64,000 nt of DNA, from positions 62,001 to 126,000 of the forward strand of contig NZ_MASN01000037.1 of NCBI RefSeq assembly GCF_001861355.1. Reading direction: 5' to 3'. Of the stretch, positions 1 to 64,000 are shown piece by piece (position 1 is the stretch's first letter; every line of letters starts with the position of its first letter). Below the pieces are notes generated by a model. It had not been told where the DNA came from. It saw nothing but the letters and a program-made list of their open reading frames with translations, and made no database searches. Origin of the DNA: Natrialba sp. SSL1 (GTDB lineage Archaea; Halobacteriota; Halobacteria; Halobacteriales; Natrialbaceae). The position numbers were made by a program, and so were the translations under genes.

Positions 1-1
1 C

Positions 2-1312
2 GCAGGTGTCGTCGATCTCGCTGCGCTGGACGAGGTTGCGCTCGAGGCCGATGACGACACCGAAAGCGACGCTGGCGACACCGACGCCCGGACAGCAGCC
101 GACGACGCCGTCACCTGGTACAGCGACAGCGATTTCGAGGAGTCCCCCACTGGATTCCTCCCCGATGGCGATCGCTTCTTTGCACTGCGCGACCGCGCGG
201 CCCAGTCCATCCCTGTCGTCTACGATATCGAAACCGGCGAGAGCCGCGAACTCGACGTTCCCGAGGGAATGACCTCCGTCGGCCGAATGGGACCGAGCGA
301 TGTCGCCATCGACGAGAATCGCCTCCTGCTTCAGCACACGAGTCCGACGAGCCGGCCGGAACTGCTCGTCTACGACCTCGCAACCGACGAGTACGAGACG
401 CTCCTCGAGGCCGAGTACGGTCCCTTCTCGCCTGAGGACTTCGCCGACGCGGAGTACCTCACAGTACAGTCCGACGGTGTTCCGGAGACGCCCGCCGAAG
501 CAGTCGAGCACGAACCAGCCGACGAACTCGAGATCGGTGCGCTGCTGTACGACTCCGGCGAGCGGCCGTCGCCGCTGCTCGTCAAAGTCCACGGCGGCCC
601 GCGCGCCCGGGACACCAAGGGATTCAACCTCTACACGCAGATGCTGGTTATGCAGGGCTTTTCCGTCCTCGAGGTCAACTACCGCGGCTCGACCGGCCGC
701 GGCCGGGAGTTCGTCGAAGAACTTCTCGAGGACTGGGGCGGTGCCGAGCAGGGTGACGTGGCGACGGCCGCCGAGCACGTCCTCGAAACGCGCGACTGGC
801 TCGACGAGGACCGCGTCGTCGTCTTCGGCGGTTCCTACGGCGGCTACTCGGCCTACTGGCAGACGGTGCAGTACCCTGACCTGTACGACGCTGGCATCGC
901 CTGGATCGGCCTCACGGACCTCGAAGAGCAGTACGAGACGACGATGCCCCACTACCGGATCGAACTCATGGAGAAGTACCTCGGCACGCCCGAGGAGAAC
1001 CCGGCCCTCTACGAGGAGCGCTCGCCGATCACGCACGCCGAGAACCTCGCCGCGCCGCTGCTCATGGTCCACGGCGTCAACGACACCCGCGTCCCCGTCT
1101 CGCAGGCCCGGCGCTATCGCGAGGCACTCGAGTCCCTCGGCTACGAGTTCGGCCCCGGCGGCGACGTCGAGTACGAGGAACTCGGGGAGGAGGGCCACGC
1201 GTCGACCGACCAGCGCCAGCAGCTACGGACGTTCGAGTTGCTCGCGGACTTCCTTCAGCGTCGGGCTGGTAACGAGCCTGCGGACGCTGCCGAGCACGCG
1301 GCAGAGGACTGA
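2..1312 (+). CDS. S9 family (prolyl oligopeptidase-like) peptidase, 5' truncated by window edge
   Basis: The frame is open from base 2, so the gene begins outside the window; an internal ATG at 269 is not a plausible start because the same frame carries protein-like sequence upstream. The visible part is the end of a beta-propeller domain followed by a complete alpha/beta-hydrolase domain. The nucleophile elbow GGSYGGY lies near bases 826-846 (Ser codon about 832), the acid is in HGVNDTRVP (about base 1080) and the His is in GEEGHAS (about base 1197). The family cleaves short peptides, in an acylaminoacyl-peptidase/DPP-like manner. It converges with the next gene, 4 bp apart. Confidence 0.9.
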   Translation, partial: AGVVDLAALDEVALEADDDTESDAGDTDARTAADDAVTWYSDSDFEESPTGFLPDGDRFFALRDRAAQSIPVVYDIETGESRELDVPEGMTSVGRMGPSDVAIDENRLLLQHTSPTSRPELLVYDLATDEYETLLEAEYGPFSPEDFADAEYLTVQSDGVPETPAEAVEHEPADELEIGALLYDSGERPSPLLVKVHGGPRARDTKGFNLYTQMLVMQGFSVLEVNYRGSTGRGREFVEELLEDWGGAEQGDVATAAEHVLETRDWLDEDRVVVFGGSYGGYSAYWQTVQYPDLYDAGIAWIGLTDLEEQYETTMPHYRIELMEKYLGTPEENPALYEERSPITHAENLAAPLLMVHGVNDTRVPVSQARRYREALESLGYEFGPGGDVEYEELGEEGHASTDQRQQLRTFELLADFLQRRAGNEPADAAEHAAED

Positions 1313-1316
1313 GGCG

Positions 1317-2252
1317 CTAGCCGCTCGCCAGGGCCGCCTCGAGGCGCGATTCGATCTCGTCGAGTTCGTTTCGCAGTGCCTCTCCTTCCTCGCCCTCCAG
1401 CGCGTCGATCCGCTCGACGAGTCCCTGCAGCCGCGAGTACTTCTCGTCTTCGTCGACGCTCGTCTTCTGGACGTAGACGCTCTCGCCCGTCTCGTACACC
1501 TCAGATTCCGAGAGGTCCGTCACCGAGATGACGAGATCCAGTTTCTCCGGGTCGACGCCGAGGACCCACTCGCGGGGCACGTCGTGCTCGTCGAGCGCCT
1601 CGAAAATCGCCTCCTCGTCCATCGGTCGCCGCCGTTCGCGAACCGTCCGCCGAACGGTGCCGTACCGGCCGTGTAGCTCCTGGTCCGGGCCGAGACGGTC
1701 GAGTAGCGCGTTCCGCGCCGACTGACGAAGCCGGTCCGCGCCGTGCTGGACGTCCGAGGCGAGGACGTAGAGGTCTGTGAGGGCATCCGTCTCGAGTACC
1801 CCTGGTTCGTTCGCGTTCTCGAGTCCGTCGAGCAATGCGGCGAGCAACAGTCCGTCGTCGTGGACGCGTTCGGGCTGGGTGCGCGCCTCGGCTGCGGAGA
1901 CGAGGTAGGGACTCTCACCGGCCACGGCCTCGTCATCGCGACGGATGGTGTCGTCCGTGACTGTGTACGTTCCCGAGAGCGTCAGTAGCACTGCGTAGGG
2001 CTCGACGCCCGGCTGCAGAGTTTCGATAGCGAGTCCGTTCTGATCGCCGTCCGCCAGTTGCGCTGTGAGTACGTCGAACTGCTCGCGCCAGAGGGTGTGC
2101 GTCTCCCCGCTGTCCCCGAACCGGACGACGATCCGATCGTCCGCGGACCGTACGATATCGAATCGCCGTTCGGAGACCGGCGTCTCGAGGACGGCCCCGG
2201 ACTCGAGTTCGGTACACGCTGTACGGAGGTCGCTCCAGCGGTCGTCGTTCAT
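1317..2252 (-). CDS. Conserved haloarchaeal protein of unknown function
   Basis: Encodes 311 aa from the ATG at 2252; the frame stays open upstream, but that part (to 2387) is basic and Cys/Arg-rich, unlike the acidic body, so I chose the inner start. The protein is acidic and soluble, without signal peptide or membrane segment. The last 60 residues (after DEDEKYSRLQGLVERIDAL) look like a charged coiled coil. I do not recognise a catalytic motif. It faces the S9 peptidase convergently. Confidence 0.75.
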   Translation of the reverse strand: MNDDRWSDLRTACTELESGAVLETPVSERRFDIVRSADDRIVVRFGDSGETHTLWREQFDVLTAQLADGDQNGLAIETLQPGVEPYAVLLTLSGTYTVTDDTIRRDDEAVAGESPYLVSAAEARTQPERVHDDGLLLAALLDGLENANEPGVLETDALTDLYVLASDVQHGADRLRQSARNALLDRLGPDQELHGRYGTVRRTVRERRRPMDEEAIFEALDEHDVPREWVLGVDPEKLDLVISVTDLSESEVYETGESVYVQKTSVDEDEKYSRLQGLVERIDALEGEEGEALRNELDEIESRLEAALASG

Positions 2253-2411
2253 GCCGGCCACTCCACCTGCGGCGGGCAAAAAGCGGCGGCAAGCAGGTGC
2301 GCGGATCGTCTCACTGTTTGCCACTGTTGCCTGCCGTTCCTCGCCGCTATTTTCTCCAAAATTATATTGTGAAATCAACAAATTCATACTCGCGGTGACA
2401 GACTACCGCGT

Positions 2412-2810
2412 ATGGAACGGCGAGCCCTCCTCACGTCGCTCTGTTTCCCACTGTTCGCTTCTGTCTCCGGCTGTCTGGCACGAGAGCAGTCCCCACGCCT
2501 GTCTCGGTTGGCCGTCGCCAACTTCACTGCCGAACCGGTCCGCGTCGAAGTGCGCCTCACAGACGGCAGCGAAACCGCGTACGAAGACACCGCCAGTCTC
2601 GACGCAAACACCGACGACAGGATCGTTCCATCGACGGTGATTGAGGACGACCTTCCCGAGGATCACGGCGCGTCCGTACTCGAGTACGGCCTGGCTGGAT
2701 CGCCACTCGAGACGCTGGAGCTGTCGGACCACGTCGAGTCCGATTGCGGGAAAGTCAATCTCAACGTTCGGGAGGAGACGGTCGAGGCGTTCGTCTCTTC
2801 GGGGTGTTGA
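2412..2810 (+). CDS. Small secreted lipoprotein, function unknown
   Basis: 132 aa. The N-terminus has an Arg pair, a short hydrophobic run and a lipobox-like SVSGC ending at residue 21, followed by an acidic mature domain, the pattern of haloarchaeal lipoproteins anchored on the outer membrane face. The mature part (LAVANFTAEPVRVEVRL) reads as a beta-rich Ig-like or cupredoxin-like small domain. A Cys at the end (SDCGKVN and SSGC) could form a disulfide. An AT-rich stretch at 2350-2395 upstream is a likely promoter region. Confidence 0.75.
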   Translation: MERRALLTSLCFPLFASVSGCLAREQSPRLSRLAVANFTAEPVRVEVRLTDGSETAYEDTASLDANTDDRIVPSTVIEDDLPEDHGASVLEYGLAGSPLETLELSDHVESDCGKVNLNVREETVEAFVSSGC

Positions 2811-2887
2811 TCGCTCGGCACTCGAGGTGACTGTGTGATGAGTGACGGCGTTGTGCAACCGTCGTTCGGGACACAGGAGAGCCGACG

Positions 2888-3262
2888 TTACGAGTCACTC
2901 GGATACGCGATCGTCGAGAGCAGCGCGTTCTCGGCCTGTCGTGAATCCAGCCGGGTGTGCTGGCAGACGACCGGCACGTCGGATTCGATCACGCTGGCGA
3001 ACGGCGTTCCCGTCGGGATTTCCTCTGGCTCTTCGAACTCATTGAACCGCAGGTGCTTGGTCCGTTCGGCGGGAATAGTCTTCTCGAACGGTCCCACTGG
3101 TCCGCGGTCAGTGAAGTAGACCGTGATTTCGATGCTGGCGTCCTCATCACTCGTATTCAAAATGCAGACGGATTCGTGACTCAGCATCTCGGGTTCGGGA
3201 CCGTTGCTCCCTTCAGGGATGTACCCCTCGGGAATCGTCCAGGTCGTCTTCCCTGTGGCCAT
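2888..3262 (-). CDS. Sensory rhodopsin transducer-like protein (ASRT family)
   Basis: 124 aa and nearly collinear with the Anabaena sensory rhodopsin transducer family (PF07100): WTIPEGYIP near the start, SHESVCILNTSDEDA in the middle, then ITVYFTDR and VVCQHTRLDSRQAENALLST near the end. In Anabaena this soluble beta-sandwich tetramer binds the cytoplasmic face of sensory rhodopsin; relatives without rhodopsin are thought to bind small ligands or DNA. There is no rhodopsin gene in this window, so its partner is unknown. The gene is divergent from the aldehyde ferredoxin oxidoreductase gene. Confidence 0.88.
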   Translation of the reverse strand: MATGKTTWTIPEGYIPEGSNGPEPEMLSHESVCILNTSDEDASIEITVYFTDRGPVGPFEKTIPAERTKHLRFNEFEEPEEIPTGTPFASVIESDVPVVCQHTRLDSRQAENALLSTIAYPSDS

Positions 3263-3439
3263 CGTGTCTTCTTCTGTGCCACGAATCGGCCTGAAACGAG
3301 GGCCTGTATGGGCAGGTGTGTCCTCTCAATGGGGCCAAACGAGAGAGTGGACTCGAATTGGACTCGGTCTGTACTCGAGTACCCAGACGAACTGACTCGG
3401 TGGCCTACAGCTAAGGCCCCGGCCGAACAACTGTGGGCT

Positions 3440-5134
3440 ATGCTTCACGCGAAAGGGCCCCTGCTGACCGTCGACGTCGGTGAGCGAACGGCCACCGAGG
3501 CCGAAATCGACGACCTGCTCGCCGAAACAGTCGGCGGGCGGGCGACCGCGACCGCACTGGCACACGAGCGAATTCCGTTCGACGCGGAGCCGTTCGGACC
3601 CGAGAACCGCGCCTACCTCTCGACGGGGCCGCTCCAGCAGTCCCAGATGTCCTTTACGGGCCGGATGAACATGACCGGCCTCTCGCCGCTGACGGAGGGG
3701 CTCGTCTCGACGAACGCCGGCGGCTATCTCTCGCGCAACTTCGTCGAAGCCGGTATCAGCGTTTTCGAGGTCATCGGTGAGAGCGACGAGCTGCTCGCAA
3801 TCCACGTCACCGATAGCGGTGTCGAGTTCGAAGAAGTACCCGAACTCGAGGGCGCGACGGTTCCGGAGACCTCTGACTACATGGCCGCCCACCACGACCT
3901 CGGTCCCGAACACTGCATCGCCATCGGCCCGGCGGGCGAGAACCTCGTCCGCTTCGCGTCGGTGATGACGTTCGACTCGCGGGCGTTCGGCCGCGGCGGT
4001 CTCGGCGCGGTTCTCGGCTCGAAGAACGTCAAGTGCGTCACCTTCGAGGGTGACGCCGACGCAGCACCCGAGGTCGACGTCGAGATTCCGAACCCACCGG
4101 AGATGGACATCCACCGCGAGGCGGCCACCTCGGACGACCGGATGCGCCGCCAGGGGACCACCGGCGGGACGGAGTTCATCAACGACAACTTCTCGCTGCC
4201 GACGCGGTACTTCGAGGGGTACGAGTTCGAGGACGCGGACCAGATCGGCGGTAATGCCGTCGAGGAGAAGAAGTACAAGAAGGGAGCCTGTTCGGCCTGC
4301 GCCTACGCCTGCAAACTGCCGACGCGGGACGAAGAGCGCGGCGTCGAGACGGAGGGCCCGGAGTTCGAGACCGTCTACGCCTTCGGCTCGATGCACGGCG
4401 TCGGCGACATCGTCGACGTGATGCAGGCGAACGAACTCTGTGACAACTACGGGATGGACACCATCTCCGCGGGCGTCACCGTCGCGGCCTACCTCGCGAG
4501 CGAAGACGAGTTCGGGAACGCGGAACTCGCCCAGGAGATCACCGAGAAGATCGCCCGCCGCGAGGGCGTCGGCGATACGCTCGCGGAGGGGGTCGCCCGC
4601 TGTCACGACGACCTCGGCGTCGAGAACCTCACCGTGAAGGGCATGGAGTTCGCCGCCCACGACGGCCGCGTCCTCCACGGACAGGGCCTGTCCTACGCCG
4701 TCGCGAACCGCGGCGCGGACCACATGTACGCCGGCATGTTGAGTCTCGAGTACGCCGGGGAACTTGACCCGGAGGGAACCCTCGGCAAGGCCGACGTGCT
4801 GGTCGACCAGGAGAATCACAACGCCTTCCGCGACACGGGCATCGTTTGCGCCTTCGGCGGCGATTACGTCACCGAGGAGCGTCTGGAGACGCTGTTCGAC
4901 GCCGACTACGAAGACATCCTCGAGGTCGGCAAGCGGACGATCGAACGCGAGCGCCACTTCAACAACCAGCGCGGCCTCGACCGCGCAGACGACGTGCTCC
5001 CCTACGAGATTCCGGATCTCGAGGACGCGGTCGCGGAGTACTACGATGCTCGCGGCTGGAACGACGACGGGACGGTGCCGGAGACGACGGACGCAGTCGC
5101 CTCAAGCGAGACGGCGGTTCCCTCGGACGACTGA
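3440..5134 (+). CDS. Aldehyde:ferredoxin oxidoreductase family protein (tungsten/molybdopterin enzyme)
   Basis: 564 aa from the ATG at 3440 (MLHAKGPLLTVDVGE), where family homology begins; an ATG at 3329 would add a non-conserved tail. The N-terminal domain that binds the bis-pterin cofactor has the hallmark GRGGLGAVLGSKN. The Fe4S4 ligands are in GACSACAYACKLPT (C-x2-C-x3-C), with a further Cys in GIVCAFGG toward the C-terminus. The family oxidises aldehydes to carboxylates with ferredoxin; the substrate cannot be told from the sequence. It converges with an MFS transporter, behind which sits a MoaD/SAMP-type gene. Confidence 0.9.
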   Translation: MLHAKGPLLTVDVGERTATEAEIDDLLAETVGGRATATALAHERIPFDAEPFGPENRAYLSTGPLQQSQMSFTGRMNMTGLSPLTEGLVSTNAGGYLSRNFVEAGISVFEVIGESDELLAIHVTDSGVEFEEVPELEGATVPETSDYMAAHHDLGPEHCIAIGPAGENLVRFASVMTFDSRAFGRGGLGAVLGSKNVKCVTFEGDADAAPEVDVEIPNPPEMDIHREAATSDDRMRRQGTTGGTEFINDNFSLPTRYFEGYEFEDADQIGGNAVEEKKYKKGACSACAYACKLPTRDEERGVETEGPEFETVYAFGSMHGVGDIVDVMQANELCDNYGMDTISAGVTVAAYLASEDEFGNAELAQEITEKIARREGVGDTLAEGVARCHDDLGVENLTVKGMEFAAHDGRVLHGQGLSYAVANRGADHMYAGMLSLEYAGELDPEGTLGKADVLVDQENHNAFRDTGIVCAFGGDYVTEERLETLFDADYEDILEVGKRTIERERHFNNQRGLDRADDVLPYEIPDLEDAVAEYYDARGWNDDGTVPETTDAVASSETAVPSDD

Positions 5135-5167
5135 GCTGGCTGGATACGCGCTTCTCGGTTTCTTCGA

Positions 5168-6478
5168 TTAGGCCAATACGAGTAGCGAGATCGCAATCAC
5201 AAGTGCGACTGCCGGGAAAATCGCGAGAATCGCGAACAGGACGCCCATCCCGCCGTAGGTGAGCGCAATGCCGGCGATCGAGGCCCCCGCAGCACCGATT
5301 CCGAAGACGCCGAGGTAGGTGTAGCCGAACGAGAGACCGTGCACATCCGCCGCGACGTACTTGCCGATCAGCGCCTGGTGAATCGGCGCTTCCATGTAGA
5401 CGAAAAAGCCGAGCGCAGCACAAACCGCAAGCGTCGCCGCCAGACCGGCGGAGGCCCCGATCGGGAACAGTATCGAGACGACGACCAGCGCGGCGAGCGC
5501 GACGATGATCGCCCGCTCGGGCGAGCGGATATCGCTCAGTTTGCCGCCCGTGTACTGGCCGACCGCACCGATTAACAGTAAGCCGGCGTAGGCGTACTGG
5601 CTCGGATTGACCGTCTCGCCGGCGATCTCGACCGGTTCGAACACCGCCAGTCCGGCGAGCACGTCCGGTAGGAAGGTGAAGACGCCCCGGTAGTAAGTCC
5701 CCGCGAGCATCGCGATGGCGAACACGAGGACGAAGCTTCCGGTAAACAGCAGTCTGGACTGTGCTGCGAACGCGGCGACGTGCTCTCGCAGCGACTGTTT
5801 TGGCGGTGCCGACGGTGTGTCGACAGCGGGTTGGTGGTCTGGATTCATACCGGACCCAGTGCCCGAGCCGTCGGCCGCTGGTTGCGTGACAGTTCCTGTG
5901 CCGGCAGCTGTCTCAGCCATCGCCGCCCTCTCGTCGAACTCGAGTCGGGTCGCTGCGGCGACGCCCACGAGCGCGGGCACGACGAACAGCGCGGCGACGA
6001 CACGCCAGTCGAGGACAGTCAGCATGATGGCCGCGACGAGCGGGCCGAGCGCGGTGCCGACGTTGCCGGCGACGCCGTGGTAGGCCAACACGGTTCCCTG
6101 CATGTCTGCACCGCGGGTGATCAGCGAGAGGCCAGCCGGGTGGTACAGGCTGGCTGCGGCCCCCCAGATGACGAGTGCTGCGGCGAGCAGCCAGACGTTC
6201 GCGGCGAGGCTAATGAGTGCGAAGCCGCCGCCCATGCCGAGCATCGAGACGACAACGAGACGCGTCGAGCCGTACCGATCTGCGAGGATACCACTGGGGA
6301 GCGCGCCGACACCGATGAGGGCGTAGCCGACTGCGACGACCGTTCCGAGAACCGCAGGCGACACGTCGAACGCGTCGAGCCAGAGCACGACGAACAGCGG
6401 AATCGTCAGCTCGTAGATGTGGAACGTCGCGTGGCCGAGCATCGTGAACTCGGCGATGTCGCGGTCGTTCCCCTCCAT
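5168..6478 (-). CDS. MFS transporter
   Basis: 436 aa with about 12 hydrophobic segments. The loop between helices 2 and 3 has PSGILADRYGSTR, matching the MFS G-x3-D-R/K-x-G motif. A hydrophilic, Gly/Asp/Ser-rich central loop (about residues 180-230) divides two six-helix halves. The start codon is 8 nt from the stop of the upstream SAMP-like gene, so the two are likely cotranscribed. Substrate unknown; proximity to a tungstoenzyme gene is suggestive only. Confidence 0.88.
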   Translation of the reverse strand: MEGNDRDIAEFTMLGHATFHIYELTIPLFVVLWLDAFDVSPAVLGTVVAVGYALIGVGALPSGILADRYGSTRLVVVSMLGMGGGFALISLAANVWLLAAALVIWGAAASLYHPAGLSLITRGADMQGTVLAYHGVAGNVGTALGPLVAAIMLTVLDWRVVAALFVVPALVGVAAATRLEFDERAAMAETAAGTGTVTQPAADGSGTGSGMNPDHQPAVDTPSAPPKQSLREHVAAFAAQSRLLFTGSFVLVFAIAMLAGTYYRGVFTFLPDVLAGLAVFEPVEIAGETVNPSQYAYAGLLLIGAVGQYTGGKLSDIRSPERAIIVALAALVVVSILFPIGASAGLAATLAVCAALGFFVYMEAPIHQALIGKYVAADVHGLSFGYTYLGVFGIGAAGASIAGIALTYGGMGVLFAILAIFPAVALVIAISLLVLA

Positions 6479-6486
6479 CGTGTCGT

Positions 6487-6768
6487 TCAGCCCCCGTAGA
6501 CTGACGGAACGAGGCGGATCACGGCGTCCTCGCGGAGTTCAGTTACCAGTCCGTCGATATGAGTCACGTTTTTCTTATCCATCGTGACAACCGTATCGCC
6601 GGCCAGCGTCGCCGCGTCCTCGTCGACCAGATCCCCCGACAGCGCGGGGTACTCGTCCTCGAACGCCCGGAGCAGGTCGCCGACCGTCTCGGCGTCGGTC
6701 TCGTACTGAATCGTCTTCTCGCCGACGGCGTCCCGAAATGGGCCAAAGAACACGCACTCGAGTTGCAC
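6487..6768 (-). CDS. Ubiquitin-like small modifier / MoaD family protein (SAMP-type)
   Basis: 93 aa beginning at GTG (6766-6768). It has a beta-grasp pattern (LECVFFGPFRDAVGEKTI, VGDLLRAFEDEYP, VIRLVPSVYGG) and ends in the diglycine that is adenylated and either thiocarboxylated (sulfur carrier for molybdopterin) or conjugated to lysines (sampylation). Haloarchaeal SAMPs share this length and tail. The gene lies 8 nt upstream of the MFS gene and close to an AOR-family enzyme that needs pterin cofactor, so a cofactor-sulfuration role is as likely as protein modification. Confidence 0.87.
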   Translation of the reverse strand: MQLECVFFGPFRDAVGEKTIQYETDAETVGDLLRAFEDEYPALSGDLVDEDAATLAGDTVVTMDKKNVTHIDGLVTELREDAVIRLVPSVYGG

Positions 6769-6874
6769 GATGTGCGAGTGTTTCTCGTGCGGTCTCTTGT
6801 AGGCGACGGTCGCGGTGATTGTGGTTGTGATCGACGGTATCGAAAAACGAACGAGACGGCGACGAGGGCGGCCG

Positions 6875-7393
6875 CTACGACGACGGCGACAACCGATCCC
6901 ACAGCGCCTTCAACTCAGAGGCAGACTGCATCGTGTTGAGTTCCCGGTACGCCGACTTCTCCTCGTCGTAATTCGACTCCAGGGGCGCGATGACGTCGTC
7001 GGGGTACTCGAGTCGCTCGCCCATCGTCGAGAGTCCCTCGTAGGCAGTCATCTCGATGCGTTCGGTCATCAGCCCGGCGTTCAGGTAGACCATGTTCAGC
7101 AGGTCGTCGTCTTCGATCCTGTCTTCGAGGCTGTGCCGTTCCTGCTCGAGTGCGTCGAGAACCGGGTCGTCTGCCGGCTCCGCCGGTCGATCGAGCCCCG
7201 CGAAGACGTCCTCGATCCGCTCGACCTGCGTCCGGGTTTCGTTGCGGTGAGTCGCGAAGCTGTCGCTCAGTCGATCGTTCGTCGCGTTGATCGCCATCTC
7301 ATCGAGTGTGCCGACGAGTTCCTGTTCGACGTAGTACTGCTGGGCGAGTTTGTGGATGAACAGGGTCTCGAGGTCGGTGATCTTTGTCGCCAT
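6875..7393 (-). CDS. Ferritin-like YciF/DUF892-type protein
   Basis: 172 aa from the ATG at 7393 (MATKITDLETLFIHKLAQQYY); another ATG lies at 7399 and the frame is open to 7483. The protein is almost entirely alpha-helical with repeated Glu/His spacing (YYVEQELV, THRNETRTQVERIEDVF, QERHSLEDRIED, ERIEMTAYEGL), the four-helix-bundle signature of the DUF892 ferritin-like family, linked in bacteria to osmotic and oxidative stress. Metal binding is inferred from the family. Confidence 0.8.
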   Translation of the reverse strand: MATKITDLETLFIHKLAQQYYVEQELVGTLDEMAINATNDRLSDSFATHRNETRTQVERIEDVFAGLDRPAEPADDPVLDALEQERHSLEDRIEDDDLLNMVYLNAGLMTERIEMTAYEGLSTMGERLEYPDDVIAPLESNYDEEKSAYRELNTMQSASELKALWDRLSPSS

Positions 7394-7504
7394 ACGCATG
7401 CACGCGTCAGGCAGGTCGATAGTCGTCTCGCACGAACGTGCAGGCAGCAGTTCCCGGCGGTTGTTGCGATAATTCGAATCCAATTCAGAACTGTATCGCG
7501 ACCC

Positions 7505-8083
7505 TCACTCCGAGCGGAGATCCGGCACGTCCGCGGGCGTATCGAAGTCGTGGAAGTGTTCACCTTTCTCCTTGCTTAGAATGTTGAGCGCGGCCGATGC
7601 GCCGTCCCCAGCCGCGATGACGGCCTGCCACTCCTCCGCGCGGACCATCGCACCGGTTGCGTAGAGGTTCTCGACGCTCGTCTCCATATCGATATCGACA
7701 TCGATGGCCCCCTCGTCGTCGAACGCGATATCCAGTTCCGCGTCCTCGGCGAGCGACCGATCCGCACCCGTCGCGAGGACGACGTACGTCGCCTCGTAGG
7801 ACTCGTCCTCCGTCTCGACACGGAAGCCGTCGTCCGCCGACTCGACCGCCGTGACCGGCTCGCCGAGGTGGATGTCTGCACCGCGATCCTCGACCTGTCC
7901 GCGGGCGATTTTCATGTACTCGTCGCCGCCGAGGCTGCGGACGCCGAGATAGTTGAACAGGTGGGCCTTGTGCATCCACGTCTTGTCAGTGTCGAAGACA
8001 GCGGTCTCGAGACCGTTCTTCGCCGTAAACAGTGCTGCACTCAGGCCGGCGGGGCCGCCGCCGACAATGATCACATCAGTCAT
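7505..8083 (-). CDS. Thioredoxin reductase-like FAD/NAD(P)-binding protein
   Basis: 192 aa. A dinucleotide-binding GGGPAGLSAALFTA starts at residue 8, and a second FAD contact, YATGAMVRAEEWQAVIAAGDG, sits near the C-terminus. It is much shorter than thioredoxin reductase (about 300 aa): it lacks the inserted NADPH domain and the CxxC redox pair, which is typical of small haloarchaeal TrxB-like flavoproteins. The redox partner is unknown. Confidence 0.82.
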   Translation of the reverse strand: MTDVIIVGGGPAGLSAALFTAKNGLETAVFDTDKTWMHKAHLFNYLGVRSLGGDEYMKIARGQVEDRGADIHLGEPVTAVESADDGFRVETEDESYEATYVVLATGADRSLAEDAELDIAFDDEGAIDVDIDMETSVENLYATGAMVRAEEWQAVIAAGDGASAALNILSKEKGEHFHDFDTPADVPDLRSE

Positions 8084-8314
8084 ACGCTACTCCGACCACG
8101 GAGCAGCCGATAAACGATTTTGTCGTCAGCAGAGACGGTGTTCGGCGAGTGACTGTGCGTAACGCCGACACTCGGCTCGCAGGCGTACTACTCGAGTCCC
8201 CGTCGACGTGTCCACCACGGCCGGCACTCGAGTTCGACCGCTGTCGAGTTCATTACATCGAGAGCGGTGCCCACCTCTCCTACGGAATGGCGACGGGGAC
8301 GGCGTGAACCCGCC

Positions 8315-9196
8315 TCAGCTGGTTCGATCCGAGAGCGACAGTTCCGTTGGATCGATCTGGGTTGCCGACTCCCCTGCCGTTGCGTCCGAGATCGTGTACA
8401 GGGTGGCGTGTTCGTCCATCTCGATCTGTTCTCGTACATCGCCTTCGTTCCCGTCTTCACCTCTGTTTCCGTCTTCACCTCTGTTTCCGTCTTCACCTCT
8501 GTCTCCGTCTTCGCCTTCGTCTCCGTCGGTGTCGGTGTCGGCGGCCCCCTCCAGCACTGTCACTGCTCCCACGAGCAGCGGCGCGAACACACCTGCTACC
8601 GTAACTTCGACATCCGAGAGCGACTCTCGAACCACAACGCGGTCACCCGCCTCAATCTCGTACTCGTCGATCAGATTCCGGGCGGACTCGAGTGCCCGTG
8701 CGTGCGAGACGGTGTGGCTCCCGTCGGTGAGCAGGCCGGTCTCGGGTGAAAGCGACTGCGGCGGGAACGAGGGGTTCTCACTCCAGAGGCCGGCGTCGAA
8801 GTGCTTGATCCCCGGCGTCTCCGGCTTCTCACCGTAGCCGAGCATGCTGGTTCCACGGGGAAGCTCGTAGCGATCGGACTCGAGTTCGTCGACGGGTGCG
8901 ACGATCGCCTGCAGGTTGGTCTCGTCGGCAAGATCCGCTGGCGGGTTTGGGCGGGTTGTGGCCCCGAGGAGTGTCGCGCCGAAGCAGGCGAGCAGGGCTA
9001 CCGGGCCGTTGCCGGCGACACCGACGGTGACACCCTCGCGGACGCCGGCGTGACGCAGGAAGTTGCCGGCCTTCCAGGCCGAGGTACAGAGCCAGTGGGC
9101 GTCGTAGTCCCGGCCCGTCGCGTCGACGAGGACGGTCCGTTCGTCGCGGCGCTCCCGGGTGAACAGTTCGTCGACGGTGGCGACGTGCGCGGTCAT
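8315..9196 (-). CDS. Truncated AMP-binding (acyl-CoA synthetase-like) protein
   Basis: 293 aa from the ATG at 9196 (MTAHVATVDELFTRERRD). The N-terminal part resembles the start of adenylate-forming enzymes (VLVDATGRDYDAHWL, VGVAGNGPVALLACFGATLLGA, an acyl-CoA synthetase first subdomain), but the ATP-binding P-loop and the C-terminal lid are absent; length is about half of the family. A repeat tract encoding Arg-Gly-Glu-Asp-Gly-Asn units lies at 8443-8514. It may be non-catalytic or a shortened haloarchaeal subfamily; sequence shows no frameshift. Confidence 0.65.
   Translation of the reverse strand: MTAHVATVDELFTRERRDERTVLVDATGRDYDAHWLCTSAWKAGNFLRHAGVREGVTVGVAGNGPVALLACFGATLLGATTRPNPPADLADETNLQAIVAPVDELESDRYELPRGTSMLGYGEKPETPGIKHFDAGLWSENPSFPPQSLSPETGLLTDGSHTVSHARALESARNLIDEYEIEAGDRVVVRESLSDVEVTVAGVFAPLLVGAVTVLEGAADTDTDGDEGEDGDRGEDGNRGEDGNRGEDGNEGDVREQIEMDEHATLYTISDATAGESATQIDPTELSLSDRTS
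8443..8514. repeat. 18-bp coding minisatellite, about four units
   Basis: Four head-to-tail units of 18 bp; two are identical at 8461-8478 and 8479-8496 (ctctgtttccgtcttcac), flanked by one-to-few-mismatch units on both sides. They encode six-residue Gly-Glu-Asp-Gly-Asn-Arg repeats in the AMP-binding-like protein on the minus strand, so copy number can change without breaking the frame. Confidence 0.85.
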
Positions 9197-9265
9197 ACTG
9201 GTTCCTGTGTGCCGCGGTGAAAAAAGCGCGCTGAAACGGACGGCTGGCGTGACAGGCGTAAAGTA

Positions 9266-9595
9266 CCACGGGTCAGGTGACCCGTGGCGTTCCCAGAGGC
9301 GCGTCACGCCCAGAACCGGGCGGTAAAGCGTGTGAATCTTTAATTCCCTTCGCGCTCCCGTTCGGTCGCGTGGAACCAGTAACACCCAAACACGCCGTTC
9401 GTGTCCGTGAAGGTCAGCCACTTTACGATGGCTCGACACCACCAGTCTCACCACGTCTTACCATGTTTCAGTGCGTGGGTTTTGAGAGGTTGTTAACGGT
9501 GAGTTCCAATATAATTCAATTATCTCATCCGTAATAAAACCGCAGATTATGACGAGGGGCGTACGCGATTCACCCACGGGTCAGGTAACCCGTGG
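9266..9595. mobile_element. Palindrome-bounded element, probable IS200/IS605-type remnant (MITE/PATE)
   Basis: Two almost identical imperfect palindromes bound a 330-bp noncoding segment: 9266-9287 (ccacgggtca / tgacccgtgg around gg) and 9574-9595 (ccacgggt / acccgtgg arms). They are in the same orientation, with no evident flanking target duplication. Elements of the IS200/IS605 group carry subterminal hairpins at both ends, lack terminal inverted repeats and make no target duplication. Inside, a further hairpin (cgccc/gggcg) sits at about 9313-9328, and no open frame of useful length is present. The right edge is 17 bp downstream of the dnaJ stop. No transposase remains, so the family is an inference. 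Confidence 0.45.
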
Positions 9596-9612
9596 AACTC
9601 TCGCTGTACTCT

Positions 9613-10788
9613 TTAGAACGCCCGCTTGATCTTCTCGAAGAAGCCCTCGTTGATGTCGATCTCGTCGCCGCCGGCCTCGGCGAACGCCTCGAGCGCCTCG
9701 CGCTGTTCTTCGTTGAGCGAATCGGGGGTGACGACCTGGACCTTCACGAAGAGGTCTCCCTGCCCTCGGCCGCGCAGACGGGGCATCCCCTTGCCCCGGA
9801 TACGGAAGGTTTCGCCGCTCTGAGTCGCTCGCGGGATGTCGAACTCGACGGCCCCGTCGAGCGTCGGCACTTCGACGGTGTCGCCGAAGGTCGCCTGCGG
9901 GAACGAGATCGGTAGCCGGTAGCGCAGGTCGTCGCCGTCGCGTTCGAACTCCTCGTGTTCGCGGATCGCGATGTCAATCAGCAGGTCACCGTGACGACCG
10001 CCGTCCGGGCTGGGTGCACCCTCGCCTTCCATCCGGAGGGTTTGGCCCTCCTGAATGCCCGCTGGCACCTCGACGGTGAGCGTCGCCTCGTTACGGACGT
10101 AGCCCTCGCCGCGACAGGAACTACAGGTTTCGGAGTAGAGCGTTCCCTCGCCCTCACACTGCGGGCACGTCGTCGTCTGCTGGACGCGACCGAGCGGCGT
10201 CTGCTGGACCTGGGTCACCTGGCCTCGGCCCTGACACTCCGAACAGGTCCGGGAGTCGGCGTCGGGCGGGTGACCCTCGCCGCCGCAGTCGTCACACTCC
10301 TCGGGACGCTCGACGGTGAACTGTTTCTCGACGCCCTCGAAGGCTTCGTCGAGATCGATCTCGAGTTCCGTGCGCAGGTCGCGGCCCTTCTGTGGTCGGC
10401 GACGACCACGGCCGCGGCCGCCGCCACCGCCGAAAACCTGCTCGAAGATATCGCCGAGGCCGCCACCACCCATGCCGCCACCCATTCCGCCGAATGGGTC
10501 GCCGCCCATGCCACCCATCCCACCGCCCATGCCGCCCTCGCTGGCGTCGTAGCCGTGCTTTTCGGCCTGCTCGTAGCGGTCGTGGCCCATGCGGTCGTAG
10601 GCCTCGCGCTTGTCCTCGTCGGTGAGCACCTGCTTTGCCTTCTGGATCCGCTTGAACTTCTCCTCGGCGTCCGGGTCATCGCTGACGTCCGGATGGTACT
10701 CCGTGGCCTTCTTCCGGTACGCCTGTTTGATCTCCTCGGCGGACGCATCGCGGCTCACGCCGAGTGCGTCGTAGAAGTCCTCGCTCAT
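9613..10788 (-). CDS. dnaJ: Chaperone DnaJ
   Basis: 391 aa. J domain at residues 1-70 with the HPD triad at 32-34, which stimulates the ATPase of DnaK; a Gly/Met-rich linker (about 80-115); a zinc-binding domain with four C-x2-C-x-G-x-G repeats (CDDCGGEG, CSECQGRG, CPQCEGEG, CSSCRGEG); then two beta-barrel substrate-binding domains. Full-length type I DnaJ. It follows dnaK on the same strand but is separated by 284 bp containing terminator-like signals, so it may have its own promoter. Confidence 0.97.
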   Translation of the reverse strand: MSEDFYDALGVSRDASAEEIKQAYRKKATEYHPDVSDDPDAEEKFKRIQKAKQVLTDEDKREAYDRMGHDRYEQAEKHGYDASEGGMGGGMGGMGGDPFGGMGGGMGGGGLGDIFEQVFGGGGGRGRGRRRPQKGRDLRTELEIDLDEAFEGVEKQFTVERPEECDDCGGEGHPPDADSRTCSECQGRGQVTQVQQTPLGRVQQTTTCPQCEGEGTLYSETCSSCRGEGYVRNEATLTVEVPAGIQEGQTLRMEGEGAPSPDGGRHGDLLIDIAIREHEEFERDGDDLRYRLPISFPQATFGDTVEVPTLDGAVEFDIPRATQSGETFRIRGKGMPRLRGRGQGDLFVKVQVVTPDSLNEEQREALEAFAEAGGDEIDINEGFFEKIKRAF

Positions 10789-10942
10789 TCGTTGTCGAAC
10801 CGATACTCGGTTGAGACACTTGAAACGACCGTTCCCGCGGCACGGTGCTGATGAGAGGGACCGCTCGTGATCACAGTGGTTACAGCACAGGTGTGGGTGC
10901 CACCAGGTGCTGGTCGTTGGGAGACAGCAGTGATTCTCCGCC

Positions 10943-10965
10943 GGCTAAAAACAAAAAACAGCCGT
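10943..10965 (-). terminator. Oligo-T tract after dnaK within a short stem
   Basis: Read on the minus strand, cggct and agccg arms enclose a T-rich stretch (gttttttgttttt), which is the type of oligo-T signal that terminates archaeal RNA polymerase. It lies about 110 nt past the dnaK stop and 160 nt before the dnaJ start. Confidence 0.5.
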
Positions 10966-11033
10966 CACTCGAGTGGCCGGCTGCTCGAGACACACTCGAG
11001 TACGACACGGATCGCTGTTCACTCCCGTGTTCC

Positions 11034-11056
11034 CGCGCTGCTAAGTCAGCAGCGCG
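11034..11056 (-). terminator. Perfect 9-bp hairpin directly after dnaK
   Basis: Arms cgcgctgct and agcagcgcg pair perfectly around the loop aagtc, 16 nt beyond the dnaK stop codon. It has no T-run of its own, so it may protect the dnaK 3' end or attenuate read-through into dnaJ rather than terminate alone. Confidence 0.45.
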
Positions 11057-11072
11057 AGCAGCGGTTGGGGGA

Positions 11073-13028
11073 TTACTGCTCGTCGTCTTCCTCGTCGACG
11101 TCGAAGTCGACGTCCTCGAAGTCGGCGTCGACGAACTCCTCGTCGTCGCCGCCGGCTGCGCCGCTTGGGCCTGGGTTCGGGCCGCCGCCCATACCGCCCA
11201 TGTCGCCCATGCCGGCGCCGGCTGCGCCCGCTCCTGCACCTGCGCCGCCTGCTGCACCAGCACCGCCAGCGCCCGCTGCACCGGCGTCCTGGTACATCTG
11301 CTTGCCAATTTCCTGCAGTTCGGTGCTCAGGTGCTCGGTCGCGGCCTCGATATCCTCAGCGGTCGCCTCGCCGTCGTCGATGGTGGCCTCGAGGTCCTCG
11401 ATGGCGGTCTCGATGTCACCGCGAAGGGCGTCATCGACTGCCTCCTCGTTCTCCTCGAGGAGGGTCTCGGCGCGCTGAATCGTGGCTTCCGCGGTGTTGC
11501 GGGCTTCGATTCGCTGGCGCTTTTTCTCGTCCTCTTCGGCGTGCTTCTCGGCTTCCTGCTGCATCTCGTCGATCTCGGCGTCGGAGAGGCCAGCGCCGCC
11601 CTCGATGGTGATCTCCTCGGACTCGCCGCTGCCCTTGTCCTCGGCAGAGACGTTGACGATACCGTTCTCGTCGATCGAGAAGGTGACTTCGATCTGTGGG
11701 GTGCCCGCGGGTGCCGGCGGGATGCCGGTCAGGTGGAACTCGCCGAGCATCTCGTTCTTCTCGGCGAGTTCGCGCTCACCCTGGAAGACACGGACCTGAA
11801 CCGTCGTCTGGTTGTCCGCGGCGGTGGTGAAGATCTTCGACTCCTCGGTCGGGATCGTCGTGTTCTTCTCGATGAGGCGCTCGAAGAGGCCGCCCTTGAC
11901 CTCGATCCCGAGGCTGAGCGGGGTCACGTCGAGCAGGACGATGTCGTCGACCTCGCCGCCGAGGACGCCGCCCTGAATCGCCGCGCCGAGTGCGACGGCT
12001 TCGTCGGGGTTGACGTTCTTCTGGGGTTCCTTGCCGGTGAGTTCCTCGACCTTCTCGCCGACCTGTGGCATGCGGGTCGAACCGCCGACGAGGAGCACTT
12101 CGTCGATGTCGTCCTTGCTGTAGCCGGCGTCTTCGAGCGCTTGCTCGGTCGGCTCGACGGTGCGGTCGATCAGGTCCTGCGTGAGCGATTCAAATTTCGC
12201 ACGCGTGAGAGATTCTTCGAGGTGGATCGGGCCGTCGTCGGTGGCCGTGATGAACGGCAGGTTGATCTCCGTCTCTTTCCGGCTGCTGAGTTCGATCTTG
12301 GCCTCCTCGGCGGCGTCCTTGAGCCGCTGGAGGGCCTGACGGTCCTCGCGGAGGTCAATGCCGTGGTCGGCCTCGAACTCCTCGGCGAGGAAGTCGATGA
12401 TGGCCTCGTCCCAGTCGTCACCACCGAGGTCGTTGTCCCCGTTGGTCGCGACGACCTCGTAGACACCGCCGCCGAGGTCGAGGATGGACACGTCGAAGGT
12501 ACCGCCCCCAAGGTCGTAGACGAGGACGGTCTGGTCGGAGTCGTCGTCGAGCCCGTAGGCCATCGAGGCGGCCGTCGGCTCGTTGATGATGCGCTCGACT
12601 TCGAAGCCGGCGATTTCGCCGGCGTCCTTGGTCGCCTGGCGCTGTCGGTCCGAGAAGTACGCGGGGACGGTGATGACGGCCTTCTCTACTTCGTCGCCGA
12701 GGTACTCTTCCGCGTCGCGCTTGATCTTCTGGAGGATCATCGCGGAGATTTCCTCGGGCGTGTACTCTTCGCCCTCGATATCGACGGTGTAGTCGTCGTC
12801 GCCGATGTGGCGCTTGATGGAAGCGATCGTCTTTTCGGGGTTCTGGATCGCCTGGTTCTTCGCGGGTTTGCCGACGAGCCGCTCGTCGTCGTCGGTGAAC
12901 GCGACGACGGAGGGCGTCGTCCGTTCGCCTTCGGCGTTGACGATAATCTCCGGATCGCCGCCTTCCATGACGGCGAACGCGCTGTTCGTCGTACCGAGGT
13001 CGATTCCGAGAATCTTGTTGCTCGCCAT
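11073..13028 (-). CDS. dnaK: Chaperone DnaK (Hsp70)
   Basis: 651 aa from the ATG at 13028 ([16 protein letters not shown]), the canonical N-terminus; a longer frame begins at 13049. The nucleotide-binding domain has the phosphate loop [25 protein letters not shown] and [12 protein letters not shown]. The substrate-binding domain begins around [15 protein letters not shown] helical lid and a Gly/Ala-rich stretch follow, ending in a very acidic DEEDDEQ tail. The usual haloarchaeal neighbour grpE is not adjacent. A TATA-like element precedes the start. Confidence 0.98.
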
Positions 13029-13052
13029 TGTGGAGGGTATTGTGCGCACTTT

Positions 13053-13064
13053 GTTTTAAGCGTT
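13053..13064 (-). promoter_or_regulatory. dnaK promoter (TATA box)
   Basis: On the minus strand aacgcttaaaac is centred about 30 nt upstream of the dnaK ATG (13028), the expected spacing for a leaderless or short-leader archaeal transcript. It supports the chosen start codon. Confidence 0.6.
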
Positions 13065-13189
13065 ACTAGCCAGCGTCACGAGTCGAATAAAATTCTAGAT
13101 GGGCGGCTGTCACTGTGGAGTCGGGCGATTTTGTACAACAATCCGGTCGAATCGGCTCGATTGAGTCGGTGGGCACGACTGCACAGTCG

Positions 13190-14386
13190 CTACGGAGCAA
13201 GAATCTGAAGCCCCTCTCCGCGAGCCAGAAGCAAAGCGGACCCGGCGCTGGCAAACGGTGCAGGCGAACTCGGGTAGAAGTCGATCGTCCACCGCTGCTC
13301 GCCGGTGGCGGTGTCGACTCCGTGGATGTTGAGGTCGGGTCCAGCGTACCAGACCGTCTCGCCGACGACGATCGGACTTCGTTCGGCCCAGCCGTCCGCG
13401 TTGAAATCGATATCCGAGCCGTACGTCCACCGGGTATCCAGTTCGGTGTCGAGACAGTGGAGGACGCCGCTCGCGTCGACAGCGTATATTTTATCTTCGG
13501 CGTACGCGAGTGCGTGTTCGATCGGTTCGTCGAAGCGGTGGCTGTCGATGGTGTCTCCATCTGCTGGATCAAGCCGTTCGATGACTCCCTGTTCGTCGGC
13601 CGCCCCGCTCACGAGGATGCCGTCGCCGATTACCGGTGGGCCGGACGGTGACATGTCGGTCTCCGCCGACCAGCGCTCATCGCCCGTTTCGAGCTCGAAT
13701 CCCGAACACTGTCCATGCAGATCGACGTGAACACATAGCTCGTCCGTACAGGCTGGTTGGACGGGCGAAACGTCTACATCGTGGATGTTCCACTCTGTCT
13801 CGCCAGTTACCGCGTTCGTCGCGACCACCTGTCCGGTGCCGGACTCCTGGCCAGTGAGTACGAGCCCATCAGCGTACACCGGCGGTGTCGAGACTGGCAG
13901 CCCGTCCGCTTCCCACTGTGTTCCGTCGTCGTCCAGCGGCCGCCGGTACAGTTCGTTGCCTGCAGTTACGAAGATTGCCTCACTCGAGGCTGTGATGTGT
14001 TTCAGTAGGTGCTGCGGGGAGTCAATGGAGCGCGTCCACACCTCCTCGAACGTCTCGAGGTCGAAGCCGACGATGCCCCCTGCTTCGTTGTCGACGAAAA
14101 TGGCGACACCATCGACCGTAAGAATCGGGCCGAGAAAATCCGGGCCATCCGCGTGATGATCGATTTCTCGGCGGACCTGTGGTCGATCGGTAATATCGCC
14201 CTCCTCGACGTACGCCCGATTCTGTGCATCCCGTCTGGGCTGTGTCCAGTCTGTGAGTTCGCCGGACTCGAGTGCAACGCCTTCCAGTTCGGTTTCGCCG
14301 TCACTGTTGCTGGGGGCACGTAGGTAAGAGCTACAGCCGCCAACCAGTGTCGCGCCGGCTGTTGCGAGGACCAATCGCCGTTTCAT
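13190..14386 (-). CDS. PQQ-like beta-propeller lipoprotein (BamB-type repeats)
   Basis: 398 aa. MKRRLVLATAGATLVGGCSS is a signal peptide with lipobox (LVGGC). The rest consists of Trp-containing repeats of PQQ/YVTN type (GGIVGFDLETFEEVWTR, VVATNAVTGETEWNI, CSGFELETGDERWSAE, IHGVDTATGEQRWTID), making an extracellular 7-8-blade propeller. Such haloarchaeal proteins are thought to bind proteins or cofactors at the cell surface; no enzymatic residues are visible. Confidence 0.85.
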   Translation of the reverse strand: MKRRLVLATAGATLVGGCSSYLRAPSNSDGETELEGVALESGELTDWTQPRRDAQNRAYVEEGDITDRPQVRREIDHHADGPDFLGPILTVDGVAIFVDNEAGGIVGFDLETFEEVWTRSIDSPQHLLKHITASSEAIFVTAGNELYRRPLDDDGTQWEADGLPVSTPPVYADGLVLTGQESGTGQVVATNAVTGETEWNIHDVDVSPVQPACTDELCVHVDLHGQCSGFELETGDERWSAETDMSPSGPPVIGDGILVSGAADEQGVIERLDPADGDTIDSHRFDEPIEHALAYAEDKIYAVDASGVLHCLDTELDTRWTYGSDIDFNADGWAERSPIVVGETVWYAGPDLNIHGVDTATGEQRWTIDFYPSSPAPFASAGSALLLARGEGLQILAP

Positions 14387-14452
14387 AGCCCTGTATTCTT
14401 CCCGACTATGGATATGTTTTACCGATATATTGAACGAATATAGGGGTGTTCG

Positions 14453-14640
14453 AATTGTTGACTACCGCTATTTCTGTGGCCTCGTCGATAGATATAAGTT
14501 ATCACCAGTCAACAATTAGAACGGAAGCCATCACTGGACGCGAAAGTGTCCCGGGTGCTAGAGACACCCGAAACGTGGCTTCCAAGCCGATGAGGCTTTG
14601 CAGCCATGATTGCGTACATTCTCACGGGATATAAACATCC
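14453..14640. other. Structured noncoding segment with an 11-bp inverted repeat and serial hairpins
   Basis: A perfect 11-bp inverted repeat (aattgttgact at 14453-14463 and agtcaacaatt at 14507-14517) encloses 43 bp. Directly after it are short stems: cgggtg/cacccg (about 14552-14570), ggctt/aagcc (14577-14588), ggct/agcc (14594-14605) and cggga/tcccg (14623-14641). Together they fill the 335-bp gap between the propeller lipoprotein and the next gene. It could be an untranslated leader, a noncoding RNA or the end of a degraded mobile element; the sequence does not decide. Confidence 0.4.
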
Positions 14641-14721
14641 CGCACGACTGACGCATTGCCCAATACAACCAGCAGCAGCGCTCTCCTGCCGAGCCACGAA
14701 CTCGCGGCGGTGCCACCCCGC

Positions 14722-15000
14722 ATGAGCCACGACAGTGATCCAGAGCCAGCGTCTGCGACTGGTTCCACTGGCGACCCCGCACTCGAGTTAACCCCGTGCC
14801 CGCGCTGTGACACCCCGGTCACCCGCACCACCGTCATCGGCCCCACCGACGCTATCGCCGGCCCCTGTGGGTGTCGCGTCGCACCTGGGATTACCAAGCG
14901 GGACCGAGATCACAACCACGGCCCAGGTCGCGACCGTGAGCACGAGTACGAACACAGACATGAGCACGACACCAGCGACAGCGGGGATACCAGCACCTGA
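14722..15000 (+). CDS. Small Cys-rich (zinc-binding) haloarchaeal protein
   Basis: 92 aa from ATG 14722 (MSHDSDPEP). The conserved core has CPRCDTPVTRTTVIGPTDA followed by GPCGC, a C-x2-C...C-x-C zinc-finger arrangement, then a His/Asp/Glu-rich low-complexity tail that could also bind metal. An upstream in-frame ATG at 14656 is less likely because the residues between lack an acidic or conserved look. Function unknown. Confidence 0.6.
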   Translation: MSHDSDPEPASATGSTGDPALELTPCPRCDTPVTRTTVIGPTDAIAGPCGCRVAPGITKRDRDHNHGPGRDREHEYEHRHEHDTSDSGDTST

Positions 15001-15070
15001 CTGGGGCAACAGGAGAGTGAGTGAGTCACACACCGAACTGTTTTTGACAACTCGAACACACGGTTAGTGC

Positions 15071-15634
15071 ATGTCAGAAGGGTCCGCGGCAGAGCGTATC
15101 AAGGAGCGTCGACGGAACGCGATCGATCCCGAAGCGTTTCTCCTCGAGATCGACGCGATCGAACCGACCGACGAGGAGGAAGGACTCCAGTTTACACCTT
15201 CGTTCACCGACCGCGTCGAGAAGTATCTCGAGGAGCTCCAGACCGACGGTGTCGAACCAACCGATATCGGTGCCATCTTCGCTGTTTCAGACGATAACGT
15301 TTCCAAAGCCGACCGCTCGTACCCCGCCTACAAGACAGGCAGCACCGTCCGAAGCTGGCCCTCCGAGGGGGCAGTCCAGCTCGACGTCGCCGTTGACAAG
15401 AGCATCCGTGAGGTGACCGACGAGTGGGACGCTGTTCCCTCCAGACAGCGCTACCGTATCCTCCAATCGCTTCGGTCCTTCCAGGAGGCGTGTCTGTTCT
15501 GTTCGGGAGCGATTTCGATCAGCGACCAGACGGTCGAGTCATGCTGTAGCAACGTCGAAGTCGTAACGGTCTCGTGTACCGACTGTGAGCGACGATTCCT
15601 GGAGTTCACGCCGGACTCGGTTCCGGGGATGTGA
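15071..15634 (+). CDS. Conserved haloarchaeal protein with C-terminal zinc-ribbon-like Cys pairs
   Basis: 187 aa, acidic, soluble. The C-terminal third has CLFCSG and VSCTDCERRF (two C-x2-C pairs about 35 residues apart, plus a CC between them), suggesting a zinc ribbon. The N-terminal half is helical and charged. It lies 70 bp downstream of the previous small gene on the same strand. No known function. Confidence 0.72.
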   Translation: MSEGSAAERIKERRRNAIDPEAFLLEIDAIEPTDEEEGLQFTPSFTDRVEKYLEELQTDGVEPTDIGAIFAVSDDNVSKADRSYPAYKTGSTVRSWPSEGAVQLDVAVDKSIREVTDEWDAVPSRQRYRILQSLRSFQEACLFCSGAISISDQTVESCCSNVEVVTVSCTDCERRFLEFTPDSVPGM

Positions 15635-15744
15635 CTGTGACTCGTTGGTGTGACAGTTATCGGGTGGCCAGGGACCCAGACATCCAGACTCCCAGACTCC
15701 CAGGTGAACAACACTCTTGTCGATTCAACCACAATTCGTGAGCA

Positions 15745-16206
15745 ATGGCGTTTCCTGGGCCGATCGACCGTCTTCACCAACCCGAGTACACCGGCGAAAA
15801 CCGCTGTCTCCCGTGTACTGCCGTCAACATCGTCCTCGCAGTTCTTCTCAGCGCCGCAGCGGCCACACTGGCCTGGGTCGGGACAGGACCGGTTGTCGCA
15901 CTGGCTGTTGGGGCCATCGTCTTCTGGTGTGCTGTCAGTCTGATTGCCGTCCGCGGCTACCTCGTTCCGGGGACGCCCGAACTCACGAACCGATACCTCC
16001 CGGATCGGCTTCGACGGCGGTTCCACGACCGCGAGCCAGGAGTCGACGACGGTGCGGATCTCGACCTGGCGATGAAAGGAATCGCGGCCAACCCACCGCA
16101 AACTGAAGCACGCAGCGACGGTGACGACGCCGAAACAGCGACCGAAACTGAAACTGAAACGAACCAGTCACCTTCGAACGCAAACACCACCAAAACTGAC
16201 GGCTGA
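15745..16206 (+). CDS. Small membrane protein, haloarchaeal conserved
   Basis: 153 aa. An N-terminal segment with RCLPCTAVN (C-x2-C) leads into two transmembrane helices (about residues 27-45 and 50-68), then a cytosolic-type region with RYLPDRLRRRFHD and an acidic Thr/Glu-rich tail. The Cys pair next to the first helix could bind metal or form a disulfide. It converges with the ABC transporter operon, 18 bp apart. Confidence 0.75.
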   Translation: MAFPGPIDRLHQPEYTGENRCLPCTAVNIVLAVLLSAAAATLAWVGTGPVVALAVGAIVFWCAVSLIAVRGYLVPGTPELTNRYLPDRLRRRFHDREPGVDDGADLDLAMKGIAANPPQTEARSDGDDAETATETETETNQSPSNANTTKTDG

Positions 16207-16224
16207 AGATCGGAGTGTGGGAGA

Positions 16225-17619
16225 TTACTCCTGAACGACGGTCCCGTTGTACTCGTCGCTGGCCTGGGTCGACTCGAGTGCCCCTTCAGCGTAGCGGTCG
16301 TCGTGCAACAGACACGCGATTTCGTGTGTCGGCGAGTGCTCGACGTAGTCCGGCACTGTCGACTCACACGGTGAGACGAACGCGTTCTCGAGCAGTGCTG
16401 CACACGCCTCTGGTCCTCGCTCGCGGAGTTCAGCAATCGCGTCAGTGACCACTGATTCGGCTGTCGCATCCGACAGTTCGGGTGGGAGACCGAACTCGTC
16501 GCGAACGAGTCCGTCTAATCGCTCGTGTGAGAGCCGCGATTGGTCCTCGCGAATGTCCTTGTCCGATTTGGTCAGCGTCAGGAGCTGTGTTACCTCTTCT
16601 GCCTCGTGTACCTGTAGCTTGAACGTCAACAGCGAGCGCCACTCGGGCTGTTCGAGATCGAACTCCGCCGGCGGGATCACGCGGGGACACCGCGTGTGGA
16701 ACTGACAGCCCGATGGCGGATCGATCGGCGACGGGACCTGTCCCTCGAGGAAGATTTGGTCACCCTCCCAGAGCGGATCCGGCTCCGGAATCGCCGAGAG
16801 CAACGCCTCGGTGTAGGGGTGGTGTGGCTCGGCGAAAATCTCCTCGGTCGTCCCGACCTCGGCGAACTCGCCGAGGTACATCACGGCGATCCGATCCGAG
16901 ATGTGTTCGACGACGCTCAGGTCGTGTGCGATAAAGATGTAGGCCAGATCGAACTCCTCCTGGAGATCCTCGAGTAGGTTGAGAATCTGGGCCTGCACGC
17001 TCACGTCGAGTGCCGACACCGGCTCGTCACAGACGATCACTTCCGGATCGACCGCCAGCGCCCTGGCGATACCGATACGCTGGCGCTGGCCGCCGGAGAA
17101 CTCGTGTGGATAGCGGTGAGCGTGGCTCGGGTTGAGACCAACGGTGTCGAGCAGTTCGTGCACCCGATCGATGCGTTCCTCGCCGTCGGCGATACCGTGG
17201 ATATCGAGCGGTTCGCCGATGATATCGCCGACGGTAAGCCGCGGGTTCAGACTCGAGAACGGATCCTGAAAGATGTACTGCAGGTCCGTTCGGAGGTCAC
17301 GTAGCCGACTACTCGAGAGCCCTGTTAGCTCGATCGCTTCGCGCTCGGCGTTCGGGCTGTCGTCTCGTTGCTGTCTGTAGTAGGCGCTCCCATCGGTCGG
17401 TTCGATGAGCCGCAAGAGCGCCCGGCCGAGCGTCGTCTTCCCGCACCCGCTCTCACCGACGACGCCGAGCGTTTCGCCCGGGTACAGTTCGAGGTCGATA
17501 TCGTTGACCGCTTTCACGGTCTGCTTTCGACCGAGGAGGTTATCGATGAACCCGCCTTCCGTCGTGTAGTGTTTCGTCAGGTCGTCGGTCCAGAGGATGG
17601 GCTCGTCGTGGTTACTCAT
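16225..17619 (-). CDS. Peptide/nickel ABC transporter ATP-binding protein (OppF-type)
   Basis: 464 aa from the ATG at 17619, which overlaps the stop of the upstream OppD-type gene; a GTG at 17628 is the alternative. Walker A GESGCGKTTLG, signature EFSGGQRQRIGIARAL, Walker B VIVCDEPVSALD, then the oligopeptide-type C-terminal extension with CQFHTRCP. Between that Cys cluster and the terminal HEIACLLHDD motif there is an insertion of about 100 residues not seen in bacterial OppF. Last gene of a five-gene import operon, energising uptake across the membrane. Confidence 0.92.
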   Translation of the reverse strand: MSNHDEPILWTDDLTKHYTTEGGFIDNLLGRKQTVKAVNDIDLELYPGETLGVVGESGCGKTTLGRALLRLIEPTDGSAYYRQQRDDSPNAEREAIELTGLSSSRLRDLRTDLQYIFQDPFSSLNPRLTVGDIIGEPLDIHGIADGEERIDRVHELLDTVGLNPSHAHRYPHEFSGGQRQRIGIARALAVDPEVIVCDEPVSALDVSVQAQILNLLEDLQEEFDLAYIFIAHDLSVVEHISDRIAVMYLGEFAEVGTTEEIFAEPHHPYTEALLSAIPEPDPLWEGDQIFLEGQVPSPIDPPSGCQFHTRCPRVIPPAEFDLEQPEWRSLLTFKLQVHEAEEVTQLLTLTKSDKDIREDQSRLSHERLDGLVRDEFGLPPELSDATAESVVTDAIAELRERGPEACAALLENAFVSPCESTVPDYVEHSPTHEIACLLHDDRYAEGALESTQASDEYNGTVVQE

Positions 17620-18670
17620 GCCGCTCACCTCGTACTCGCTCGCTCAGATCGTCGTCAATCGTGACGTCGAAGCCAAGTCCGTGTTGCAGATCGTTGGTGT
17701 ACTCGAGACACCGCGCTGACTGTTGGGGGCCGTTTGCTCCGTTGCCGGTGGTGATCATGTCGGGCTCTGTCCGGGTACAGGCTTCCTCTGCGTACGGGCA
17801 GCGCGGGTGGAAGCGACACCCGGTCGGTGTGTCGATCAGGTCCGGCATTGCACCCGGAATCGTTCGTAGCCGGTCGCTGTCGTCCCCGACGCGTGGGATC
17901 GAACTCATGAGCCCGACGGTGTAGGGATGTTTTGGATCGTAGTACAACTCCTCGACCGGTGCTTTTTCGACGGCCTGGCCGGCGTACATGACCATCACGC
18001 GGTCACAGAGTTCGGCGACGACGCCGAGGTCGTGGGTGATGAGTTGGATCGCCGTATCGAACTCATCGGTGAGGTCCTCGAGTAGGTCGAGGATCTTTGC
18101 CTCGGTGGTCACGTCGAGTGCGGTTGTCGGCTCGTCTGCGATCAGCACGTCGGGGTCACAGGACAGCGCCATCGCGATCACCGCACGCTGTTGCATCCCG
18201 CCGGAGAACTCGTGTGGGTAGTCGGAGTACCGGTTTTCGGCGTCGGGGATACCGACCTGATCGAGCAGTTCGATGCTGCGCTCTCTGGCCTCGTCGCTGT
18301 CGTACTCGAGGTGGTGTCTGATCGCTTCGGAGATCTGTTCGCCGACCGTGTAGACGGGGTTGAGCGCGGTTTGTGCGTCCTGGAAGATCATCCCGATCCG
18401 GTTCCCCCGGATCTGGCGGATCTCTTCGGTGGTCATCTCCAGGAGGTCGTCACCGTCGAGCAGAATCTCGCCGCTCTCGATTTCGCCCGGACTCTCGATG
18501 AGTCGCAGTAGCGAGAGGGCAGTGACGCTCTTTCCAGCACCGCTCTCTCCGACGACGCCGAACTTCTCACCGCGTTCGATGGTGTAGGAGAGGTCATCAA
18601 CTGCGGTGACGACACCCTCCTGGGTGTAGAACGACACCGTCAGGTCGTTGACTTCGAGCAGTGCCATCAT
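17612..18670 (-). CDS. Peptide/nickel ABC transporter ATP-binding protein (OppD-type)
   Basis: 352 aa. Walker A GESGAGKSVTALSLL, signature EFSGGMQQRAVIAMAL, Walker B VLIADEPTTALD, and the C-terminal oligo_HPY-type segment with CRFHPRCPYAEEACT, whose Cys residues often bind a Fe-S cluster or metal. The start ATGATG overlaps the TGA of the permease upstream, so translation is coupled. It forms the ATPase heterodimer with the OppF-type protein. Confidence 0.93.
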   Translation of the reverse strand: MMALLEVNDLTVSFYTQEGVVTAVDDLSYTIERGEKFGVVGESGAGKSVTALSLLRLIESPGEIESGEILLDGDDLLEMTTEEIRQIRGNRIGMIFQDAQTALNPVYTVGEQISEAIRHHLEYDSDEARERSIELLDQVGIPDAENRYSDYPHEFSGGMQQRAVIAMALSCDPDVLIADEPTTALDVTTEAKILDLLEDLTDEFDTAIQLITHDLGVVAELCDRVMVMYAGQAVEKAPVEELYYDPKHPYTVGLMSSIPRVGDDSDRLRTIPGAMPDLIDTPTGCRFHPRCPYAEEACTRTEPDMITTGNGANGPQQSARCLEYTNDLQHGLGFDVTIDDDLSERVRGERHE

Positions 18671-19680
18671 CCACCACCTCCGATGTCGTCGACCTGTGCA
18701 TCGAGTGCGTCGTTGACTGCGTCACCGATGATGTTCATCGACATGACGAACAGGAAGATCATCAGGCCAGGGAAGACGGTTGCCCACCAGTCCCACGTGC
18801 CACCAGCCCCCGTCGCGAGCGTATCAGATTCGGCGTCGAGGATCGTTCCCCACTCGGGTGTTCCGGGGTCGAAGCCGAGCCCGAGGAAGCCGAGCGCTGC
18901 AACGCCGATGACGACGGTCCCGATACTGAGTGTCGCCTGCACGATAACTGGAGCGATGGCGTTCGGGATCACGTGGCGGAAGATCACCGACCGGTCTCGC
19001 GCACCGAGGGCCTTCGCCGCCATCACGTACTCGTTTTGTTTCACCTTCAGGATCTCACCGCGGATGATACGGGCGTAGGTCGCCCAGCCGACGAGCGCGA
19101 ACGCGCCGACCAGCGGCCAGAAGCCGCCGCCGAAGAGGGCGACGAGGATCAGTGCCAGCACGAGCCCGGGGAACGCGAAGACGACGTCGAGAATCCGCAT
19201 GAGCACTTCGTCGACACGCCCACCGAAGTAGCCCGAAATGCTGCCGTAGATCACGCCGAACGATGCCGCGAGTGCGGTAACGATGAGTCCGATCGAAATA
19301 CTGTAACGGCCGCCGGTGACGACGCGAGAGAACAGATCCCGCCCGAGTCGGTCGGTCCCCATCGGATGTGACAGCGACGGCGCGGCGTATCGAGCGCCGA
19401 CCCCGGTCTGCGTCGGATCGTACGGGACGATCGAAAAGGGCTGAACCGTGAACCCGCCTACCGAAATCGGCTGTGAAAGCAACGCAGCGATTGACATCAC
19501 GGCAACGACCGCAAAGCCACCTAACGCGAGCCGATCCCGGACGATGCTCGACACGATTTTTCGCCACCGGCTCTCTAGCTCGTCAGCCTCCGATTCGCTC
19601 CAGGCATCCAGTGAGTCCTGGTCTTCGATACCGTCAGTATCGAAGCCCGAAATCTGTATTCGTCCTCTTTCTGTTGACAT
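18667..19680 (-). CDS. ABC transporter permease (OppC/DppC-type)
   Basis: 337 aa. An N-terminal cytosolic stretch, one helix, then a periplasmic-side loop containing the family segment HPMGTDRLGRDLFSRVVTGGRYS, followed by five helices; the EAA loop for ATPase docking is in MAAKALGARDRSVIFRHVIPN. It pairs with the OppB-type permease 8 bp upstream to form the translocation channel. Confidence 0.93.
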   Translation of the reverse strand: MSTERGRIQISGFDTDGIEDQDSLDAWSESEADELESRWRKIVSSIVRDRLALGGFAVVAVMSIAALLSQPISVGGFTVQPFSIVPYDPTQTGVGARYAAPSLSHPMGTDRLGRDLFSRVVTGGRYSISIGLIVTALAASFGVIYGSISGYFGGRVDEVLMRILDVVFAFPGLVLALILVALFGGGFWPLVGAFALVGWATYARIIRGEILKVKQNEYVMAAKALGARDRSVIFRHVIPNAIAPVIVQATLSIGTVVIGVAALGFLGLGFDPGTPEWGTILDAESDTLATGAGGTWDWWATVFPGLMIFLFVMSMNIIGDAVNDALDAQVDDIGGGG

Positions 19681-19688
19681 AGTTGTGA

Positions 19689-20645
19689 TCAGTATTCGTC
19701 TCTAATTCGTGGGTCGAGCAGTGCGTAGACGATGTCCGCGAGCAGGTTTGCGAGCACGATGAAGAAGCCGGTAAACAGGGTGATCGCCAGAATGAGATTG
19801 ATCTCCCTGAGGTGGACTGCATCGATAAGCTCTCGTCCGAGACCGGGCCATCCGAACACCGTCTCGACGACGACCGAACCGGCGACGATACTCGCAGTCA
19901 GGAACGCGGCGACCGTCGTGACCGAGATGAGCGAGTTCCGCAGCACGTGTTTGAGGATAACGGTCCGCTCCGGGAGTCCCTTTGCACGCGCGGCGGTTAC
20001 GTACTCTTTGTTCAGCTCTTCGGCCATCGAGGTACGCATGATCCGCATCATGTTTGCCGCGGCTGCCGTCCCGATCGTAACACCGGGCAGAATCAGCCAC
20101 CAGAGCATCGATGGAGAGAGCAACGATGTCTGTGGGTCGAGCGTCGGGAACCAATCCAGCTGAACGGCGAACACCGCCATCAGCATCAGTCCCAGCCAGA
20201 AGTTCGGGATCGAGATGCCCGAAAGGGCGACGAATCGGCTCACGGTGTCACCGAGCTGGTCCTTGTTGACCGCGGCGTAGATCCCGCCTGGGATCGCGAT
20301 CAGAATTGCAAACACCCAGCCGAACAGGCCAAGTGCAATCGTTTCGGGCAGTCGAGCCAACACGACGGCACTGACATCGCGGCTGCTCGAGTACACCTCT
20401 CCGAAGTCGCCTGTCAATACCCCCTGCATCCAATCGAGATACTGCACCCAGACCGGTTGGTCGAGACCGAACTCGCGTCGAAGTCGAGCCGCCTCGTGTG
20501 ATGGAACGTTGGGATTCGCCGCGACCAACTGGTCTACGATGTCTCCCGGTGTGATGTGCATAAGCGCGAACGTAACGACTGAAACACCGAACAGTACCGG
20601 GACTGAGGCCAGTATCCGTTTAAGAATGAATTTTTGTAAACTCAT
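19689..20645 (-). CDS. ABC transporter permease (OppB/DppB-type)
   Basis: 318 aa beginning MSLQKFILKRILASVPVLFG, the standard OppB N-terminus with the first helix. TPGDIVDQL and the following extracellular loop, then five more helices; EAA loop at YVTAARAKGLPERTVILKHV. Second gene of the operon, 39 bp downstream of the substrate-binding protein gene. Confidence 0.93.
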   Translation of the reverse strand: MSLQKFILKRILASVPVLFGVSVVTFALMHITPGDIVDQLVAANPNVPSHEAARLRREFGLDQPVWVQYLDWMQGVLTGDFGEVYSSSRDVSAVVLARLPETIALGLFGWVFAILIAIPGGIYAAVNKDQLGDTVSRFVALSGISIPNFWLGLMLMAVFAVQLDWFPTLDPQTSLLSPSMLWWLILPGVTIGTAAAANMMRIMRTSMAEELNKEYVTAARAKGLPERTVILKHVLRNSLISVTTVAAFLTASIVAGSVVVETVFGWPGLGRELIDAVHLREINLILAITLFTGFFIVLANLLADIVYALLDPRIRDEY

Positions 20646-20684
20646 GCCTTGTACGTGTGGAAATGGGTGACGGTAGTCGGGTGG

Positions 20685-22718
20685 TTAGTCGCGATCGAGG
20701 TACATGATCTGCTCGTCAGCAGGGGCGTACACCGCATAGCTCAAGATCGCCTGTGTCTGTGGGTGAACGTTGAATCCGACTACGTCGTTGCTAGCCGTCC
20801 CAGTGTTCAGCGAGTAGTCGACGATGGTGTTTGCCGACAGATCAGTCAGTTCGGGCCACAGTTCGTCGTACCGCTCTCTGCGAGTGTCTTCGTCCTCAGC
20901 AACGTCCGTTTCGAAGCGACAGCTTCGGAGCAGGTCGACGAAGTCCTCCGGCAGTGCCCCTTCCGGGAAGAAGAAGTTACAACAGCCGTTCCAGTTGTCC
21001 GGATCGTGAATCGTTTCCGGGAACCCGTGTGGCTCCGGCGTACCGGCGAGACCGATCACGGCCGCCGCGTTGTTTTCTGCAGCCTCGTGACGAGCGCCGT
21101 CAGTGTAGAGTTCGGGCGTCCAGTCACCGAGTGCCGCCGGTGTCTCGAGTTCGGCCTCGAAGAGACCGCTCTGGTTCAACTGGTCGACGGCGAGTTGCAT
21201 CTTGTCGATCCGCTCGTCGTCGTCGGCGTTCGTTTGAATAGTGATCTCGACCGGTGCCTCCAGGCTCGACTCTTCGATGAGCTGTTCGGCCTGTTCGACA
21301 TCCGGTTCGACCGGATAGGCCCACTCCTCGTCGAACAAGTCCTCGTAGTCGTCTTCGGTCGTTGCAAGATCTGCGGCGGGTGCCGGGAACGGAACCCGTG
21401 CCGGGTCACCCCAGCCCTGTTCGATGAGGTCGACGATCTGCTGGCGCGGAATCAGCGCGCTGACCGCCTGACGGATCTCTCGTTCGGCGAATGCGCCGCC
21501 GGTGTCGGTCTCCTCGACCGGGAACTGCATAAACTTGAAGCCGAAGGCTTCCGTCGCGGAGACGACGTAGTCATCCGACTCGTAGAAACTGTTTCGTGCG
21601 TCAGACGGCAGTTCGTAGGCGATGTCGACATCGCCGTCCTCGAGTGCAGCACTCCGCTGGACGGACTCGTCGACGAATCGGATATTGATCTCGTCGATGA
21701 CCGGGCTCTCGGGGAACTCGTCGGGGCCATCCCACCACGGGATATTCTCGAGACCGACGTCTTCGACCCAGTAGTTTTCGTTCCGAGAGAGGAGGAGCTG
21801 CGATCCCTCTTCGAACTCTTCGACCTGGTACGGACCAGTACCGATTGGGACCAGATCCTCGTCGTCCCGCGGGTCGAGTTCTCCCGCCGGAACGTCGGCG
21901 TGCTCGGCTGGGAAGACGTACGGGTTCATCTCCACGAACGCTGCGGCGTCAGGCTCCTGCGAGTACAGCGCGTACGTGTAGCCGTCGTCGCCGTCGAGGG
22001 CTTCTGCGTACATGAACGTGTCGAACATCTGACCCTCGTTGTCAGAGCCGACGTATCTGTCGTAGGATCGGACGATGTCTTCGGCCGTCAGTTCGTCGCC
22101 GTTGTGGAACTCGATGCCTTCGTGCAGACGCCCCTCGACTCTGGTTCCGTAGACGCCGTCAGCGACGGCGTCGCCGGCTTCCTCCCGGGTCAACACTCGA
22201 ACTGTGTCGCCCTCCTCAGCCGGCAAGTCGTCAGGGTGTTGCATGAGGACGAGATTGTTGTCGTCTTCCAGATCGAAGAACGGGAAGCCGTCGTCTGCGT
22301 CGTCGGCTTCCATCTCGACCATATAGTCCTCGTAGTCCGTGACGGAGACATCGTTTGCTTCCTCGGCCTCGTGTTCTGCGGCCATCCACGGCAGGTATTC
22401 TCCTTCGCTGTCGACCGTCGTCAGCCCGTCGTAGACCGCCTCGAACACCACCGAGTCCTCAGCGGCGGTACTCTGTGATTGGTCGTAGTCGGAGATACTG
22501 TTTCGTGGAATCGCGAACTCAAGTCTGCCGCCCTCCTGTATCTCGTCGAGGTTGACTTCGTTTCGCTCTAACGCTGCGCTAACGTCGAGGATCTCGTCTT
22601 CCTCATCGTCACCATTGCCCATACAACCGGCAACACCGATTGCACCGGCAGCTGCGATACCCTGCAGCAATCGACGGCGATCAAGACTCGAACTTCGTGA
22701 TTTCGTTGATTTCGACAT
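20685..22718 (-). CDS. ABC transporter substrate-binding lipoprotein, solute-binding family 5
   Basis: 677 aa from ATG 22718 (MSKSTKSRSSSLDRRRLLQG). The twin-arginine RRRLLQG, a hydrophobic stretch and GVAGC lipobox indicate Tat export and lipid anchoring. The mature protein has the family-5 features GRLHEGIEFHNGDELTAED and VPIGTGPYQVEEF. It is longer than bacterial DppA/OppA (about 540 aa) because of an acidic N-terminal insertion (about residues 90-160). It should capture peptides, nickel or another oligomer for the permease; the ligand is not deducible. First gene of the operon. Confidence 0.92.
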   Translation of the reverse strand: MSKSTKSRSSSLDRRRLLQGIAAAGAIGVAGCMGNGDDEEDEILDVSAALERNEVNLDEIQEGGRLEFAIPRNSISDYDQSQSTAAEDSVVFEAVYDGLTTVDSEGEYLPWMAAEHEAEEANDVSVTDYEDYMVEMEADDADDGFPFFDLEDDNNLVLMQHPDDLPAEEGDTVRVLTREEAGDAVADGVYGTRVEGRLHEGIEFHNGDELTAEDIVRSYDRYVGSDNEGQMFDTFMYAEALDGDDGYTYALYSQEPDAAAFVEMNPYVFPAEHADVPAGELDPRDDEDLVPIGTGPYQVEEFEEGSQLLLSRNENYWVEDVGLENIPWWDGPDEFPESPVIDEINIRFVDESVQRSAALEDGDVDIAYELPSDARNSFYESDDYVVSATEAFGFKFMQFPVEETDTGGAFAEREIRQAVSALIPRQQIVDLIEQGWGDPARVPFPAPAADLATTEDDYEDLFDEEWAYPVEPDVEQAEQLIEESSLEAPVEITIQTNADDDERIDKMQLAVDQLNQSGLFEAELETPAALGDWTPELYTDGARHEAAENNAAAVIGLAGTPEPHGFPETIHDPDNWNGCCNFFFPEGALPEDFVDLLRSCRFETDVAEDEDTRRERYDELWPELTDLSANTIVDYSLNTGTASNDVVGFNVHPQTQAILSYAVYAPADEQIMYLDRD

Positions 22719-22858
22719 TGTATTTAAACCACCATTACGTTGGATATGGTCGCTTCCCGGCTTCGGCGTCGACAAAGCTCATCGACGGACCCAGCTATCA
22801 TTGGGGAGAGTGACCACATCGCATTTGCCAACACTACAACCTGTCCATCTAAGTGAGG

Positions 22859-22873
22859 CCATAAATAGGTTTT
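22859..22873 (-). promoter_or_regulatory. Candidate promoter of the ABC transporter operon
   Basis: On the minus strand aaaacctatttatgg contains a good archaeal TATA box about 145 nt upstream of the first ATG, implying a leader of roughly 120 nt. A TTTAAA at 22723-22728 is too close to the ATG to be the promoter. Farther upstream, at 22942-22950 and 22965-22973, two tgtccaac copies 23 nt apart may be regulator sites. Confidence 0.4.
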
Positions 22874-23107
22874 GATCATGTATTATAATGGCACGGTTGA
22901 GCGAGTGATAATTGGGGGATTAGTATTGTATTGCGTTGAATTGTCCAACGATTGATTAAAAGTATGTCCAACAATGAACGGTTCTACACACTAGGGTCGA
23001 CTCACGAGGGGTGACCGTCTCGCGGAAAATTGCCTCGGCCCAAAGACCACTGCTAACCGATCGGATCGGATCAGGTCCTAGCGGTGCTGGCGACTGACCG
23101 CACCCGA
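22874..23107. other. AT-rich divergent intergenic region with direct repeats
   Basis: Between the ABC operon and the next gene lies a 422-bp gap. Its middle is AT-rich (22865-22980) and carries the repeated tgtccaac octamer at 22942 and 22965. At 23057-23073 a gatcg-gatcg-gatca run is seen. No open frame or RNA gene is recognisable. Confidence 0.4.
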
Positions 23108-23118
23108 ACGTTTTAGGC
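23108..23118 (+). promoter_or_regulatory. TATA box of the 23141 gene
   Basis: The sequence acgttttaggc is centred about 28 nt before the ATG at 23141, indicating a leaderless transcript and supporting that start. Confidence 0.6.
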
Positions 23119-23140
23119 GAGTCAGCACCTCCCGACGGCT

Positions 23141-23683
23141 ATGCGTCGGATCTACGAGTCGGACGCCATCGAGCGCGACGAGAAGCCGTTTACCCCACAC
23201 GAGCGAGAGTCGTCGACGACGGTTCAGTCCTTTCGCTCCGTAAACTCGTCGACGCTGAGCAATCTCTTCGTTCCGAAAGGCCTCCGCCAGCGGGCGATTT
23301 CGGTCGACATCGTCACGCCCAAAACGACGTTTTCGGAGGACGAACCGATACCGTTCACCGTTATAATGCGCAACTCGCTCCCGGTTCCGATCACGCTGTC
23401 GACGGCGTCACCGCTGTTGTGGACCTGGGATATCGACGGCATCACGGAGGCGACACACGTTGCGCGCTATGATCCACCGGACGAGAGCGGCGATTTCACC
23501 TTTCAGCGCGGCGAGCGAAAGCGGTTCCGAAAGGTGTGGCGCCAGCTGTTCAAGGTATCTGACAACGAGTGGGAAGCGGCTGAGACCGGCGAACACACGA
23601 TCAGCGTCCAGATCAACGTCCCCGACGCCGAGGAGAAGGGGCTAACGGCCGAAACAACCGTTCAGATCAGTCCGGACGAGTAA
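23141..23683 (+). CDS. Conserved haloarchaeal protein of unknown function (beta-sandwich-like)
   Basis: 180 aa. After a charged N-terminus, the body alternates short beta-strand patterns (RAISVDIVTPKTTFSEDEP, PFTVIMRNSLPVPITLS, PLLWTWDIDG, HTISVQINVPDAEEKG) like an Ig- or arrestin-type fold, with a conserved-looking RKRFRKVWRQLFKV patch. No signal peptide or membrane segment. I do not recognise a characterised family. Confidence 0.75.
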   Translation: MRRIYESDAIERDEKPFTPHERESSTTVQSFRSVNSSTLSNLFVPKGLRQRAISVDIVTPKTTFSEDEPIPFTVIMRNSLPVPITLSTASPLLWTWDIDGITEATHVARYDPPDESGDFTFQRGERKRFRKVWRQLFKVSDNEWEAAETGEHTISVQINVPDAEEKGLTAETTVQISPDE

Positions 23684-23787
23684 GTCAGTAGGCAATTCAT
23701 CTACACGGCTGCCACAGACCTGCCACAACGGACACCGCCCCTTCGACACTGTTCCGTGAAGTGCACAGGGAGACAACCAGTCGTGAG

Positions 23788-24498
23788 TTATTGGCTCGGA
23801 TTTACCTGTCCCGGCGATGGCACTGACTGTGCTTGCTCCGGGCCTACATCGGAGAGATCGACGATTGCACCCACGATCGAGAGCGGTTCCGTCCCGTCGA
23901 ACAGCGGCATTCCGATCTCGAGAACCCACTTTTCGGTACTGTTTGCCGTCTGGAGTCGGTACATAACCGAAAACGGCGTTTCGTTCTCGATCGATTGGTC
24001 GACCGCCGCATCGACCCGCTCGCAATCGTCAGGGTGGATGAGGTCGAACCCGAAGTTGATGCCACCGATGATGAACGCGTTTGGCTCGTACCCGGTCAAC
24101 TCGTGGCAGTTGCCGCTGATGAACTCGATCGGCCACCCCTCCTCGTTGCGCGACTGATACACCGTACAGGGAAGGTTCGTGAAAAACCGCTGTAGCTGCA
24201 GTTGGTCCGGCGTCTCCTGCTCTCCACCGACGGTCCAGTCGCTGGTCGACACCGGTGATCGCCGACCTGTGCCGTACTCGACGCCGTCGATGAACACCTC
24301 GGCGTCGGCGGTTACCGTCACCTCGTGGCCCGGAACCTGAAACGATAGTTCCGACGCGGTGTTACTCGCAACGAGACGCTCGATTATCGTCGGGTCGACG
24401 TAATCCGCCAGCGTGTATCCCAGCGAACCCGGATCGGACCCATCTGCGGCAGCGAGCGCTGCGACGACCTCATAGATGATATCGTTACGACGATTCAT
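23788..24498 (-). CDS. HalOD1 output domain plus PAS domain protein
   Basis: 236 aa from ATG 24498 (MNRRNDIIYEVVAALAAADG); ATG 24516 is possible, and both lie inside the end of the upstream gene. Residues about 5-80 match the haloarchaeal HalOD1 output domain (LAAADGSDPGSLGYTLADYVDP, FQVPGHEVTVTADAEVFIDG). Residues about 105-220 form a PAS fold (GWPIEFISGNCHELTGYEPNAF, FDLIHPDDCERVDAAV, WVLEIGMPLFDG). It lacks histidine kinase and receiver modules, so it is a cytosolic sensor-output fragment whose partner is in trans. It overlaps the upstream winged-helix gene, so coexpression is expected. Confidence 0.83.
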   Translation of the reverse strand: MNRRNDIIYEVVAALAAADGSDPGSLGYTLADYVDPTIIERLVASNTASELSFQVPGHEVTVTADAEVFIDGVEYGTGRRSPVSTSDWTVGGEQETPDQLQLQRFFTNLPCTVYQSRNEEGWPIEFISGNCHELTGYEPNAFIIGGINFGFDLIHPDDCERVDAAVDQSIENETPFSVMYRLQTANSTEKWVLEIGMPLFDGTEPLSIVGAIVDLSDVGPEQAQSVPSPGQVNPSQ

Positions 24499-24871
24499 GC
24501 GCCTCAACGAGTCCATCCCGCGCTAATGTGTCCGGGAACTGACCAGCCGACTCCTGGAGAACCCGGATCACCGCCGCGGGCTCGTCAAACCGCGGACCGC
24601 GGCGAACACAGAACGGGTCTCGCTCCCAGCGGATATACTCGACGCTCGCCAGTGCGGGAAGATGCTGGTGTCGGAGTTCGATTGCGATTCGGTCGTGGTC
24701 ACCCGCTTCCGCCTGCGGTGACGACACTGCTGCCGACGGCAGTGGTAGGCGCTGATCAGCGGGTGCATCGAGCAGGGAACTGATGAGTTGTCGACGTGGC
24801 CGCGCTGCCAGCAGTTGTAGCAACTGATCCCACCGGTCCTGGACGCCACCTCCATCCGGTGTCTCCATCAT
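24485..24871 (-). CDS. DUF7344-like winged-helix protein
   Basis: 128 aa. WDQLLQLLAARPRRQLISSLLD is the first helix pattern of the haloarchaeal DUF7344 winged-helix family, and RIAIELRHQHLPALASVEYIRWERD corresponds to its recognition helix and wing. It probably binds DNA. Its end overlaps the HalOD1-PAS start by about 14 nt, indicating one transcription unit. Two in-frame ATGs open the gene (24871 and 24868). Confidence 0.72.
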   Translation of the reverse strand: MMETPDGGGVQDRWDQLLQLLAARPRRQLISSLLDAPADQRLPLPSAAVSSPQAEAGDHDRIAIELRHQHLPALASVEYIRWERDPFCVRRGPRFDEPAAVIRVLQESAGQFPDTLARDGLVEAHESS

Positions 24872-25041
24872 ACGGTATCGAACACCTGTAGGATAGTAAG
24901 TCTACCCCCGCATTCGTTGTCTCTGTACCCTCTGGTCGCCTGTACACTCGATTCAGCGAACCGGTCACCGCGACGAGCGACGGGCTGCTCTCACCCACAA
25001 CCCTCACTGCACGCGGCGGGATCTGTCCCGATCAGTACGAG

Positions 25042-25383
25042 TTACCGTTCCGAAATCGCCGCCACGAGTCGCTCGAGTTCGCGGTGGCCGTGATACCGAA
25101 CCGTATTCGATCTCGAATCGTACTCGAGTACCCCTGCCTCCGAGAGGCGTGGCAGCGTCGAGTGGTGGAGGTGTAACGCGAGGTTGGATCGGTCGAGAGC
25201 GGGTGAGGTCGCTGGTTCCTGGTGGGGAGACGAAGCCAGCAGCGAGTCGATGAGAGTTGCAAGCGAGACGGTCGTTTCTGACGTGTGCCTGAAGTATGTG
25301 AGGACGCCGCGGCAGTGTCTGTGTGCACAGAGTGTAAGCAGTTCGTCGAGCGTCTCCGAGCGATCCGCGTCCGTGTTGTCCAT
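25042..25383 (-). CDS. DUF7344-like winged-helix protein
   Basis: 113 aa from ATG 25383 (MDNTDADRSETLDELLTLC); the frame is open upstream to 25563, but that part is basic and unlike the protein. TLDELLTLCAHRHCRGVLTYF gives helix 1, LALHLHHSTLPRLSEAGVLEYD the recognition helix and wing. It is the second such protein here, about 170 bp upstream of the first on the same strand, as if one regulatory cassette contained two paralogues and a HalOD1-PAS sensor. Confidence 0.72.
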   Translation of the reverse strand: MDNTDADRSETLDELLTLCAHRHCRGVLTYFRHTSETTVSLATLIDSLLASSPHQEPATSPALDRSNLALHLHHSTLPRLSEAGVLEYDSRSNTVRYHGHRELERLVAAISER

Positions 25384-25605
25384 GGTGGATGGTGGGAAGC
25401 AACCGTGGGGCCGTGGTTCGATGTCCGGGGTGGACGTATCCCGGCCGTAGTGACGGATGGGGTCGTCGACCTGGGACAGCCGAGCGTGGCTGTTCGGCAT
25501 CGTCATCGTGGGTCGCGACATCGAGTTTCGAACGAGAGCGTCGTCGCGACGGGTTGCTCTCAACCGATGTGTATCACGATGATAAGAGTATGGGTACGGG
25601 TGATA

Positions 25606-25863
25606 GTGGTCTGTCGTAGTGTGGTCTGTCGTAGTGTGGTCAGAGTCGTGTCCGAGTTCGAGTCCGAGACCGGGGCCAGGGTCGGGTCAGGACCCGGCGA
25701 TGGTTCGTATCAGAACCCTTCGACCCGGAGCGGACTGCGAGTGAGTCGGCGCGGTCAGGAACGGCGATCAGTCAGAAGTAGATGCGGCCAGGAACGGCGG
25801 TACGTCAAAAGTCAGAGCGAGTAAGCGACGACGCGTCAGAACTCGGCGCGGTCAGAAACGGCG
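25606..25863. repeat. Repeat-rich noncoding region (15-bp tandem and 16-bp dispersed repeats)
   Basis: The 485-bp gap 25384-25868 contains two kinds of repeats. A 15-bp unit (gtggtctgtcgtagt) occurs twice exactly at 25606-25635 and a third, decayed time after it. A 16-bp unit (gcggtcaggaacggcg) occurs at 25751-25766, 25784-25799 (one change) and 25848-25863 (one change), with cagtcagaa/gtcaaaagtcag/gtcagaa fragments between. No gene is visible. It abuts the 3' end of the exosome-associated gene. Confidence 0.75.
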
Positions 25864-25868
25864 ACGCC

Positions 25869-26342
25869 TCACGAGTCGTCGCGCTCTGCAGCAGCGTCGG
25901 AATCGGACTCCCGATTCCGGAGTCGCTCGAGTACCTCGCGAGCGTTCTCGAGTGCCTGTTCTTTTTTCGCGGGGTAGGCCTCGACCTTCGCACGGAGCAT
26001 GATGCCGTCGCCGACGCGAATCGTCTCCTCGAAGGCGGCCTGTTTGTCCAGGCTGAGGAAGAGTTCGGTGTTCTCGGTTACGCGGTCGTCGAGTTCATCG
26101 AGCAGCGTGTCGAACGACTCGAGGTCGGTGAGTCGCGAGAGCACGTGGCGAACGTCGTCTGCGTTCTCGACACGGGCCGAGAGGACGAGGATGCGGTCGC
26201 CGTAGTGGCCCTCGCTTTCGACGCGGTCGATCTCGAACTCCTCGGGGAGGAAGGTCCGAAGGGCCTCCTCGACGCGTTTTTCGTCCTCTGTGGCGTAGCA
26301 GAACGTTCGAATGTCGACGTAGTGAAGCGGAATCTGTGGCAT
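25869..26342 (-). CDS. Archaeal exosome-associated RNA-binding protein (COG1325 type)
   Basis: 157 aa from ATG 26342 (MPQIPLHYVDIRTFCYATED). HYVDIRTFCYATEDEKRVEEALRTFLP, GHYGDRILVLSARVENADDV and LFLSLDKQAAFEETIRVGDGI follow the COG1325 family with an L5/dsRBD-like fold, encoded in many archaea near exosome or translation genes. It likely binds RNA; direct exosome membership is inferred from family annotation, and no exosome subunit gene is adjacent here. Confidence 0.8.
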   Translation of the reverse strand: MPQIPLHYVDIRTFCYATEDEKRVEEALRTFLPEEFEIDRVESEGHYGDRILVLSARVENADDVRHVLSRLTDLESFDTLLDELDDRVTENTELFLSLDKQAAFEETIRVGDGIMLRAKVEAYPAKKEQALENAREVLERLRNRESDSDAAAERDDS

Positions 26343-26468
26343 CTGTGGTATCGTATGCGGCCGCCGAACTCTCACGTGGGTGGCGTTGCCGGTGGGGCGT
26401 TGGGAGGCCGGTGTGGGGTAGGGTCTCGGTCGTTGTGGGTGTGAGTACGGGCGTGAGTGTCGCTGTCG

Positions 26469-26690
26469 TTAGTTTTCGTCTTCGCTGTCTTCGTCGTCTG
26501 CGCCCTCGACATCGTCAGCCGCCTCGAGATCCTCTTCCGGAATGCCCGTCTCCTGCCCGTCCTCGAAGCTCACGGTGTACGTTACGTCGCCGAACATCGA
26601 TTCCATCGTCTGGGTAACCGTCCCGACTTCGCCGTTGAAATCGCTGTGCTTGTCCGTCAGGACAACGGTGTCGTCTTTCTCGAAGCTCAT
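26469..26690 (-). CDS. Small DUF1918/SH3-like acidic protein
   Basis: 73 aa from ATG 26690 (MSFEKDDTVVLTDKHSDFNGEVG). A short SH3-like beta-barrel of KOW-type pattern (VVLTDKHSDFNGEVGTVTQ, YTVSFEDGQETGIPEEDL) is followed by a highly acidic tail of Asp/Glu. A TATA element at the right distance supports the start. Function unknown; such barrels bind RNA or protein. Confidence 0.75.
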   Translation of the reverse strand: MSFEKDDTVVLTDKHSDFNGEVGTVTQTMESMFGDVTYTVSFEDGQETGIPEEDLEAADDVEGADDEDSEDEN

Positions 26691-26710
26691 AGTCGCAGTT
26701 CCCCGCCGTC

Positions 26711-26722
26711 GCGTAAAAAGGG
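26711..26722 (-). promoter_or_regulatory. TATA box of the 26690 gene
   Basis: Minus-strand ccctttttacgc is centred 27 nt upstream of the ATG at 26690, fitting a leaderless transcript and excluding the longer upstream reading. Confidence 0.6.
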
Positions 26723-26841
26723 ACTGATTCACCGCCCTCTCGAGTACTGTCGTGTTCGCGCAAGGTGGTTGCGTTGCCGTCTGGTCGCCGCCCGGGTACC
26801 GTTTCACCCTCGACGAGTCACTCGCAACGACGCTGTCCACC

Positions 26842-27246
26842 TCAGTCGTCCGAGTTACCGGGTGGACTGTGTGAGCGGTTTGCTTCCGTTCCGTCGTCGC
26901 CAGCATCGCGACGAGCGCGAACCCACTCGTACACGGTGCCGACGCCGACCGCAATACCGTAACAGCCCCCGACGAACGGCACCCAGTACACCCAGAACTC
27001 GAACCGCGGCGCGATGGCGTTGCCGATCGCCGTCCCGATACTGTAGATGACGTACCCCGGCAGCGCCAGCGGTGAGAACAGTTCCGTCCGAAGCCACCCC
27101 AGTGCGAACGGCACGATCAGCACGATTGCAGTCGCGACCGTCGCCGGACTCGTGAGCGCTCGGCGTCCAATCTCGAGTCCGCCTGCGTGCCCGATCGACG
27201 GCTCCGATCCTCTCCCCGACTCCGGTCCAGGAGAGTCTCCGCTCAT
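26842..27246 (-). CDS. Small membrane protein coupled to M14-like peptidase gene
   Basis: 134 aa from ATG 27246, whose first bases overlap the TGA of the upstream gene (ATGA). Three hydrophobic segments are visible (TVATAIVLIVPFALGWL, LPGYVIYSIGTAIGNAIA, FWVYWVPFVGGCYGIAVGV), between a Gly/Pro-rich N-terminus and a charged C-terminus. It has no recognised domain. Coupled translation suggests that it works with the peptidase, perhaps as an anchor. Confidence 0.75.
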   Translation of the reverse strand: MSGDSPGPESGRGSEPSIGHAGGLEIGRRALTSPATVATAIVLIVPFALGWLRTELFSPLALPGYVIYSIGTAIGNAIAPRFEFWVYWVPFVGGCYGIAVGVGTVYEWVRARRDAGDDGTEANRSHSPPGNSDD

Positions 27247-28118
27247 GCGCTTGTCCCTCCGTCTGGTTCCGTTTCGGACTCCTGTTCTGGCTCCCCGGTA
27301 CCCGCCACACCGATTCCCGTGTCGTACTCGAGTCCCCCGTGCGCCGCGAGGACGTGGGCGGTCACGAGCCGGGACTGTTCGGTCATGGTCGCGTGGTTGA
27401 GGAGGAACGCGGTCGTCTCGAAGAGATAGGCGGTCGCGTCGAGTTCGGCGGCGGCCTTCTGAAAGAGGAGCGGGCCGCCGGCGGTGCTCTCCTGCGGGGT
27501 AAAGCGGTGGAACGGCAGGTACCAGGGGATGGCGTCCGCGGTGAGCGCGTCGGCGATGGCGCGGCCGTGGGCGTGGGCGTCTGCGGAGTGAAAGAGCGCC
27601 TGGCCGACGTACTCCCGGTGGAAACCGTAGATTCCCAGCGAGCGGTGGAGGTCGAGAACGACGTCGGGATCGTACCGTTCGACGGCGTCCCAGATGCCGC
27701 GTGCGAGGTCGCTGGTTGGCTCCTCGCCGGCCGGGAAGTGGCGGTTCAGGTCGCCGTCGATTCCGCCGCGTTCGTCGTTTTCGACCGCGACGCGGTCGGT
27801 TTCGGGGACGACGACGAGTTGGCCAGCATCCGGCCCCCATTCAGTGGCGTCGTGGGCGGCCTCGATACCGTTGCGTTCGTCGCCGTGGATGCCACCGAAG
27901 ACCATCACCGTCGGCCCCGGGTCGGGTGCCGTGAGTTCGTACAGCGTCGTCTCGTGGACGGTCTCGGGAAGCAGTTGTGTCGTCTCAGTCGTGACGTCGT
28001 CGCTGCCTTCCCGCGCCGCTGCAAGCAGTCGATCGTTGCCGCCGGGGCGACTCACGACACCTGCGATGGCTGTGCCTGCGAGCGTTGTCACCGCGGCGAG
28101 CGCACTCCGACGCCTCAT
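27243..28118 (-). CDS. Exported M14-type metallocarboxypeptidase / succinylglutamate desuccinylase-like protein
   Basis: 291 aa. The start MRRRSALAAVTTLAGTAIAG resembles a Tat or Sec signal. Zinc ligands are H78 and E81 (GGIHGDE) and H158 (LDLHRS); N125-R126 (DLNRHF) bind the substrate carboxylate, and E234 (LFETTAF) is the catalytic Glu. All key residues are present, so it is probably active on C-terminal residues of peptides or N-acyl amino acids. The overlapping downstream gene encodes a membrane protein. Confidence 0.83.
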   Translation of the reverse strand: MRRRSALAAVTTLAGTAIAGVVSRPGGNDRLLAAAREGSDDVTTETTQLLPETVHETTLYELTAPDPGPTVMVFGGIHGDERNGIEAAHDATEWGPDAGQLVVVPETDRVAVENDERGGIDGDLNRHFPAGEEPTSDLARGIWDAVERYDPDVVLDLHRSLGIYGFHREYVGQALFHSADAHAHGRAIADALTADAIPWYLPFHRFTPQESTAGGPLLFQKAAAELDATAYLFETTAFLLNHATMTEQSRLVTAHVLAAHGGLEYDTGIGVAGTGEPEQESETEPDGGTSA

Positions 28119-28334
28119 CAGTAGCTGTGAGCAGATCCGCCCTCAAGCACCTTCTCATTGACGATGTGAGTGTGATCAGAACGTACTATTCTCGTGGTCT
28201 AGCCGAATTTCCGGCGTAAACCGGATCAAACGACGATACCGGTGTGTGAGATCCGGTGCCTGGTGAGAGAATACCGTGCCCTAGTTACTCAATAACGATT
28301 GTTACTTTTGGATAGAGAAAGAATAGTTCCGAAT

Positions 28335-28344
28335 GCGTAAATAC
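28335..28344 (+). promoter_or_regulatory. TATA-like element before the 42-aa gene
   Basis: gcgtaaatac is centred 26 nt upstream of the ATG at 28365, which is the main support for reading the short frame as a gene. Confidence 0.45.
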
Positions 28345-28364
28345 GTGCGGTGCGTACTACTCGT

Positions 28365-28493
28365 ATGGAACGCAGAGATCCGATTACGAACGTCCCGACC
28401 GACGACGGGGATGTCCCCGTCTACCTGCCCGGAACGCCGACGCTTTCGTTCGTCCGAACCATCGAACGAGCGATCGACATGCTCCGGCGATAA
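28365..28493 (+). CDS. Possible 42-aa protein
   Basis: The frame from ATG 28365 to TAA 28491-28493 reads MERRDPITNVPTDDGDVPVY then a short hydrophobic-basic end (RTIERAIDMLRR). It has haloarchaeal acidic composition, G/C-ending codons and a TATA box at -26. It sits alone between an M14 peptidase and a DJ-1 gene. Function unknown; it could also be a chance frame. Confidence 0.5.
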   Translation: MERRDPITNVPTDDGDVPVYLPGTPTLSFVRTIERAIDMLRR

Positions 28494-28554
28494 CACAGCG
28501 TAGCCACCAAAACGAACGGTTGCTGTTCTCTTCCACTTTCTCTTCCTCTTCTGC

Positions 28555-29253
28555 TTACTCTTCCGCTTCCGTTGCCGACACTCCAAGCTCGTCGAGCAGC
28601 GTCTCCGCCGCCGCACTCGAGGACTCGGGTCCACGAGCGGTGAGGAGATCGCCATCCACGGTGACGCTCGTGTCCTGATCGAGTTCGGCGTCCCAGTTGC
28701 CACCGGCGGCCTCGACCTCGTCTTCGACCCAGTAGGGTAGCTTGCGCCCGGTCGGCATGACGTCGTTCTCGTCGACGATCTCCTCTTCCCACTCGTTCGG
28801 GAAGCCGGTCACGTCGCGGCCCCCGACGATGAAGCCGCCGTCGCTGTCACGGGCGAACGCGAGCAGGCCGACGGCGTGACAGACGACCAGCGCCTTCCCC
28901 TCGCCCTCGACCGCGTCCCGAAGGAGTCGGCGTGCGTCGCTGTCCTGATTGACGTCCCACTCGGTGCCGTGGCCACCGGGGAAGACGACGGTGTCGTACT
29001 CGCTCGCGTCGGCCTCGGCCGTCGGAATCGGGTCGTTGAGCCGCTCGTCGTTCTCGTGAACCTCGCGGACGTGCTCGGCGGTCTCCTCGCCGACCTCGTC
29101 CGGATCTACCGACGTCTCGTCGAGTTCCGGTGGCCCGCCCGACGGCGTCGCGACCGTGATCTCGACGCCCGCATCCGAGAGCGTCTCGAGTGGCTCGACG
29201 CATTCTTCTCCCCAGTAGCCTTCCTCGCTAACGACGAATAGTGCGCGCGTCAT
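28555..29253 (-). CDS. DJ-1/PfpI family protein (Hsp31/glyoxalase III-like)
   Basis: 232 aa. The nucleophile elbow VVCHAVG places Cys125 with His126. PGGHGTEWDVN (about residue 92-102) is the segment typical of the Hsp31/YajL-glyoxalase III branch rather than PfpI proteases. Likely roles are removal of methylglyoxal adducts or chaperone activity under stress. It diverges from the Hsp20 gene, about 300 bp apart. Confidence 0.87.
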   Translation of the reverse strand: MTRALFVVSEEGYWGEECVEPLETLSDAGVEITVATPSGGPPELDETSVDPDEVGEETAEHVREVHENDERLNDPIPTAEADASEYDTVVFPGGHGTEWDVNQDSDARRLLRDAVEGEGKALVVCHAVGLLAFARDSDGGFIVGGRDVTGFPNEWEEEIVDENDVMPTGRKLPYWVEDEVEAAGGNWDAELDQDTSVTVDGDLLTARGPESSSAAAETLLDELGVSATEAEE

Positions 29254-29523
29254 GGAGACGGTCCTACGCCGAGCAGCCTCAAAACTCCCCCACCACCCGA
29301 GGGTGCTGCCGGGACCGTGTCGCCTTTTGCCGTTTCGGTAGGCGATGCTGTCGCCGGTACCGGTCTGTGTGATCGCTGCTGTCCTGTTACTGTGGCTATT
29401 GGTGGTGCAGTCGCTGGTACTGTATCGACTCCGAACTCGAGTCCCCCCCGTCTTCCCTCCATGACTGAAGCTATCATGTCACAACACGTTGTCGTCACTG
29501 ACGGTCAGACAGACCTGAAGTGG

Positions 29524-29532
29524 CCTTTTTCG
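29524..29532 (+). promoter_or_regulatory. Hsp20 promoter TATA element
   Basis: cctttttcg is centred 32 nt before ATG 29560 but only 23 nt before ATG 29551. Since transcription starts roughly 25-27 nt after the box centre, the start at 29560 is favoured. Confidence 0.45.
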
Positions 29533-29559
29533 GCGTCGATAGCGTACGATATGGTGACT

Positions 29560-30042
29560 ATGGCAGACAGATCGAGTCCCTTCGACGGCATCGAGGAACT
29601 GCTCGACAAACTCAACCGCCAGCTCGAGACAGCCGCCCGATCCTGGGAACAGAGTATTGAGGACCAAAGCCAGCGGCGGCTCGATCTTTCGACGAATGTC
29701 GGAAGCGGGTCGACCAGCCTCGACATCGCAGACGAGGACGACGAGTTCGTCGTCACCGTCGACGTGCCCGGCTACGAAGCCGACGACCTCGACATTCGAC
29801 TGGCTGGTGAGTTACTCACCATCGAGGGCGAACGCGAGCGCGCTGAGGGCCACGATGGCGAGGAGGATCGTGGCGTCTACATCCGCCGGGAACGCGAGGT
29901 TCAGTCGTTTAGCCGCAAGGTCACGCTTCCGGCCGCCGTCGATCCAGACGGTGTCGACGCGACGATCAACAACGGGATTCTGACGATCCGGCTGCCAAAG
30001 CGTGAGCCGGACAGCGAGTCCCATCGGATCGATATCGACTGA
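29560..30042 (+). CDS. Hsp20/alpha-crystallin family small heat-shock protein
   Basis: 160 aa from ATG 29560 (MADRSSPFDGIEELLDKLNR); ATG 29551 adds three residues. The alpha-crystallin domain spans about residues 50-150 (VVTVDVPGYEADDLDIRL, GVYIRREREVQSFSRKVTLP, VDATINNGILTIRLPK with the GILTI core). The C-terminal I-x-I-like anchoring motif is weak (HRIDID). It is an ATP-independent holdase, probably heat- or salt-stress induced, and is followed by a large hairpin. Confidence 0.93.
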   Translation: MADRSSPFDGIEELLDKLNRQLETAARSWEQSIEDQSQRRLDLSTNVGSGSTSLDIADEDDEFVVTVDVPGYEADDLDIRLAGELLTIEGERERAEGHDGEEDRGVYIRREREVQSFSRKVTLPAAVDPDGVDATINNGILTIRLPKREPDSESHRIDID

Positions 30043-30064
30043 GACGGGCCGTTGGTGCGTTTTA

Positions 30065-30122
30065 CCGGTGATTGCTCCGTTGCTCCGTCGCTCCGTCGCT
30101 CCCACGGGGCAACGATCACCGG
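30065..30122 (+). terminator. Long hairpin after hsp20
   Basis: Outer arms ccggtgat (30065-30072) and atcaccgg (30115-30122) pair perfectly, and inner arms gttgctcc (30079-30086) and ggggcaac (30106-30113) pair with one wobble. The loop holds 8-bp ctccgtcg repeats. It may protect the 3' end or terminate; no T-tract follows. Confidence 0.4.
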
Positions 30123-30139
30123 CAAAGAACTACAACCGA

Positions 30140-30207
30140 CCGCCTGAGGACCGTACAACAGGCCGCATGAGGGCCTTACAACGGATGCATGAGGTCCAGT
30201 CATCTGG
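30140..30207. repeat. Three imperfect 22-23-bp tandem repeats
   Basis: Units at 30140-30162, 30163-30184 and 30185-30207 share the pattern ...gcatgagg..c..tacaac.gg, with the third most decayed. They fill the convergent gap between hsp20 and the DHH gene and do not encode protein. Confidence 0.6.
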
Positions 30208-30233
30208 CCGACCGAGTCCGCCGCCGCTTGCCG

Positions 30234-31229
30234 TCAGTCGTCCAGATTCAGCGCCTCGAAGAAACGACTCGAGATCCGGCCACTGACGAAGTCCAGAAGC
30301 TGTTCGGCGTCGCCTGCGTCGTCTGCAAAAATACCGAGTTCGATGTAGCCGCCCGCCATATCGTGATGGCCGCCCGCCGATCCCAGGTCGCCGAACCCGT
30401 CGTCGAGTGTCTCACCCATGTTGATCCGCGGGTCGATCGACCGGCCACTGATTCGGATCGCGTCACCGACGATGCCGTAGACGAGTACCGTATCGACTCC
30501 CTCGAGATTGAGCAGGTAGTCCGCCGCCTGTGGTAGTGCGTCCGTCTCGCCAGTTTTCCCGACGTTCGCGACCAGCGAGGAACCCCGACGCTCACGGGTA
30601 TCGATCGCCCGGCCGATCGCGTCGAGCGTTCCCGGCGAGAACGCGCTTCCGTAGAGCTGTTCGAGCACCTCGAGTTCGGCGTCGGGATAGACCGCGAGCG
30701 CAGCCTCGTACTCCCGTCGCGTCGGCTCGCGAACGAAGTCCAGGCGCTCGCGGTGGAGTGCAAACAACAGTGCCGAGGCGAGTCGACTCGTCAACTCGAC
30801 AGCTAGCTCCTCGAGATACTCGACGAAGATGGTCGCCGTCGCACCGTACTCGGTCCGAATATCGGCGAACTCGGCGTCACCACCGCCGTTAGGGTGGTGG
30901 TCGACGACAATATCCGGTTCGAGGGCCGCATCGAGCGACGTGTTCTGCCCGCTCGTGTGATCGACGAACGCGAGACAGTCGAACTCCTCAAACGCTACGT
31001 CCTCGAGTGGAACGACAGTGAGGGCGAGCATGTTGACGAACGCTCGATTCTGCTGGTGTGAAATCTCGCCGCCGTACGTGATCACCACCTCTGCAACGTC
31101 GTGTTCGTCAGCAATCGTCTCGAGTGCGAGCGCGCTGGCCAGGCAGTCGGGGTCCGGATTGTCGTGACAGACGACGACGAGCGAGGAGGCGGACTCGAGA
31201 ACCGAGACGAGATCGGCCGCGCGTGACAT
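30234..31229 (-). CDS. DHH family phosphoesterase (NrnA/bifunctional oligoribonuclease-PAP phosphatase-like)
   Basis: 331 aa from ATG 31229 (MSRAADLVSVLESASSLVVV); the frame is open for 19 residues more. Metal-binding DHH motifs: HDNPDPDCLAS, CLAFVDHTSG, IVVDHHPNGGG; the DHHA1 domain ends with SAGGHHDMAGG, the substrate-binding GGGH loop. Nuclease/phosphatase activity on short RNAs, pAp or cyclic dinucleotide products is expected from the family; the exact substrate is open. Confidence 0.88.
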   Translation of the reverse strand: MSRAADLVSVLESASSLVVVCHDNPDPDCLASALALETIADEHDVAEVVITYGGEISHQQNRAFVNMLALTVVPLEDVAFEEFDCLAFVDHTSGQNTSLDAALEPDIVVDHHPNGGGDAEFADIRTEYGATATIFVEYLEELAVELTSRLASALLFALHRERLDFVREPTRREYEAALAVYPDAELEVLEQLYGSAFSPGTLDAIGRAIDTRERRGSSLVANVGKTGETDALPQAADYLLNLEGVDTVLVYGIVGDAIRISGRSIDPRINMGETLDDGFGDLGSAGGHHDMAGGYIELGIFADDAGDAEQLLDFVSGRISSRFFEALNLDD

Positions 31230-31374
31230 GTCGTCACTCAGTACGAGAAACAGCCGTTTGAACCCAGTGACGGTACGGAGACCCATCCGTGACCGTCTCG
31301 CGACCCAATGGCTCGTTGACTGGGGGTACTCGAGTCGGGTGGTGTCGGTGAGCTGTGGTATGGGGCTGGTATAT

Positions 31375-31470
31375 GCTGATATGGTGCTGATATGGTGCTA
31401 GTATGGTGCCGTACGGTATCGGTACGTCACAAGAGAACAACGAGAAAGTCCGTACGGTGTCGGTACGGAT
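31375..31470. repeat. 11-bp tandem repeats followed by repeated gtacgg elements
   Basis: Three 11-bp units at 31375-31407 (gctgatatggt twice, then gctagtatggt), a fourth decayed unit (gccgtacggta) and, overlapping it, gtacggtatcggtac at 31411-31425, repeated with one change at 31452-31466. The last two have cgtac/gtacg inverted arms. They lie in the 418-bp gap upstream of the thiolase operon and could be operators or structural DNA. Confidence 0.7.
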
Positions 31471-31614
31471 CGGTACAGTGGGCGTACAGACGGTCGAATC
31501 GACAGCCACAGTTCACCGGTGCAGGCCGACACGCCCCGTCCCGAGCACCGCGACAGCCACCGGGAAATCGCCGCGAGACGTGTCAGTACTGTCACCATGC
31601 GAATCGTTGACGAA

Positions 31615-31626
31615 ATCTATTTCATA
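31615..31626 (+). promoter_or_regulatory. Thiolase operon TATA box
   Basis: aatctatttcat with an upstream gacga purine BRE-like stretch is centred about 27 nt before ATG 31648, supporting that start and a leaderless message. Confidence 0.55.
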
Positions 31627-31647
31627 CCGGGCACTCCGTTCACGAGT

Positions 31648-32826
31648 ATGCGAGATGTCTACCTCGTCGGTGCGGGACAGTCGGCCTACGGGGCGTTTCC
31701 ATCCGAGAGCTACCGGTCGTTGTTCCGAACGGCGTTCGAAGACGCAGTCGAGAGTGTTCCGAACGGACTCGAGACGGACGACGTCGACGAAGCCTTCATC
31801 GGCACGCTCGGCGTCGGTGGTCGCCAGCTCGGCCTCTCGGGGCCGGCAGTAACCGAACACGTCGGGCTCGATGGCGTACCGTGCACGCGCGTCGAAAACG
31901 CTTGCGCAGCGAGTGGGTTTGCAACCCGCCAGGCCGTCCAGGCGGTCAAGTCCGGCATGGCCGACGTCGCTCTCGCGGGCGGCTTCGAGATTATGACGGA
32001 CATGAGCTCGGACGCGACGAAGTACTGGCTCGGCGTTTCCGGTGAAACCGAGTGGGAGCGCCTCTCCGGCACCACCTTCTCGGGCGTCTACGCTCAGATG
32101 GCAAGCGCCCACATGGAGGAGTACGGCACCACGCGCGAACAGCTCTCACGCGTCGCCGTGAAGAACCACGCCAATGGCGCGAAGAACCCGCACGCCCAGT
32201 TGGGATTCGAGTGTTCACTCGAGGACGCCCAGTCGGCACCCGTCGTCGCGGATCCGCTCAATCTCTATCACTGCTGTCCAACTTCTGACGGCGCGGCCTG
32301 CGCGCTAATCGTCAGCGAGGACGTCGTCGACGACTATACGGACGATCCGATCCGCGTCGCCGGCGTCGGTGCCGGCAGCGACAGCGTCGGACTGTTCCAG
32401 CGTGACTCCTACACGGGCGTCCCAGCGAGCCAGCACGCCGCCGAGACGGCCTACGAGATGGCCGACATCAGCCCCGAGGACCTGGACTTCGCGGAGGTTC
32501 ACGACTGCTTTGCGATCGCCGAACTGCTGGCCTACGAGGATCTCGGCTTCTGTGAGAAGGGTGAGGCAGGTCAGTTCATCGAGTCCGGTGCGACCGAACT
32601 CGGCGGTGAGCTCCCGGTCAACACGTCGGGCGGCCTCAAGTCGAAGGGCCACCCGATCGGCGCAACCGGTGCCGGCCAGGTCGTCGAAGCGTTCAAACAG
32701 CTCTCGGGCAAGGCCGGCGAGCGACAGGTCGAGAACCCCACTCGTGGGCTCACCCACAACGTCGGCGGTAGCGGCGGTGCATCCGTGATTCACGTATTTG
32801 AGAAGGAAACGGAGGTGAGCGCCTGA
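31648..32826 (+). CDS. Thiolase family protein (acetyl-CoA C-acetyltransferase/SCP-x type)
   Basis: 392 aa from ATG 31648 (MRDVYLVGAGQSAYGAF). Nucleophilic Cys86 is in VENACAASG; HDCFAIAELLAYEDLG and the C-terminal GGLKSKGHPIGATG supply the other catalytic residues, as in archaeal thiolases that condense acetyl-CoA. The stop overlaps by 1 nt the ATG of an HMGCS-like/DUF35 fusion, the genetic arrangement of the archaeal thiolase-HMGCS-DUF35 complex. Confidence 0.92.
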   Translation: MRDVYLVGAGQSAYGAFPSESYRSLFRTAFEDAVESVPNGLETDDVDEAFIGTLGVGGRQLGLSGPAVTEHVGLDGVPCTRVENACAASGFATRQAVQAVKSGMADVALAGGFEIMTDMSSDATKYWLGVSGETEWERLSGTTFSGVYAQMASAHMEEYGTTREQLSRVAVKNHANGAKNPHAQLGFECSLEDAQSAPVVADPLNLYHCCPTSDGAACALIVSEDVVDDYTDDPIRVAGVGAGSDSVGLFQRDSYTGVPASQHAAETAYEMADISPEDLDFAEVHDCFAIAELLAYEDLGFCEKGEAGQFIESGATELGGELPVNTSGGLKSKGHPIGATGAGQVVEAFKQLSGKAGERQVENPTRGLTHNVGGSGGASVIHVFEKETEVSA

Positions 32827-34310
32827 TGGCCGCCATCACCGCAGTCGGCGCGTACGCACCACGGTTCCGGATCACGGCCGAAGCCTTCGCAGATGCCTGG
32901 GGTCACTTCCAGGCGTCTGGTATCTCCGAGAAGGCCGTCCCCGCAGCCGACGAGGACGCGCTCACGATGGGCTACGAGGCCGCGACGCGCGCACTCGAGG
33001 CAGCGGATCTCACAGGCGACGCCATCGACTGGCTCGGCTTCGCATCCTCTCGCCCACCGGTCGCAGAGGAGGATCTGACAGCCCGTCTGGGCGCGATGCT
33101 CGCCGTCAACGAGGCGACCACCCGTCACGTCTTCACCGGCAGCACCCGAGCCGGTACACGCGCGCTCTGGGCCGGCATTGACGCCGTCGACACCGATGAG
33201 ACCACGACGGGACTCGTCGTCGCTGCCGACGCACCGCGTGGCGAACCGGACAGCGAACTCGACCACGCCGCCGGCGCGGCTGGCGCTGCGTTCGTCCTCG
33301 AAGCAAGCGGTCCAGCCGACATCGCCGACCGCGCCGAGTACTCCCTCCCCTACCCCGGCACCCGCTTCCGGAACACCGGTGAGGAAGAGACTCAGGGCCT
33401 CGGCGTCACCCAGTACGACCGCCAGGCGTTCACCGAAACCATCGGCGGCGCTGTGGCTGCACTCGAGTCCGACTCCAGCGACGACCTCGAGCCAGCGGCC
33501 GCCGCTATCCAGGCACCGAACGGGAAACTCCCCTACCGTGCCGCCGGCGCAGCTGGTGTCGGCACCGACGAGATCCAGGCCGCTGCAACCGTTCACAAGC
33601 TTGGCGACCTCGGTGCTGCGAGCGTCCCGGTCTCGCTCGCCAGCGCGCTTGCGGACGGTCACGAATCGATTCTGGCAGTCTCGTTCGGTAGTGGGGCCGG
33701 TGCTGACGCGCTGGTACTCGAGTCCGATGGGAGCGTTCCGACACAGATCGATCTGGACGCGAACACAGATACGAACGGTGAAGACGACGAACAGACGCTC
33801 TCGTACGCCGAGTACCTCCGCCAGCGCGGTGTCGTCACCGCGGGACCACCATCTGGAGGCGGTGCGTACGTCAGCGTTCCGTCGTGGCGGCGGTCGATTC
33901 CACAGCGGTACCGACTCGAGGCGGGGCGCTGTCCCGAGTGTGGTGCGCTCGCGTTCCCGCCGGAGGGTGCGTGTGATGACTGTGGATCGCTCGTCGAGTA
34001 CGAGACAGTCACCCTCGCGAACAGGGGTCGGATCGAGGCTGTGACGACGATTTCACAGGGCGGTGCGCCGCCGGAGTTCGCCCCACAGCAGTCACAGGCA
34101 GGAGATTACGCGGCGGCGATCGTCGAACTCCCGGTTGCGGACAGTGCGGGGACGGAGGCCGGGGATGAGACCGTGAGCCTCCCGGCGATGGGGACCGACG
34201 CCGCACCCGACGCCTTCGCAGTGGACGACGAAATCGAGACGACGATTCGGCGGATCTACACGCAGGAGGGTGTGACACGGTACGGGTTCAAGGTTCGACC
34301 GACCGCGTAA
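32826..34310 (+). CDS. HMG-CoA synthase-like / DUF35 (zinc ribbon-OB) fusion protein
   Basis: 494 aa. Residues 1-300 have the thiolase fold of archaeal HMG-CoA synthase, but at the nucleophile position the expected ACYAGT-type motif reads STRAGT (Thr107 instead of Cys), and at the catalytic His position the usual HQPNGK reads QAPNGK (Gln229). Residues about 365-490 form a DUF35 domain: a rubredoxin-like zinc ribbon (C369, C372, C383, C386) and an OB fold. It is probably a non-catalytic scaffold or acyl-CoA shuttle for the coupled thiolase. In known complexes these are separate proteins. Confidence 0.82.
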   Translation: MAAITAVGAYAPRFRITAEAFADAWGHFQASGISEKAVPAADEDALTMGYEAATRALEAADLTGDAIDWLGFASSRPPVAEEDLTARLGAMLAVNEATTRHVFTGSTRAGTRALWAGIDAVDTDETTTGLVVAADAPRGEPDSELDHAAGAAGAAFVLEASGPADIADRAEYSLPYPGTRFRNTGEEETQGLGVTQYDRQAFTETIGGAVAALESDSSDDLEPAAAAIQAPNGKLPYRAAGAAGVGTDEIQAAATVHKLGDLGAASVPVSLASALADGHESILAVSFGSGAGADALVLESDGSVPTQIDLDANTDTNGEDDEQTLSYAEYLRQRGVVTAGPPSGGGAYVSVPSWRRSIPQRYRLEAGRCPECGALAFPPEGACDDCGSLVEYETVTLANRGRIEAVTTISQGGAPPEFAPQQSQAGDYAAAIVELPVADSAGTEAGDETVSLPAMGTDAAPDAFAVDDEIETTIRRIYTQEGVTRYGFKVRPTA

Positions 34311-34540
34311 CGGCTTCCTTGGGAGCAGCGTCTCGTCTTTGCCAGAACGTCCGTTCGGAGGGAGTAGTAGCCGTTGTCCGTCCGCTGTTGCCACCTGTGG
34401 CTAGCTACGGGTGAGACTGACGACTCACAGTGTGGGACAACGGCGGTGGTCGAGAGCGACTGTAACTCGAGGAGAGAACGGAAGGGAGAGAGGGAGAAGG
34501 AGGTGGGGAGAGGGGAGAGAAAGTGACTGGAGTGAAACGA

Positions 34541-34756
34541 CTAGTCCGCGTTGAGCGGTGGCTTGGCGGAACGGGCCTCGTCGGAGGCGTCAGCGGGTGT
34601 ATTGACGAACATCGCATGGCCGATGATCCCCATCGCGGTGAACGCGCCGATCGGGACGGCTGCGGTCAGCGAGACGCCAACGAACGTCAGGGCTGCGGTG
34701 ATTCCAAGCAGTGCGACTGGGATAAGGCCAAGAACAATGTCGTAATATCCAGTCAT
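34541..34756 (-). CDS. 71-aa membrane protein
   Basis: MTGYYDIVLGLIPVALLGIT starts the first of two hydrophobic helices; the second is AAVPIGAFTAMGIIGHAMFV, followed by a short charged tail. It resembles small haloarchaeal membrane proteins of unknown function. A clear TATA box lies 31 nt upstream. Confidence 0.7.
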   Translation of the reverse strand: MTGYYDIVLGLIPVALLGITAALTFVGVSLTAAVPIGAFTAMGIIGHAMFVNTPADASDEARSAKPPLNAD

Positions 34757-34780
34757 AATCTATCCAATAGTACGTGAAAT

Positions 34781-34793
34781 GTGTATATAAGTG
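34781..34793 (-). promoter_or_regulatory. TATA box of the 71-aa membrane protein gene
   Basis: Minus-strand cacttatatacac is centred 31 nt upstream of ATG 34756. Confidence 0.6.
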
Positions 34794-34978
34794 TTTCCCA
34801 TAATCGCCTGATATTGGACTCATTTCTAATCCGTATTTTGGGTGGTGGATAGCCATAACTTATGAGTTGCTTATCGATGGGTTGATTTGGATAAGAATAA
34901 TCATGGGATGGGAGAGAGATTCACCGATGGAACGTCGAACCGCGGACTTGAGTCGAAAAACCGCACGAGGGAAACACT

Positions 34979-35101
34979 ATGTCAAATGTTGACAGTAGTC
35001 ATTTTGTAATTGCGGGAGACCATCCAGAATATGATACCGCTGTCAGCCCCACTATCGTCTTTTTAGATGGTGATATGTCTGGAGACAGATATGGTGGGTA
35101 G
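34979..35101 (+). other. AT-rich segment with a doubtful 40-codon open frame
   Basis: The gap 34757-35109 is clearly AT-richer than its surroundings. Within it an ATG frame at 34979-35101 encodes MSNVDSSHFVIAGDHPEYDT and 20 more residues. It has no clear promoter and non-haloarchaeal codon choice (A/T third positions), so it may be a decayed fragment or chance. The rest of the gap shows nothing recognisable. Confidence 0.25.
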
Positions 35102-35109
35102 CCGAAGCG

Positions 35110-35526
35110 TTACCGCCGGGCGATTGTGGTGTACCCGATACGCCAGCCGACGAGGGCAACCAGCCCGAAGCCGGTGATGACGAGGCCGAACGGCCAGGCA
35201 GCAGCCCCGTCGAGGTACGGGGAGACGCGAAGCGAGAGTCCGATATTGGCCGCTGCGATCCAGGTCAGCGCCGTCAGTCGCACCGTTCCGATCACCGACG
35301 CCGTGCTGTTGCGGGTGTACAGCCCCGACAGTGCCGCCATCGCGATCCAACCGAGCAGGAACGGTGCCAGCGCCTCGAGCAAGGCAGGAACGCCGTCGAC
35401 CAGCCCGTGAGAGAACTGACCGTACAGAATTAACGCTGTCAACAGCGCGATGTCGACGGTGCCGACGAGCAGCGTTTCGCGATCGAAGGCTGACGTGTGC
35501 TCATCCGCCTGCACTGCAGTGTCCAT
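35110..35526 (-). CDS. DUF3054 family membrane protein
   Basis: 138 aa with four transmembrane helices (LVGTVDIALLTALILYGQFS, ALAPFLLGWIAMAALSGLY, LTALTWIAAANIGLSLRV, FGLVITGFGLVALVGWRIGY). Length, helix number and the D-x-A start in helix 1 fit DUF3054. Function unknown. Confidence 0.8.
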   Translation of the reverse strand: MDTAVQADEHTSAFDRETLLVGTVDIALLTALILYGQFSHGLVDGVPALLEALAPFLLGWIAMAALSGLYTRNSTASVIGTVRLTALTWIAAANIGLSLRVSPYLDGAAAWPFGLVITGFGLVALVGWRIGYTTIARR

Positions 35527-35589
35527 ACGCGCTGCTCAGGGCTGTGTCCCTATTGATGTCCCGATTTTAGTGACGAGGGTGGCTGGTCA

Positions 35590-35830
35590 CGTCCATGAAG
35601 CGACTGCGCAAAACAATCACACGAAGTGACAGGGGAGGAGGAACCCGGCGACTGGCATCGCCGAGTTGCCGCATGTCGTCCCAACGGACGAAGCGTCTCC
35701 GTGCGAGGGCGTCCTCGCACGTCCCTTCGAACGAACGGGAGCGGCTTTGTTATCGGACCCCTTCACCACGCAGGCGAGATCAAGCGGTGTCACCGGACCA
35801 GCGTAAGACGTGCATACCGACTCGAGTACC
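35590..35830. other. Intergenic region with stable hairpins, possible noncoding RNA
   Basis: The 361-bp gap 35527-35887 has no credible protein frame. It contains a hairpin with arms cggcga/tcgccg at 35648-35665, and a perfect 8-bp hairpin gtgcgagg/cctcgcac with a 4-nt loop at 35700-35719. GC is high and evenly distributed. It may be an uncharacterised structured RNA; strand unknown. Confidence 0.35.
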
Positions 35831-35887
35831 CGGCGTATGGCGTCCCAAACTAAAGCCTCGCTGGGTAGTGTCGCTGTGGGCAAGCGA

Positions 35888-36514
35888 TCAGCGCGCGCTC
35901 GTCTCAGCACTGTCGTCCTCCCGACGAAGATACCCGATCGTTCCCGGATCGAAATAATAGCGCGAGCCACAGTTTCGACAGTCCGCCGACAGTGCCTGGC
36001 CGTGCTGGTGGAGCTTCCAGAGCTTCGTCTGATTGCGCTCGATCTCGAGTGTCACCGGCTGATCGCAGTTCGGCACGGTACACGGGAACCGGACGTACCA
36101 GTTCGGCACCGAAAGCGCACCAAGCGGGGCGAGTTCGCTTCGCAGTCGGCACAGCAGGTTGAAAATCGTCACCGAGGGGTTCTCGCGGTCGATGACGACG
36201 CCCTCGACGTCGCTAATGAAGCCGCCACGGCGGCGCTCGTCGTCGTACAGCGGTAACACGGGAATGCCCTTCGCGAGCGCGTAGCCGACCTCCTGATTGA
36301 TCCACTGGCTCGTCGTCGCTCGCTCGGTGAGCACCGCGACAACAACGTCGCTGTTCGCCAGCCGTCCCTCGAGACGCGCCCGTGACCCGCCCGATTCGAC
36401 CTCCTCGAGCACGATGTGGACGCCAAAGGGGAAGTTCTTCACCGTCGAGAACAGGTCCTGAACGAGTTCGAGATCACCTGGTGCGTGCGAGACGAAGACC
36501 TGTTCTCCGGACAT
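35888..36514 (-). CDS. TIR-domain protein with C-terminal zinc ribbon
   Basis: 208 aa from ATG 36514 (MSGEQVFVSHAPGDLELVQD); the frame is open upstream but that part is basic. Residues 1-115 have the TIR_2 fold: VFVSHAPGD strand, ANSDVVVAVLTERATTSQWI, and NQEVGYALAKGIPVLPLY with Glu75 in the position of the NADase catalytic Glu. Residues 140-195 contain C145, C150, C179 and C182, a zinc ribbon that could bind nucleic acid or ligand. Soluble. Its partner or trigger is unknown; no known defence gene is next to it. Confidence 0.83.
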   Translation of the reverse strand: MSGEQVFVSHAPGDLELVQDLFSTVKNFPFGVHIVLEEVESGGSRARLEGRLANSDVVVAVLTERATTSQWINQEVGYALAKGIPVLPLYDDERRRGGFISDVEGVVIDRENPSVTIFNLLCRLRSELAPLGALSVPNWYVRFPCTVPNCDQPVTLEIERNQTKLWKLHQHGQALSADCRNCGSRYYFDPGTIGYLRREDDSAETSAR

Positions 36515-36596
36515 ACTCTCTCGTCGAGATGATGGTTCGTGAGCTATTATTAAGGTACCTACTCTCGACAGGTGCACACAGCGGCCGTTCCAGACG

Positions 36597-37043
36597 CTAT
36601 GCCTGCGAAATCGTCTCCAGCACCCGCTGTGAGAACTCCACCTGCGAGAGCTCGTTTGAGAGCCCCTCGAACCACGCAGCTTCGACGTGCCAGCTTCCCC
36701 GTCGGTCTCCATCGGTCGTCAGCGACGTGGCCTCGAGTCGTCCCGGCTGCCACTCGCGCTCCTCGGCGACCGCCAGCAGCGACCGAAGCACCGCACCGAC
36801 CTCGTTGCTCGTCACACCCGGCGCCTCCGAGACGGTTTCGTACTCGAGTACGATCGGAGCGGGCTGCTCGTCGCCGGTTGTCTCGTGTCCGTTTTGGTTT
36901 TCGTCCACGTTCGCGTCTCCGTTCCCATCCTCATTCCCATTCCCATCCCCATCTCTGTCCCCCTGTTCGAACGCCGTCACGTAGATGCCGTGGCTCATGA
37001 GCCGGTTCTCGAGTGCGACAGCCACGGGCCGCTCGTCACTCAT
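36597..37043 (-). CDS. Conserved haloarchaeal protein with Asp/Gly/Asn-rich insertion
   Basis: 148 aa. Two conserved blocks (RPVAVALENRLMSHGIYVTAF and VLEYETVSEAPGVTSNEVGA...WHVEAAWFEGL...FSQRVLETI) are separated by about 25 residues of Gly/Asp/Asn/Glu repeats (DRDGDGNGNEDGNGD). The fold looks alpha/beta, cytosolic. Function not known. It precedes the TIR gene on the same strand, 82 bp apart, which has its own AT-rich promoter region. Confidence 0.72.
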   Translation of the reverse strand: MSDERPVAVALENRLMSHGIYVTAFEQGDRDGDGNGNEDGNGDANVDENQNGHETTGDEQPAPIVLEYETVSEAPGVTSNEVGAVLRSLLAVAEEREWQPGRLEATSLTTDGDRRGSWHVEAAWFEGLSNELSQVEFSQRVLETISQA

Positions 37044-37154
37044 ACGAGACGTGTTGTCGTGTTGTGAGAAAAGGTGTTTGGTCGGGTGTGTACTGTGCCG
37101 GCATTGTGGACACCCGTGGTGGAAAACCGCGGGAACGACCGAGCGAAAGCCCGC

Positions 37155-37799
37155 TCAGAGCGGGTCGACCAGATCCTCGAGTGCAGCCATCGGATCGTCG
37201 GCCTTCGCGACGCCGCTTGCGAGCAGGACACCCTCGGAGCCGAGGTCACCGGCAGCGACCACGTCGTCACCGGTGCTGATACCCGCACCGCAGAGTACGG
37301 CCACGTCGTCGTCGACACTCTCAGCTGCTTCTACCGCGTCCTCGACGATATCCGGGTCGGCCTGGCTGACCGGCGTTCCCGTCCCGATGAGTTCCGGCGG
37401 TTCGACGGCGACGGCATCCGGCCCGAGGGCCGCGGCCGCGCCGATCTGAGCCGGGTTGTTCGCACAGATGACCGTCTCGAGCCCGGCACGCTCCGCTGCC
37501 TGCACCGAGCCGTCGATATCGGCGAGCTTCAGGCGCTGTTCGGAGTGATTGATCAGGGTCCCGACGGCACCCGCGTCGGCGACCGACTCGGCGAGCGTGT
37601 GGCCGGTGTTGCTCCCGTGTTCGATCGGATCGACGTGCTGTGCCCAGGTCTCTGCGCCGGTGTCGGCGACGCGCTCGAGGTGTGCTGCCTGCGGCGCGAC
37701 GGCGAGGCGCGCGTCGGTGGTCTCGTTGACATCGCGGACGGCCTCCGCGACGGCGACTGGATCACACGGATACGTCTTCAGGTTGACGAGGACGAACAT
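37155..37799 (-). CDS. tpiA: Triosephosphate isomerase
   Basis: 214 aa, the short archaeal type (bacterial enzymes about 250). Asn6 and Lys8 (LVNLKTY), electrophile His85 (NHSEQR) and catalytic base Glu133 ([11 protein letters not shown]) are present, and the phosphate loops CGAGIS and LLASGVAKA close the barrel. It interconverts dihydroxyacetone phosphate and glyceraldehyde 3-phosphate in glycolysis/gluconeogenesis and glycerol use. Confidence 0.96.
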
Positions 37800-37987
37800 C
37801 GCTATAGGAGAGAGGCCCGTCCCGCGGAAGAAATAGCTTGCGAGTCAGCACGCCACGTCGCGCCACGACCGCCACGTGGGATACGGGGGCAGACAGCGGC
37901 TCGCACTCGAGTGGCATAGACAACGCGCCCGCATCGCAATTGGGTACGTCTCCCGTTGCTATCAGCTCACGTCGACACGAACTGCGC

Positions 37988-38542
37988 TCAGTCCTTGCGC
38001 TTGACGACGTCACCGAGTGTGTAACTGCCCGACGAGGAGCCGCCGGACCACTCGGAGTCGTCGCCCGAGCTTCCTTCTGCGTTCAGGTTGATCTCGAGGA
38101 AGCGCTCGAGTTTCGTCTGGACGCGGTCGCTCGGCAGCGTATCACCGCGCTCGATCTTCCGGATGAGACTCGACTTCTCGTTGAGCTCGTTGGCCAGATC
38201 GGACTGGCTGAGACCCTTGTCTTCGCGTGCGGATCGCACGAGATCGTCGTAATCGGGTGCGAGCTGGTCCATATCGTCGAACATGTCTGACCGACGTTGG
38301 GAACTCGAACTGGAGCTAGAACTCGACGACGAGCCACTCGTCCCGCCCGAGCCGGCCGACTGGCCGCCGGAACTCGAGGACGAGGAGCCGGTCGAGTACT
38401 TGGTGGACGTGCTCGAACTCGAAGTCTGTCTGACTTCGGTACCGAAGTCGGTACAGTTCGAACACACGTCTAACTTCGCGCCCTCGACCTTGATGGTCTT
38501 CGGAGACGACGTCTCGGCGCCACACATCTCGCACTGAACCAT
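37988..38542 (-). CDS. Multiprotein bridging factor aMBF1
   Basis: 184 aa from ATG 38542 (MVQCEMCGAETSSPKTIKVE). A zinc ribbon with CEMC (residues 4-7) and CSNC (27-30), a long Ser/Gly-rich linker (about 40-85), then an HTH_3 domain (about 95-150: DYDDLVRSAREDKGLSQSDL, IRKIERGDTLPSD). Archaeal MBF1 associates with ribosomes and translation more than with transcription. The Ser-rich linker is longer than in most archaea. Confidence 0.93.
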   Translation of the reverse strand: MVQCEMCGAETSSPKTIKVEGAKLDVCSNCTDFGTEVRQTSSSSTSTKYSTGSSSSSSGGQSAGSGGTSGSSSSSSSSSSSQRRSDMFDDMDQLAPDYDDLVRSAREDKGLSQSDLANELNEKSSLIRKIERGDTLPSDRVQTKLERFLEINLNAEGSSGDDSEWSGGSSSGSYTLGDVVKRKD

Positions 38543-38639
38543 GGACGAACCTATATCGCGGCGAGTCATAAACCATGCGGCGCGTTGCTGCGCCGAAGAC
38601 AGTCGCACCCACAGCCCGATGCCGGGTACTCGAGTCGTG

Positions 38640-39251
38640 CTACTCGAGTGCCGTCCAGGAGTAGAAAAAGCGCTGGAGCGCCGTCAGGTGGCCGACGACG
38701 GCGAGGAAGACCAGCAGCCAGCCGATCAGCGTCAGGCCGGCGACTTCGCCCGAGACTGGGTAGGCGAGGAAGCCGACGACGCCGATGATGGCCAGCCGGT
38801 CCGCTCGACCGACGAGACCGCCGTACACTCGGTCGAGGCCAACGGCCTGGGCTTGCGTCCCGAGATAGGAGGTCATCACGACGCCCGTGACAGCGAGGAA
38901 GCCGAGCAGATAATCGCCGATGCCGGCCGCCAGTCCGGCGATGATGATGATGTCGGCGTATCGATCGAGCACGTGGTCGAGCAGGTCGCCGCCCGCCGAT
39001 GCAACCTCCTGTTCACGCGCGAGCGCGCCGTCAACGATGTCGAGCCAGCCGTTCAGGAAGACTAGTGCGGCGGCAGCGGCGTACCAGACGGGCGCTGCTC
39101 GCCCGCCGAGGAAGAACGCCGCAGCAGCCAGGATCGCCATCCCGAACGCGACAACACTCACGCCGTCGGGCGTCATCCCGACGCGATCGAACCCTTTGAC
39201 GAACGGGTCCAGAAAGCGCGAGATGTACGGTCTGAACTTGTCGAGTGTCAT
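38640..39251 (-). CDS. CDP-alcohol phosphatidyltransferase (archaetidylinositol phosphate synthase-like)
   Basis: 203 aa with six membrane helices. The D-x2-D-G-x2-A-R-x8-G-x3-D-x3-D active site is intact (DIVDGALAR then GDLLDHVLD). It transfers a polar head group onto CDP-archaeol; archaetidylinositol phosphate synthesis is the usual assignment for this length, though the acceptor cannot be read from the sequence. The start overlaps the stop of the adenylate kinase gene (ATGA). Confidence 0.88.
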   Translation of the reverse strand: MTLDKFRPYISRFLDPFVKGFDRVGMTPDGVSVVAFGMAILAAAAFFLGGRAAPVWYAAAAALVFLNGWLDIVDGALAREQEVASAGGDLLDHVLDRYADIIIIAGLAAGIGDYLLGFLAVTGVVMTSYLGTQAQAVGLDRVYGGLVGRADRLAIIGVVGFLAYPVSGEVAGLTLIGWLLVFLAVVGHLTALQRFFYSWTALE

Positions 39252-39832
39252 GTGAGGTACCCCATGAAGTCGACCTCGCCAGCGCTCGGCTCGCGCTCGC
39301 CCGCGACGACGGCTGCGAGTTCGTCCGCGACGGCCGCCGGCTCGCGGTCGGTCGTATCGATTTCGTAGACGGACTCGAGTCCGTGCTGGTCGACGGCTTC
39401 CGAGAGGATTACGTCGAGGGCCTCGCTCTCGGCGTTCTCAGCCGCTTTCCCTTCGGTTTCGCCGCGTTCGCGGAGTCGATCCGCAAGGTCGTCGGGGGCA
39501 CACCGGAGGACGGCGACGCGGTCGGCGTCGAAGTGGTGGGCGAGGTGGGAGTCGACGACGAGAGTGTCGGCGTCGCGGTCGTCGAGCCACTCGGATAGCC
39601 CGTCCAGGTCGGCGACCTTGCTCTCGCGGTCGGGGTCGACCTCGGTGTAGAGCCCCTCCTCGGCGAGTACGTCGTTGAGGTGGACGACTTCAACCTCACC
39701 GAGGTCGCTGACTCCGCCGTCCTCGGTCCCATCTTCACTGTCGATTTCAGCCTCCCCGGCGAGCCGATCAGCCAGCAGTTCTGTCACGGTCGTCTTCCCC
39801 GTTCCAGGGGTTCCGGTGACGGCGATTCTCAC
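39248..39832 (-). CDS. Adenylate kinase-like P-loop NTPase (AK6/Fap7 family)
   Basis: 194 aa, starting with GTG (39830-39832) that overlaps the TGA of hisC. Walker A GTPGTGKTT at residues 7-15, the AK6 HLNDVLAEEGLY segment, and VVDSHLAHHF Walker-B-like. AK6/Fap7 proteins act as adenylate kinase/ATPase in 30S subunit maturation. An acidic insertion (EIDSEDGTEDGG) enlarges the N-terminal third. Confidence 0.88.
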   Translation of the reverse strand: MRIAVTGTPGTGKTTVTELLADRLAGEAEIDSEDGTEDGGVSDLGEVEVVHLNDVLAEEGLYTEVDPDRESKVADLDGLSEWLDDRDADTLVVDSHLAHHFDADRVAVLRCAPDDLADRLRERGETEGKAAENAESEALDVILSEAVDQHGLESVYEIDTTDREPAAVADELAAVVAGEREPSAGEVDFMGYLT

Positions 39833-41004
39833 GTGTCGGACACCTCGCGTTCGCGGGCGGCTGCGGAATCGGAATCAGACTCGGGATTGGAACCGGAATC
39901 GGGGTCCAGGCCGAGGTCCGCGAGCACCTCGTTGAGCGTCTCGATCGCCCGCTCGGTTTCAGCCTCGGTGCCGCAGGTGATGCGGATGCAGCCTGGCAGC
40001 CCGAAGCTCGTACAGTCGCGGACGATGACCCCGCGTTCCTGCATCGCGTCTGCTACCGCCGAGGCGTCGCCCACAGCTGCGAGAGCGAAGTTCCCCTCGC
40101 TCTCCCAGACGTGCGCGTCAATCTCCTCGCGCATGGCCGTGCGGGACTTGCGTGCCGTCTCGACGGTACGCTCGACGTGTTCGTCGTCGCCGAAGGCGGC
40201 CAGCCCGGCTCGGCAGGCGAGTTCGCTCGCGGCAAACGGGGTGTTCACGCGCGTGTAGGCGCCCGCCCACTCGTCGGGGACTACGGCGTAGCCGAGTCGG
40301 AGCCCGGCGAGGCCGTAGGCCTTCGAGAACGTTCGCAAGACGGCGATATCGTCGCGCGCGTCGAAGCCGTCCCGGCCCTCGATGAGCGCGATGGCGCTGT
40401 CGACATCGGCGAACTCGCCGTAGGCCTCGTCGACAACGACGAGCGTTTCCTCGTCGGTTTCCTCGGCGAGCCGCTCGATTTCGGCGAGATCGATCGTCGA
40501 CCCCGACGGGTTATGCGGGCTGGTGAGATAGACGATCCGTTCACCGCCGTAGTCCTCGAGGACGGCTGCTGCGGTCTGGGCGAATCCATCCTCGCGGTTG
40601 AGGCTGTACTCGCTGACCTCGCCGTGGTGAAAGCGGGCGCTCATGCCGTAGTAGGCGAAGCCGGGCGTCGGAACGAGCACCTCGTCGCCGGGTTCGATGA
40701 CGGCCCGTGAGAGGTAATCAAGCGCCCCGTCACCGCCGTTTGCCAGCCAGACCTGTGCGGGTGAGACATCCCAGTGGTTGGCGACGGCTTCGGTAAGGTC
40801 TGTGTGTGTGGATTTCGGATACGAACTGACACTCGAGGCGGCCTCGCGGATAGTCTCGACGGCGGCCGGCGAGGGTCCGTGCGGGTTCTCGTTCGAGGCG
40901 AGTTTGACAAATTCCGAGGGGTCGCGCCCGAGTTCGCGGGCGACTTCCTCGATGCCCCGACCCGCCTCGTAGGCGACGTGATCGGACAGATCGCGCGGTT
41001 GCAT
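39829..41004 (-). CDS. hisC: Histidinol-phosphate aminotransferase
   Basis: 391 aa from ATG 41004 (MQPRDLSDHVAYEAGRGIEE); the frame is open 13 residues further. Class I/II aminotransferase fold: LASNENPHGPSP binding the phosphate-side substrate, VVDEAYGEFAD, and the PLP lysine in RTFSKAYGLAGLRLGY. It makes histidinol phosphate from imidazole acetol phosphate in histidine synthesis. First gene of an overlapping trio with AK6 and the CDP-alcohol transferase. Confidence 0.93.
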   Translation of the reverse strand: MQPRDLSDHVAYEAGRGIEEVARELGRDPSEFVKLASNENPHGPSPAAVETIREAASSVSSYPKSTHTDLTEAVANHWDVSPAQVWLANGGDGALDYLSRAVIEPGDEVLVPTPGFAYYGMSARFHHGEVSEYSLNREDGFAQTAAAVLEDYGGERIVYLTSPHNPSGSTIDLAEIERLAEETDEETLVVVDEAYGEFADVDSAIALIEGRDGFDARDDIAVLRTFSKAYGLAGLRLGYAVVPDEWAGAYTRVNTPFAASELACRAGLAAFGDDEHVERTVETARKSRTAMREEIDAHVWESEGNFALAAVGDASAVADAMQERGVIVRDCTSFGLPGCIRITCGTEAETERAIETLNEVLADLGLDPDSGSNPESDSDSAAAREREVSDT

Positions 41005-41113
41005 ACGCGAAGCCTGTTCGCCGTGGCTCTTAAGCGTGCTCACCTACCGTCGCCATATCGTAGTGCGGGGCGCTGTTCGTCGCTGGTCGTCCGTCATGGG
41101 AGCCAGCACCTGT

Positions 41114-42367
41114 TCACTCGACGAGATCGAACCCGACCGCGATCGTCCTCCGTCCGGCAGTCCCCCAGTAGGAAAATCGATACCGGCCAGCGCTGAGTTC
41201 GGGACAGACTGTCAGTCGGTCTTCGTGGATGTAGCCCTCGAGAATCCCGTCTTCAGTGAGTTCGAACGTCCACTCGAACGCCTCTCCCGGCGGATGCAAC
41301 ACCCCTTCGTCGGTATACGTGAACGCCACGTCGTCGGATCCGACACGAACATCCTGCCAGCCATCGTTCGTCAACTTCTCGAAATTGTACTTCGCTGCGT
41401 TCCCCGTCATCACCGTCTCGGAGGAAACGTTCCAGAGCCGAACGTGAACCTCGTCACCGCGTTCGAACTCGAGTGCGGCTGCGGCGTCGTCACCCTCAGC
41501 TTCCCTATCATTACCACCACGACCCACACTACCCCCACTATCATCACCCACATCGAACTGCGGATTCTCGACCCGCAGCGCGAGTTGCGGGACACCGGAC
41601 TCGTCGTCGCTGTCACCCCATACGACATCATCGTCGTCACTGCTCGGATGCCGGTCAACCTCATCGTCGGGGCACTCGAGTACACCGGCTGGCTGCGGAT
41701 CGTGAGTCGGCTGGACGAAGCCGGGTAACTCAGCCGAGTCGAGCAGTCCGCTGGTAGTGTCGACCTCGCTCGTTTCGCCCCAGCCGTCCGTGATCGCGAC
41801 GGTAGCCACCGAGGGGAGGTCGTCGCCGGTGATCCGAACGAGCGCGGCAGGATAGGTGATCATCTCACCACAGGCCTCGCGCTCCTCGCTCGTGTCGACT
41901 GCGTGGATGCTGGCGGTGATGGCTGTCTGGGGCTCGGACTCGTTCTCCAGCACATCGTCAGTAACTGCGACATCCGAAACGGCGAGTTCGTTGACGCAGG
42001 TGTTCGGTCCAACGGTCTGAGCGCACAGCACGACCGCGTCGTCGAAGTCAGTTTCCGACAGCCATGCTCTAAGCCCATCGACGCGTTCCGGATCATCGAC
42101 TAACCACGCGATATCCTGTGGGGACTCGGCGACGGAGACGAGTCCGGTTCGGTCGTCAATCTGGATCCACTCCGGTCGGGAAAGTGATCCACCGAGTTGA
42201 AACGTTTCGACCGTCTCGACGTGCGAATTAACGTTTGTTCCGTCTGCCTGGGTGCCGGTGGAACCGTTCGGCTCATCTGCGTCATCGTCGCTCAGACAGC
42301 CGGCGACGGCGAGTGTACTTACGGTTCCCGTCGCGACGAGGGCGTCGCGTCGGGTGTACTGAGTCAT
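41114..42367 (-). CDS. Acidic extracellular lipoprotein, function unknown
   Basis: 417 aa from ATG 42367 (MTQYTRRDALVATGTVSTLA); ATG 42373 also possible. A twin-arginine-like RRDAL, hydrophobic stretch and AVAGC lipobox. Mature domains: an N-terminal half with Cys-containing VVLCAQTVGPNTC, an acidic linker (about 235-295) and a C-terminal beta domain (VHVRLWNVSSETVMTGN, YTDEGVLHPPGEAFEWTFEL) similar to Ig-like modules of haloarchaeal lipoproteins. A TATA box lies 26 nt upstream. Confidence 0.75.
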   Translation of the reverse strand: MTQYTRRDALVATGTVSTLAVAGCLSDDDADEPNGSTGTQADGTNVNSHVETVETFQLGGSLSRPEWIQIDDRTGLVSVAESPQDIAWLVDDPERVDGLRAWLSETDFDDAVVLCAQTVGPNTCVNELAVSDVAVTDDVLENESEPQTAITASIHAVDTSEEREACGEMITYPAALVRITGDDLPSVATVAITDGWGETSEVDTTSGLLDSAELPGFVQPTHDPQPAGVLECPDDEVDRHPSSDDDDVVWGDSDDESGVPQLALRVENPQFDVGDDSGGSVGRGGNDREAEGDDAAAALEFERGDEVHVRLWNVSSETVMTGNAAKYNFEKLTNDGWQDVRVGSDDVAFTYTDEGVLHPPGEAFEWTFELTEDGILEGYIHEDRLTVCPELSAGRYRFSYWGTAGRRTIAVGFDLVE

Positions 42368-42387
42368 ACGCACACCTACAACGGTCG

Positions 42388-42399
42388 TGTATAAATTCC
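42388..42399 (-). promoter_or_regulatory. TATA box of the 42367 lipoprotein gene
   Basis: Minus-strand gaatttatacac is centred 26 nt before ATG 42367, favouring that start over 42373. Confidence 0.6.
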
Positions 42400-42550
42400 C
42401 TCAGCTAGCTCAAAGAACGATTGTATGTTTTCGGACGTGAGGGTCATCTTTCCGTGTCGTTCAGTTGGAACCAAGGCACCAGCTGCATACGTTAAAACGA
42501 CATTGTAGTTATCCTGACTTTCACTATCAGTGGGTGCTTCTGTGCTGGTG

Positions 42551-43906
42551 ATGCCTGACGATTCCCTCCAGATGGTATCGAACGCCCTTCGGGCGAATTA
42601 TTCCCGCCTCGCGGTGCTCGCGGCGCTCGCCGTCGCGCTCAGTACCGTCGTGCTTGCGGCCCCCGTTGCGGCCGACGGTACATCGACAAGCACCGACAAC
42701 AACGGCCACATCGACTTCGACGACCTGCCGTCAGAAGTCGAGCCACCGGAAACTGTCGAGTTCGAGGTTGTCAACACCAGTGGTGGCCAGTTCGACTTCC
42801 AAATCAGTTCACCCGACAACAGCTTCTCTCTCGAAGCGACACTCGAGGGTGACGACGACGATGTCACGATCGAACTCGATACTGGAGCCGTCGGTGCTGA
42901 CGACCCAGACGAGTACTTCACGGTAACCGATGGTGAGGTACACGACGTTACCGTTCATTCGAACGATGTCGGTGACGAACTTCCCGGCGGTGACTACTCT
43001 GTACATATCATGACTGATTCATCAATTGTCATGGATACTCTCACCGTAGCGCCAAGCATTGAGTTCCACGACGGACTCGAGTTGGACTGGTCGGAACTGG
43101 ACGATGACCCGTCACACACGATCGCGGGAACGACTGGGTTCGACTCGGGTGACTCGTTCGAGATCCGCTTCGAGACGAGCGATGACGAATCCTTCCTGCT
43201 CGAAGAGGAGGTCGTCGTCGACGAGGACGGTCAGTTCGAGACGACAGTCGATCTGACGACGCTTCCAGAGACGAACCGGATCGATGTGACGGCTGAACAC
43301 AACAACCTGACGAGAGTCTCAACGACGTTCTGGGTCGACGGTGTCGATCCTCGCGACGACGATAGCGACGACGACGATGACGCTGGGGATGAGGACGATA
43401 GCCAGACCGAAAGCAACGGCATCGTCATCGTTCACGACGGTGACGAACTCGAACTCGAGGCGGCTTTCGATCAGCAAATCACCGGTGAGTCTGACCTCGA
43501 CGCTGGCGAACACATCGATGTACAGCTGGTCTCCAGCGGGACATTCTTCATTCAAGAGGAAGTCGAGGTTGACGAGCACGGAACGTTCGAACTGAGCGTC
43601 GACTTCGATTACGTCGAGCCTGACACAGCGTTCACCGTCGATGCGGAATCGGCCGCCGACCCCGCAGTGAACGCATCGGTTTCGGGAACCATCGTCGAAC
43701 CGGGTGCAACCGACGGGGCTGACGAGAACGGATCCGTCGAGCACGACGAAACCGAACTCGCCGACGGCACCGATGCGGACGACGCACTGTTTGCTGGCGT
43801 CTCCACCTGGGGACTTGGCCTCCTTGCTGTTGGGACGGTGCTTTCGGTCGTCGGTATTAGCGTCATGCTCGGTATCGGCCGTTCAGGATCGCTTCGAGAG
43901 ACGTAA
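42551..43906 (+). CDS. Secreted BGTF-type surface protein with C-terminal membrane anchor
   Basis: 451 aa from ATG 42551 (MPDDSLQMVSNALRANYSRL). Signal peptide ends near VAAPVAADG (residue about 43). Two long beta-rich domains follow: the second (about 175-280) and third (about 295-400) share motifs such as GDSFEIRFETSDDESFLLEE and VQLVSSGTFFIQEEVEV, reminiscent of BGTF/surface-glycoprotein modules. An Asp-rich linker (DDDSDDDDDAGDEDD) separates them. The C-terminal helix WGLGLLAVGTVLSVVGISVM anchors it in the membrane. Confidence 0.78.
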   Translation: MPDDSLQMVSNALRANYSRLAVLAALAVALSTVVLAAPVAADGTSTSTDNNGHIDFDDLPSEVEPPETVEFEVVNTSGGQFDFQISSPDNSFSLEATLEGDDDDVTIELDTGAVGADDPDEYFTVTDGEVHDVTVHSNDVGDELPGGDYSVHIMTDSSIVMDTLTVAPSIEFHDGLELDWSELDDDPSHTIAGTTGFDSGDSFEIRFETSDDESFLLEEEVVVDEDGQFETTVDLTTLPETNRIDVTAEHNNLTRVSTTFWVDGVDPRDDDSDDDDDAGDEDDSQTESNGIVIVHDGDELELEAAFDQQITGESDLDAGEHIDVQLVSSGTFFIQEEVEVDEHGTFELSVDFDYVEPDTAFTVDAESAADPAVNASVSGTIVEPGATDGADENGSVEHDETELADGTDADDALFAGVSTWGLGLLAVGTVLSVVGISVMLGIGRSGSLRET

Positions 43907-44122
43907 CTCGCGTCTCAAGCACGCAAGATGTAGTCGTGAGTACGCCTCCTCGTTTCTGGCCCTGTTTTGGCCGACAATTTGGTACCGTGACATTAAATAG
44001 TGGCTGACAGAAAATACGGTCAACGAAGACCAAACGAGCCACTGGATGACGATCTTCACTTGCCTCTCGTCCGGTCGGCTGGTTGCTAGTAGTCGATGGC
44101 TTACACTCTACCGACATCATTG

Positions 44123-45451
44123 ATGGATCGAACTGAAGTAGTGGTTGTCCTGTGTGTACTCCTCCTCGTCTCCGCGTTCGCCGGCGGTCTCGGCTATCTC
44201 GCTCTCGCCGTCGGCGACGGAGCGCCCACCTCGAACGGACCCACTGCGGGAACGATCGATGTCGACGAAACGATCGAACCGATTCACACCGCCGGAACGA
44301 CCGGGGAGAACGTGTCTGTCGGCGTCCTCGACGTGACCGGCTTCGATCGCGAGTACCCGCTACTCGAGGATCGGGTTGTCGCCGCGGCCGGATTCGGAGA
44401 CGATATCGCCGTCGACGACAGCAGCGGTGGGAGTCACGGCACCGCAGTCGCTGCGACGATCGCTCGCATCGCGCCGGACGCTGATCTGCATCTGGCCACG
44501 TTCGAAACCCCTGAGGACTACGAGGACGGACTCGAGTGGCTGGTCGATCGCGACGTCGACGTGATCGTCGCGCCGGTCGCGGACGCGGGGACACTCGGCG
44601 ATGGGAGCTCGAAACTCGCGCGGGCGACGGCTGCGGCAACCGAGCAGAGTGTCGTCGTCGCACCAGCGGGCAATCTCGGGACCGGTCACTGGACGGGGAC
44701 GTACTCACCCGACGAAAGCGGCGCGCGCGGCTTTGAGGGTGGACCGCTCAACGAGGTACGGGGACCAAACGGGCACGCAGAGTTCCACCTCTCCTGGGAC
44801 GATCCAGACGAAACATATCAGCTCGAACTCTACCGACTCGAAGACGACGGGAGCACGACACGCGTTGCCCAGTCCTTGCCCCGCGAGTACGGCGATGTTC
44901 CGGGCGAACGATTGACGGCACAACTCGATGACGATACCTACGGGCTTGCAGTTCGCGGCCCGGGAGCGGACACAGAAATTACTACTAATACCCGCATTCG
45001 GGTCACGTCGTCAACGCATTCGCTAGCGGACGGGCGGTCGAGTGGCAGTATCGCTGCACCTGCCGCCGCGCCCGATGTGCTCTCTGTGGGTGCGATCAAT
45101 GAGGGGGCAGACGAGGTCGCACCGTACAGTTCCCGCGGTCCGACTACCGACGGACGACTCGGTGTTGATGTCGTCGCCCCGGACAGCCATCCAACGGGCG
45201 CTGATCCCACCTTTGACGGAACATCTGCTTCTGCCGCGTACGTCGGCGGGGTCGCAGCGCTCGTCGTCGATGCAGGCCCCGAACTCAGTCCGGAAGACGT
45301 GCGCCGGACGCTCGCATCGACCGCCGAGCCGACCGACGGCGTTGATACGGAGAGTGGGCGTGGGCAAGTCGATCCCCGTGCAGCCGTCGCGGCCGTCGAT
45401 GACACATTCGAGGCGACAGTTGCAGTCGAGAACGAGGAAGACGCCAGGTAA
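44123..45451 (+). CDS. Membrane-anchored subtilisin-like serine protease (S8)
   Basis: 442 aa from ATG 44123 (MDRTEVVVVLCVLLLVSAFA); ATG 44096 would add nine residues. An N-terminal hydrophobic helix anchors or exports it. Catalytic triad: Asp70 (VGVLDVTGFD), His105 (GGSHGTAVA), Ser368 (FDGTSASAAYVGG); oxyanion Asn184 (PAGNLG). An inserted beta domain (about residues 205-295) interrupts the catalytic domain. There is no evident propeptide or C-terminal extension like halolysin. It is located among surface-protein genes. Confidence 0.88.
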   Translation: MDRTEVVVVLCVLLLVSAFAGGLGYLALAVGDGAPTSNGPTAGTIDVDETIEPIHTAGTTGENVSVGVLDVTGFDREYPLLEDRVVAAAGFGDDIAVDDSSGGSHGTAVAATIARIAPDADLHLATFETPEDYEDGLEWLVDRDVDVIVAPVADAGTLGDGSSKLARATAAATEQSVVVAPAGNLGTGHWTGTYSPDESGARGFEGGPLNEVRGPNGHAEFHLSWDDPDETYQLELYRLEDDGSTTRVAQSLPREYGDVPGERLTAQLDDDTYGLAVRGPGADTEITTNTRIRVTSSTHSLADGRSSGSIAAPAAAPDVLSVGAINEGADEVAPYSSRGPTTDGRLGVDVVAPDSHPTGADPTFDGTSASAAYVGGVAALVVDAGPELSPEDVRRTLASTAEPTDGVDTESGRGQVDPRAAVAAVDDTFEATVAVENEEDAR

Positions 45452-45545
45452 CATTCATCCCGTTCGGACCGTGAGAGTGTATCGCTCAAATCGCCGTTTA
45501 ACGTATAGTAAGCTATGTCCTGGTGTAGGCCCGACTCGAGAACTA

Positions 45546-46160
45546 ATGTCGACACTAACGAATATTCTCCCTTCCACATCGGCAACTGCGGACGCCTCCC
45601 TCAGAATTGTCGACGTGGACGACGACGAGGCCGACGAACTCTTCGATGTGTTCTCGAGTGAGACGCGTCGAAACGTGTACCGCAGCCTGTTCGAGGAACC
45701 GGCGACGGCATCAGAGTTGGCGGCTAGCGTCGACACCTCCGTTCAGAACGTCTCGCATCACATCTCGGTTCTCGAGTCGGCGGCGCTCATCGAACCCGTC
45801 GGTCAGCGGTACTCGGAGAAGGGGAACGAGATGGTCGTCTACGGTCCGGCGAGCGATCCGCTCGTCTTCGTCGGGGAGGAAGAGACACGCTCGCAACTCG
45901 AGCGGTCGCTCTCCGAAGTCGTCGCCGGACTCGCGGTTCTCGGTGCTGGCGCGCTGTTCGTTCAGTGGGGCGTCTACAGCCTGTTCTCACCGACCGGAAC
46001 CGATTCGACCGGGATCGATCCGGCGAGTCACACGAGCAGCGTAAACGAAACGCAGGGGCTACTCACCTGGCTCGTCTTCGATGCGGGAGAACCGGGTATC
46101 ATTTTCTTCTTTGGCGCGCTACTCGTCGCCGGTCTCGCGTCGCTGGCGCTTCGGCGGTAG
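45546..46160 (+). CDS. ArsR-type winged-helix regulator with two C-terminal membrane helices
   Basis: 204 aa. Residues about 30-95 are an ArsR/HTH_20-type domain (LFDVFSSETRRNVYRSLFEE, TASELAASVDTSVQNVSHHI, IEPVGQRYSEKGNEMVVYGP). Residues 118-140 and 182-203 are hydrophobic helices joined by an extracellular loop, so the DNA-binding domain is membrane-tethered. It follows the S8 protease by 94 bp on the same strand and is a plausible regulator of that surface module. Confidence 0.8.
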   Translation: MSTLTNILPSTSATADASLRIVDVDDDEADELFDVFSSETRRNVYRSLFEEPATASELAASVDTSVQNVSHHISVLESAALIEPVGQRYSEKGNEMVVYGPASDPLVFVGEEETRSQLERSLSEVVAGLAVLGAGALFVQWGVYSLFSPTGTDSTGIDPASHTSSVNETQGLLTWLVFDAGEPGIIFFFGALLVAGLASLALRR

Positions 46161-46173
46161 CGCCACCCAGACG

Positions 46174-47958
46174 TCACTCGTCTCTGAGCGTCTCGAGCCG
46201 CTCGAGCGTCTCCGCTCCCGCAGTATCCTTGTCGTATCGCACACCCAGGAATCGGGGGAATCGAAGCGCATAGCCCGACGAGTACGTCGGCGACGTCTGG
46301 ATCTCCTCGTAGCCGACCTCGAAAACGACGGCCGGCTCGAGTTCGACTGCCGTTCCATCCTCCGCGACGATGTGTGGCTCCAGCAACTCCGTCAACTCTT
46401 CGAGCTTCTCGTCCGTGATCCCCGTCGCGACCTTGCCGACCGTCTCCAGGTCGTCGCCGTCACGAACCGAGAGTTCGAACGTCCCGAGGAACGTCGCTCG
46501 ACGGCCCTCGCCCCACTCCGCGCCGGTGACGACGCAGTCGAGCGTCTCCACGTCCGGTTTACGCTTCTGCCAGTTCTTTCCGCGCCGGCCCGGCGAGTAC
46601 GCCGAATCGGGGTTCTTGAGCATGATTCCCTCGTGGCCCGCCTCGAGTGCATCCGCGTCGACGGCCTCGATTTCGTCGGGGTCGTCGGTGACCCATAGCA
46701 GTGAGAAGCCCTCAATGTCCGTTGGCGCTTGCTCGGAGTCCGAGTCCTGCGCGAGCACCGACTCGAGTTGGTCGTGTCGTTCGACCAGTGGCTCCTCGAG
46801 GAGGTCGTCGCCGTCGGCGTGCAGACAGTCGAAGAAAACCGGGCGAACAGAGACGTTTTCGCGGGCCTTCGCCACGTCGTGCTTGCGCCGGAAGCGCTTG
46901 AGCACCTCCTGGAACGGGAGGGGGCTGCCATCGTCGTCGATCGCGACGACCTCGCCGTCCAGGATCGCGGGGCCATCGAGGTGTTCGTCGGCGAACTCGA
47001 CGACCTCCGGGAGTGCGTCGGTGACCTCCTCCATGTTCCGGGAGAAAACGTGCGTCTCGCCGTTGCTGTCGCCGTCTGGGTTGCCGGGGCCTGCTGGATC
47101 GTAGTGCAACTGAATTCGCGCCCCGTCGTACTTCCACTCGACCGCAGCCTCGTCCCACTCCTCGAGTGCATCCGTAACCGTCCCCGCCTGTGCGAGCATG
47201 GCCTGGACTGGGCGGCCGATCTCGAGTTCGATTTCGTCGAGTCCGCTGACACCGTCCTCGCGGGCGGTTTCGGCGACCTGGCCGTAGTCGTTCGAGACCT
47301 GTAGTGCGCGTTCGACCGTCTCCTGGGGAACGTCGAAAGCTTCGGCGATGGCGTCCCGAACGGTGCCCTCGCCGACGCCGATGCGCATCTCCGAGAGGAC
47401 GAGGCGGGCGAGGTAGCGCGCTTCGTCGCTCGAGCAGCGGTTGAACAGCCCGAAGAGGAGGTCGACCTTCCGGTCCTGGCTGCCCGAGCCTTCGGCGGCC
47501 GCGAGGTCGGTGAGGGTGTCGTTTATTTCGCTGACGGTGAGGTCGCCAGTGCCGTTGTTGCCGTTGCCGCCGTTGTTGTGGTCGTCTCGGTCGTCATTGT
47601 CGTCGCCAGCGCCACTGCCACCGCCGCCTATGAACGCACCCAACCCCTGCTGGCCGCCGAAGTCGTAGCTCGCCGCCACCGCACCGATTTCGCCGCGCTC
47701 GGCGAGGCGCTCCTCCACGTCGTTTGCGTCGACGTTCGTTCCCGCCGCGCGGGCGATGGCCTCGTAGCAGGTGTTCGGCCCGATATCGAGCGTGGTCGAG
47801 TCCCAGGCGGGAAAGACCCGGCCCTGGACGAACCGGGCGACGATCGGGAGGTCGTCGCCGGCCTCGGCGAGCAGGTCGCGGACGTGGGTAACGATCTCGA
47901 GATCCGCAGATTCAGCCTCGATCGTGGCGGCGCGGTCGGCGAACGTGGCGAACTCCAT
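46174..47958 (-). CDS. ligA: ATP-dependent DNA ligase
   Basis: 594 aa. The nucleotidyl-acceptor Lys is in motif I WKYDGARIQ; motif III DGEVVAID, motif IV HEGIMLKNPDSAY and motif V WQKRKP follow, with an N-terminal DNA-binding domain and a C-terminal OB fold (VEVGYEEIQTSPTYSSGYALRFPR). An insert of Gly/Asn/Asp-rich sequence (about residues 108-135) breaks the N-terminal domain, a common haloarchaeal expansion. It seals nicks in replication and repair. Confidence 0.95.
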   Translation of the reverse strand: MEFATFADRAATIEAESADLEIVTHVRDLLAEAGDDLPIVARFVQGRVFPAWDSTTLDIGPNTCYEAIARAAGTNVDANDVEERLAERGEIGAVAASYDFGGQQGLGAFIGGGGSGAGDDNDDRDDHNNGGNGNNGTGDLTVSEINDTLTDLAAAEGSGSQDRKVDLLFGLFNRCSSDEARYLARLVLSEMRIGVGEGTVRDAIAEAFDVPQETVERALQVSNDYGQVAETAREDGVSGLDEIELEIGRPVQAMLAQAGTVTDALEEWDEAAVEWKYDGARIQLHYDPAGPGNPDGDSNGETHVFSRNMEEVTDALPEVVEFADEHLDGPAILDGEVVAIDDDGSPLPFQEVLKRFRRKHDVAKARENVSVRPVFFDCLHADGDDLLEEPLVERHDQLESVLAQDSDSEQAPTDIEGFSLLWVTDDPDEIEAVDADALEAGHEGIMLKNPDSAYSPGRRGKNWQKRKPDVETLDCVVTGAEWGEGRRATFLGTFELSVRDGDDLETVGKVATGITDEKLEELTELLEPHIVAEDGTAVELEPAVVFEVGYEEIQTSPTYSSGYALRFPRFLGVRYDKDTAGAETLERLETLRDE

Positions 47959-48115
47959 CGGCGGTGTCTATCGCCGGGGAGGCTAAAACGGTTCTGAGAC
48001 CGGGTGACGTGACACTGTCGACTACCCCTCAACCGACGAGCAGGCAGACGGAATTCGGCTCTTCCCATCACTTCGAGGATGTGCATTTAAACCAGTCGCG
48101 CACCCACACCGACGT

Positions 48116-49672
48116 ATGCCATCAGGGGACCTCGCAGCGCGGGTCACAGACGTGTTGTCGGTCGACGCCGACGGCTACCGCGAGCACGCCGAGGCCGACG
48201 CCGAAGTCATCAAGGACGCGATCGAAGACGGCGTCTTCGACAACCCACAGGCCATCGTCGGACTCGAGTACGAGTTCTACGCGATCAAGGACGACGACGC
48301 CACGCTGCGGCGAGTGCCGCGGCGGCTACTCGAGTTGATCGGTTTCGAGAAGGAACTCGGCCTGCACAATGCGGAGATGACGACGAGTCCGCAGCCGCTG
48401 AACGGCCACGGGCTGGCGGCCCAGGAGTCGGAGGTCAAAGCGCGCCTGCAGACGGCGCTGAAGGTGACCGAATCAGAGCGCATGCGACTGGTCAGCGACG
48501 GGCTCTGGACGATTCCGCCGGAGGGCGAGGACGCGACGACGTACCTTACCGACAGCGTCGAGCGCACTGTCGAGGACGAGGCTGCGGAGGGCGGCGAGCG
48601 GTCCGTTCGCGTCGCGACGAACATGAGCGACTCGGCGCGCTATCACGCGATGGCCAACACGGACCAGGCCGACGTGGCCGGCATGCGAATCGAGGCACCG
48701 AACGTCTCCTTGCAGGCCGATACGGTCATGCCCGAGAGTCTGATCACGTCGATTCAGCCCCACTATCAGGTGGCCCACGCGCCCGATCTGCCGACGTACT
48801 TCAACTACGCCGTCCGGACCGCCGCCCCATTGCTCGCGCTCGGGGTGAACTCGCCGTTCTTCCCCGCCGACCTCTACGACGACGCGACGGCCGAGGACGT
48901 GCTCGCGGACGGCTGGATGGAGCACCGGATCAGCGTCTTCGAAACCGTGCTGAACGACCCGAACACGGGCGAGGGGAAGGTTCGGTTCCCGCAGGATCTC
49001 GACTCCGTCGAGGAGGCCGTCGATCGCATCGCCACCGACGATACGATGGTTCCGATGCCCGTCGAGGCGGGCGAGCGATTCGACGACCAGTTCCCCCACT
49101 TCCGGCGCAAGCACGGCACCTACTGGCGGTGGGTTCGGCCCGTGTTCGGCGGGCCGACGCGCTCGGCTGCGAACGCGCGCATCGAGTTCCGGCCGATTCC
49201 CGCCCAGCCGACCGTCCGGGACTCCGTCTCGTTCCTCGCGGCGTTCGCCGGCCTCCTCGAGAGCCTGGTTCGGCTCGAACACCCTGTCCACGAACTCGAC
49301 TGGCAGACTGCCCGCGAGAACTTCTACGCGGCCATGCGCGGCGGCCTCGAGGCAGATATCGTCTGGATCACCAACGACGGCAAGGAGACGACGGACACGC
49401 TGGCGCTCTACGAGGACCTGCTGGCCCACGCCGAGGACGGACTGACGAGTCGTGGTCTGACCGAGGAGCAGGCTGCGAAGTATCTCTACCCGTTGCGCCG
49501 ACGTGTGCGCCAGCAACTGACACCGGCCCGCTGGAAGCACGATCAGGTTCGTTCGGCGGTCGACGACGGCGCAGACCTGGAAACGGCGATCGAAACCATG
49601 CAACGAGCGTACGTGCGCCGCCAGCGCGAGACGCTGCTGGAAGGGAGTTTCGCTGACTGGATCGGCGACTGA
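48116..49672 (+). CDS. Glutamate-cysteine ligase 2 (GCS2)-like ATP-dependent ligase
   Basis: 518 aa. [35 protein letters not shown], and the long block [32 protein letters not shown] match the carboxylate-amine ligase fold of GCS2/YbdK, with Glu-rich Mg-ATP sites. It is longer than the about 360-aa haloarchaeal GshA that makes gamma-glutamylcysteine, so it may act on another amino acid pair. Its start is separate from the divergent ligA gene. Confidence 0.7.
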   Translation: [518 protein letters not shown]

Positions 49673-49831
49673 GTCGGTGACAGCAGTCAGAAACACGGTT
49701 GTAATTCTTCTGCCAAGGAATCGGCCAGAACGGGAGTCAGCGCTGGATTTTACGACTAAAGCCTCCGGTATCTCAACCCTGCTCACAGCACATTCTGACC
49801 ACCACAGTATCAGCGTCGCAGTCACCGATAA

Positions 49832-49862
49832 GGACTAATACAGTGCGATACAAACTGATACA
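49832..49862 (+). promoter_or_regulatory. Toxin-antitoxin promoter with 10-bp-phased ATACA repeats
   Basis: Three copies of (a/g)ataca lie at 49837-49842, 49847-49852 and 49857-49862, exactly 10 bp apart. The first overlaps the TATA position (-27 from ATG 49865) and the last abuts the start codon. One helical turn spacing suggests side-by-side binding of an autoregulator. Confidence 0.5.
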
Positions 49863-49864
49863 CA

Positions 49865-50260
49865 ATGCCGATCACAGAGGACGAATTCCGGACGATCAAC
49901 GAAGATAGCCCGGTCATCGACCTCGCGGCCGACACGACGCAGGGAATGATCTATCGGCACCTCCTCGAGAACGCCGATAAGGCGTTTCGCCAGCGTGAGA
50001 TCGTTGATGCGGTCGACGTGCCTCAAGGAAGTGTCGGGCCGACACTCAAGCGCCTCGAGCGGCGCGGACTGGTTGAGCACCGCGGCCGGTACTGGAAGAT
50101 CGCTGACGCCGAACACGCCACCGCCTCCGCTGGGTTGCTCGGTGCTGCAGCAGTCGACGAGATCGACGGCGGCTTCTCGGACGATGCGGTCGACGAGTGG
50201 ATGGAAACCGCCCTTGATCCGATCGACGGACGCCACGAGAGCGATAACAAGGGAGCATAA
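49865..50260 (+). CDS. MarR-like winged-helix antitoxin/regulator
   Basis: 131 aa. Residues 20-85 form a winged helix (TTQGMIYRHLLENADKAFRQ, IVDAVDVPQGSVGPTLKRLE, VEHRGRYWKIADAE). The acidic C-terminal tail (DDAVDEWMETALDPIDG) could wrap the toxin. The MazF-like frame begins 3 nt after its stop, the usual antitoxin-first order, and phased repeats cover its promoter. Confidence 0.78.
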   Translation: MPITEDEFRTINEDSPVIDLAADTTQGMIYRHLLENADKAFRQREIVDAVDVPQGSVGPTLKRLERRGLVEHRGRYWKIADAEHATASAGLLGAAAVDEIDGGFSDDAVDEWMETALDPIDGRHESDNKGA

Positions 50261-50263
50261 GCG

Positions 50264-50619
50264 ATGGCCGAACGAGGAGATGTCGTGTGGGCGCCCGACC
50301 CGTTCAAATCGGGTACCGGGAACCCGCGACCGTGGCTGGTCGTTTCGGCGGATCGACTTCCGTATCCAAATAAAGAGTCGATCGCAGTTGCGTTCACTAC
50401 GCAGTCGCATCATCCGGGGAGTTTCGCAGTACCGAGCAAGGCGTGGGTTCGAGGTGAACCACAGACGCAAGCTACGTTCTCCCGTGGACAGTGGCGACGT
50501 TAAAAGACGAGACGCATATCGTTGGAGTCCAGGGCACAATTTCGGACGAATTCGCGGATCACGTCACAACGACTCTCAGTTCGTATCTCAGTCCGTCTAC
50601 CGATGTGGAAGATACGTGA
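50264..50619 (+). pseudogene. PemK/MazF-type toxin interrupted by a -1 frameshift
   Basis: From ATG 50264 the sequence reads MAERGDVVWAPDPFKSGTGN, RPWLVVSADR and VAFTTQSHHPGSFAVPSKAW, typical MazF/PemK. Frame 2 stops at 50501-50503, but from about 50470 the other frame continues the family: SYVLPWTVATLKDE, VGVQGTISDEFADHV, ending at TGA 50617. At 50468-50472 the bases caagc would need one more A (caa agc) to restore the frame. Either a real inactivating deletion, a programmed shift or a sequence error. Intact MazF would cleave mRNA. Confidence 0.8.
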
Positions 50620-50860
50620 GGTTGTCGTAGTACAGCCCCGAGAGTTCGTCCCTCCCAACTCCCGAAAAACAGAGAAGCAGTCGTCGCTGTTTACCGGCCA
50701 TTCGGCAGCGCAGGTGGGATGAACGACCGGTACTAGCGTCCACCCGATACGTTGACAGCAACCAACAGGTTCTGCCACCCGTCATCTGACCTCCTCCGCT
50801 ACCACCGTCTCGCTTGCCGCTTCCCCCACGTCCGTGTACCGTCTCCCCGTAGCCCGTCCT

Positions 50861-51670
50861 ATGTCGTCACAGTCACCACCACAACTCCCGCAACCGGGTC
50901 TCGGCACCTCCGGCCACGAAGGGGAGTCGTGCACCGACGCCGTCGTCACCGCACTCGAGTCCGGCTACCGTCACATCGACACCGCGCAGATGTACGACAA
51001 CGAGGAAGCCGTCGGCCGCGCGCTCGAACAGGCCGACGTTGCCCGCGAGGAGGTCTTCCTCGCGACGAAGGTTCACCCGTCGAATCTGGCTGCAGCGGAC
51101 GTACTCGAGTCCACCCGCGAGAGTCTCGACCGACTCGGCGTCGACACGGTCGACCTGCTGTACGTTCACTGGCCGATGGGGGAGTACGACGCCGAGGAGA
51201 CGCTGCCGGCGTTCGACGAGGCTGTCGAGGCGGGACTGACGCGCCACGTTGGCGTGAGTAACTTCACACCGAACCTTCTCGAGGAGGCGGTCTCCATACT
51301 CGACGCGTCGGTTGTCGCTCACCAGATCGAGCTCCACCCCGAACTCCAGCAGGACGAACTCGTCTCGCTCGGCCGCGAACACGACATCCAGACGGTCGCG
51401 TACTGTCCGATCGCCAAGGCCGAGGTCACAGAGATCGACGTTCTGCAGGAGATTGCCGACGACCACGACGCGACGCCGATTCAGGTCGCGCTGGCGTGGC
51501 ACTACGACCGCGAGAGTGTCGTTCCGATTCCGAAGGGGACGGGCGAGCACATCCGCGAGAACTACGAGGCGCGCGAGATCGAGTTGACGGACGACGAACG
51601 CGACCGAATTGACGACCTCGATGCGGGTGAGCGACTGGTCGATCCGGACGACGCAGCCTGGAATCGGTAG
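50861..51670 (+). CDS. Aldo/keto reductase
   Basis: 269 aa from ATG 50861 (MSSQSPPQLPQPGLGTSGHE). Catalytic Asp and Tyr are in GYRHIDTAQMYDNEE, the Lys in FLATKVHP, and His in LLYVHWPMG. The NADPH-binding end has VVPIPKGTGEHIRENYEA. An intact AKR of the 2,5-diketogluconate reductase-like clade; substrate unassigned. Confidence 0.92.
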   Translation: MSSQSPPQLPQPGLGTSGHEGESCTDAVVTALESGYRHIDTAQMYDNEEAVGRALEQADVAREEVFLATKVHPSNLAAADVLESTRESLDRLGVDTVDLLYVHWPMGEYDAEETLPAFDEAVEAGLTRHVGVSNFTPNLLEEAVSILDASVVAHQIELHPELQQDELVSLGREHDIQTVAYCPIAKAEVTEIDVLQEIADDHDATPIQVALAWHYDRESVVPIPKGTGEHIRENYEAREIELTDDERDRIDDLDAGERLVDPDDAAWNR

Positions 51671-51777
51671 CGGGCGGCAAGGGCCACAGTTTTGCTGCAG
51701 CGACGCCCTGATCGTGTGATGTGGTACCATCCTCGGGGCCACAAGTGATTAAGTATTCACAGGCGAGAGTCTGGAAT

Positions 51778-52770
51778 ATGGTTACCTTCCTCTCCGGGGG
51801 CACCGGAACGCCGAAGCTGTTAGACGGTGCTGGCGCCGCGTTCTCACCGGAGGAGACCACGATCGTCGCCAACACGGGCGACGATATCGAACTCGGCGGA
51901 CTGTTTGTCTCGCCGGACGTTGATACGGTACTCTTTCAGGGTGGTGGGATCCTCGATCGCGACACGTGGTGGGGCATCGCAGGCGACACGCACCGAACGA
52001 ATTCGGCGCTGATGGACATCGCCGACGCGGCTGATCTCCCCGAGGGACCACAGTACCTCCCCGCGGAGAAACAGACCGCCGGCCGCGACCTCGCCAACTG
52101 GCGTCGCTTTTCGGGCGTCGCCGAGTTCATGACGATCGGCGACCGGGATCGGGCGGTCCACCTCACGCGAACCAGCCTCCTCGATCAGGGCGAGACATTG
52201 AGCGAAGCGACCGCCACACTCGCGGACGCGTTCGGGCTCTCGGTCGACCTCCTTCCGATGAGCGACGACCCAGTCGCGAGCCTGATCCACACGCCGGAGG
52301 GAATGATGCACTTCCAGGAGTACTGGGTCGGCCACCGGGGTGAGCCGACCGTCGAAACCGTCGAGTTCCGCGGGTCCTCGATGGCACAGCCGGCTCCCGG
52401 CGTGCTCGAGGCACTCGAGGACACCGTCGTCATCGGGCCCTCGAATCCGGTCACCAGTATCGGTCCGATGCTCGCGCTGCCGGGCTTTGCCGACGCGCTC
52501 GCCCAGACGACGGTCGTCGCCGTCTCGCCGTTCCTCGGCGACGAGGCGTTCTCCGGCCCTGCGGGCGATCTGATGGAAGCGGTGAACGCCGAGCCGAGCA
52601 CTGAGGGGCTCGCAGCAGCCTACCCGTTCGCAGACGCCTACGTCATCGACACGGACGACGACGCGGAGTTCGACCGGCCGACGATCCAGACGGATATCCG
52701 GATCGACGACGAGGCCGATGCCGAACGAGTTATCCGCGCGATCGCCGAAGCAATCGATATCGTCAGCTAG
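51778..52770 (+). CDS. cofD: 2-phospho-L-lactate transferase (coenzyme F420 biosynthesis)
   Basis: 330 aa from ATG 51778 ([20 protein letters not shown]). The family signature [14 protein letters not shown] binds the GPPL/FO diphosphate; [20 protein letters not shown] and [12 protein letters not shown] follow. It joins the deazaflavin FO with the phospholactyl group to form F420-0. It sits 1 bp before a dihydrouridine synthase-like gene. Confidence 0.95.
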
Positions 52771-52771
52771 G

Positions 52772-53512
52772 ATGTTCTCCCCACCGCTCGCCCTTGCCAG
52801 TTTGAGCGGCGAATCCGACGCCGACTGGGCCCGCGCCGGTGCCGACTACGCCGGTTGTGCTTTCCTCGGCGGGATCGCCATCGATGACCAGTCGAGAGCC
52901 GCCGCGCGCGAACTCATCGCCCGCGACCGAACCGAGTTCCTGCCCGACGACCCCCTCGCGTTCGTCGATCGTCAACTTCAGGCGCTCGAACTCGAGTCCA
53001 CCCCGATTCAGCCGGCGGTCAACGTCCGCAGCGCGACTCGAGAGCCGGTCCGCGACGTAGCCAAGATCTGTCGCGAGCACGATGCCTTCCTCGAGATCAA
53101 CGCCCACTGCCGGCAGGACGAGTTGTGCGCGGTGGGTTGCGGTGAGACGCTGCTCGCCGACACGGATCGCCTCGCGGGCTACGTTGAAGCGGCAACCAGC
53201 ACCGGCGCAACCGTCGGCGTGAAGGTCCGCGCCGAGGTTCCCGGTGTCGAGTTACCTGTGTTGGCAGGGGTACTCGAGTCCGCCGGCGCAACCTTCCTCC
53301 ACGTCGACGCGATGGATACAGAGTCGGTTATCGCCGACATTGCGGACGCGACGGATCTCTTCGTGATCGCGAACAACGGCGTTCGAGACGCGGAGACGGT
53401 TCGAGAGTACGTCGAGTACGGTGCGGACGCGGTGAGCGTGGGTCGGCCGAGCGATAATCCAGTTGTACTCGAGCGGGTCCACGGTGCGGTGGTGGCGCAG
53501 TTGGAGTCGTGA
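52772..53512 (+). CDS. tRNA-dihydrouridine synthase-like TIM-barrel flavoprotein
   Basis: 246 aa from ATG 52772, directly after the cofD stop (likely cotranscribed). MFSPPLALASLSGESDADWA, LEINAHCRQDELCAVGCGE (catalytic Cys region) and ISVGRPS-type phosphate site near the end (DAVSVGRPSDNPVV) match archaeal Dus-like proteins, shorter than bacterial Dus and lacking the tRNA-binding helical domain. RNA substrate is therefore uncertain. Confidence 0.75.
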   Translation: MFSPPLALASLSGESDADWARAGADYAGCAFLGGIAIDDQSRAAARELIARDRTEFLPDDPLAFVDRQLQALELESTPIQPAVNVRSATREPVRDVAKICREHDAFLEINAHCRQDELCAVGCGETLLADTDRLAGYVEAATSTGATVGVKVRAEVPGVELPVLAGVLESAGATFLHVDAMDTESVIADIADATDLFVIANNGVRDAETVREYVEYGADAVSVGRPSDNPVVLERVHGAVVAQLES

Positions 53513-53671
53513 CGGAACTGGGGTCTATCTGGAGATAAGCACACAGGTCCCGGCTCCGCCCGTGTCCTGTCCTGACCTGTCTCTGTTTTATCTTGGCTGT
53601 GTTCTATCGACCAGCCACACTCGCAGCAAAACCACGAAAGGACTTTCCAGCAGGCACGCCTCCACCCCGCT

Positions 53672-53995
53672 ATGACCCTCGACGAACTCTCCGAGGAGAT
53701 GCAGGAATCGTACAGCGAGGTTGGGGAGGAACTCACCGTCTCGCTCGACCGCGAGACGCGAAACGAACTCGCCATGCTCGAGACGGCACTCGAGCCGGAG
53801 GAGACAGACGAACTCGTCCGCCGGGCAATCCACATGCTCTTTCAGTCGACCGTCGAGACAGGAACGATGGACTTCCACCTGCGCTCGGGCTTCGACGTAA
53901 CTTACGACGAGTATCTCTCGGGGATGACGTTCGACGAGATGACGGGTGCAAATCAGTATCCGACGATGGACGACGAGCGTCGGTACCAGTTCTGA
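53672..53995 (+). CDS. Small conserved haloarchaeal protein (DUF7385-like)
   Basis: 107 aa, acidic, predicted mainly helical: MTLDELSEEMQESYSEVGEE, LVRRAIHMLFQSTVETGTMD, YDEYLSGMTFDEMTG. No Cys pairs or membrane segment. I recognise the pattern as a haloarchaeal family of unknown role. Confidence 0.7.
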   Translation: MTLDELSEEMQESYSEVGEELTVSLDRETRNELAMLETALEPEETDELVRRAIHMLFQSTVETGTMDFHLRSGFDVTYDEYLSGMTFDEMTGANQYPTMDDERRYQF

Positions 53996-53999
53996 GGGG

Positions 54000-54090
54000 T
54001 TCGCTGTTCCGTCGCTGACGGCTGTTGCTGTTCTGTTGGCGGCTGTCGCTGTTCCGCCCCTGACGGCCGTCACTGCCCCGCCTGTCGCCG
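54000..54090. repeat. Degenerate 12-30-bp repeats rich in gctgtcgctgttccg
   Basis: The stretch downstream of the 53995 stop contains cgctgttccgtcgctgacgg, then gctgttgctgttctgttggc and gctgtcgctgttccgcccct: decayed, related units. No protein-like frame. It may be a decayed minisatellite. The remaining gap to 54236 is AT-rich promoter DNA. Confidence 0.4.
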
Positions 54091-54203
54091 CAACTCACAC
54101 GGTGGCTAGTACGACTCGACGTTCCACGCCAGGAGAGAGACGAGTGGGATTGACTATCGTATGTGTTATAATGTCACCTTATTCTTAGATCTGGATAATA
54201 GGT

Positions 54204-54214
54204 GCGCTTATTGC
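54204..54214 (+). promoter_or_regulatory. TATA box of the small zinc-finger gene
   Basis: gcgcttattgc is centred 28 nt upstream of ATG 54237, fitting a leaderless transcript. Confidence 0.5.
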
Positions 54215-54236
54215 CCTCGATCACTCGACTGTAGAC

Positions 54237-54365
54237 ATGGCAATCAGTCAGAACGCAACCGAAACGACGTACCGCTGTCCCACGTGTGCGGGCGATCTCG
54301 CCGTCCGATACGACTCCTTCGAATGTACGGACTGCGGGTTCACGCCGCGTCACGGCTCGGACTAA
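54237..54365 (+). CDS. 42-aa zinc-finger micro-protein
   Basis: MAISQNATETTYRCPTCAGD begins the frame, with two C-x2-C pairs (CPTC and CTDC, 17 residues apart) that form a small zinc finger. Haloarchaeal genomes encode many such proteins of under 60 aa, several of which affect stress response and biofilm in Haloferax. A TATA box at -28 supports it. Confidence 0.75.
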   Translation: MAISQNATETTYRCPTCAGDLAVRYDSFECTDCGFTPRHGSD

Positions 54366-54572
54366 CTCGTCGTATCACGGTACTCGTACCGACTCCCGAC
54401 CACCTTCCAAAACCTGTCACGGGTGAGACTGTGGTTTTCCTCTGCAGAACGCCCGCAGGACCGTCTTTCTATAGAATCAGTCTGAATTGAGCCGATATGT
54501 CACAATCGGCCGGTCAACCCTCGGTAACGATCGAGTATAAGACTGTTAGGAGTGGGCGCACAGACAGTATAT

Positions 54573-55223
54573 ATGGGGCTAACTGCTGAATTTCGACTAT
54601 TCTCAGAACACGACCCGTTGATTCAACTCGTCCGTGCAGTACCAGAGTGTACGATCACTGTCGAACACGACGAACAGACCGCTGCCGGACCGATCGTATT
54701 CGTCCTCCGCGTGGTATGTCGGTCGTTCGAGACGTTCGAGGAAACTCTTGAAAGTAAGCCTGCGGTCCTAGAATTTACGCCCATCAGCGAGGAGAGTTCG
54801 GTGCGTATCTATCACACAGTTTTCGAGGACCGATATCCCGAGGAGATGGACGAACTGCTGTTCAACAAGACGCTCGTCGAACGATGGTGGGTCACGAGCG
54901 ATGGGGAACATCTCAAACAGCAGTTCGCCGACCGTGACGAACTCGCTGCCTATCGTGACAGCTGCCGGAAGATGGACATCAGTTTTCGACTCGACCGGCT
55001 GTACGAGTCGAGCGGCGACGACGATCGTATCCCTGGTGTCTCCGAAAAGCAACACGAAGCCCTCCGTGCAGTCTACGAGGCAGGCTACTTCGATGTTCCT
55101 CGACAGGCATCGCTCAGAGACGTTGCCGACTCGCTCGATATTTCCCGATCAGCGCTTGCCGAACGACTCCATCGTGGCCAGGCACACGTTCTTGAGCACT
55201 ATTTCTCGGACAATCCAATTTAA
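54573..55223 (+). CDS. Bacterio-opsin activator-like HTH_10 regulator
   Basis: 216 aa from ATG 54573 (MGLTAEFRLFSEHDPLIQLV). The N-terminal sensor domain is alpha/beta; residues about 155-210 are the HTH_10 domain (LRAVYEAGYFDVPRQASLRD, ADSLDISRSALAERLHRGQA). It lies 59 bp upstream of a MATE exporter on the same strand, probably its local regulator. A TATA-like gagtataag is at about -34. Confidence 0.85.
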   Translation: MGLTAEFRLFSEHDPLIQLVRAVPECTITVEHDEQTAAGPIVFVLRVVCRSFETFEETLESKPAVLEFTPISEESSVRIYHTVFEDRYPEEMDELLFNKTLVERWWVTSDGEHLKQQFADRDELAAYRDSCRKMDISFRLDRLYESSGDDDRIPGVSEKQHEALRAVYEAGYFDVPRQASLRDVADSLDISRSALAERLHRGQAHVLEHYFSDNPI

Positions 55224-55282
55224 AACCCGGACTATGTGGGGCTCCAGTGATCTGCGCCCGCACCTCAGTATAGGTATACTCG

Positions 55283-56800
55283 ATGGAGGAATCAACGACG
55301 AATGAGCCTGTCTCGCAAGACGTCACGGCAACGGGTACCCCCTCACAGAATCAGTCGATCAACGTAACCGATGGCCAGTTATTCAAGCCGCTGTTAGTCC
55401 TCTCAGCACCGATCGTTCTCGCAGAGGGGCTCGATATCGTCTACTTCCTGGTTGACCTCTACTGGATTGGCCATCTCGGAACCAATGCGGTGACGGCGAT
55501 GTCCTACTCGTGGCCGATTGTCTACCTCGGGATGAGCATCGGGCTCGGTGTGGTAACGGCAGGGACAGTCCTCGTCGCACGGCACAAAGGCGGTGGTCAA
55601 TTACCCGCGATTCAATCAGTAGCCGGGGGGACCATCTCGTTCGTAACGGTCCTCTCTCTTGTGCTCGCGATCATCGGATACATCCTCGCACCGTGGTTGC
55701 TCACGCTCGTCGGTGCAACTCCCGGTACGGAACCACACACGCAGGCCGTCGGATACACGCGTATCACGTTCCTCGGTCTGGTCCCTATGTTCTGGTTCTT
55801 CGTCTTCAACGCACTCTCTCGCGGCTGGGGCGATACGAAAACCCCACTCAAACTGATGGGAATCAGCGCATTTGTCAACATCCTCATTGATCCGTTCGTG
55901 ATTCACGGATTCTCGGCTAATCCGATCTTCGAGTGGGCTGGACGCCACTCACTCGAGTACTCGCTGTACGCCTGGACCGGGTTCGCTGGCTACGGCATCG
56001 AGGGCGCTGCGATCGCAACGATCGTTGCCCGATCGATCGCCGCTGCACTCGGTCTGTACGTGCTCTTTTCCGGACGGATCGGGTTCGAGCTGACAATTGG
56101 TTCGCTTCGGCCACGTCGCTCGACACTCGTCGAAATCGTCACGATCGCATCTCCCACAGCAGTCGAGATGGGCGTTCGCGCAGGCGGCGTCGCGATCCTG
56201 ACAGCAGTTCTCGCCATCGAAGGGGACGCTGCCGTCGCGGCGTACGGCATCTCCGAGTACCTGGTTGGGATCCTGTTCGTTATCTCACTCGGACTTGCCC
56301 GCGGGGTGGAGACGACCGTCGGGCAGAATCTCGGTGCCGGCCAGCAATTCCGTGCCAAACGCGCAGTATACCTCTCTGCGGGGATGGCAGGTGTCCTGTT
56401 CGTCTGCATCGTCGCCGCTGCCTACCCGTTCGCCGAATCGATCGTGAGCGTGTTTCTGGGCGTCGAAGGTGGTGACGTGGCTGCTGGTGCGATTAGAGAG
56501 AACGGTGCCTCCTTTGTCCGGATTGTCGGACCAGCACTGGTCTTCTTCGCCGTGTTCCAGGTAACCCTCGGCGCGTTTCGTGGGAGCGGAAACACGACAC
56601 TCGCGATGCTCCTGGCCACGCTGGAACTGGTGGTGTTCCGTATTCCGTTGAGTTACGCCGCACTCGTCTGGTTTGGGGCCGGTATCACTGGCGTGTGGTA
56701 TGCGATTGCGCTGTCTTACATCATCTCGTCGGTGATCGCCGTCGTGTGGCTCGTCCGCGGGACGTGGATCCTGCCGTCCTCGCTGCCAACACAGCACTGA
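55283..56800 (+). CDS. MATE family multidrug efflux transporter
   Basis: 505 aa with 12 hydrophobic helices. Family features: VLSAPIVLAEGLDIVYFLVD, IGHLGTNAVTAMSYSWPIVY in the first half and the internal repeat SPTAVEMGVRAGGVAIL / YGISEYLVG in the second. N-terminal 30 residues are hydrophilic. It exports toxic or cationic compounds using a cation gradient (usually Na+ or H+). A regulator precedes it. Confidence 0.92.
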   Translation: MEESTTNEPVSQDVTATGTPSQNQSINVTDGQLFKPLLVLSAPIVLAEGLDIVYFLVDLYWIGHLGTNAVTAMSYSWPIVYLGMSIGLGVVTAGTVLVARHKGGGQLPAIQSVAGGTISFVTVLSLVLAIIGYILAPWLLTLVGATPGTEPHTQAVGYTRITFLGLVPMFWFFVFNALSRGWGDTKTPLKLMGISAFVNILIDPFVIHGFSANPIFEWAGRHSLEYSLYAWTGFAGYGIEGAAIATIVARSIAAALGLYVLFSGRIGFELTIGSLRPRRSTLVEIVTIASPTAVEMGVRAGGVAILTAVLAIEGDAAVAAYGISEYLVGILFVISLGLARGVETTVGQNLGAGQQFRAKRAVYLSAGMAGVLFVCIVAAAYPFAESIVSVFLGVEGGDVAAGAIRENGASFVRIVGPALVFFAVFQVTLGAFRGSGNTTLAMLLATLELVVFRIPLSYAALVWFGAGITGVWYAIALSYIISSVIAVVWLVRGTWILPSSLPTQH

Positions 56801-56955
56801 CGCTATCATCCACGAGTTCCTGCCCATCAAAACAATCGCCCTCGCTGTGCCAGTGTCTTTGTGCCAGTGTGACTGCGCAACTTCCGGAACGACACAACGA
56901 CGCAAAAGATAGTATCAACCGCTGTCTCGGCTTCTTTCGAGTGGCGACCGCTCAG

Positions 56956-58869
56956 TCAGTCGTCGATCGGCGCTGCACTCGAGAGCGCCTCGTCGATTTC
57001 GGCCTCTTCCATCTTGTCGACCAGGGCGTCGATGACCTCCTCGCGCTTGCCCTTCACGAACTTGATCGAGCCGACGACGAGGTGGCCGCCGCCGGAGACA
57101 CCGCCACCTGGCACTTCCTCCTCGAGTTCCGAGACCATCTGCGGGATGTCGAGGCGAACGCCGTCGGAGCGGAGCACGGCGAAGTCAGGGCCGTAGCCGA
57201 CCGTGATGACGGGATCCCCGGTCTCCTCGATTTTCCGGTCGTGGATTTCGCCGGTCGTCTTGCCCGGTGCGGGGTAGGTAAAGCGGTGGGCGTAGTTCTC
57301 GACGTCGATCCGGTAGAGGTGTGCGCCGTTGTCCAGATCCTCGTGTTCGAGGTGGGCCATCGCGGCGTCGAGTTGCTCGTCGACCTCCTCGCCGGCACGG
57401 TCGGCGAAGAACGAAACGAGGTCGCGGTGGCGCTCCTCCTCGTCGCTGTCGATCTGGAGCAGGTCCTGGATGAGCTGGTCGCCGGAGTTGTAGCGCAGCC
57501 AGAAGGCCGCGTAGTCGAGCGCCTCGCTCACGTCCTGCAGTCGATCCTCGTCGTAGCCCTCCTCGACGGCGAGGTCGATGTAGTCGTCCATCGCGTCGGC
57601 CTTCGAACGGTCCGAAATGCCGGCGACGGCGGGGACGTGGCGGAGTTCGTCCGTAATCTCCGGGAAGATCATCCGCGCGAGTTCGACACACAGCATTCCC
57701 GTCGTGATCCGGTAGTCCTCGTCGTGGAGGTACGGGTTGACGTGGGCGTCGAGCAAGTCACCGACAGCGTCCGGGTCAGGGTGGTGGTGATCCACCGCGA
57801 CAATCGGGATGTCGTAGTGTGCCAGCGTCTCGTAGGCCGGCACGTCCTCGGCCGTCGATCCGTTGTCGAGCATGAGCAAGAGGGGAAGCTGCTGGCCGTG
57901 TTTCTCGCGGTCCTCGAGTGCGAAGTTCAGGTCACGGGTCGCGTCCTCCATCTCGTAGAACGGGGCCTTGGCGGGCAGGCGCTTGATGAGGTGCTGTGGC
58001 GCGTTCTCGTCCTCGTGTACCTCGGCGATGAAGCGCTCGAGTGCGATCTGGACCGGCACCGCGGCGCACATCCCGTCGCCGTCTGCGTGGTGGCGAACGC
58101 GAATCGGGCGGCCCTCGAGTACCGTCCGGCGCAGCAGGGTGGCGACCTCACGCAGATCATCTCGGAGTTTTTCGAACGCGGGCCAGTCGATCAGCGGCTC
58201 GATGTCGTGTGGTTCGGCGCGCGCTTCGAGCGCGTCCTCGAGTCGCTCGCGGGCCTCCTCGGCGGTCTCGCCCTCGAGTTTCGAGAGGCCGTCGACTTCG
58301 ATCTGGACGGAGCCCTCGCGGTGTTCGGGCGTCCCGGTGACGCGGACGATGTCGCCGACCTCGACCTGCGGGTAGGCGCGGACGCCGGCCTCTTCGAAGG
58401 CGGCACAGGGGACGACGCCGGATTCGTCGGTGACGTGGAAGATCGTCGGGCCGCCGGTCTGTTTGACCTGCACGACCTCGCCTTCAAGGTGGATCTGTTC
58501 GCCGATGGTTCCCTCGAGACGGTCGGTGCCGGTCAGGGTGTAGTCGTGGGTGACGGATTCGACAGTCGTCTCGTCGTCGAGTTCGACCCCGGCTGGCTCG
58601 AACGCCATATCGCCGTTGTCGCGAACGGTCTCGAGTTCGACGACGAGCTCGTCGCCGACGGCAAAGGTGCCGTCGAGAACGGACTCGTGGACGAGGCCGG
58701 AGACGGATTCGGAGAGATCGACGAAGACGCCGTAGTCGACGATACCGTTGATTTCAGCGAGGTAGGGTTGGTTCTGCTCGACATCCTCTGCGGTACAATC
58801 TGCATCGAGATCGTAGACGACGGAATCCCCGTCGTCTTCGCCGGGGACCCCGGCGGACTCACGTGTCAT
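56956..58869 (-). CDS. RecJ/GAN-like DHH nuclease with S1 and OB domains
   Basis: 637 aa. An S1 domain (about residues 30-95: YLAEINGIVDYGVFVDLSES), an OB-like nucleic-acid-binding segment (about 115-195: GEVVQVKQTGGPTIFHVTDE), then DHH domain (HHADGDGMC, AVDHHHPDPDAVGD) and DHHA1-type end with VSGGGHLVVGSIKF. This matches archaeal RecJ-like (GAN) or Cdc45-related proteins. Metal-binding residues are intact, so an active nuclease is likely. Confidence 0.86.
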   Translation of the reverse strand: MTRESAGVPGEDDGDSVVYDLDADCTAEDVEQNQPYLAEINGIVDYGVFVDLSESVSGLVHESVLDGTFAVGDELVVELETVRDNGDMAFEPAGVELDDETTVESVTHDYTLTGTDRLEGTIGEQIHLEGEVVQVKQTGGPTIFHVTDESGVVPCAAFEEAGVRAYPQVEVGDIVRVTGTPEHREGSVQIEVDGLSKLEGETAEEARERLEDALEARAEPHDIEPLIDWPAFEKLRDDLREVATLLRRTVLEGRPIRVRHHADGDGMCAAVPVQIALERFIAEVHEDENAPQHLIKRLPAKAPFYEMEDATRDLNFALEDREKHGQQLPLLLMLDNGSTAEDVPAYETLAHYDIPIVAVDHHHPDPDAVGDLLDAHVNPYLHDEDYRITTGMLCVELARMIFPEITDELRHVPAVAGISDRSKADAMDDYIDLAVEEGYDEDRLQDVSEALDYAAFWLRYNSGDQLIQDLLQIDSDEEERHRDLVSFFADRAGEEVDEQLDAAMAHLEHEDLDNGAHLYRIDVENYAHRFTYPAPGKTTGEIHDRKIEETGDPVITVGYGPDFAVLRSDGVRLDIPQMVSELEEEVPGGGVSGGGHLVVGSIKFVKGKREEVIDALVDKMEEAEIDEALSSAAPIDD

Positions 58870-59085
58870 CTATGAGTGTTCGGTTAGTGACGGTCGCGTA
58901 TAACCCTTGTCAAGAAGGGATCTCAGCCGTCGATCCGAAAACTGCAGGCAGTAGCGGGGGTGTCGTCGTGATGGCTCTGTCGGCTGGTTCGAGTTGATCA
59001 ACGATACCCGCCGGCTGGGTCGATGAGACAACGAACACGTGGACACACGGATACACGGACACACCACCCGCCACGCGACCATCGG

Positions 59086-59096
59086 AACGTTTAGCA
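59086..59096 (+). promoter_or_regulatory. TATA-like element of the JAMM gene
   Basis: aacgtttagca is centred about 29 nt before ATG 59120. Confidence 0.45.
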
Positions 59097-59119
59097 ACCG
59101 CACCCTCCGATGATGGTGT

Positions 59120-59614
59120 ATGGGGCTGCTCGACGCGCTGTTTCGCTCGAACGAAATCCTCGGCATCGCCGAGGAGACACTGGAGTTCGCGATCGAATCC
59201 TCGGAAGCCTCCCATCCCAACGAGTACATGGGCTTTCTACGAGGCACCGAGGCGACGCAGCTGGGACTCGAGCAAGACGGCCTCGTCATCACGGACGTGC
59301 TGGTGGTGCCGGGAACGGAGGCAAACAGCGTGAGCGCGACGGTCAAGACGAGCCAGATTCCGAACGACGTGAAGGCTCTCGGGAGCGTTCACTCCCATCC
59401 AAACGGTGTGATCAGCCCGAGCAGCGCGGATCTGGAGACGTTCGGCCGCGGGAGCGTGCACATCATTATCGGCGCACCGTACCGACGCAGCGACTGGAAG
59501 GCGTTCGACTCGCAGGGCAAGCGGACGACCCTGAACGTGATCGACGTCAATCTCCCCGAGACGGAGGACTTCTTCGATTTCACGCAGGCGGATATCGACG
59601 AAGAACTGTATTGA
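59120..59614 (+). CDS. JAMM/MPN+ metalloprotease (desampylase-like)
   Basis: 164 aa. The complete JAMM zinc site is present: Glu35 (NEYMGFL), His91 and His93 (VHSHPNG), Ser101 and Asp104 (SPSSAD). In Haloferax, JAMM proteases remove ubiquitin-like SAMPs from target proteins. A SAMP-like gene lies at 6487-6768 in this window. A TATA box sits at -29. Confidence 0.88.
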   Translation: MGLLDALFRSNEILGIAEETLEFAIESSEASHPNEYMGFLRGTEATQLGLEQDGLVITDVLVVPGTEANSVSATVKTSQIPNDVKALGSVHSHPNGVISPSSADLETFGRGSVHIIIGAPYRRSDWKAFDSQGKRTTLNVIDVNLPETEDFFDFTQADIDEELY

Positions 59615-59781
59615 GATGGCAGACTGCGTGAGCGTGAGATGGACACTGGCACCGAAACCGAACGCGAGGCCGGCACCGACACCGATACCGGTATCCACAT
59701 GATGATCCAGCAGACGAACACGAAACGCCAGCGACAACGGCGACAGATCTTGATTTCGAGAACGGGACTGAGGACGAATCT

Positions 59782-60225
59782 ATGACGAACGATACTCCAC
59801 GGACGGTGATCGCGCAGGGAACCTTCGATCTGTTACACCCCGGCCACGTCCACTATCTCGAGGAAGCTGCCGCGATGGGCGACGAACTGTACGTGATCGT
59901 CGCGCGGCAATCGAACGTCGATCACAAGGAAGCACCCATCTGTTCGGCCGCCCAGCGACGGGACGTCGTCAATGCACTCGAGGTCGTCGACGACGCGCTC
60001 CTCGGCCACGAGGAGGACATTTTCGTGCCGATCGAACGGATCGATCCTGACGTGATCGCGCTCGGTCACGACCAGCACCACGACGGGGCAGCCATCGAGG
60101 ACGAACTCGAGCGCCGCGGCATCGACTGCACTGTCGAGCGTGCAAGCGGCCGCGAGTCGACGCGCGAGGACGAACTGCTCTCGACGCGCTTGATTATCGA
60201 TCGGATTCTCGACCGACGCGGATAG
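59782..60225 (+). CDS. ribL: FAD synthase RibL (archaeal FMN adenylyltransferase)
   Basis: 147 aa. The nucleotidyltransferase HxGH motif is at 19-22 ([12 protein letters not shown]), and [10 protein letters not shown] near the end corresponds to the family's C-terminal ISTTxI-like motif. RibL makes FAD from FMN and a nucleotide; glycerol-3-phosphate cytidylyltransferases share the fold and could be confused with it. Confidence 0.85.
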
Positions 60226-60249
60226 TGAGAATCCCTCTCTACGGCAACG

Positions 60250-60266
60250 GTCTCCTCTCCGGAGAC
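60250..60266 (+). terminator. Short hairpin downstream of ribL
   Basis: gtctcc and ggagac pair around tctcc, 25 nt after the ribL stop. No T-run follows, so it is a modest candidate. Confidence 0.3.
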
Positions 60267-60520
60267 GGCTCACACCTGTCTGCCAGCGTAACAGTCACAC
60301 GTGGATATCGAATCGCTGACTTAGAAACAAGCAATGATTGCCGTTGTCGACGACAATCCTGTCGGCGACCAGTGGTTTGACGCTCGAACGCGACCGACGG
60401 TGATGACACCCGTTTGAACCCGCGTCAATTCTTTCCCCTATCTCACCAAAACTGCCATAATTGCCGGGTAGAGGCGCTGAATCCGCAAACTTTTGAAGGT
60501 GGAGCGCAGACAAATTGACC

Positions 60521-61918
60521 ATGCAGACCGATCCAACTCGCAGGACGTTTCTGGCGGGCAGCGCGACTGCAGGTATCGTTGCAGTCGCCGGCTGTGCCAG
60601 CGACGGGGATGGCAATGGTGGCGAAAACGGCGATGAGAACGGCGCTGAAAACGGCGACGAGAACGGAGACGCCGAAGAGTTCGACTACACCGTCGACGCC
60701 GAACTCGAGGAGGGAGACGGTTCCTACGAACTCTGGGCGCTCGACCAGGGCCGCGACGACATCTTCACGTACGAACCAGCCCCGGAGGGAGACGACGAGT
60801 TCGCACTGACGAACCACATCAACCTGAACGAACTCGATGGCCTCCCGGAGGAGGGCATCGTTCCGCACATGATCGACTTCAGTTCGGACTACGAGTACGC
60901 CGCCATCGCCTGTACGGCCGGCGCGCGGACGCTCGTCTTCCGAACCGAGGATCACGAACTCGTCGCAGACATCGACACCGGCCAGGGCTCGCACATGGCT
61001 GCGTTCTCGCCCGAAGACGACTACATTCACGTCGACGCCATCGACGAGGGTGCGATTGTCCGCGTCGACGCGGACCTCGAGAGCGAGGCGTTCGAGGTCG
61101 TCGACGAAATCGTCGTTCTGGAGGACGACACCGTTCAGGACGCCGGTATCGAGAGCGGTTCGCCGATCTGTCACCAGTACGCCCACGACGGGCGCTCGCT
61201 GCACACGCTCGGACCGAGCTACCACGACGGCGCGCTCGTGATCGTCGACCACGAGGAGTTCACCGTCGATAGGGCGATTTCCGGCGACACGCTGCCGACG
61301 AACTGTGGCACGATGCCACACCCGACCGAGGAGAAGTTCTACCTCACCGCTGGCCTGCCATCGAGCGACAGTGGGGGCGTCGGTGACTTCTACGTCTACG
61401 ACACCGCCGAGGACGAGGTCATCGTCGACGGCGAGTCCACCGAGGGCATCGACGCACACGGCTTCTGGTTCACGCCGGACGGCGAGGAGCTGTGGGTGCT
61501 GAACCGCGAGACCAACGACGGCGTCATCGTCGACCCCGAGACCGACGAAGTCAAAGAGACGATCGACGCCTACGGTCCGGATCAGTCTGACGACCCTGGA
61601 GAAAGGGACGCACCTGACATTATGTGGACCTCGCCCGACGGCGAGTACATGTTCGTCACCCTTCGCGGCCCTGCACCACTCTCTGGCGACCCGCACGCCT
61701 CGACCGGTGTGACGCCTGGCGTCTCGGTTATCAGCGTCGAGGACCGCGAGCACGTCGACGTCCTCGAGCCGTTCCCGATCGAGGAGTTCGACGACGAGCA
61801 CGTCGAACTCGCACAGGACGAGGAAGAAGAGGGGCCACGAACGCCTGACTTCCACGGCCTCGGTGTTCGCCCGATCGAGCAGTTCGATACCGCAATTTCG
61901 AACTCGCCGCCGTTCTAA
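60521..61918 (+). CDS. Exported YncE-type beta-propeller lipoprotein (Tat)
   Basis: 465 aa from ATG 60521 (MQTDPTRRTFLAGSATAGIV). A twin-arginine motif RRTFLAG, then a lipobox AVAGC. A Gly/Asn/Glu/Asp-rich linker (about 30-52) precedes repeated propeller blades (YAAIACTAGARTLVFRTEDH, GFWFTPDGEELWVLNRETND, IMWTSPDGEYMFVTLRGPAP) as in YncE/LVIVD-type proteins. Function unknown; possible metal or redox role through conserved His (PHMIDF, HQYAHDG, MPHPTEE). Confidence 0.8.
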   Translation: MQTDPTRRTFLAGSATAGIVAVAGCASDGDGNGGENGDENGAENGDENGDAEEFDYTVDAELEEGDGSYELWALDQGRDDIFTYEPAPEGDDEFALTNHINLNELDGLPEEGIVPHMIDFSSDYEYAAIACTAGARTLVFRTEDHELVADIDTGQGSHMAAFSPEDDYIHVDAIDEGAIVRVDADLESEAFEVVDEIVVLEDDTVQDAGIESGSPICHQYAHDGRSLHTLGPSYHDGALVIVDHEEFTVDRAISGDTLPTNCGTMPHPTEEKFYLTAGLPSSDSGGVGDFYVYDTAEDEVIVDGESTEGIDAHGFWFTPDGEELWVLNRETNDGVIVDPETDEVKETIDAYGPDQSDDPGERDAPDIMWTSPDGEYMFVTLRGPAPLSGDPHASTGVTPGVSVISVEDREHVDVLEPFPIEEFDDEHVELAQDEEEEGPRTPDFHGLGVRPIEQFDTAISNSPPF

Positions 61919-61987
61919 CGCGGGCACAGACGAGCCGGTGTCTCGGTTCGATATCTCGCTTTTGACGCTGCTTCGGTGTGAGTGACG

Positions 61988-62980
61988 TTACCGGAACAGA
62001 TAGTGGCCGAGTGCGACGAGGAGTCGTAGTACCATCCGCACGACCACGGACAGGAGTCGCAGCGAACCGATCAACAATAGCGCGACTAGTGCGATCACCA
62101 GGCCCGCTCCTACGGCAAACAGGACGAACGGGAGCCACACCAGCAAGGTGCCGAGCAGTCCGACCGCCGACCGATCAGTCTCGAACGCGTCATCGTCGAA
62201 CACGAGTTCGGCCCGCTCTGTGTCTGCATCTCCCGTCCACCGGAGGGTTTGCCCGCCACGGTCGACAAAGGCATCATCCGCATTGTGGTGGGCCGCCTGC
62301 CCGGGTGCCTCCACGGTCAGTGACGCATCCGTCCCAAATTCGTCGTGGAGTGCTTCGACGGGCGGTTCGTGTCGCGTCGGGACATTCGTCAGGACCGCCT
62401 CGTGGCGGACACGAACTTCACGTCCGACGTCACCCACCTCACTCCCAGCAGTTGTGTTCGCCGACGTGAGCGTGACAACCGGGTCGCCGTGGTACTCGAG
62501 TCCCGTCCCAGTTTCCGCCTGCAGGTCGAACGCGTGTTCGAGTCGGTCGGCACTGTCGTGCCACTCGTGCGTGATGGTGTCGTTTGCGGCTCGTTGTGCT
62601 GTCGTGTGGTTCTGGATGAGGTACTGCTCGTGGACGGTGAGCGAGAGCTGACTCCCTGGTGGGTCACCAGCCAGTTCCACCTCCAGTTCGTACGTTGCGT
62701 TGCTGAACGCGGAACTGTTGTTCCCCGACTGGTCTGCGAGGGTTGCGCTGCTTCCGGTGCTTCCCGCGCTTGCGCTGCTTGCGGTACTCAACTGTACCGT
62801 CCCTTCAGCCACCCCATCGGTGAAGATATCTCGACCGTCTGCTGGGTCGTCGGCCGCATGCACCGGTGCTGCCTGGAGTGAGAGGAGGAGAACGGCCGCG
62901 AACAGACCGATTCCAGTCAGATACCCAACTGTCCGTCTGGTTGACCGACTCGGGACACGTTTCTCCAGCCGGACAGTCAT
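61988..62980 (-). CDS. Secreted/membrane protein of unknown function
   Basis: 330 aa. MTVRLEKRVPSRSTRRTVGY starts a cytosolic stretch followed by a signal/anchor helix ending VHAADDPADG (about residue 45). A Ser/Thr-rich stretch (STASSASAGSTGSSATLADQ), an extracellular beta-rich domain and two hydrophobic helices at the end (SAVGLLGTLLVWLPFVLFAV, IALVALLLIGSLRLLSVVV). Not recognised beyond that. Confidence 0.72.
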   Translation of the reverse strand: MTVRLEKRVPSRSTRRTVGYLTGIGLFAAVLLLSLQAAPVHAADDPADGRDIFTDGVAEGTVQLSTASSASAGSTGSSATLADQSGNNSSAFSNATYELEVELAGDPPGSQLSLTVHEQYLIQNHTTAQRAANDTITHEWHDSADRLEHAFDLQAETGTGLEYHGDPVVTLTSANTTAGSEVGDVGREVRVRHEAVLTNVPTRHEPPVEALHDEFGTDASLTVEAPGQAAHHNADDAFVDRGGQTLRWTGDADTERAELVFDDDAFETDRSAVGLLGTLLVWLPFVLFAVGAGLVIALVALLLIGSLRLLSVVVRMVLRLLVALGHYLFR

Positions 62981-63111
62981 TATCCCAGAACGTTCTTGTC
63001 GGTAGAAATAGCTTCTGGGGGAACTGACACTGGCTCGTGTGAATAGCGAGAAGAGACCACAGCGTGCCCTGTGAGACGTTGAGACGACGCTAAACGAGGA
63101 GGAGTACTGTA

Positions 63112-63267
63112 TCAGTTCAGTCGAATAATCGGCGGCGGCAACCGGAACGAATCCACAGTATGGCCAGTTTCGACGAAGTGTTCGATCGCTTGTTTCGAAA
63201 CGTCTGCTTCGGTTCGTCCGTCAGCAGTGCTGCACTGCCACTCACACTCCAGACAGTATTTGTGCAT
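63112..63267 (-). CDS. 51-aa Cys-rich micro-protein
   Basis: The frame reads MHKYCLECEWQCSTADGRTE, with C5-x2-C8-x3-C12 and then a His/Thr containing end (IEHFVETGHTVDSF). Three Cys and two His suggest a zinc finger. This short, conserved-looking pattern resembles uncharacterised haloarchaeal proteins. Confidence 0.7.
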   Translation of the reverse strand: MHKYCLECEWQCSTADGRTEADVSKQAIEHFVETGHTVDSFRLPPPIIRLN

Positions 63268-63401
63268 TTACATCGTTCTCGGTTGCACCACTAAGAAAGT
63301 CTCGTGCAGGACATAGAAGGCGCGCGTCAATCGGGAAGACAGTCAGGCAGTCAGCCAGCTACCCACCCAGCCGGTCAGGTCGCCAGCCACGCAGTACCTA
63401 C

Positions 63402-64000
63402 TCAGTACCCACTCGAGTCCGAATCGCGAGTGACACCGGGGTTCGTCACCGCACCGTTTGCAGCCGAGTCGAAGTCGCGGCCGTACTTCGCCAGCACACC
63501 GCTGTCGTACGCCGGCGCGGGCTGGTCCCACTCCTCGCGGCGGGCGTCGAGGTCGGCATCGTCGAGGCCGACTTCGAGTTCGCGTTCCGGAATATCGACC
63601 GTGATCTCGTCGCCATCCTCCAGCAGTCCAATGGGGCCGCCGACGAACGCCTCGGGGGCAACGTGGCCGATCATCGGTCCGCGGGTACCGCCGGAGAACC
63701 GGCCGTCCGTAATGAGCGCCACGTCGTCCTCGTGACCCGCTCCGACGACCGCGGCGGTGACGCCGAGCATCTCGCGCATGCCGGGGCCACCCTTCGGTCC
63801 CTCGTTGCGGATGACGATCACGTCGCCGCTCTCGATGTGACCCTCCTGGACGTACTGCATGGCAGCCTCCTCGTCCTCGAAGACACGGGCAGGCCCCTGG
63901 TGGTAGAACTCGTCATCGCCGGTGACCTTGAGCACCGCGCCGTCGGGCGCGAGGTTGCCTGAGAGGATCTTGATCGCGCCCTCGTCCTCCTTGGGGTCGT
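63402..64000 (-). CDS. ilvD: Dihydroxy-acid dehydratase, 5' part outside the window
   Basis: The C-terminal swivelling domain of Ilv[59 protein letters not shown] and [20 protein letters not shown]. Its Ser in RFSGG is the catalytic base region. The Fe-S-binding N-terminal part must lie beyond base 64000. It functions in branched-chain amino acid synthesis. In frame to the right edge. Confidence 0.95.

Follow-up and report, generated by a model that had tools for sequence, protein, structure and literature searches.

We found that the sequence directly 3' of the dnaJ stop codon in the window (the whole 64,000-nucleotide stretch of Natrialba sp. SSL1 DNA that was analyzed) is a palindrome-associated transposable element (PATE) with a conserved omega RNA. 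The element has lost its protein genes and retains a conserved guide-RNA scaffold, and it belongs to a large haloarchaeal group whose members probably borrow enzymes encoded elsewhere. Comparison among related sequences indicates that the element is mobile and that selection acts on its RNA. A guide function in trans is likely but unproven, and we think it rather probable that this is a guide-only, non-autonomous IS200/IS605 element, which is moved by TnpA acting in trans and whose RNA would be used by TnpB acting in trans.

The limits of the element (Table 1) were fixed by comparison with an empty site in a congener (G004). The empty site reads GCGTTCTAA/GCCTGCCACG, with TTCTAA/GCC around the junction (slash), versus GCGTTCTAA-[AGAGTACAG...TACTTTAC]-GCCTGTCACG in the window. 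Therefore, the insertion was precise and a target duplication is absent. All six congeners examined lack the element at dnaJ and have both dnaJ and the next gene, and this absence, together with the clean empty site, rules out an ordinary dnaJ UTR. The left end (LE) of the element faces dnaJ, and the right end (RE), which is the guide end, points away from it. The two palindromes form a direct repeat with 95% identity and lie 308 bp apart, and inspection of the open reading frames in the window revealed no credible gene between them. Neither tnpA nor tnpB is present inside the element, which is too short to encode a transposase, so it is not an autonomous IS200/IS605 element. It has the near-terminal palindromes of a PATE and ends that are common to IS605-type transposons, and it lacks terminal inverted repeats and a target duplication, so that a MITE is ruled out.

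Table 1. Features of the element and its surroundings, in window coordinates
Feature	Position	Strand	Evidence
Complete non-autonomous IS200/IS605-type element (PATE), 355 bp	9258..9612	-	G004 empty site; full-length copies with 94-95% identity
5' target/TAM-like motif TTCTAA with the core TCTAA, the last three letters forming the stop codon of dnaJ	9613..9618	-	kept in the empty site and in other copies
LE palindrome CCACGGGTCAGGTAACCCGTGG, 22 bp	9574..9595	-	same LE in full-length elements L112/L114/L115
Inner spacer	9495..9573	-	fast-diverging, 45-85% identity among copies
TATA-like TTTTATTA in the inner spacer, possible promoter only	9532-9539	-	
Omega-RNA (sotRNA) segment including the RE hairpin	9258..9494	-	Rfam sot2652, model R1, covariation
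R1 core of the omega-RNA segment	9336-9494	-	model R1
RE palindrome CCACGGGTCAGGTGACCCGTGG, 22 bp, forming the 3' hairpin in the omega RNA; ...TACTTTAC is the end of the element	9266..9287	-	
Predicted guide GCCTGTCACGCCAGCC, 16 nt of host sequence after RE	9242..9257	-	position from the empty-site junction; proposed role based on TnpB systems
Host gene dnaJ, immediately upstream of the element and in the same direction as the omega RNA	9613..10788	-	
Downstream host gene, putative acyl-CoA-synthetase-like (by inspection), start codon ~60 bp past the element	8315..9196	-	

We also searched for further copies. One full-length copy with 95% identity is located on another contig of the same genome (C30), and the congener Natrialba magadii (G005) has two, each with 94% identity. 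Given that the whole stretch recurs at 94-95% identity, the pair of palindromes is not a product of chance. The other full copies likewise follow TCTAA, as do two solo copies (L004 and L051) of ~50 bp, which have one palindrome and in which the left flank of LE is fused to the right flank of RE. Several TCTAA copies are placed exactly at the stop codon of a long gene. A preference for sense insertion at stop codons was considered and rejected, because it did not clearly exceed the background (7 of the 16 TCTAA sites in the window end frames of at least 60 codons). The element gave no match in a pattern search of viral contigs or in a blastn search of phage records. Three full-length IS605 relatives from the same haloarchaeal family (L112, L114 and L115) use TCTAA, share 98% identity in LE and 88-91% in RE, and carry TnpB (the TNB domain, PF07282, was checked in L112); L112 also has a Y1 TnpA (PF01797), which was checked in L112 only. 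These three are candidate movers of the window element. In the Natrialba sp. SSL1 genome itself, we found five genes for Y1 TnpA and 43 matches to the TnpB domain, and one of its contigs (C41) carries an intact TnpB with an adjoining RNA. In this C41 element (L013 91-420), the left end and the start of tnpB are tandemly duplicated (166 bp), which places two LE palindromes before one tnpB.

These results bear on an initial annotation that had been made from the sequence of the window. It had described two nearly identical palindromes in the same orientation around a gene-free segment without target duplication, and this description is confirmed. Its assignment to the IS200/IS605-derived palindrome-associated elements is borne out by the empty site, the lack of a target duplication, the other copies and the full-length IS605 relatives with similar ends. 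The annotation had named two findings that would speak against it, namely that no other copy existed or that the sequence was fixed with dnaJ as an ordinary UTR in all relatives; other copies do exist, and there is no such fixation. However, it had equated the extent of the element with the span of the palindromes (9266-9595, 330 bp); the palindromes were correctly placed, but the true element is slightly longer. Its left-to-right orientation has to be reversed, because the minus strand is the one on which the element is read.

The evidence for an omega RNA comes from both known and newly built models. The Rfam family sot2652 (RF02657) matches the minus strand at 9497-9248 with 40.8 bits (E = 2.9e-7), which is lower than the Rfam gathering cut-off of 61 and thus denotes a homologous fold rather than a filed member. 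A single-strand fold, calculated for the plus strand of the element, scored z = -4.1 against shuffled sequences, to which the palindromes contribute part. An alignment of 21 element copies contained 52 pairs, 20 of them with compensatory changes; 97.1% of the cells pair, and the covariation was 0.297, compared with 0.137 in shuffled alignments and at most 0.067 when the partners were slid. When 16 element copies were used to build a covariance model (R1), the model gave scores of 133 bits for the window element, 134 for the C30 copy and 98.8 for the RNA adjoining the C41 TnpB, and it had matches in 59 of the 125 genomes of the family and in 101 of the 392 genomes of the order, spanning 50 of the 95 genera. 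The conserved, covarying scaffold ends at the right end of the element and a variable flank then occupies the guide position, as in the TnpB omega-RNA class. Thus, the suggestion in the initial annotation that the omega RNA of a lost TnpB element is preserved here was correct as to the RNA, which is supported by sot2652 and covariation, but not as to a mere relic, since a widespread group of elements without tnpB has conserved this RNA; moreover, with the orientation reversed, the RNA ends on the dnaJ-distal side.

The elements that carry only the omega RNA fall into three groups by LE motif: TCTAA (the window element), TCTAC (most elements, with ~20 copies in one genome, G054) and TCTAT (L195 and L204), the last of which is also the motif of the C41 element. 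The TCTAC elements (L120-L150) have an extra conserved hairpin between LE and the omega RNA, directly before the RNA (CAGTTGC...GGATTAAAGACCTTAATCC...GCAACTG), whereas other copies have an unrelated but still pairing ACGACC...GGTCGT in its place, an apparent case of covariation. In many TCTAC elements, the tip of the LE palindrome is interrupted by a 50-60 bp insert with hairpins of its own, for example TCGTACGGAAGACTTCGTCTTCCGTGATGACGAGACGCGAAGCGTCTCGAACCACT; such inserts, located in L135, L137, L140, L144, L148 and L149, resemble the SMR-A repeats of Haloquadratum, which target PATEs there. Four other copies (L118, L119, L129 and L138) have an insertion of 30-120 nt at the tip of one omega-RNA hairpin (after CACGGACAC), which indicates that the scaffold tolerates large apical extensions at that hairpin.

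Next, we examined whether tnpB accompanies these RNAs. A complete tnpB in cis was found at none of the 61 family loci with R1 scores of at least 106 bits, four of which have less than 0.5 kb of upstream sequence. Partial exceptions are a foreign N-terminal tnpB fragment at L223 and a C-terminal remnant at L231, and an unrelated TnpB lies more than 1 kb away from L149. At most of the 61 loci, LE is located within ~255 nt of the RNA start, which leaves no room for tnpB. No upstream tnpB was found at 35 further loci from other haloarchaeal families, and two loci (L266 and L268) have a neighboring TnpB on the 3' side. The tnpB-bearing RNAs scored 88-106 (C41 and L113 types) or 38-45 (L112 type), although part of this gap follows from the fact that R1 was built on omega-only copies. 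In the tree, the omega-only RNAs are separate from the tnpB-bearing RNAs, and the tnpB-bearing parents of the omega-only lineages could be unsampled.

Selection on the fold was assessed with a non-redundant set of 58 omega-only sequences, whose alignment made no use of structure, against a phylogenetic null in which the substitutions of each column were redistributed over the tree (300 simulations). The covariation was 0.307, compared with 0.130 (sd 0.018) under the null, and the number of compensated cells was 230, compared with 63 (sd 16); none of the 300 simulations reached either observed value. Departures from pairing were more often of the G-U type (104) than of the A-C type (44), which indicates that the constraint acts on the strand of the omega RNA. 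In three copies of the same architecture (L116, L117 and L002, respectively), identity was 94%, 83% and 98% in the 5' scaffold, 71%, 45% and 85% in the adjacent spacer, and 50%, 28% and 97% in the variable hairpin. Because all three have the layout that lacks tnpB, the simplest account is that they diverged without tnpB in cis. In a more distant copy (L119), the scaffold was 58% and the spacer 50% identical, which indicates that the fold, rather than the letters, persists beyond close copies.

The guide of TnpB is the sequence that lies 3' of RE, and the flank of LE corresponds to its target motif. Given this rule and the anatomy of the element, the predicted guide is GCCTGTCACGCCAGCC and its target is the empty dnaJ site. 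In the mechanism that we propose, the Y1 TnpA of a full IS605 element would excise and insert the window element via its end hairpins, and the omega RNA would be supplied by read-through from the co-directional dnaJ or, as a weak alternative, by a weak internal promoter (the TATA-like TTTTATTA). A TnpB encoded elsewhere would process this RNA and be loaded with the flanking 16 nt as a guide; the complex would then cut the empty dnaJ allele at the predicted target TCTAA + GCCTGTCACGCC... (TCTAA+GCCTGTCACGCCAGCCG), and repair from a filled copy would restore the element. Here we infer the transcription, the TnpB partner and the cleavage of the empty allele. A promoter and terminator scan with bacterial-type models, which are ill-suited to archaea, returned nothing. 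It has been reported that TnpB processes omega RNA out of mRNA or a longer transcript (PMC10278001), and the sotRNAs of haloarchaea are processing products (PMC8303175).

As for the partner, the RNA closest to the window element within its own genome is that of C41. However, C41-type elements have TCTAT at LE instead of TCTAA, and the L112-type elements, which share LE and TCTAA with the window element, differ more from it in their omega RNA (38-45 R1 bits). Therefore, no single relative supplies both the ends and the RNA. A C41-related TnpB was present in only 21 of the 36 genomes with omega-only copies, where ~14 were expected; this weakly suggests co-occurrence of the two, in an association confounded by mobile-element load and relatedness.

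The same observations can be read in other ways. The element could be a plain PATE relic, that is, a deletion derivative that TnpA moves through its ends, with a passive omega remnant inherited from parents that were under selection until recently. Core deletion yielding PATEs and terminal-only elements is established in haloarchaea (PMC3119063), and the 50-bp single-palindrome copies suggest that the ends alone are sufficient for mobility or maintenance. However, a passive remnant is difficult to reconcile with a scaffold that is kept at 83-98% in same-architecture copies whose spacer has diverged by up to half, with the strong covariation inside the omega-only set, with the split in the tree, and with the examined high-scoring loci, none of which proved to be a parent with tnpB. 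We consider such a relic unlikely, while giving it some weight.

Conservation of the scaffold would also be expected if the RNA were not a working guide but sequestered TnpB as a decoy or inhibitor, to the protection of the element or the host; circular sotRNAs have been the subject of speculation about a decoy role (PMC12558985). The right-end junction and the target motif are exactly as in guide-bearing elements, which a decoy does not need, yet transposition requires the same ends; we regard this explanation as improbable. Because IS200/IS605 elements move as single-stranded DNA, and the asymmetry between G-U and A-C identifies only the strand, the internal structure might instead be conserved as single-stranded DNA for transposition by TnpA and not as RNA. 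This seems very improbable, given that the known recognition by TnpA is limited to the end hairpins, that the terminal-only elements have no internal fold, and that the fold matches the omega RNAs of tnpB elements.

Standalone trans-acting omega RNAs have been reported for IscB; these are likewise guide RNAs without their nuclease gene, but they belong to another nuclease family, and we know of no mobile lineage of such size among them. The PATEs of Haloquadratum walsbyi (PMC3119063) resemble the window element in their near-terminal palindromes, in the lack of inverted terminal repeats and target duplication, in a conserved terminal oligonucleotide, in their derivation from IS605-type transposons, and in core deletions down to ~52 bp, comparable to the solo copies described above. 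However, they have been described only as degenerate, and an omega RNA was not recognized in them; HqIRS71, in which the C-terminal region of tnpB is present, may belong to the same kind as the window element. The sotRNA of IS1341-type tnpB is now recognized as an omega RNA (PMC12558985). Haloarchaeal sotRNAs or omega RNAs (RF02657 sot2652; PMC12558985, PMC8303175) agree with the window element in the fold, the place beside the right end, the RE hairpin and the guide position, but they overlap tnpB in cis, whereas the window element has no tnpB and its sequence contains a broken C-terminal tnpB frame. A PATE-like element of Halanaerobium hydrogeniformans (PMC7290912) comprises an LE fragment, the last 58 nt of tnpB and a complete 160-nt RE and probably also retains an omega RNA, although it is a single bacterial copy and was not treated as an RNA element. 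We found no description of tnpB-less omega RNA elements in the literature, within which subscription papers were covered incompletely.

If the guide-only interpretation is true, then TnpB nucleases would be shared goods, and miniature elements would retain only the features required for their movement and for directing a borrowed nuclease at the empty version of their own site, which would account for the fact that many PATEs persist. We lean slightly towards the broader proposal that such guide-only transposons occur across the haloarchaeal order, with omega RNAs that parasitize TnpB encoded elsewhere, so that in trans-acting homing one nuclease would serve many elements with a separate insertion-derived guide for each. 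The guide-only interpretation would also predict that TnpB complexes with several guides coexist in one cell, which would be a step toward separating the effector from the guide, as in CRISPR. Halophilic TnpBs would have dozens of naturally occurring guide RNAs, and genes such as dnaJ could have unrecognized structured RNAs directly behind their stop codons.

In the gene downstream of the element, we also observed a short tandem repeat (ctccgtcttcacctctgtttccgtcttcacc) at window positions 8440-8530, which codes for the acidic repeat GEDGNRGEDGN.
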